Positions 1 through 21,379 of a stretch of DNA of 21,379 nucleotides are shown here, in pieces (the first letter of the stretch is position 1; each line of letters begins with the position of its first letter). Origin of the DNA: a virus. The DNA lies in IMG/VR virus record IMGVR_UViG_3300037189_022842, positions 1 through 21,379 of that record; one strand, 5' to 3'. Below the pieces are notes generated by a model that saw only the letters and a program-made list of their open reading frames with translations, searched no databases and was not told the DNA's origin. Position numbers and translations under genes: made by a program.

Positions 1-2493
1 AAGGGATTCAAACAAATTGGCTTTTGCTATTCCAACAAATAGTAATGAAATTGCAGCAAATGCAGCAATCATAACCAAAAGACTTTCTGGTTTTATGTTT
101 GCGGATTCATACAACACAGAAAGAGCAATTATTGCAGCTAATACAATAGAAACAGCGACAGTAAACATAGTAACTGTTTTTGCGACATTCATCAATGATT
201 CAGTTACAGATTTTCCTTTTTTCTCCGTATCTTTTGGATCATCTTTATCTTTATCTTTTCCATCTTTATCTTTACCGCCAAAAAGACTACTAATAGTAGA
301 ACTAAGTTTTGTAAAGCCTTTTGAAATTGCTCCTATACCAGCACCACTAAACAACCCAGCAATTAATCCTCTAACAAGTCCTGCAACCATTGCAGGACCA
401 AGAAATATTGCAAGACCACCAAGTATGATTTTAGTCATATGTGGCTGAATATATTTTTCATATAAAGTTTTCATTAACTCAACAAAAACTTTGCCCAATT
501 CTTTTATTACTGGTCCAAGCTCTACTACCATATAAGCAAAAGCTTGTTTGAACATACCTGCCAAACCATCTCCAACCTCACCAGCAGCAGAAGTTAATGA
601 AGATGGATTTTTAATAAATTCAACAATACCTTTAAGCAAATCTTTCATTGCACCAAGACTGTATTTGATGCCTTGAACAAAAATAATTCCAATAGTCTTA
701 AAGAAAGTTTTCAAACCATCAAGGAATTTAGATCCTGCTGGGGTTCCTTTACTGAAAAAGTCAAAAAAGATTTTTTTCATGTTCTTCATGAAGTTTTCAA
801 CGCCCGCTTTTGGATCTGTTTTTAACAACAAAAAGAAATCACGAAATTCTCTAACAACATTTTTCATTAAGTTTCTAAATCGACTTGGATTGAACATATC
901 CTTTAGCCCACCAAGGATATCTTTAATACCGGGAAACAGTTTAACGAACATTCTACCAACTTCTCTACCGGCGTAATAAACTATTCGCATTGAACGTTGC
1001 AATGCCATTACAACTTCTCTAAACTCTCTTGTTCGTTTAATTCCAGAGAAAAATCCTTTCATGAATATTTCGATAAATCCACCTTTTAAGGCTTCCCCAC
1101 TTTTCACCAATCGCTGAATGGATTTAGCTAATTGCTGCATAGCTTCAGCTTGAGATATTTGAGTTTTTTGTTGTTTTTTCATTTGAGCGTCAAGTTGGGC
1201 TCCACTTAAAGCTCTATTTTTCTGAGCGAATGCAATTCGCAAATTTTGTTCATCCAACCCAGTTTGTTCAGAAAGCAATTTTCTTTGAGCATTCGTCATT
1301 TGCTCAATGTTTTGACCTGTTGCAAAAAATGCTTTACGGTATATTTCCATTTTTTCTGTAGCAGTTTGTGCATTTAGCAGTTTCATGCTATCAATTTGAA
1401 TACCAAAAGCTTCACTCAACTTAGCAGAAGATTGAGCAACATCTTCAAAATTCAAAGTTTTATCCATAACAGCTTTAAGAGCTTCAAGCGAAACACCTAA
1501 TTTTCTTGCATAGGTGCTTACAGAAAGCATTTCTTTTCTGCCCATGATACCAAACGATGCCGTTTCTTTTATCATGTACTCCATATCTTTGCCATACAAC
1601 TTAGCTGATATGCCAAATGCTCGTTCTGCTCTAGCAACGTCTTTAGTCAACTCTTTAACCATTTGTGCAGAAGACATACCAGCGTCTTGTGCAGACAAAA
1701 ACAAACCTTTAAATGCTTCACCGCTTAAATTAGTTGCTTTTCTTAGAACCGTAAAATCACTTTCTGCTCCTCTAAGTGAAGCAGAGAATTGATCAAATAT
1801 CGGTCCCATTTCTTGAGCAACTTTCATGTTTTCTCTTAATAAAGCTGCCAAACCTTCTCGGCCATAACCAAAAACTTGACCCATTTTAAGTCCAGAATCA
1901 CCTAGACCATTCATGCTTTCGGTCATGTTACGAATTGCTGCCGAGGTACCTATCTCTAAGTTACCAAATTCTCCACGTAATTCTTCAAGTGCTTCTCGAT
2001 AAGGATCAACACCTCCAGTTGCAGAATTTTGGAAGAAATCCATTAAACGACCGGGAAGAGACAAAAGTATTCCTCCCAAATCTTTCATCAGTCCCATAAC
2101 AGGACCAGCAAGTCTAAATAAAGACTTAACAAGGTTGTTAGAAAAATTCAATCCAGCTTTAAAACCATTTAAAAACTCTGCTGGAACCGCTAGTTTTTTT
2201 AACTTGTCTGTTATACCTTTTATCTTATTAGCTAAAACATCACCTTTTTCTGCTGCTTCACTTATTGATTCAGAGAATGATTTTGTTTTTTCTCCAGCCT
2301 GTGACATTGAATCAGCTAATTCTCTAGATTTGTTTTTGTCAAGGTTGTTATAACATTCTTGTGCTTTGCATAATGCATCCACTAAATCTGCTTGAGCTTG
2401 ATAAGCCCTTGTTTGCTGATCAGCTTGCATTGTTATCTGTTGCATGGTAGCTAACAGTTGTTGAGCAACTTTAAGATTATCAGCAATAGCCAT
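1..2493 (-). CDS. Tail tape-measure-like protein (3' part beyond window)
   Basis: An open frame runs from an ATG at 2493 to base 1 without a stop, giving at least 831 residues, so the C-terminus is missing. The start has a clear ribosome site (AGGAG about 9 bases upstream). The first ~80 residues are rich in Gln, Ala and Lys and look coiled-coil. The middle alternates helical segments with Gly/Leu stretches. Near residues 685-720 comes a hydrophobic Gly/Ala-rich region, then a Lys/Asp-rich linker (about 735-755), then further hydrophobic segments (about 775-825). Great length, helical character and late hydrophobic segments are typical of tape measure proteins, which set tail length and reach the host membrane during DNA ejection. 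I recognise the class, not a specific homologue. Base 2493 faces the plus-strand gene at 2558; a GATAAATA-like element on the minus strand (2547-2554) could be a late promoter. Confidence 0.72.
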   Translation of the reverse strand, partial: MAIADNLKVAQQLLATMQQITMQADQQTRAYQAQADLVDALCKAQECYNNLDKNKSRELADSMSQAGEKTKSFSESISEAAEKGDVLANKIKGITDKLKKLAVPAEFLNGFKAGLNFSNNLVKSLFRLAGPVMGLMKDLGGILLSLPGRLMDFFQNSATGGVDPYREALEELRGEFGNLEIGTSAAIRNMTESMNGLGDSGLKMGQVFGYGREGLAALLRENMKVAQEMGPIFDQFSASLRGAESDFTVLRKATNLSGEAFKGLFLSAQDAGMSSAQMVKELTKDVARAERAFGISAKLYGKDMEYMIKETASFGIMGRKEMLSVSTYARKLGVSLEALKAVMDKTLNFEDVAQSSAKLSEAFGIQIDSMKLLNAQTATEKMEIYRKAFFATGQNIEQMTNAQRKLLSEQTGLDEQNLRIAFAQKNRALSGAQLDAQMKKQQKTQISQAEAMQQLAKSIQRLVKSGEALKGGFIEIFMKGFFSGIKRTREFREVVMALQRSMRIVYYAGREVGRMFVKLFPGIKDILGGLKDMFNPSRFRNLMKNVVREFRDFFLLLKTDPKAGVENFMKNMKKIFFDFFSKGTPAGSKFLDGLKTFFKTIGIIFVQGIKYSLGAMKDLLKGIVEFIKNPSSLTSAAGEVGDGLAGMFKQAFAYMVVELGPVIKELGKVFVELMKTLYEKYIQPHMTKIILGGLAIFLGPAMVAGLVRGLIAGLFSGAGIGAISKGFTKLSSTISSLFGGKDKDGKDKDKDDPKDTEKKGKSVTESLMNVAKTVTMFTVAVSIVLAAIIALSVLYESANIKPESLLVMIAAFAAISLLFVGIAKANLFESL

Positions 2494-2557
2494 TTACAAA
2501 ACACTCCTAACACAAATAAGTATCGATACGTTAATTTTGTTAATAGTATTTATCAAC
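2494..2557. promoter_or_regulatory. Divergent intergenic region with late-promoter-like box
   Basis: This 64-base gap separates divergent genes. On the minus strand it holds GATAAATA (2554 to 2547), one base from the T4 late consensus TATAAATA and about 54 bases upstream of the tape-measure start. It also holds the AGGAG ribosome site of that gene. The plus-strand start at 2558 has no visible Shine-Dalgarno sequence. Assigning a late promoter is inference from similarity to T4 only. Confidence 0.3.
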
Positions 2558-2908
2558 ATGAACAAACAAGCTAATTTAGAAAAACTCTTGAAAGAATATT
2601 TGGGATTGCCAGAATTATCAAAACCAATTAGCACAGCTTTGTCAGATTATAAAATGACAACTCTTGGCAAGTTAATTTTTGCAAGTTTACTTGTTACCAT
2701 GTCAACAGGTAAAAAATCACCATTTAAACTTTCTGGAGATCAAAAGAAAATTGATATTTTAGCTAGAGTTGTGCAAAGCAGCAAAAATTTTCAAGAAGAA
2801 ATAAAACGTCCCGGCGCTACTGTTGACAGTGTAATTCGAGCAATGGATATGAAAAATATCGACGCAAAAAATTTTAAATCTGAGTTTGGTGCAGATTGGC
2901 CACTTTGA
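2558..2908 (+). CDS. Small hypothetical phage protein (116 aa)
   Basis: The frame is open from a TTG at 2537, but the ATG at 2558 is the likelier start. It gives a protein beginning MNKQANLEKLLKEYLG, an amphipathic helix resembling the termini of several other proteins in this window. No good ribosome site is visible before either start. The protein is Lys-rich with a hydrophobic helix near residues 40-48 (KLIFASLLV) and a basic C-terminal half. I recognise no domain. It lies head-to-head with the tape-measure gene and is followed after 37 bases by another small plus-strand gene. Codon use resembles the surrounding AT-rich phage genes, supporting a real gene. It may be a minor virion or regulatory protein, but the sequence does not decide. 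Confidence 0.55.
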   Translation: MNKQANLEKLLKEYLGLPELSKPISTALSDYKMTTLGKLIFASLLVTMSTGKKSPFKLSGDQKKIDILARVVQSSKNFQEEIKRPGATVDSVIRAMDMKNIDAKNFKSEFGADWPL

Positions 2909-2945
2909 TTTGTAAAACCTTTATACTGTTAACCAACATATAATC

Positions 2946-3161
2946 ATGCCAACAAACAAATTAAATAATAAGCCAGTTGTTTCTGTTGAACCTGCAAATG
3001 CAAGTGGATTCAACATCAATGTTCCATTGGTTATAAACTCAACATGCACAATAAATGGAACATTAAAAGTTGGTACAGTTGACAACTTACTTGATGTTAT
3101 CAATGCTTTACAAAACAAAGTAACAGAGTTAGAAAATCGTGTGTTAGCTCTTGGAGGATAA
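2946..3161 (+). CDS. Small protein with C-terminal coiled coil (71 aa)
   Basis: A 71-residue protein. Residues ~20-45 are Val/Ile/Asn/Thr-rich and beta-like (NVPLVINSTCTINGTLKVG). Residues ~46-68 form a clean heptad pattern (LLDVINALQNKVTELENRV) typical of short trimeric coiled coils. Short beta segments followed by a trimerisation helix are common at the ends of phage fibre or baseplate accessory proteins, so a small trimeric structural protein is possible, but that is inference. No Shine-Dalgarno sequence is seen; TATACT lies 18 bases upstream (2922-2927), without a convincing -35 box. The opposite strand is also open here but encodes no sensible protein. Confidence 0.55.
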   Translation: MPTNKLNNKPVVSVEPANASGFNINVPLVINSTCTINGTLKVGTVDNLLDVINALQNKVTELENRVLALGG

Positions 3162-3186
3162 TATCTATTGATACTGAGGTTCTAGA

Positions 3187-3738
3187 ATGCCTAAGCTATC
3201 AAATACAGAATTCGCACAATTATTGCTAGAAGCAGTTGAAGAACTAACTGCTGAAATCGAAGAAAAAAAACACAAAAAAGATGCAGAAAAAGACGATGTT
3301 CGTAGAGACTATCGTACAGATCCTCTTTATCTTCCAAAAAAAGATAAATATCTTCTTTTTGATGAAGAACAACCAGAAGAAAATGTTAACATTCTGGAAT
3401 TGGGCGCTGTTTTAGAAGACGGAACACCTGTTTGCGAAGGTTGCCTTGTCGCATACATGAACGAACATCATAAATTGTTAACAGAAGCCGATTATCATGG
3501 TCGCAAGGTTCCTCTTGGAAAACCAATGCCCAACGATCCCGGCGAAAAAAAGAAATCAAAAGTATATGTTCGTGATCCAAAAACGGGCAACGTTAAAAAA
3601 GTAACTTTTGGAGACAGAAATATGAGGATTAAAAAGAATAATCCAAAACGTCGCAAAAGCTTTAGAGCTCGTCACAACTGTTCTAATCCCGGTCCACGGA
3701 CTAAAGCTAAGTTCTGGAGCTGTCGTGCTTGGGAATGA
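3187..3738 (+). CDS. Phage protein with conserved basic Cys/Trp C-terminal domain (183 aa)
   Basis: A 183-residue protein with GAGG about 9 bases before the ATG. The N-terminus is a helix (FAQLLLEAVEELTAEI) followed by a Lys/Glu/Asp-rich stretch. The middle holds CEGC near residue 80 and nearby His residues. The last ~60 residues, from KVYVRDPKTGNVKKV to FWSCRAWE, form a basic domain with FRARHNCSNPGP and a final WSCRAW. From memory, this ending recurs in many marine and T4-like phage proteins of unknown function (a DUF5872-like region); I cannot confirm the family name here. Two Cys in the domain plus CEGC could bind metal, which is inference. It ends the short plus-strand block and converges on the thymidine kinase end of the minus-strand operon. 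Confidence 0.7.
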   Translation: MPKLSNTEFAQLLLEAVEELTAEIEEKKHKKDAEKDDVRRDYRTDPLYLPKKDKYLLFDEEQPEENVNILELGAVLEDGTPVCEGCLVAYMNEHHKLLTEADYHGRKVPLGKPMPNDPGEKKKSKVYVRDPKTGNVKKVTFGDRNMRIKKNNPKRRKSFRARHNCSNPGPRTKAKFWSCRAWE

Positions 3739-3758
3739 GTGGTAACAAATATTGATAA

Positions 3759-3876
3759 TCACCCTTTGAATTCTTTTTCAATTTGATCAAAAACCTTTTT
3801 GATGAAGATCGTTTGTTAATACAATTGAACCATCTTTTTTCACATGAGCGTCAAACTTTATTTCTGCTTTATTCAT
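3759..3876 (-). pseudogene. Tiny ORF with apparent one-base frameshift after thymidine kinase
   Basis: Just after the thymidine kinase stop, an ATG at 3876 opens a 29-codon frame that ends at a TGA (3787-3789). The opening part, MNKAEIKFDAHVKKDGSIVL, looks like a genuine small protein. Skipping one base in the A5G2 run at about 3793-3799 continues sensibly as VFDQIEKEFKG to a TGA at 3759-3761, for about 38 residues. The simplest reading is a small gene carrying an extra base, or a homopolymer sequencing or assembly error. A short intact 29-aa protein is the alternative. No Shine-Dalgarno sequence is seen, and expression could be coupled to the upstream gene. Confidence 0.4.
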
Positions 3877-3887
3877 ACAGATAAATA

Positions 3888-4490
3888 TTAGTTTCGTATG
3901 AATCTATGTTTTTCTGCTTGTCCAACAGTCCAGCAATTAAAGCATCTTGGTTCATAAGTTTCTGCTCCACCAATCAATACTTGATCTGAAGATCGAGCAG
4001 AAAGCTTTCTGAATGTTCTTGTAGCATCATCGCTGCAAACAGAACAAACACCAGAAAGTTTATAAACACAGTTAGCTAACGATAGCAAGTAAGGCATTGA
4101 ACCAAAAGGTTTACCTTCACTGTCCATGTCTAAACCAACAGCAACAACATCAATTCCTCTTTCCAAATAAAGAGTTACCCAGTTGTTACACAAATCAGTG
4201 AAAAACTGTGCTTCATCAATTAAAAGCACATTAACATTTTCCATATCTTTTGGATCAATTATACCGTCTACTGGAAGTCTTTTAACTTTATGTCCTGTTA
4301 CTTGTTGTAACGAAACACCATCATGTGATACAATATCTTCTTCTGAGTATCTGTTATCAATGCTTGGCTTAACAACCAAAACATTTAAATCTACTTCTAA
4401 GCTTGATTCTAGCTCTGCAATCAATGCTGTTGTTTTCCCAGCATACATAGGACCGGCATAAACTGTTAATATTCCTGTTTTATTATTCAT
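3888..4490 (-). CDS. tdk: Thymidine kinase (type II)
   Basis: Phosphorylates thymidine to dTMP with ATP in the pyrimidine salvage pathway, in the host cytoplasm. The 200-residue length is normal for type II enzymes. Walker A is GPMYAGKT at residues 13-20. Walker B with the catalytic Glu is LLIDEAQFF (E93). The GLDMD-KPF stretch (119-129) matches the family. Zinc-binding pairs lie at C149/C152 and C183/C186, and the lasso loop carries GGAETY at 174-179, as in cellular and phage enzymes. All key residues are present, so it should be active. The start overlaps the stop of the upstream 101-aa gene (ATGA), implying translational coupling. It is unusual in lying apart from the other nucleotide genes (11383-17593) and in being co-transcribed with structural genes. 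Confidence 0.95.
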   Translation of the reverse strand: MNNKTGILTVYAGPMYAGKTTALIAELESSLEVDLNVLVVKPSIDNRYSEEDIVSHDGVSLQQVTGHKVKRLPVDGIIDPKDMENVNVLLIDEAQFFTDLCNNWVTLYLERGIDVVAVGLDMDSEGKPFGSMPYLLSLANCVYKLSGVCSVCSDDATRTFRKLSARSSDQVLIGGAETYEPRCFNCWTVGQAEKHRFIRN

Positions 4491-4792
4491 GGTTTATACA
4501 TAAACTCCAAGATTAGGTCTGGACCATCGATAAGTTGTAACACACGAACGTCTTGATATTCAACCAATTTCATCATGTTTCCAAGCCTATCATACTGTCT
4601 AACAATAAGCTTACCAAACCTTGTTCCTTTTTGAACAGTCGAAAGTGGGTTTGGTTGAACTAATGGTCGAGTTAACACAAACCTACCAACAGGTTGTTGA
4701 ACAGAGCCTAATAGTGATTTTTCTCCATCGAACTGATAAAGTTCTCCACCTTGAGGCATAGGAATACCGATAGTATACATGAAATTTGACAT
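4487..4792 (-). CDS. Hypothetical phage protein (101 aa), possibly structural
   Basis: A 101-residue, beta-rich protein with many Val, Leu, Gln and Gly and few charged runs (for example RFGKLIVRQYDRLGNMMKL and DVRVLQLIDGPDLILEF). I do not recognise the family. It lies between the gp26/gp51-like baseplate assembly genes and thymidine kinase in one minus-strand operon, so a small tail or baseplate component is plausible by position only. The ATG at 4792 lacks a clear Shine-Dalgarno sequence; in-frame ATGs at codons 5 and 12 are alternatives. The gene ends in TATAAACCATGA, where its stop overlaps the thymidine kinase start. Confidence 0.6.
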   Translation of the reverse strand: MSNFMYTIGIPMPQGGELYQFDGEKSLLGSVQQPVGRFVLTRPLVQPNPLSTVQKGTRFGKLIVRQYDRLGNMMKLVEYQDVRVLQLIDGPDLILEFMYKP

Positions 4793-4833
4793 AGGATGAA
4801 GTATGTCAAACCATGTATTGTTTTGTTTAGATG

Positions 4834-5064
4834 TCAGGTAAATCTTTGAGTTTTGCCGTTCATGCCAAATTGTCTAGCTTTACCTGTAAGAGATCTAATA
4901 TCTGGAGTATTGTGATGAACGGCTTTAGATGGAATATCTGATTTGTTTTCTGTAGCTTTTGCAATTTCTGTATTAATTCGTTCTATTAGCCATCGTTTAT
5001 ATCTAACTGGGAAATTATAATAAGTTTCAACATCCATTCCGTAATAATAACCCAACAAAAACAT
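4834..5064 (-). CDS. gp51-like baseplate/tail assembly protein, likely expressed by frameshift from the gp26-like gene
   Basis: As a free-standing ORF it starts at ATG 5064 (76 aa), with only a weak GAG upstream. The frame stays open above that ATG back into the end of the gp26-like gene and reads GLTPDNLEEVLLEP, then MFLLGYYYGMDVETYYNFP. The continuous acidic helix followed by the YYNFPVRYKRWLIERIN block looks like one domain, so the ATG is probably not the true beginning. Its position right after the gp26 homologue matches T4 gene 51, a baseplate hub assembly factor, and the short helical 'Y-NFP-..W..' pattern resembles tail assembly chaperone tails. Assignment to gp51 rests on order and pattern, not alignment. 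See the frameshift feature at 5104-5116. Confidence 0.65.
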   Translation of the reverse strand: MFLLGYYYGMDVETYYNFPVRYKRWLIERINTEIAKATENKSDIPSKAVHHNTPDIRSLTGKARQFGMNGKTQRFT

Positions 5065-5089
5065 TGGCTCTAATAAAACTTCTTCAAGA

Positions 5090-5989
5090 TTATCGGGCGT
5101 TAGGCCAAAAAAAGCTTGGACCGAGTGGTACGGTCAAAACCTCCTGATGACCACAACTTGTGCATACAAAATCAGAACTCATATCAATTCCGGGTTCACC
5201 ATCATCAATAACCTTACGCAATGCCAAGCTATCTGCTGCTGGCATATATTGACAAAATTGGTTGATATATCCACGTTCTACAACACCGTCAATTGAAATA
5301 ATTGAATTCATAAGCTTGGTTGTAACAAGATTTTCTTGTACAATACCTTTCTTACGTTTTGCTTCAATGTCTTGAAGCATTCTTTCTTCTTCTCGACCAG
5401 TTAGAAACTTAAACACAACCACTTTCTTGGTTCTTGGCAAAGTAAATTCGAACGCATTTTGTCCTTCACCAATTTGGTGCAACCTTTGCAAATCAAGTTC
5501 TTTCACTGGTAGGTTTTCAAGATTTAAGCTCCAATCTTGTTGAGCCTCACATGATGGGCAAGTAACCTTTGGTGAATAATCTGCACCATAGCCTGTGATG
5601 CGTACTGCAACCATTAATGCGTTACGATCACCAGAAATCATACCATTTACATCAATGTTTTTATCAATAACACAGCTTTTAATAAGCTCCGTAATAACTG
5701 TACCCTTACGAACAAGGGTACGATTCATCAGAATGTCTTCTTCTTTAGCTGTCATGGCTTTAATATCAACTGATTCAGCCATATGAAGAGGACCATCAGG
5801 ATACACAAGTCCACGGCTAGGTAGTGGAACAGATGCTACAGGTAGTTCAAAACCAAAATCACGTTTAGCTGCTTGTGCAGCATTTTGCACAGGCATACCT
5901 TGAACCACTGGTAAGCCACCTTGAGCAGCTTGTTGAGCAGCAAAAATACTGTTTTTAAGTTCTCTAGCTTCTTCTTCTGTCATTGCCAT
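5090..5989 (-). CDS. 26: T4 gp26-like baseplate protein
   Basis: A 299-residue protein resembling the T4 gp26 family (Pfam T4_baseplate, named from memory), which takes part in assembly of the baseplate hub in contractile tails. A Gln/Ala-rich N-terminus (1-42) precedes a core beginning FGFELPVASVPLPSRGLVYP (46-64), with the family-like 'LPS.G..YP' and 'MTAKEEDIL-NR' (79-90) signatures. Two CxxC pairs, C144/C147 and C276/C279, suggest a zinc ribbon. The C-terminus is VPLGPSFFWPNAR. The ATG at 5989 has GGAG at 8-base spacing; an ATG two codons on is less well placed. The start lies in a 9-base inverted repeat (5988-6027). The last codons contain a T7 run from which the ribosome could enter the downstream gp51-like frame. 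Confidence 0.82.
   Translation of the reverse strand: MAMTEEEARELKNSIFAAQQAAQGGLPVVQGMPVQNAAQAAKRDFGFELPVASVPLPSRGLVYPDGPLHMAESVDIKAMTAKEEDILMNRTLVRKGTVITELIKSCVIDKNIDVNGMISGDRNALMVAVRITGYGADYSPKVTCPSCEAQQDWSLNLENLPVKELDLQRLHQIGEGQNAFEFTLPRTKKVVVFKFLTGREEERMLQDIEAKRKKGIVQENLVTTKLMNSIISIDGVVERGYINQFCQYMPAADSLALRKVIDDGEPGIDMSSDFVCTSCGHQEVLTVPLGPSFFWPNAR
5104..5116 (-). other. Candidate programmed frameshift site (T7 run, +1 or -2)
   Basis: On the minus strand the gp26-like frame reads AGC TTT TTT TGG CCT AAC GCC CGA TAA. After the T7 run (5113 to 5107), reading GGC CTA ACG CCC enters the frame of the downstream small ORF, which stays open to its stop at 4834. A +1 step gives S-F-F-G-L-T; a -2 step gives S-F-F-F-G-L-T. 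The -1 frame is closed at once (TTG GCC TAA). The joined product would have 384 residues: 294 from the gp26-like part plus 90. Frameshifting in tail chaperone gene pairs is well established, -1 in lambda G/GT and -2 in Mu. Its use here is inference. Confidence 0.6.
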
Positions 5990-6027
5990 AGTTTATACTC
6001 CAAATTGTAGATGGATGCATAAACTAT
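5988..6027 (-). promoter_or_regulatory. Inverted repeat enclosing the gp26-like ribosome site
   Basis: On the minus strand ATAGTTTAT (6027-6019) and ATAAACTAT (5996-5988) are perfect 9-base complementary arms around a 22-base loop. The loop carries the GGAG ribosome site, and the 3' arm includes the first two bases of the start codon. An mRNA hairpin here would tie up the start codon. The stem has only two G-C pairs, so it would be weak. The fit to a translation control element is suggestive only. Confidence 0.3.
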
Positions 6028-6056
6028 AGTAGACTAAGATATTCTTGATGTATTGT

Positions 6057-6425
6057 TTATAATGTTGGTAAAGGTTTTTCTACTGTGTTTCCCATTGCTA
6101 GTTTGCTTTTACCTTTTTTCTCTTCGTTTTGTGGACGTTCAGAAAGGTGTTTAACAACTTCAGCAGCATGAACAACAGCTTCGATCATTTTGCTATGCAT
6201 ATCTGCCATAGCTTGTGCATAAATCTTTTGTTCTTCATCAGATAGTTCATCTGGGTCTTTCAATTCCAACGCATCAACAATGTCTTCTTCAAATTTCATT
6301 GCTGTTTGTTGTGCTTGAATGGTTAATGATCTAATTGCTTGGAACTTCTTACCTTCTTTTAGCAAGGCAATCTTACGGTCTACCATAAGAGATACAAGTT
6401 TTTTTAGTTTTGCTTCTGTAATCAT
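6057..6425 (-). CDS. Hypothetical helical phage protein (122 aa)
   Basis: A 122-residue, almost entirely helical and highly charged protein. The N-terminus (MITEAKLKKLVSLMVDRKI) is amphipathic. The middle has Gln/Ala helices and an acidic turn (DPDELSDEEQ), followed by a helix (MHSKMIEAVVHAAEVVKHL) and a short charged tail. I recognise no family. A GAGG ribosome site overlaps the stop of the upstream gene (TGAGG) and lies 8 bases before the ATG, so the two are tightly coupled. It lies between the 131-aa gene and the gp26-like gene, so a tail or virion assembly role is possible from position. Confidence 0.65.
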   Translation of the reverse strand: MITEAKLKKLVSLMVDRKIALLKEGKKFQAIRSLTIQAQQTAMKFEEDIVDALELKDPDELSDEEQKIYAQAMADMHSKMIEAVVHAAEVVKHLSERPQNEEKKGKSKLAMGNTVEKPLPTL

Positions 6426-6435
6426 GATTTATACC

Positions 6436-6831
6436 TCATTCACGATATTTTAGGTAGTTGTAGATTGAATCGATCATTGCTGAAGCAACTGCAATCTTTT
6501 CTTGTACCCACTCTTCATTGTCACTAACTTCTGCGGCTAAACTACGAAGTTCATTAGCTTTATCGCTAATTTTTGCAAGATTTGACATAATCATGCTTTT
6601 TTCACCTTGGTCATCGTCATCCCAGTGTGAATCATCATGATGATCATCATCCATATCCATTTTTCCTAAAGATGGAAACAAACCATCTTTGATTTCTGGT
6701 TCACCAAGACGAATAACCTTTATTGACTTTGGTCCCATGCCAAGTGAAGGCATATCATGCATGTCTTTCATTGCTTGACAAGCACATTCTTTTAAAATTG
6801 CTTTAAGCTTTTCTTGCTTTGTATACTTCAT
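6436..6831 (-). CDS. Helical phage protein with Asp/His-rich segment and WVQxKI motif (131 aa)
   Basis: Residues 5-20 form an amphipathic N-terminal helix. Residues 58-75 are a striking acidic and histidine run (MDMDDDHHDDSHWDDDDQ) that could bind divalent metal. Residues 80-128 form a helical domain ending WVQEKIAVASAMIDSIYNYL. From memory, the pattern 'L..i...a.eL......-eWVq.KI..A...i.si..YL' recurs in many proteins of cyanophages and other T4-like phages, in several architectures and without known function. The ATG overlaps the stop of the upstream gene (ATGA), with GAGG 7 bases upstream. No enzyme function is evident; a virion-associated or scaffold role is a guess from the neighbours. 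Confidence 0.7.
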   Translation of the reverse strand: MKYTKQEKLKAILKECACQAMKDMHDMPSLGMGPKSIKVIRLGEPEIKDGLFPSLGKMDMDDDHHDDSHWDDDDQGEKSMIMSNLAKISDKANELRSLAAEVSDNEEWVQEKIAVASAMIDSIYNYLKYRE

Positions 6832-7457
6832 TTATTAGCCTCTTTTTCGTATAGTTGCTTATATAGTAAATATTCTCTTAAAAGCGTTTGCAATTTAGAT
6901 TCTGTAACTGGTGCAGCAGGAGCAGCGGGTGTCGCAGGAGTACCAGCTTCTGAGGTTTTTTTAGTTTCTTCTTTTTCTTTTTTCTCTTTATCTTCTTTTT
7001 CTTTCTTTTCTTGTGTTTTCTTTTTTATTTCGTCTTTTATTTCATCTGAAACTTTAAAGTTGAAAACTCTTTGAATTTCTCCTACAGCTTTTTTAAGATC
7101 AGAAGTAACTTCTTTGTTTTCTTCATCTTCTTGAACTGTTGCAATAACTTTTTCAGCTTTTTCACGTTCTCCGTCTTGCATATCAGAAAGCAAAGTTTTC
7201 TTTATGTCAGCCGTTGTTTTCTTTGCCAAAGATTTGATTTTTTCAGCTACATCATCTGATTCTTCTTCACCGCTAGTATCTGACTCTTCTTCTCCTCCAG
7301 CGGCAGGATCTGCGGGAGGAGCAGCATTTGGATCAGCAGGAGCGGCAGCAGATGGATCTGCTGGAGGCGTTTGTTCCAGCAATGTGCCATTTTCTAAATC
7401 AATTAATGCTTTGTTTATTTCTTCTTCAATAAGTCGAAGCAACATAATATTCTTCAT
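6828..7457 (-). CDS. Acidic, Pro/Ala-rich low-complexity phage protein (209 aa)
   Basis: The N-terminus (MKNIMLLRLIEEEINKAL) is an amphipathic helix. Residues ~30-68 are a disordered Pro/Ala/Asp segment followed by Gly/Glu/Ser. Residues ~69-135 are a charged helical region. A Lys/Glu-rich stretch (about 145-170) and a Thr/Pro/Ala linker follow. The C-terminal helix (ESKLQTLLREYLLYKQLYEK) resembles the amphipathic termini of other proteins here. Strong charge, disorder and helical ends are common in phage scaffolding or internal head proteins, but I recognise no family. The upstream region has AGAGAG about 20 bases before the ATG and no ideal ribosome site. It is translationally coupled to the next gene by an ATGA overlap. 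Confidence 0.7.
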   Translation of the reverse strand: MKNIMLLRLIEEEINKALIDLENGTLLEQTPPADPSAAAPADPNAAPPADPAAGGEEESDTSGEEESDDVAEKIKSLAKKTTADIKKTLLSDMQDGEREKAEKVIATVQEDEENKEVTSDLKKAVGEIQRVFNFKVSDEIKDEIKKKTQEKKEKEDKEKKEKEETKKTSEAGTPATPAAPAAPVTESKLQTLLREYLLYKQLYEKEANK

Positions 7458-7489
7458 GATATTGATTAACTATTACTCTCTTCTATTGG

Positions 7490-8176
7490 TTATGTTCCAC
7501 TAGCTATTGTTTTTTTAAGTTTCCGCACAAACAACCAGCAATTAATATCTTTGTATATTTGATCTTTATTAACTTGTTTTTCCATTAAATTTTTACGTAC
7601 AAGTTTTGGAAACGGCCAAGTCCAGTAATAAAATTGAGTACATAACTGTCCTTCAATCCATTCATAAATTGGAATTAATTCATCTCCAGATTGTTTATCT
7701 TCCAATTTAGCAAACATTAAACTTGTTCGATATGCTCTTAATTCAAACCAATAACGAAATGGTGCTGGAATAGGAGCAAGAAACAACAAAAACAATAAAC
7801 ACCAAATAAATTGTATTTTCCAAGCCGCTAAAAGGCTTAATAGAGCCAATGCAGCAAGTGATTGAGGAAATAGATATAAAAAACTAAAAAGTAAGCTAGT
7901 AAAGCGTTTAGAGTCAGCAACGTGTACTGTTTCATGCACAACAACACGCAACATGCTTTCACTGTCAGGATTAACCAATCCTTGATCGGGCCAATATATC
8001 GTATCTCCAATTGTTGTTATGTATTTTGTCATAAACTCTGGAGAAATCTTGGTTTTTGAAAACAACCAACCAATTAATCTCATAAGTTTTGATGAACTTT
8101 TTGGTACAATTTTTACATTTCCGTAATTTTTACTAACTTGGCTTATAAAGCTTTCTACATCCGGTGGTAAGCTCAT
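7490..8176 (-). CDS. Membrane-anchored zinc-metalloprotease-like protein (228 aa)
   Basis: A 228-residue protein with a HETVH zinc-protease motif at residues 81-85. A possible third ligand is E145 in FELRAY, a gluzincin-like ExxA arrangement. Between these lie two strongly hydrophobic segments, about 94-117 and 122-137, likely a membrane hairpin. This places the motif near the membrane and the C-terminal 90 residues on the same side as the N-terminal domain. The C-terminal part is rich in Trp, Tyr and Lys. GGAG lies 7 bases before the ATG. It leads the minus-strand operon of virion genes. I do not know the family; the enzyme call rests on the HExxH motif and a plausible third ligand. Possible roles include processing a host envelope protein or a virion protein. 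Activity is unproven. Confidence 0.6.
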   Translation of the reverse strand: MSLPPDVESFISQVSKNYGNVKIVPKSSSKLMRLIGWLFSKTKISPEFMTKYITTIGDTIYWPDQGLVNPDSESMLRVVVHETVHVADSKRFTSLLFSFLYLFPQSLAALALLSLLAAWKIQFIWCLLFLLFLAPIPAPFRYWFELRAYRTSLMFAKLEDKQSGDELIPIYEWIEGQLCTQFYYWTWPFPKLVRKNLMEKQVNKDQIYKDINCWLFVRKLKKTIASGT

Positions 8177-8333
8177 TTTACTTCTCCAATTAAAAAATAA
8201 TTAGAATACCCCTTTATATAATTTTCTCCTATTTTAAAGGAGATAAAACGTAAACATTGATTGAAAATAATAAATCCCTGTAAAATAAGCCAGAAAATAT
8301 TATCTTTAGATTGCTATTTATAGATGATATTCT
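8177..8333. promoter_or_regulatory. Divergent intergenic region with promoter-like boxes
   Basis: A 157-base AT-rich gap between two divergent genes, both carrying HExxH motifs. Minus strand: TATATAAAGG (8220 to 8211), about 35 bases before the 8176 start, and an exact T4-late-type TATAAATA (8322 to 8315), about 139 bases before it. Plus strand: TTGATT (8257-8262), an 18-base spacer and TAAAAT (8281-8286) form a possible sigma70-type promoter for the VWA gene. CCTTTA and TAAAGG arms (8212-8217, 8235-8240) make a minor inverted repeat. The AAAGGAGAT at 8236-8244 looks like a ribosome site but has no start at the right distance. Confidence 0.35.
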
Positions 8334-9665
8334 ATGAACATGACAAACCAAAATTCCGACACTACCAACAAGGTAACTTCTATCGACGTTCGTCATGAGC
8401 CTGACCCTAACGTGTCAAGCGACGAATACAGGTTTGACCAAGAATTCCTTCAGCTTCATCAGGAAGAGCCTTTCTTTGGCACTATTTCCATGATGCTGCC
8501 AAAGGTTGCTGATTGGAAGGTTGATACTGCTTATGTCTGTGCAGACAGACAAGGCAATGTCAAGCTTGGTTATAACCCTGACTTCATGCGTGGTCTTATT
8601 TCCAAGCATCGCAAGGGTGTTTTCAAGCATGAACTTTGCCATGTGCTGTTTATGCACATTGCAGAGCGTGCTGTCGCTGACCGTCGTCGTTCTAGGCTTT
8701 GGAACGTTGCTACCGATCTTGCTATTAACAGCATTATCGGTGATAGCAATTTGCCTGAGTTTTGCCTTCTTCCCGGCAGGGCTCCAAAGACCGACGATCC
8801 TAAGCTTGCGGATCTTATTCGTAATTTCCCCAAGATGGAGAGTGCTGATTGGTACATGGCTCGTCTTGAGGAATATGCCGAGCAGAATGGTAATAAGAAC
8901 GGTGAAGGGGAATATACCCTTGAAATCGGAAATGGCGAGGGTGAAACCCTTGATTCGCATGGTCAATGGGGAGAAGTACCCGAAGAAATGCGTGATATTG
9001 TGCGTGAGCGTATTAGGGAACTCGTTGAAAAGGGAGCTAAGGAAGCGCAGCGTCGAGGATCATGGGGTTCTGTTCCAAACGAAATGATTGGAGCAATTGA
9101 AGCTATGCTTCGCAATGAGCTCGATTGGAAGGCAATTCTGCGTATGTTTATCGGACGGGCTCGGAGCATTGAGCGTCAAAGTACCATGAAGCGTATCAAT
9201 AAGCGTTTGCCTTATCTGATGCCGGGAGCAAAGCGTAGCACTGTTGCTAACGTTTTGTGGGCTATCGATCAATCTGGATCGGTTAGTGACAGTGACGTTC
9301 AACGTGGTCTTGCAGAAGCTTTTGCTTGCAGCAAGGAAGCACAAATCGATATCGTCAATTTCGATACGGAAATTGATATGTCCAGCTTCAAGAGCATTAA
9401 GAACGGTCAGAATTTTCAGTGGAAGCGTACCCGTTGTGGTGGTACTGATTTTGATTGTGTTCAAAAGTTCTTGAACGATTCTAAGAATCGTGGTAAGTAC
9501 AGCGCAGTAATCATGTTTACTGATGGTTATGCTCCTAAGATGGGTGCAATTGTTGGCACAAGGGTTTTGTGGGTAATCACTGAGCATGGTGATGCTGGTG
9601 CTCCCCGTCCCGGTGATCTCGTGGTCAAGATGGGTAAGGAGGACAAGTCCGTTAAGAGGGCTTGA
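8334..9665 (+). CDS. Metallopeptidase-VWA fusion protein (DUF2201/CobT-like)
   Basis: A 443-residue two-part protein. The N-terminal part carries HELCHVLFMH (H99, E100, H103), followed by RLWNVATDLAIN, where D128 is the likely third zinc ligand. This matches the putative metallopeptidase domain often named DUF2201 N-terminal. A Gly/Glu/Asn-rich linker (about 185-212) leads to a helical section. The C-terminal VWA-like domain has a MIDAS: D312-x-S314-x-S316 (IDQSGSVS), T371 (GGTDF) and D397 (FTDGY). VWA proteins of this kind usually work with a MoxR/CobS AAA+ ATPase, and one is encoded at 9955. No clear ribosome site precedes the ATG; an ATG two codons later is an alternative. Codon choice (AAG, CGT, GGT, CTT) is less AT-driven than in the neighbours. 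The substrate is unknown. Confidence 0.85.
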   Translation: MNMTNQNSDTTNKVTSIDVRHEPDPNVSSDEYRFDQEFLQLHQEEPFFGTISMMLPKVADWKVDTAYVCADRQGNVKLGYNPDFMRGLISKHRKGVFKHELCHVLFMHIAERAVADRRRSRLWNVATDLAINSIIGDSNLPEFCLLPGRAPKTDDPKLADLIRNFPKMESADWYMARLEEYAEQNGNKNGEGEYTLEIGNGEGETLDSHGQWGEVPEEMRDIVRERIRELVEKGAKEAQRRGSWGSVPNEMIGAIEAMLRNELDWKAILRMFIGRARSIERQSTMKRINKRLPYLMPGAKRSTVANVLWAIDQSGSVSDSDVQRGLAEAFACSKEAQIDIVNFDTEIDMSSFKSIKNGQNFQWKRTRCGGTDFDCVQKFLNDSKNRGKYSAVIMFTDGYAPKMGAIVGTRVLWVITEHGDAGAPRPGDLVVKMGKEDKSVKRA

Positions 9666-9673
9666 TTAATTAA

Positions 9674-9874
9674 ATGTTTAACTACCTTTGGCCCGAAGAA
9701 AGCATTTGTGAGTGCTGCCATGAACCCAGAAAAGGAGCAATGCGCTATATTTGCAATGAACCAATTTATTTCATTTGTGAGGCTTGTGACCCTGTTGCTC
9801 GCAGAGAAGCAGTAAAATATACATTTTCTCTCGCTCGAAGCGATTATTCAAAGCTAAATCCAAGCGTTTATTGA
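9674..9874 (+). CDS. Small CxxC zinc-ribbon-like protein (66 aa)
   Basis: A 66-residue protein with CECC at residues 12-15 and CEAC at about 35-38, spaced like a small zinc ribbon, plus aromatic residues (MFNYLWPEE, YFICEACD). It begins 8 bases after the VWA gene and ends 80 bases before the AAA+ gene, so it belongs to the same cassette by position. No clear ribosome site is seen, so it may depend on translation of the gene upstream. Unlike its flanking genes it uses ordinary AT-leaning codons. I recognise no family. It could be an adaptor for the AAA+/VWA pair, which is inference. Confidence 0.6.
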   Translation: MFNYLWPEESICECCHEPRKGAMRYICNEPIYFICEACDPVARREAVKYTFSLARSDYSKLNPSVY

Positions 9875-9954
9875 AAAAATAAAAAAATAAAAATAAGCTT
9901 TAGACAATTAGAAACACCTGCTATACTGGTTTCAGAAAGGTTAAGGAACAACAA
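9875..9954 (+). promoter_or_regulatory. Likely strong promoter with extended -10 and A-rich UP-like tract
   Basis: Upstream of the AAA+ gene lies an A-rich tract (about 9872-9895), then TTAGAC (9900-9905) 16 bases before TGCTATACT (9919-9927), an extended -10 hexamer. AAGGA sits 8 bases before the ATG at 9955. Together these look like a strong host-sigma70 promoter and leader. This would give the AAA+ gene its own transcription as well as read-through from the VWA gene. No transcription data support it. Confidence 0.5.
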
Positions 9955-11262
9955 ATGGCTCTCTCGGCTCTCTCTCTCGATATCAAGTCCACCAAGAATC
10001 TCTTCAAGCGGTTTTCGTCTAACCGTGCGACCATGCTCCGAGGTCGTCATGGTATCGGCAAGTCTCAGGTTGTTTACCAGATCGCTGGTGAACTCCATCA
10101 CGATTTTTACATGGATCGTGGTAACTGCGAGCGTGTTACCGCTGCTCTTTGTAAGGATTCTGGTTTTGCTAAGATGCTCGCTTCTTTCTGGAAGCGTAAC
10201 GGCAGCAACCCTGATTATGCGGATTATCCCCAAAACCTTTGGCACTATGACATGGGTATCCCTGTTGTGGAGCGTCGTCTGTCTCAGATGACTGAGGGTG
10301 ATATTACCGGTATTCCTTTCGAGGGTAACCGTGGTGGTACGGTGTTTCGAGCCTGTGAGTGGCTTCTTGCTACCTGCGAGTTTCCCTGCGTCCTGTTCCT
10401 TGATGAGCTCAACCGAGCGATCAAGGGTGTTGAGCAAGCTACCTTCCAGCTCGCTGATAGCAAGGCTTTCGATGGTAACCTGCTGCATGATGGTACTCGC
10501 ATCATGGTTGCGGTCAACGTCGGTGACCAGTATGACGTTACTCCAATGGACCCTGCGGCCCTGAGCCGTTACGCTGTTGTTGATCTTGATCCTACCGTTC
10601 AAGATTGGCTTGATTGGGCTTCCATTAACTGCAATCAGGCAATGGTTGAGTTTATTCGCTCTAACGAGCGTTATCTGGAGTATAAGGATACTTGTGAGCC
10701 TAACAAGAAGTATCCTGATCGTCGTGCATGGGGTAATCTTGATGCCGAGCTTCTTCAGAGCGGTCTTTATGAAGATTTCAACAATGTTTTGTTCTGCCAC
10801 ATGGCTGCAAGCATGGTTGGTTTTGAGGCTGCTAATTCCTTCTGGAAGTTTGTGAAGGAGCGTGGTGCAGATATCTCCGCTGATGATGTTCTTAAGGATT
10901 GGAACGCTGCGAAGAGCCGTCTCCCCTCCGACGAGGTTATTCGTCACGGCAAGTATATCGATATCATGGGTAAGCTGGATCACAAGCTTAAGAACCATGT
11001 TCTCACTGATGCCGAGGCTAAGGAAATGGCTGCATATATGCATGATTGCCCTGCCGAGGTTATGATGGGAGCTTGGAAGGCTGTTAACATGCAACAAAGC
11101 AATGCCTTCAAGGTTCACCCTCACATTGAGTCGCTCTTGCTGCGCCTCTTCACTACCCCTGCTCCCGCTGCTGCGGCAACCACTAAGAGCTCTGCTCCCG
11201 CTACTCCCACTGCTCCCGCTGCTGCTGGTACCCCTGTCAAGGCTCGCACTCGCAAGCGTTGA
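9955..11262 (+). CDS. MoxR/CobS-like AAA+ ATPase
   Basis: A 435-residue ATPase of the AAA+ MoxR/CobS type, expected to form hexameric rings that use ATP to remodel partners through a VWA protein. Walker A is GRHGIGKS (30-37). Walker B is VLFLDE (146-151) followed by LNRA. N188 in VAVNVG fits sensor 1, and R205 in PAALSRYAVV fits the arginine finger. The GDITGIPFEG stretch (115-124) matches the usual MoxR substrate loop region. The C-terminus is a disordered Ala/Pro/Thr tail (about 395-425) ending in basic KARTRKR, which may contact nucleic acid or a partner (inference). Base composition and codons (CTC, AAG, TCC, CGT) differ clearly from neighbouring AT-rich genes, suggesting selection for high expression or recent transfer. 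An opposite-strand open frame of similar size is a by-product of this codon bias. Confidence 0.88.
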   Translation: MALSALSLDIKSTKNLFKRFSSNRATMLRGRHGIGKSQVVYQIAGELHHDFYMDRGNCERVTAALCKDSGFAKMLASFWKRNGSNPDYADYPQNLWHYDMGIPVVERRLSQMTEGDITGIPFEGNRGGTVFRACEWLLATCEFPCVLFLDELNRAIKGVEQATFQLADSKAFDGNLLHDGTRIMVAVNVGDQYDVTPMDPAALSRYAVVDLDPTVQDWLDWASINCNQAMVEFIRSNERYLEYKDTCEPNKKYPDRRAWGNLDAELLQSGLYEDFNNVLFCHMAASMVGFEAANSFWKFVKERGADISADDVLKDWNAAKSRLPSDEVIRHGKYIDIMGKLDHKLKNHVLTDAEAKEMAAYMHDCPAEVMMGAWKAVNMQQSNAFKVHPHIESLLLRLFTTPAPAAAATTKSSAPATPTAPAAAGTPVKARTRKR

Positions 11263-11293
11263 GAGCCCGCTAGCGAATAACTAGCCTTAACAC

Positions 11294-11336
11294 AAAGGCC
11301 CAGAGCGAAAGCTCTGGGCCTTTCCTTTTTTGTTTT
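11294..11336 (+). terminator. Strong intrinsic terminator after the AAA+ cassette
   Basis: A perfect 13-base-pair stem, AAAGGCCCAGAGC (11294-11306) and its complement (11311-11323), closed by a GAAA tetraloop and followed by a T-rich tail (CCTTTTTTGTTTT). It starts 31 bases after the AAA+ stop codon. It is the only strong, GC-rich intrinsic terminator I found in the window and marks the end of the VWA/AAA+ cassette before the dut operon. Confidence 0.95.
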
Positions 11337-11382
11337 AATTCAATTTTCTGAATTGCTACATTCACAAGCAGGAGTTAAAACA

Positions 11383-11853
11383 ATGACAACAGTTAACATT
11401 GAATTTATTAAAACACATCCCAACGCTCAATTGCCAAAGTCTGCTCATGCTGAAGGAGACGCAGGTTTTGACATTTATGCAGTAGAAGATCAAACACTAG
11501 AACCGGGATCAGTAGCAGTTGTACGTACAGGATTGCAGTTGGCGGGAATTGAAATGTATGCTCCAACGCAATATGAATATTTTTTGGATATTAGATCACG
11601 TTCTGGGCTTTCAAGAAATTTAGTTTTCCCTGTTACTGGTACAGTTGATAGAAACTACAGGGGAGAGATTGGCGTGGTTCTTGCAAATCTCTCTAAGGTA
11701 CCGTATCAAATCAAGCAAGGTGATAGAGTTGCACAATTAGTTGTTCAGCTAATTGTTGCTAATGGTCCGTATAATAAAGTAACGTTTAGGGAGACAGATG
11801 CTGTTAAGGAATCAAATCGTGGCACTGGTGGATTTGGATCAACAGGTGCATGA
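11383..11853 (+). CDS. dut: dUTP pyrophosphatase (dUTPase)
   Basis: Hydrolyses dUTP to dUMP and pyrophosphate, keeping uracil out of phage DNA and feeding dTMP synthesis. The ATG at 11383 is chosen because AGGAG lies about 9 bases upstream; the frame extends 10 codons further to a TTG, giving an unlikely start. The 156-residue product has all five trimeric dUTPase motifs: AGFDIYA (27-33), RSRSG (71-75), GTVDRNYRGE with catalytic D89 (86-95), GDRVAQLVV (113-121) and RGTGGFGSTG (146-155). Length and motif order are normal, so it should be active as a homotrimer. It is the first gene after the terminator and leads the nucleotide/replication block; the next gene starts 3 bases after its stop. Confidence 0.96.
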   Translation: MTTVNIEFIKTHPNAQLPKSAHAEGDAGFDIYAVEDQTLEPGSVAVVRTGLQLAGIEMYAPTQYEYFLDIRSRSGLSRNLVFPVTGTVDRNYRGEIGVVLANLSKVPYQIKQGDRVAQLVVQLIVANGPYNKVTFRETDAVKESNRGTGGFGSTGA

Positions 11854-11856
11854 GGT

Positions 11857-12321
11857 ATGCTTGCTGTTGACTTATTCAATTTAAAACCGGGAACATTTGT
11901 TAAAGGCTTTGATATTCATGACAGTAATAGATGGGAAGGACGCAAAGCTTTTCTAAACATTGAGGGTTGGTCAAACAAAAGCAATCAAAATTTTACTGTG
12001 ATACGCACCATGCTTTCTTTTAGCAATAAAAACACTTTATTTTTATCTGGTGATGAATGCATTGATGCTACGAACAAAGATCATACATGGTCAGATTTTT
12101 GTTGGCGTGATGGTTCCAGAAGTCAAATAGATGTTTTGTTTCAAAATCCTGTGTTTTTAAGTTTTAAATTTGGTGATCCAATTGGAATTCATTTAGGGCA
12201 ATTTGTGTTATCTAAACAACAATCATATACGATATACAGTCGCATGTTATTATGTTCTGGAGAAGTTGGCCTTATAGGAGTTTCCAGTGAAAGAATAAAT
12301 CAGCCATTTGATTTGATATAA
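11857..12321 (+). CDS. Unknown protein in the dut-exonuclease operon (154 aa)
   Basis: A 154-residue protein of alternating hydrophobic and polar residues, likely beta-rich, with five Trp/Cys-containing segments (for example GWSNKSNQNF, SDFCWRDGSRSQIDV, SRMLLCSGEVGLIGV). It has no recognisable motif and no signal peptide. It starts 3 bases after the dut stop and ends 11 bases before the exonuclease start, so it is co-transcribed and probably co-regulated with DNA metabolism genes. AGGTG lies about 10 bases before the ATG, inside the dut end. I do not recognise a family. Its fixed place suggests a role in replication or nucleotide metabolism, but this is inference from the operon alone. Confidence 0.7.
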   Translation: MLAVDLFNLKPGTFVKGFDIHDSNRWEGRKAFLNIEGWSNKSNQNFTVIRTMLSFSNKNTLFLSGDECIDATNKDHTWSDFCWRDGSRSQIDVLFQNPVFLSFKFGDPIGIHLGQFVLSKQQSYTIYSRMLLCSGEVGLIGVSSERINQPFDLI

Positions 12322-12332
12322 GAAGGTGCAAA

Positions 12333-13331
12333 ATGTTAAGTAAAAACTACGTGATTATAGACGGTCTTAATGTTTTTCTGCGGCATTTCATGGTTAATGA
12401 AACAGTGAATGCTGGTGGAGAATTGGTGGGCGGGACCGTTGGTTTTATAAAAGCATTAGGAGGTATTATTTCGCTTTTAAAACCTGAGCGTGTTTTTGTT
12501 GTTTGGGAACAAGGTGGTGCTTCACCAAGAAGAAAACACATATATTCTGAATACAAAGCTAATCGTGCAACAAATAAAGGGTTGCAAGAGATTTATCGGA
12601 ATGATGGTAAAATCATTCCTAGCAGCAACATAAAAAACAAAATTTATCAATTGCAATTGATTACAAAGGCTTTAGGTCATTTACCTGTTTGTCAGTTATA
12701 TGTTCCTGACACAGAAGCAGATGATGTTATTGCATACCTTGTAAAACGTAAGTTTCAATCATTCAATTGCAGCAAAATTGTTGTAAGCAACGACAAGGAT
12801 TTTTATCAACTTTTGGAAGATTCAAATGTAAGAATTTACGATCCAGCTAAAAAGATATTGATTGATCAAAAATACGTTACAGAAAACTTTGGCATATCAC
12901 CTAGAAACATTACTCTTGCAAGAAGTGTTATAGGTGATAACAGCGATAACCTAGATGGTGTTCCCGGTATTGGATTTAAAACAATATCCCAACGCTTCCC
13001 AGATTTTATACGTGACGATGTTGATCTAAACAAAGATTGGTTGGTTGAGGCTGCTAAAACGGCAATTAATGGTTCTAAAAAACCATTAAAATGCTTTACT
13101 GACATTATCGGTCATACAAATATCATTGATAGAAACTGGCGATTAATGTATTTGGATACGAATTGCCTAGCCTCAACACAGATTTCAAAAATCGACTTCA
13201 AGGTTGAAAATTTTCAACCAACGGCCAACAAATTAAGTTACATAAAAACCTTTACAGGAGCGGACATTCCGCTGACTCAAGACTTGGATGCCACGTTTTC
13301 TATGGCAAAAACGCTGATTAGGGAATCCTAA
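12333..13331 (+). CDS. 5'-3' exonuclease / flap endonuclease (Pol I N-domain/T4 RNase H type)
   Basis: A 332-residue metal-dependent nuclease that would remove RNA primers and 5' flaps at the replication fork. Active-site elements are in order: IIDGLN with D10; VVWEQGG with E59 where most relatives have Asp; SPRRKHIYSEYKANR (64-78), the conserved basic helix; DTEADD (126-131); VSNDKDF with D154 and D156; and GDNSDNLDGVPGIGFKT (201-217), the metal-binding and helix-hairpin-helix DNA-binding block. Length suits a stand-alone phage enzyme rather than a Pol I fusion. AAGGTG about 5 bases before the ATG serves as ribosome site. The neighbouring helicase fits a role in lagging-strand processing. 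The Glu at position 59 is conservative and should not abolish activity. Confidence 0.93.
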   Translation: MLSKNYVIIDGLNVFLRHFMVNETVNAGGELVGGTVGFIKALGGIISLLKPERVFVVWEQGGASPRRKHIYSEYKANRATNKGLQEIYRNDGKIIPSSNIKNKIYQLQLITKALGHLPVCQLYVPDTEADDVIAYLVKRKFQSFNCSKIVVSNDKDFYQLLEDSNVRIYDPAKKILIDQKYVTENFGISPRNITLARSVIGDNSDNLDGVPGIGFKTISQRFPDFIRDDVDLNKDWLVEAAKTAINGSKKPLKCFTDIIGHTNIIDRNWRLMYLDTNCLASTQISKIDFKVENFQPTANKLSYIKTFTGADIPLTQDLDATFSMAKTLIRES

Positions 13332-13445
13332 ACTTGGTTATAGTTATCATCCCATAGGTTGTGAAAAAGTTTTAATTCACATTTATATGCGGAAATAAGC
13401 CAAGTATACTAAAAACATCTTAACGAGAACAACGGAGTAATTGAT
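13332..13445 (+). promoter_or_regulatory. Leader region of helicase gene with possible promoter
   Basis: A 114-base gap, the longest in the replication block. It holds TATACT at 13405-13410, the same -10-like hexamer as before the AAA+ gene, 35 bases before the ATG. No good -35 box lies at the right distance. GGAG is 8 bases before the helicase start. A separate promoter for helicase and RNR genes is possible but weakly supported. Confidence 0.3.
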
Positions 13446-14873
13446 ATGTCATCAAAAACAACCGGCTTTGGTAACCTTGGCAAATCTTTCCAAGAAAAAG
13501 TGATGCAAGCTCTACTAACAGACCGTCAATGGGCAACACAGTTTATCGAAGTCTTTAATGTTGAAGAAACACTTGAACCTGTTTATCTAAAACTTATTGC
13601 AAACAAGTTCATTGGTTATTATAACCAATACAAAGAATTTCCAACAATGGAACTTCTTATCACAATCATTAAAGATGATTTGTCAAACGCTCAAGACATT
13701 GTTCTGCGTGAACAATGCCATACCTTTCTTCAAAAGGTTATCAAGAATGAAGAACTTAATGATCTTCCTTGGATTAAGGACAAAGCGTTTACTTTTTGCC
13801 GTCAACAACTTTTGAAGAAAGCTCTTTCTGAATCTGTGGATATCATCCTCACAGACAAATATGAAACAGTTGTTGATATCATGAAAACAGCTATTGCTGC
13901 TGGTATGGCAAGTTCTGCTGGTCATGATTACAATAACGATATTGATGCACGTTATTCAGTAACATTCCGTCATCCAATTGCTACAGGCATTGATGCACTA
14001 GATGAAAAAAAGGTAATGGCTGGAGGATTGGGCGCAGGAGAGATTGGTATTGTTGTAGCTCCATCTGGTGTTGGTAAGTCTCACCTTCTTACTCATTTTG
14101 GTGCTCAAGCATTGCTTAAAGGTAAGAATGTTTATCACTACACAATGGAACTTAATGAACGCTATGTAGGCATTCGTTATGATTCTCATCTAACAGAGAT
14201 TAACAGCAGTGATTGTATTGATGCAAAAGATCTTATTAAAGACTTCTTCGAAGCTAACAAAGATCATCTTGGCAGACTTATCATTAAAGAATTTCCAGCA
14301 AGGTCTATTACTTGCAATACCATTAAAGCTCACATTGAAAAAATGAGTTACAAGGGCATTAAACCAGATCTTATTATCATCGATTATGCTGGTATTATTC
14401 GTTCAACAGAACGTTATGATTTGCCACGATTGGAAATGCAATATGTGATTCAAGAAATTCGTAAGATGGCTAAAGAGCTTGATTGTCCTGTGTGGACTGC
14501 TCTTCAAAGCAATAAAGATGGAGCCAAGAGTGATATTGTTGATCTTACGAACATGGCTGAATCATATGGTCAAGCAGCAGAAGCAGATTTTGTGCTTGGC
14601 CTTCAACGATTGAGCACACAAAAGGCTACAGGATTGGGTACACTTTTCGTAGCTAAAAACAGATTTGGGATTGATGGTTTGCAATTCAAGGTTCATGTCG
14701 ATACCGCACGCAGCAAGCTTCGTGTTCTTACACAAGACGAAATCGAAGGTTTGCAAGTTGAAATGGAAGCTGAAAAAGAAAGATTGCAAGACACAACAAT
14801 TACACGTTTCAAGGAGGCGATTAAGAAAAGCAAAGAACAGTTTCAGCTTACCAAATTAAACAACCATCAATGA
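13446..14873 (+). CDS. dnaB: Replicative DNA helicase (DnaB/T4 gp41-like)
   Basis: A 475-residue hexameric helicase of the RecA-fold DnaB family that unwinds DNA at the fork. An N-terminal helical domain (about 1-170) starts FQEKVMQALLTDRQW, as in DnaB/gp41 proteins. The ATPase domain follows: Walker A APSGVGKS (205-212), the YTMELNERY block with E235, Walker B LIIIDYAG (309-316), WTALQSN as sensor region, and VAKNRFGIDG near the arginine finger. Length and order fit T4 gp41. GGAG lies 8 bases before the ATG. It sits between the exonuclease and RNR genes. No primase or polymerase is seen in the window, so these must lie elsewhere. All key residues are present, so it should be functional. Confidence 0.95.
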   Translation: MSSKTTGFGNLGKSFQEKVMQALLTDRQWATQFIEVFNVEETLEPVYLKLIANKFIGYYNQYKEFPTMELLITIIKDDLSNAQDIVLREQCHTFLQKVIKNEELNDLPWIKDKAFTFCRQQLLKKALSESVDIILTDKYETVVDIMKTAIAAGMASSAGHDYNNDIDARYSVTFRHPIATGIDALDEKKVMAGGLGAGEIGIVVAPSGVGKSHLLTHFGAQALLKGKNVYHYTMELNERYVGIRYDSHLTEINSSDCIDAKDLIKDFFEANKDHLGRLIIKEFPARSITCNTIKAHIEKMSYKGIKPDLIIIDYAGIIRSTERYDLPRLEMQYVIQEIRKMAKELDCPVWTALQSNKDGAKSDIVDLTNMAESYGQAAEADFVLGLQRLSTQKATGLGTLFVAKNRFGIDGLQFKVHVDTARSKLRVLTQDEIEGLQVEMEAEKERLQDTTITRFKEAIKKSKEQFQLTKLNNHQ

Positions 14874-14909
14874 TATATTGATATATGCACTACGTCTCGG
14901 AGAAGTTAT

Positions 14910-15875
14910 ATGAGTATTTTAGATCCAAGAGCTACATACAAACCATTTTTGTACGATAAGTCTCACGATTATTGGCTTAAACAACAACAAGCACATTGGC
15001 TGCCATCAGAAGTTCAAATGGCGTCTGACATTCAAGATTGGGCTGAAAACCTAACTCAATCTGAAAAGCAAGTAATTGGAGGAGTTCTCAAGGGATTCAT
15101 TCAAACAGAACTTGTTGTAAATGATTACTGGACTACCAAAGTTACAAAATGGTTTCCTCACCCAGAAATTGTTATGATGGGAACAGCTTTTGGAAACATG
15201 GAAACAGTGCATACTATTGGTTATGCATATCTCAATGATTCTTTGGGGCTAACAAACTATGATGCATTTCTTCAAGAGCCAACAGCTAAAGCCAAACTTG
15301 ATCGCTTGGTTGATGTAAAAGGAGATGATAAACATGATATCGCCCGTTCGCTTGCTATCTTTTCTGCATTTACAGAAGGAGTATCTTTGTTTTCCTCTTT
15401 TGCAGTATTGTTCAATTTCTCCCGCTTTAACAAGCTTAAGGGAGTGGGACAGATCATCTCATGGTCCGTTAGAGATGAATCTTTGCACAGCGAAGCAGGA
15501 TGTTGGTTGTTCCGTGAATTCATTAAAGAATTCCCAGAAGTGTGGACAGATGAGGTAAAGAAATCTGTATATCAGGCTGCAAGAGATACTATAGAGCTTG
15601 AAGATGATTTCATTGACAAAGTTTTTGAAAACTGTAATATTGAGGGTATTGATCCACATGACATAAAACAATTTGTTAGATATCGAGCCAACACTAAACT
15701 TGGCGAACTTGGTCTTAAAATGAATTGGAAGAATATTGATCAAGAAGCAGTAAAGCGTATGTCATGGTTTGATCTTATGACTGCTGGAGTTGAACATACT
15801 GATTTCTTTGCACAAAAGGTTACAAGCTACTCCAAGGGTCATGTTGATTTTTCAAATATCTGGGAAGGAAAATGA
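14910..15875 (+). CDS. nrdB: Ribonucleotide reductase class I, small (radical) subunit
   Basis: The beta subunit houses a dimetal site that generates the radical used by NrdA to reduce ribonucleoside diphosphates. In this 321-residue ferritin-like protein the ligands are E67 (QTELVVND), E98 and H101 (METVH), E156 (TEGVSLF), and E190 and H193 (RDESLH). Y105 matches E. coli radical Tyr122 (E-x2-H-x3-Y). The first ligand, Asp84 in E. coli, is Glu here: E67 precedes E98 by exactly 31 residues, the E. coli spacing. That Glu is known from class Ic enzymes, which however lack the Tyr. GGAG lies about 10 bases before the ATG. The stop overlaps the nrdA start (ATGA), keeping subunit synthesis coupled. 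Confidence 0.95.
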   Translation: MSILDPRATYKPFLYDKSHDYWLKQQQAHWLPSEVQMASDIQDWAENLTQSEKQVIGGVLKGFIQTELVVNDYWTTKVTKWFPHPEIVMMGTAFGNMETVHTIGYAYLNDSLGLTNYDAFLQEPTAKAKLDRLVDVKGDDKHDIARSLAIFSAFTEGVSLFSSFAVLFNFSRFNKLKGVGQIISWSVRDESLHSEAGCWLFREFIKEFPEVWTDEVKKSVYQAARDTIELEDDFIDKVFENCNIEGIDPHDIKQFVRYRANTKLGELGLKMNWKNIDQEAVKRMSWFDLMTAGVEHTDFFAQKVTSYSKGHVDFSNIWEGK

Positions 15876-17593
15876 ATATGTCTACCGCAAAAGAACTTCA
15901 AAAACTAAAAACAGAGAACGAAGCACCAGAATGGCTTACAGAAGAAAGCTATAGAATGCTTCGTGGCACTTACCTTCTCAAAGGAGAAACACCTCGTCAA
16001 ATGTGGCAGCGTGTTTCTGATTCATCTGCAAGATATCTTAACCGTATGGATCTAGCTCCAAAGTTTTTTGATCTTCTGTGGAAGAACTGGCTAGGTCTTG
16101 CTACACCAGTTGCTGCCAATACAGGTACAACAAGAGGGCTCCCTATTTCTTGCTTTTCTGTTTATGTACCAGATTCTATTGATGGTATTATGAGCTCTAT
16201 GCATGAGTTGGCATCAATGACCAAAAATGGTGGTGGTGTTGGAGTACATTGGAATGGTGTACGTCCACAAGGAGCTAGCATTCGTGACAATGGTAAGTCA
16301 GAGGGAGTTCTTCCATTTATCAAGATTCAAGATTCAACAACCATTGGTGTATCTCAAGGTGGTGTTCGTAGAGGAGCTTCTGCTGCTTATCTCCCAGTAG
16401 ATCATGGGGATTTTTGGCAATTTATTCGTATGCGTAGACCCGAAGGAGATCAAAATCGTCAATGCTTAAACACGCATCATGGCATTTGCATTACAGATGA
16501 TTTTATTGAAAGAGCAAAAGCTGGAGATAAAGAAGCAAGAGAAAAGTGGCAAGAGATTCTAAAAGCCAGAATGGAAACAGGTGAACCATATCTTTTCTTT
16601 ACCGATAACGTTGCACGTAATCGTCCAGATTGCTATAAGGAACGTAATCTAGATGTACATGGCTCAAACATTTGCACAGAGATTTTCCTTCACACAGATA
16701 AGGACCATAGCTTTGTTTGTTGCCTTTCTTCTATGAATCTCGCTCGTTGGGATGAATGGAAGGATACAGATGCAGTGGAACTAGCTACATGGTTCCTTGA
16801 TGGAATTCTTTCTGAATTTATTGACAAGGCAAAGAATATTCCCGGCTTTGAACGAGCAGTACGTTCAGCAGAAAAAGGAAGAGCAATTGGTCTTGGAGTT
16901 CTTGGATTTCACACATATCTTCAAGAACATATGATTCCAGTTGATTCATTTGAAGCGTTTCGTATTAACGGTCAAATGTTTTCTGGTATGCACAAGAAGG
17001 CTTTTAAAGCCTCTACAGAGCTCGCAAAAGAATATGGTGAACCAGAGTGGTGTGTTGGTTCTGGAAGGCGTAATACCCACCTTATTGCGCTTGCACCAAC
17101 CGTTTCTAATTCACTTATCTCTGGCAACGTTTCTCCCAGTATTGAACCTTGGGCAGCAAACGTATTCGTTCAAAAAAGTGCAAAAGGAACCATTATTCAA
17201 AAGAACCGTACCTTGGTTGCATTGCTTGAAGCAAAAAAACAAAACACAGATGAAGTATGGAAGAGCATTGAACGTGAGAATGGATCAGTTCAACACTTGG
17301 ACTTTTTAAGTGTTGAAGAAAAAGAAGTGTTTCTAACTGCTAGAGAGCTTAATCAATTTACCTTGGTTAAACTTGCTGGTCAACGTCAGCGTTGGATTGA
17401 TCAAGGTCAAAGCTTAAATCTTTTCTTCCCAGAGAATGCTGATCCAAAATACATTCATGAAGTGCATCTGATGGCACATGCTGAAGGTTTGAATTCATTG
17501 TATTATCTACGTACTAGTTCTGTTATTAGAGGCGATAGTGGAAGTAGAGAATACAAACGAGAAAGCACTGAATGTAAAGCTTGTGAAGGTTGA
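15872..17593 (+). CDS. nrdA: Ribonucleotide reductase class I, large (catalytic) subunit, short form without ATP cone
   Basis: Reduces ribonucleoside diphosphates to deoxy forms together with NrdB. Catalytic residues: C94 (ISCFSVY, E. coli Cys225), N266-x-C268-x-E270 (SNICTE, matching 437/439/441), C283/C284 (VCCLSSMNL, Cys462 partner), a radical-transfer tyrosine pair in SLYYLRTSS, and a C-terminal CKAC (568-571) for thioredoxin/glutaredoxin reduction. At 573 residues it is far shorter than E. coli NrdA (~760). The N-terminus goes straight into the barrel, so the ATP-cone activity switch is absent; dATP feedback would be lost, as in several phage enzymes. The ATG at 15872 overlaps the nrdB stop. 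The ATG at 15878 has better spacing to AAGGA and may be the true start. It ends immediately before the convergent gene at 17594. Confidence 0.95.
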   Translation: MNMSTAKELQKLKTENEAPEWLTEESYRMLRGTYLLKGETPRQMWQRVSDSSARYLNRMDLAPKFFDLLWKNWLGLATPVAANTGTTRGLPISCFSVYVPDSIDGIMSSMHELASMTKNGGGVGVHWNGVRPQGASIRDNGKSEGVLPFIKIQDSTTIGVSQGGVRRGASAAYLPVDHGDFWQFIRMRRPEGDQNRQCLNTHHGICITDDFIERAKAGDKEAREKWQEILKARMETGEPYLFFTDNVARNRPDCYKERNLDVHGSNICTEIFLHTDKDHSFVCCLSSMNLARWDEWKDTDAVELATWFLDGILSEFIDKAKNIPGFERAVRSAEKGRAIGLGVLGFHTYLQEHMIPVDSFEAFRINGQMFSGMHKKAFKASTELAKEYGEPEWCVGSGRRNTHLIALAPTVSNSLISGNVSPSIEPWAANVFVQKSAKGTIIQKNRTLVALLEAKKQNTDEVWKSIERENGSVQHLDFLSVEEKEVFLTARELNQFTLVKLAGQRQRWIDQGQSLNLFFPENADPKYIHEVHLMAHAEGLNSLYYLRTSSVIRGDSGSREYKRESTECKACEG

Positions 17594-18016
17594 TTATCTG
17601 GTGGATCTTGCAGCTTTTAGACTGCGATATCGATCCATATAATCACGTACAGTAGAAGAAACAAGGCCAGCTCTTTGAAGTCTAACAGCTAAAATTCTTA
17701 GTTTTTCGAAGAGTTCATCATCACTACCTTGGAAATTTTCAATTGATTCAAGTTGATCAATAACTTGCATTTGTGCTTGATCCATGCCTTCAAAATCTTG
17801 CTTAAGATTATTTACAGCAAAATCTGCAAGACTTTGCACTGTGTCAATTTGTTGTGTTTGTGATGATGGTTCTGCTTTATCTGCACTGCCAATAAGTTTG
17901 TTTCCTCCAAGAGCTAACAATCCAGCAAGGGCTGCTCCTCTAAGATAACCCTTACCTTCTTTTTGCATTTCTTCTGCAACAATTTGCTTGATTATTGTTT
18001 TAAGATGTTGTTTCAT
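17594..18016 (-). CDS. Small protein with N-terminal amphipathic helix and Gly/Ala-rich hydrophobic segment (140 aa)
   Basis: The N-terminus MKQHLKTIIKQIVAEEMQKE is an amphipathic helix of a type common at the start of T4-like phage proteins. Residues ~24-43 (YLRGAALAGLLALGGNKLIG) are a Gly/Ala/Leu hydrophobic segment that could insert in a membrane. A Ser/Gln-rich linker leads to a charged helical C-terminal region ending in a basic tail (RSLKAARSTR). I recognise no family. It follows the Gp88-like gene by 16 bases in the same direction, without a clear ribosome site. Its stop abuts the nrdA stop tail-to-tail with no spacing and no visible terminator. It may be a virion protein by N-terminal resemblance only. 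Confidence 0.65.
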   Translation of the reverse strand: MKQHLKTIIKQIVAEEMQKEGKGYLRGAALAGLLALGGNKLIGSADKAEPSSQTQQIDTVQSLADFAVNNLKQDFEGMDQAQMQVIDQLESIENFQGSDDELFEKLRILAVRLQRAGLVSSTVRDYMDRYRSLKAARSTR

Positions 18017-18032
18017 GTTTTTCTTTTTTGTT

Positions 18033-19442
18033 TCAGTGGAACATTAGATAGACACCAGCAACATTTGGATCTTTTGCTGGACGATCATTTTCACCGGGAA
18101 GAATGATAACGTTAACTTTTTCTTTTGTTCTTTTAAGAGTGTCTTCAATGTCTTCATATTCTGCCATTGTAAGCATTGGATAAGAGTTTTTGAATTTAAC
18201 TTCTGGACTGTTTTTGATTGCTTTTTTGAGAATATCATCTTTACCGGGTTTAACGATAAATTTACCTTCTTCTTCTCCTTCTCCAATTCTTTCAATCACA
18301 TCTTGTTTCAACATGTCATCTTTTACAGACTTAGGAACAATTTGGGAGAACAAATCTTTTTCTGGATGAATTTCACGTTCTTCTTCTGGTTTGGCTCCAA
18401 TTGATTTGCGAAGTAGCAAGCCTTTGTCTTGGAATGGTTCAACCATCTTAGCACGTTTTGTGTAAGCATAGAATTGAATAAAGTCATGATAGAAGGATGG
18501 AAGAGCATCTTTTACACGTTCGATGATATGCAATGATAAACGAAGATAATCTTCAGAGAAAAAGTCTCCAGCGTCATGCCAACGAATAATTGTTTTGATT
18601 CCTCTTGGCAATTCTTTTGTTGGTGTTGCATGGGCTTTTACAACTTTAACAATTTCATCAACAGCTTTGTCAATATATTTGTCTGGATGATTATAAAGAA
18701 GATTCAATGTAAGATTTTGTCTTTCAGAAACAGCTTGGAACTGCACATAGCCACCTTTGGTGGCATAACAAACATGAATACAAGATCCTGCTGATGGACA
18801 AGTGTTTATAATTTTAAACTTGTTTTCTTTTTCATCAAACACCATACCCATGATTGCGGGGATACCAATATTGTAAAATGCTTCATACTCTCCAGTTGAG
18901 CTCTTCTTCATTTTTTCGTTTTGTTTTAGAAGTTTAAACTTTGGATTGCTGTAATCTGTTAGTTTTCTTGAAAGAACATCCAAATCAATTGGTTTGTTTT
19001 GTTCATCAACAACAACGATATCATCTTCTTGTTTTGTTTCTCTCTTGCCTTTCGCAAGAGAACCAGCAGGAACTATTGTTGCGGCTGCTGTGCTAGGATG
19101 AATGAATGGTACATTTGATGGCAAAGCACCTTTTTTTGCACGCACTGCAAGAATGTCTGACAATTTTTCTGGTGATACTTCTGCTCCTTTAATATCTCCA
19201 TCTGGTGTAAGAACTGTTTGTGGTGGTTTTGGAAAGCGTTTTTGGTAACCTTTTTTTGCTTCAAAGATAATCTCATAAAGACTAACAAACTTTTGCTCGT
19301 TTGTCATTTCTTGAGATTCTTCTGCACCGTAGTCTCTAACAAATTCCGCTGGGGTCATTACTTCTGCATTTGCAAATATGTCTTTGCCAGAAACGTCAAC
19401 AGCTTCTTTAAACAAAAATCTTTTATAGCTTTTATCTCTCAT
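18033..19442 (-). CDS. Gp88-like protein with CX5CX3C motif and capsid-targeting-like N-terminus (469 aa)
   Basis: The core resembles the phage Gene-88 family (recalled from mycobacteriophage Gp88; function unknown). INTCPSAGSCIHVCYATKGG holds C215, C221 and C225. An R/N-containing helix (SERQNLTLNLLYNHP) follows. RWHDAGDFFSEDYL spans 287-300, then FYAYTKR. The three Cys and the W-H-D-x-G-D motif suggest a metal or cluster site, which is inference. About 200 residues precede this core: a short start SYKRFLFKEAVDV resembling a T4 capsid-targeting sequence, then charged, partly disordered stretches. The C-terminus has a Lys/Glu/Gly-rich section and a final conserved-looking VAGVYLMFH. AAGGAAG precedes the ATG. 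If the N-terminus is a targeting peptide, this protein would be injected with the DNA. Confidence 0.75.
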   Translation of the reverse strand: MRDKSYKRFLFKEAVDVSGKDIFANAEVMTPAEFVRDYGAEESQEMTNEQKFVSLYEIIFEAKKGYQKRFPKPPQTVLTPDGDIKGAEVSPEKLSDILAVRAKKGALPSNVPFIHPSTAAATIVPAGSLAKGKRETKQEDDIVVVDEQNKPIDLDVLSRKLTDYSNPKFKLLKQNEKMKKSSTGEYEAFYNIGIPAIMGMVFDEKENKFKIINTCPSAGSCIHVCYATKGGYVQFQAVSERQNLTLNLLYNHPDKYIDKAVDEIVKVVKAHATPTKELPRGIKTIIRWHDAGDFFSEDYLRLSLHIIERVKDALPSFYHDFIQFYAYTKRAKMVEPFQDKGLLLRKSIGAKPEEEREIHPEKDLFSQIVPKSVKDDMLKQDVIERIGEGEEEGKFIVKPGKDDILKKAIKNSPEVKFKNSYPMLTMAEYEDIEDTLKRTKEKVNVIILPGENDRPAKDPNVAGVYLMFH

Positions 19443-19489
19443 AAATTTGCTTCCTTCTTTTGAAGTAAATATTTACAATATGAACAACA
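19443..19489. promoter_or_regulatory. Divergent intergenic region with palindrome
   Basis: This 47-base gap separates two divergent genes and contains the perfect 12-base palindrome GTAAATATTTAC (19465-19476). The TAAATA-like sequence is presented on both strands, so a single element could serve as a late-type promoter or operator in both directions. It lies about 14 bases from the plus-strand start at 19490 and 23 from the minus-strand start at 19442, close for a -10 box. The role is inferred. Confidence 0.35.
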
Positions 19490-19828
19490 ATGAAAATAAA
19501 ACTTTTTGATTTGATTTTTGAAGAAAAGCTTGAAGAATTTAACGCAATAAGCACAGGTGGTGCTGGTTTAGTTTCTTCTGGTTTGATAACAGGTATGAAA
19601 CCGGTACAAAAAGGACGTAGACGACGTAAAGCAAAAGTTATTTCTGCTTCACCAGCAGTTCATAATCCAAACGCATTAGCTCTTCAAGAAATGCTTGAAA
19701 ACCTTTTTGAGTTTGAAGCATCAACAGATCGTAACATGGCAAGACTATGGGCAGATCAAGAACCAGAAATAAGTAGCCCAGAACAGCCTGTTAAATCAGT
19801 TTCACCAGAACTTGATAAAGACATGTAA
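19490..19828 (+). CDS. Small protein with capsid-targeting-like N-terminus (112 aa)
   Basis: The protein begins MKIKLFDLIFEEKLEEFNAI, an amphipathic peptide with Glu-rich cleavage-like positions. A Ser/Gly stretch follows (STGGAGLVSSGLITG), similar to the 'EIST-GG-aGY' segment I recall after such helices in T4-like phages. Residues ~40-50 are strongly basic (KGRRRRKAKV), able to bind nucleic acid. The C-terminal half is acidic and helical. No Shine-Dalgarno sequence is visible. It is the only plus-strand gene in this end of the window and converges with a 2-base gap on the paralogue at 19831. A DNA-associated internal head protein would fit, but this is inference. Confidence 0.6.
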   Translation: MKIKLFDLIFEEKLEEFNAISTGGAGLVSSGLITGMKPVQKGRRRRKAKVISASPAVHNPNALALQEMLENLFEFEASTDRNMARLWADQEPEISSPEQPVKSVSPELDKDM

Positions 19829-19830
19829 GC

Positions 19831-20601
19831 TTATTCTAAATAACTTGCGTCTGAACCATACATTCTTGAAAAGAATTTTCTACCAGCTTCTGTGATAGTT
19901 GTAGCAATATCAGTAACAGTATATTTTGGAAAATTATTTTTTCGTATAGCAGTAATTGCTTCTTTACCTTTTTTATTTAATTCTGATGTGTCCATAGGAG
20001 AAGAAAGATTGTAAACCCAGAGATAACCATATTTCTCTGGGTTTAATCCTTTTTCTTTAAGCCAATCAAGGAATTGTTGTTCGTTTTTGTAATCAACTTT
20101 ATTTTCTTCAATTTTTTTAAAATATTCTTCTAAATCAGTTTTTGCTGCTTCTGTTATTTCCATACGTGGTAGCAAGTACCAAGATCCCCATTGTCCAAGC
20201 CATTTACGTTTGTAAATTCCTTTGTTTGATAATTCAAACATTTTTTGCCAAACGAATTCGCTTGCAGGCTTAAGAGTGTTGTCACACATTAACCAATTCT
20301 TGTTGCCAATATGTTGCATTGCAATTTGATAAGCTAATGGACCATAGTTTAAAACACCAGCACTACCATTTACCTTATATAAGTCAATTTCTTCTTGAAA
20401 GAAATCAATTAAACCAACAATCGCACCTGCGTCGTCTAGTTTGTTTGAATCTTCATCAAAATTTTCAATTGCTTTCTTTGTATCAAACAAAATAATAGCA
20501 GTCCCAGAAATCTTAGAAACAATAAATCCAACGCCCTCTGAAAGAGCTTCTTGGGGACTTTTTGCTTTTTCATTTAAAAATAGTAATGGATATAGTTTCA
20601 T
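19831..20601 (-). CDS. Paralogous phage protein B (256 aa), capsid-targeting-like start
   Basis: The frame extends upstream to 20658, but the ATG at 20601 is preferred. It has AGGAG 8 bases upstream and gives MKLYPLLFLNEKAKSPQEAL, nearly identical at the start to its neighbour's MKLYQLLFLNED. The two proteins share a pattern through most of their length, including LSEG near residue 20, YGPLAYQIAM, NTLKPASEFVWQKMFEL and a 'FL-WLK....P..-G-LW-Y' block. From memory, 'yGP..Y..am......sD...k..a..vW' occurs in uncharacterised phage virion-associated, GNAT-like proteins; I cannot assign activity. It starts 10 bases after the upstream paralogue, so the pair arose by tandem duplication and diverged widely. 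Confidence 0.78.
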   Translation of the reverse strand: MKLYPLLFLNEKAKSPQEALSEGVGFIVSKISGTAIILFDTKKAIENFDEDSNKLDDAGAIVGLIDFFQEEIDLYKVNGSAGVLNYGPLAYQIAMQHIGNKNWLMCDNTLKPASEFVWQKMFELSNKGIYKRKWLGQWGSWYLLPRMEITEAAKTDLEEYFKKIEENKVDYKNEQQFLDWLKEKGLNPEKYGYLWVYNLSSPMDTSELNKKGKEAITAIRKNNFPKYTVTDIATTITEAGRKFFSRMYGSDASYLE

Positions 20602-20611
20602 GTCACCACTC

Positions 20612-21379
20612 CTAGTAACTTTTTTCTGTGCCATATACGTTTGTAAAAAACACTGCACCTATTCTTGAGATAACTTGCTTGTTTATATTAAACATATCTG
20701 AAATTTCTTGAACAGCATTTTCTCCATTAGCAAGCAATGTTCCAAAACTTCCATCAAAGTCTTTTTTACGATATGCCCAAAGAAACCCAAACTCTTTTGG
20801 TTCTTTGTTGTTTGCTTTCAACCACTCTAAAAATCTTTTTTCGTATGGATCTCCATAACTGTCTTTAAGATAAGCTTTAATTGCAGCAGCATCATAACCA
20901 AGTTCAGTTCGACTCATAAAAGCTGATTGGCTAAAAGTTCTAAGAAAAGCACGCTCATATACATTCTTTTCGCTTAATTCATACATCTTTTGCCAGACTT
21001 TTAAACTTGCTGGTTTAAGAGTTGTATCTGAAATAAGCCAACTTGGTTTAATTACATACATCAACAATTGATACATTAATGGACCAAATCCAGAAATAGC
21101 TCCACTTGTGCTTACTGAGGTTAAATCTGATAAAATGTCATCATAGCTTATATAACCAAATATAATTCGAGCTTTTGGTTCTGCTGCTTTCAAGATATCG
21201 TCTGTTGTGAAAGTGCCATTTTCATTTATAGCTTTTTCAACAAACTCTTTGAACTTGCTAGGACTAAACAAAGTAATTCGTTTTGAATTAGAATCAAAGA
21301 TTGCTGCAAGACCTTCAGACAATGCATCACTCCCCGGTCGCATGTCTTCATTTAAAAATAACAATTGATATAATTTCAT
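20612..21379 (-). CDS. Paralogous phage protein A (255 aa), capsid-targeting-like start
   Basis: The ATG lies exactly at the window edge (21379), so its ribosome site is not visible and an upstream extension cannot be excluded. Close similarity of MKLYQLLFLNED to the paralogue's chosen start supports it. Residues ~95-140 (GFGPLMYQLLM, SDTTLKPASLKVWQKMYELS) match the paralogue best, as do FLEWLKANNKEPKEFGFLWAY and the C-terminal NVYGTEKSY against RMYGSDASYLE. The paralogue instead carries its own acidic insertions. No signal peptide or membrane segment is seen. The function is unknown. The LNE following the hydrophobic start fits the T4 gp21 protease preference (hydrophobic-x-Glu), so it may be a processed internal capsid protein (inference). 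Confidence 0.75.
   Translation of the reverse strand: MKLYQLLFLNEDMRPGSDALSEGLAAIFDSNSKRITLFSPSKFKEFVEKAINENGTFTTDDILKAAEPKARIIFGYISYDDILSDLTSVSTSGAISGFGPLMYQLLMYVIKPSWLISDTTLKPASLKVWQKMYELSEKNVYERAFLRTFSQSAFMSRTELGYDAAAIKAYLKDSYGDPYEKRFLEWLKANNKEPKEFGFLWAYRKKDFDGSFGTLLANGENAVQEISDMFNINKQVISRIGAVFFTNVYGTEKSY

Follow-up and report, generated by a model that had tools for sequence, protein, structure and literature searches.

Positions 5989 to 4834 (minus strand) of the analyzed phage sequence are best read as one recoded gene (probability roughly 0.9), which would encode a tail assembly chaperone pair consisting of a short form and a long form, the latter being reached through a +1 slip of the ribosome. 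The frameshift site of this gene recurs in more than 200 related phage sequences; the arrangement is far beyond chance, and the observation is real. The whole stretch of DNA examined, referred to as the window, comprises 21,379 nucleotides (positions 1 to 21,379 of the IMG/VR record IMGVR_UViG_3300037189_022842). A preliminary description of this DNA had proposed that a gp26-like and a gp51-like open reading frame (ORF) are joined by a +1 or -2 shift following the G/GT logic, a proposal that held and was narrowed to +1 by the site variants TTC TTT TGG, TTC TTT CGT, and CTG TTT CGC.

The gp26-like ORF (5090..5989, minus strand), predicted to represent the short form in the zero frame, encodes 299 aa and was assigned to the family PF12322 (T4_baseplate) in the Pfam search (E=3.7e-16, 59.9 bits at a cut-off of 24.5), and to phrog_150 (baseplate hub) in the PHROG search (E=1.9e-20). 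At its end, the minus strand reads CCA AGC TTT TTT TGG CCT AAC GCC CGA TAA, featuring a run of seven T (5113-5107) and the zero-frame stop (5092-5090). The frameshift site, being TTT TTT TGG CCT in frame-0 codons, is located at 5102..5113 (minus strand), with UUU as the putative P-site codon, UGG as the A-site codon, and GGC as the A-site codon after a +1 shift; the exact 12-mer TTYTTTTGGCCT was found only once in the window, namely at this site. Starting from GGC (5106-5104), the +1 frame translates into GLTPDNLEEVLLEP-MFLLGYYYGM... and is open until the stop at 4836-4834. The resulting gp51-like extension (4834..5106, minus strand) comprises 90 codons plus the stop and would form the C-domain of the long form, the computed length of the +1 fusion being 384 aa, which agrees with the approximately 384 residues predicted beforehand. 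From GGC to the zero-frame stop (5090..5106, minus strand), both frames appear to be coding, as deduced from the sequence and from the codon-by-codon conservation around the site. The first ATG of the +1 frame (5062..5064, minus strand) follows 14 codons in and is a conceivable, poorly conserved internal start. The -1 frame was confirmed to be closed, since two codons past the site are followed by a stop (LA*).

Conservation and coding character of the +1 frame

The window protein, used to search viral contigs, retrieved 21 relatives, four of them at 75-84% identity and the others at 35-40%, and all 21 featured a TTY-type site followed by TGG and had kept the +1 continuation. When the divergent gp26 proteins were all aligned together, no stretch turned out to be sufficiently conserved for a scan of the collection. 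A profile scan added 80 viral and 16 genome-contig loci, of which 95 were usable; the +1 continuation was detected in 93 of these 95, the remaining two contigs stopping a few bases past the site. After the collapse of duplicates (n=109), the sites were distributed among TTT TTT TGG CCT (90), TTT CTT TGG CCT (9), TTC TTT TGG CCT (6), and the rarer TTT TTT TGG TCT (3) and TTT TTT TGG CCC (1), with the zero-frame stop following 2-9 codons past the site across all 109. To examine the arrangement independently of any protein query, the 18-mer GACTTTTTTTGGCCTRAC was searched for at the DNA level in viral contigs, revealing at least 120 stretches, including 118 loci with new ids, some of which are the same contigs as in the earlier searches under other ids. 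Among the matches listed, gp26 was read in frame 0 in 118 of 118, and the C-domain was found in the +1 frame in 117, the last one leaving its contig after four codons. The conserved site and the frame relation are thereby established by comparison: a short ORF with a C-terminal extension in another frame, connected by a putative shift near the 3' end and conserved in relatives, as in G/GT pairs.

These data also bear on a sequencing or assembly indel in a continuous gene, a sequencing indel being the main alternative in the preliminary description, and on the decay of a fused gene. Homopolymer runs are error-prone; however, the same frame relation recurred in over 200 loci that stem from independent assemblies and include complete cultured phages, with a zero-frame stop within 2-9 codons in every case. 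An indel or decay is thus refuted by the comparative data, its probability being practically nil. Independent assemblies kept the same frame relation, and relatives with separated ORFs, which would have spoken against the proposal, were not encountered apart from one distant locus. In that locus (L028; uncultured phage LR756511, approximately 3268-3275), the C-domain starts at an ATG of its own that overlaps the zero-frame stop (TAATG), with no +1 shift. In this distant member, which falls on the +1 side of the tree described below, frameshifting was apparently lost in favour of coupling. In another locus (L121), the gp26 ORF carries TTT TTT TGG plus a terminal TTT TGA, a second site that resembles the RF2 +1 context and has the same frame relation.

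That the +1 frame is coding was established from its substitution pattern. Within the 14 codons that separate the site from the window ATG position, comparisons of related pairs past the zero-frame stop yielded 620, 305, and 2064 substitutions at +1 codon positions 1, 2, and 3, respectively, and 1643 synonymous versus 745 non-synonymous single-base codon changes, the pairs being non-independent in both counts. Stops occurred within 55 codons in the other two frames in 105/106 and 106/106 sequences, while the +1 frame was open. The earlier reading of the 14 codons above the ATG as sensible coding sequence is thus borne out, the frame being open from 5106 to 4834 and its substitutions being biased towards third positions. 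Moreover, 11 loci (10 complete and one truncated) have no ATG, GTG, or TTG in the open +1 frame before domain codon 28, and 28 loci lack an ATG ahead of the domain. Because the frame preceding the ATG shows the evolution of coding sequence, and because a start codon ahead of the domain is missing from 10 complete loci, the extension is most probably reached by frameshifting.

The C-domain could otherwise be a separate small protein translated from an internal start (ATG 5064 in the window), perhaps by translational coupling and without any fusion. Such an interpretation is suggested by the ATG 14 codons in, by the tiny ORF often annotated at this place (36 aa in immuto, 46 aa in S-RIM8), and by the TAATG-coupled start of L028. 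It is nevertheless considered very improbable, since protein-coding selection acts on the frame ahead of the ATG, the loci lacking start codons before the domain core would have no means of initiation, the domain is present as an in-frame fusion in T4 gp51, and the invariant TTT.TGG.CCT site would be left unexplained.

Codon usage at the site points in the same direction as the predicted frameshift. The slip codon was TTT in 100 of 100 Phe-type sites, although the usage of the individual genes would predict approximately 71. Genomes preferring TTC, e.g., L040 and L049, were no exception, and in the locus L053, which has 0 TTT and 9 TTC codons elsewhere, the site reads TTT CTT TGG. Likewise, the Pro codon following TGG was CCT in 105 of 106 Pro sites, versus 29% in the same ORFs. 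Part of this bias is due to dual coding, as GGC CTN specifies Gly-Leu, and this share in turn speaks for +1 reading.

Direction and proposed mechanism of the slip

A frame-0 UUU followed by U or C was found near the stop in all 117 +1 loci, among them the cultured phages Mel-JY01 of Microcystis, immuto of Flavobacterium, SP-15 of Bacillus, GXN1, LIS04, BRock, and RM378. Since UUU is followed by U or C at each of these loci, tRNA-Phe can re-pair one base forward, on UUU or UUC. A T6 run is absent from 19 of the 117 loci (e.g., TTCTTTTGG, TTTCTTTGG, and CTGTTTCGC), in which the +1 extension is still present. The slippery T7 run emphasized in the preliminary description is indeed present in the window and coincides with the conserved slip site, but as judged from the aligned loci the essential element is UUU followed by U or C, usually UUY UUU UGG CCU, and not the T7 run as such.

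These variants also allow the direction of the slip to be addressed. A -2 shift, as reported for phage Mu, would insert one extra Phe and reaches the same frame as +1 on TTT TTT TGG, the type represented by 94 of the 117 sites. At TTC TTT TGG (6 unique), TTC TTT CGT, TTC TTT CGG, and CTG TTT CGC, however, it would need tRNA-Phe on UCU or UGU, whereas +1 lands on UUU or UUC at the same sites; the -2 shift is therefore regarded as improbable. Slippage of the RNA polymerase on the T7 run, leading to mixed mRNAs instead of ribosomal frameshifting, would be in line with the seven-T homopolymer in the window and is used by some phages and bacteria, but the 19 sites without a T6 run keep the same +1 extension, making this explanation highly unlikely. 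In consequence of the variants without a T run (TTC TTT TGG, TTT CTT TGG, and CTG TTT CGC), both processes are disfavoured as general mechanisms, and the shift can be narrowed to +1 on the basis of the compared loci.

For the preferred +1 slip, we infer shifting in vivo and its efficiency, the slippage of tRNA-Phe in the P site, and the pause at the A site as follows. Most ribosomes would read to TAA at 5090 and produce the gp26-like short form of 299 aa (TAC-N). A minority would pause when the slow codon UGG occupies the A site and the P site holds tRNA-Phe paired to UUU; this tRNA would then slip one base forward (UUU_U), GGC would enter the A site, and +1 translation for 90 codons would yield the long form of 384 aa (TAC-NC). 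The usual A-site UGG, with GGC one base on, would represent a slow-against-fast pair favouring +1 slippage. The predicted junction peptide in the window is ...SFFGLTPD... for +1 and would be ...SFFFGLTPD... for -2, and the predicted junction-spanning sequence of the SP-15 fusion is ...NSEFFTPDSTTK....

Regarding stimulatory elements, no enrichment of a Shine-Dalgarno (SD)-like element was observed in the 24 nt upstream, where SD matches were as in control stretches. No clear RNA structure was detected near or downstream of the site (mean z of -0.73 versus -0.23 in control stretches), and the Rfam search gave no match in the window.

Relationship to T4 gp51, gene order, and family history

The small +1 ORF alone had no direct match in Pfam or PHROG, and direct profile comparison of the +1 C-domain with gp51 was weak (9%). 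A link was obtained through relatives in which a corresponding extension is reached by a -1 shift. Such -1 extensions were identified at T_TTT_TTC or T_TTT_TTT in cyanophage S-RIM8, Methylophilales phage Melnitz-1, Aeromonas ZPAH1, a KVP40-group vibriophage, and PhiW-14, at T_TTT_TTC in the jumbo phages Munch (L033), Paride (L034), and Atu_ph07 (L030), and at the less canonical GGTTTTC in Serratia 3M. Comparison of the +1 with the -1 C-domain profiles reached 95.7% (E 8.7e-9), and that of the -1 C-domains with the C-terminus of T4 and Aes508 gp51 reached 95.8% (E 6.6e-9), column-permuted controls of the C-domain profile comparison scoring at most 15 bits versus 42. Homology of the +1 to the -1 C-domains, and through them to the gp51 C-terminus, is thus established at the profile level, indicating indirectly that the +1 extension is the counterpart of the T4 gp51 C-terminal domain. 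The term 'gp51-like' used earlier for the small ORF is consequently supported by the profile-profile links through the -1 relatives, but not by any direct Pfam or PHROG match.

T4 gp26 and gp51 both belong to PF12322 and differ by the C-domain. As gp51 covers positions 13-280 of phrog_150 versus 14-235 for gp26, gp51 corresponds to the long form and gp26 to the short form. In S-RIM8, a 46-aa piece of the -1 extension bears the gp51 name 'baseplate hub assembly catalyst' as its annotation. In the published phage genomes L030, L033, L034, and L133-L138, the -1 extensions (at T_TTT_TTC/T, and at GGTTTTC in L138) are unannotated or half-annotated, with only a stray ORF of 46-59 aa or nothing being called.

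In immuto, LIS04, and SP-15, the gene order is sheath-tube-gp26-(extension)-tape measure, the upstream neighbour in immuto being annotated as 'tail completion'. The location between the genes for the tube (or its annotated equivalent) and the tape measure, where lambda G/GT lies, was accordingly found in these three phages, while the tube gene is non-adjacent in the window. Approximately 2.3 kb downstream on the same strand, the window encodes a product of 831 aa with a long helical/hydrophobic composition (1..2493, minus strand; incomplete at the window edge), which probably represents the tail tape measure protein, as inferred from the gene order in relatives; it had no significant PHROG match, and Pfam gave a sub-threshold coiled-coil match only.

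Elsewhere in the window, a GP88-family protein (PF17338, E=1.1e-21) is encoded at 18033-19442 (minus strand), and the adjacent ORFs of approximately 255-275 aa at 19831-20658 and 20612-21379 (minus strand) resemble tandem paralogues, both beginning with KLYxLLFLNE and having several common motifs but no Pfam match. A 228-aa ORF at 7490-8176 (minus strand) features an HETVH zinc-protease-like motif and hydrophobic segments, with no Pfam match. At 8334-11262 (plus strand), a DUF2201 metallopeptidase/VWA protein adjoins an AAA ATPase, resembling a phage-borne MoxR-VWA pair.

Separate AF2 models were computed for the short form and the C-domain. The short-form model (mean pLDDT 89.5) had its highest-Z PDB matches with 3klu (YqbN; Z 5.2) and 2ob9 (HK97 tail assembly chaperone; Z 4.9), both below the secure range, and plain Foldseek against HK97 gave an E of 1.7. 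YqbN is a relative of phage tail assembly chaperones. The modelled likeness to these folds is suggestive only, as a Z of about 5 can reflect a common arrangement. The C-domain model is helical (pLDDT of approximately 92 for residues 11-50); in isolation, it had no significant match in a structural search among viral models, and no solved structure related by sequence was found.

Taken together, the gp26-like gene and its extension very probably constitute a G/GT-type tail assembly chaperone pair, with the +1 extension, in the best explanation, being in all likelihood the counterpart of lambda T. If the pair works as lambda G/GT does, the short form would serve to coat the tape measure protein, and recruiting tail tube subunits would fall to the long form. 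In a review of T4 tail assembly, gp26 and gp51 are listed as hub assembly chaperones, gp51 being required yet absent from the particle (PMC3004832), which is consistent with a chaperone role.

When a tree was built from the shared domain, all +1 members fell on one side of a branch with a support of 84/58; -1 members were found on the T4/cyanophage side as well as among the jumbo phages, and duplicates of the T4 type grouped together (95/74). The tree fits one -1/+1 switch and one duplication; its support is moderate, several of its branches are long, and its root is not firm. It appears reasonably likely, with less confidence than for the gene itself, that a so far undescribed, stop-independent +1 element (UUY UUU UGG CCU, with UUU followed by U or C as its core) was kept across a large and diverse lineage, and also that one chaperone family makes its short/long pair in three ways (-1, +1, and the T4 duplication), the tree being compatible with a single -1/+1 switch.

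Comparison with known frameshifting systems

Tail-chaperone frameshifting as a kind is already known, and the identity of the T4 pair is published. Vladimirov, Gautam, and Davidson (2022) are cited for the identification of T4 gp26/gp51 as tail assembly chaperones (in PMC10885494 and PMC12846349), for T4-like phages possessing one short and one fused long copy (in PMC10885494), and for polyT -1 signals (in PMC12846349). The connection of T4 baseplate genes with G/GT made in the preliminary description therefore holds, but, according to these citing papers, it was already published. According to the review by Atkins et al. (2016), G-T frameshifting is widely conserved, T4 being the exception, and proceeds by -1, -2, or +1 depending on the phage (PMC5009743), and a method paper of 2024 stated that no general motif is known for forward frameshifts (PMC10885494). 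No description of a UUY UUU UGG CCU +1 site was found in literature searches, which covered Vladimirov et al. 2022 through citing papers only.

What seems to be new is the stop-independent +1 site UUY UUU UGG CCU, its strict conservation across the large lineage, and the comparison of -1 shifting, +1 shifting, and duplication within a single family. Homologues of the T4 pair, T4 being the exception listed in PMC5009743, show these three solutions side by side. The predicted frameshift would account for a C-domain that was left as a stray hypothetical ORF of 36-46 aa, or missed, in published phage genomes. The +1 branch offers more than 200 natural copies of one short, directly assayable site.

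Known +1 sites include CUU_UGA of RF2 prfB and UUU_CGN of influenza PA-X and the amalgaviruses. With both, the sites described here would have in common that the P-site tRNA slips +1, and some members read UUU_CGN. They are not of the RF2 type, because the A site is occupied by UGG or another sense codon and an SD-like stimulator was not found. Nor do they represent the UUU_CGN class: UUU is the P-site codon in 117/117, but CGN was found in the A site of BRock, GXN1, and L130 only.

In haloviruses of the HF1 group, a +1 tail chaperone shift was proposed at TTT-CGC (PMC7230728). These viruses and HSTV-2 resemble the present family in the +1 direction, in UUU in the P site, and in the location between tube and tape measure genes (PMC7230728, PMC5009743), and the BRock site (CTG TTT CGC) is like theirs; they differ in being archaeal viruses, whereas the main class of the present family is characterized by A-site UGG and the extended UUY UUU UGG CCU block. 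Lambda G/GT (-1) and Mu (-2) likewise feature a short/long pair adjoining the tape measure gene, with the shift near the 3' end (PMC5009743), but are sequence-unrelated at the sensitivity used and shift in the other direction or by another step.

Other likenesses lie within the family itself. The T4-like phages with a -1 shift (S-RIM8, Melnitz, the KVP40 group, ZPAH1, and PhiW-14) and the jumbo phages (Munch, Paride, and Atu_ph07) share the position of the shift after ...FF and a homologous C-domain, but use -1 at T_TTT_TTC/T instead of +1 at TTY_TTT_TGG_CCT. For T4 gp26/gp51 (PF12322; phrog_150 and phrog_634), the short form is homologous to gp26 and the N-terminal part of gp51, and the C-domain, through the -1 relatives, to the gp51 C-terminus; T4 possesses two genes, a short copy and a fused long copy, whereas one gene with a predicted +1 shift would serve both purposes here.
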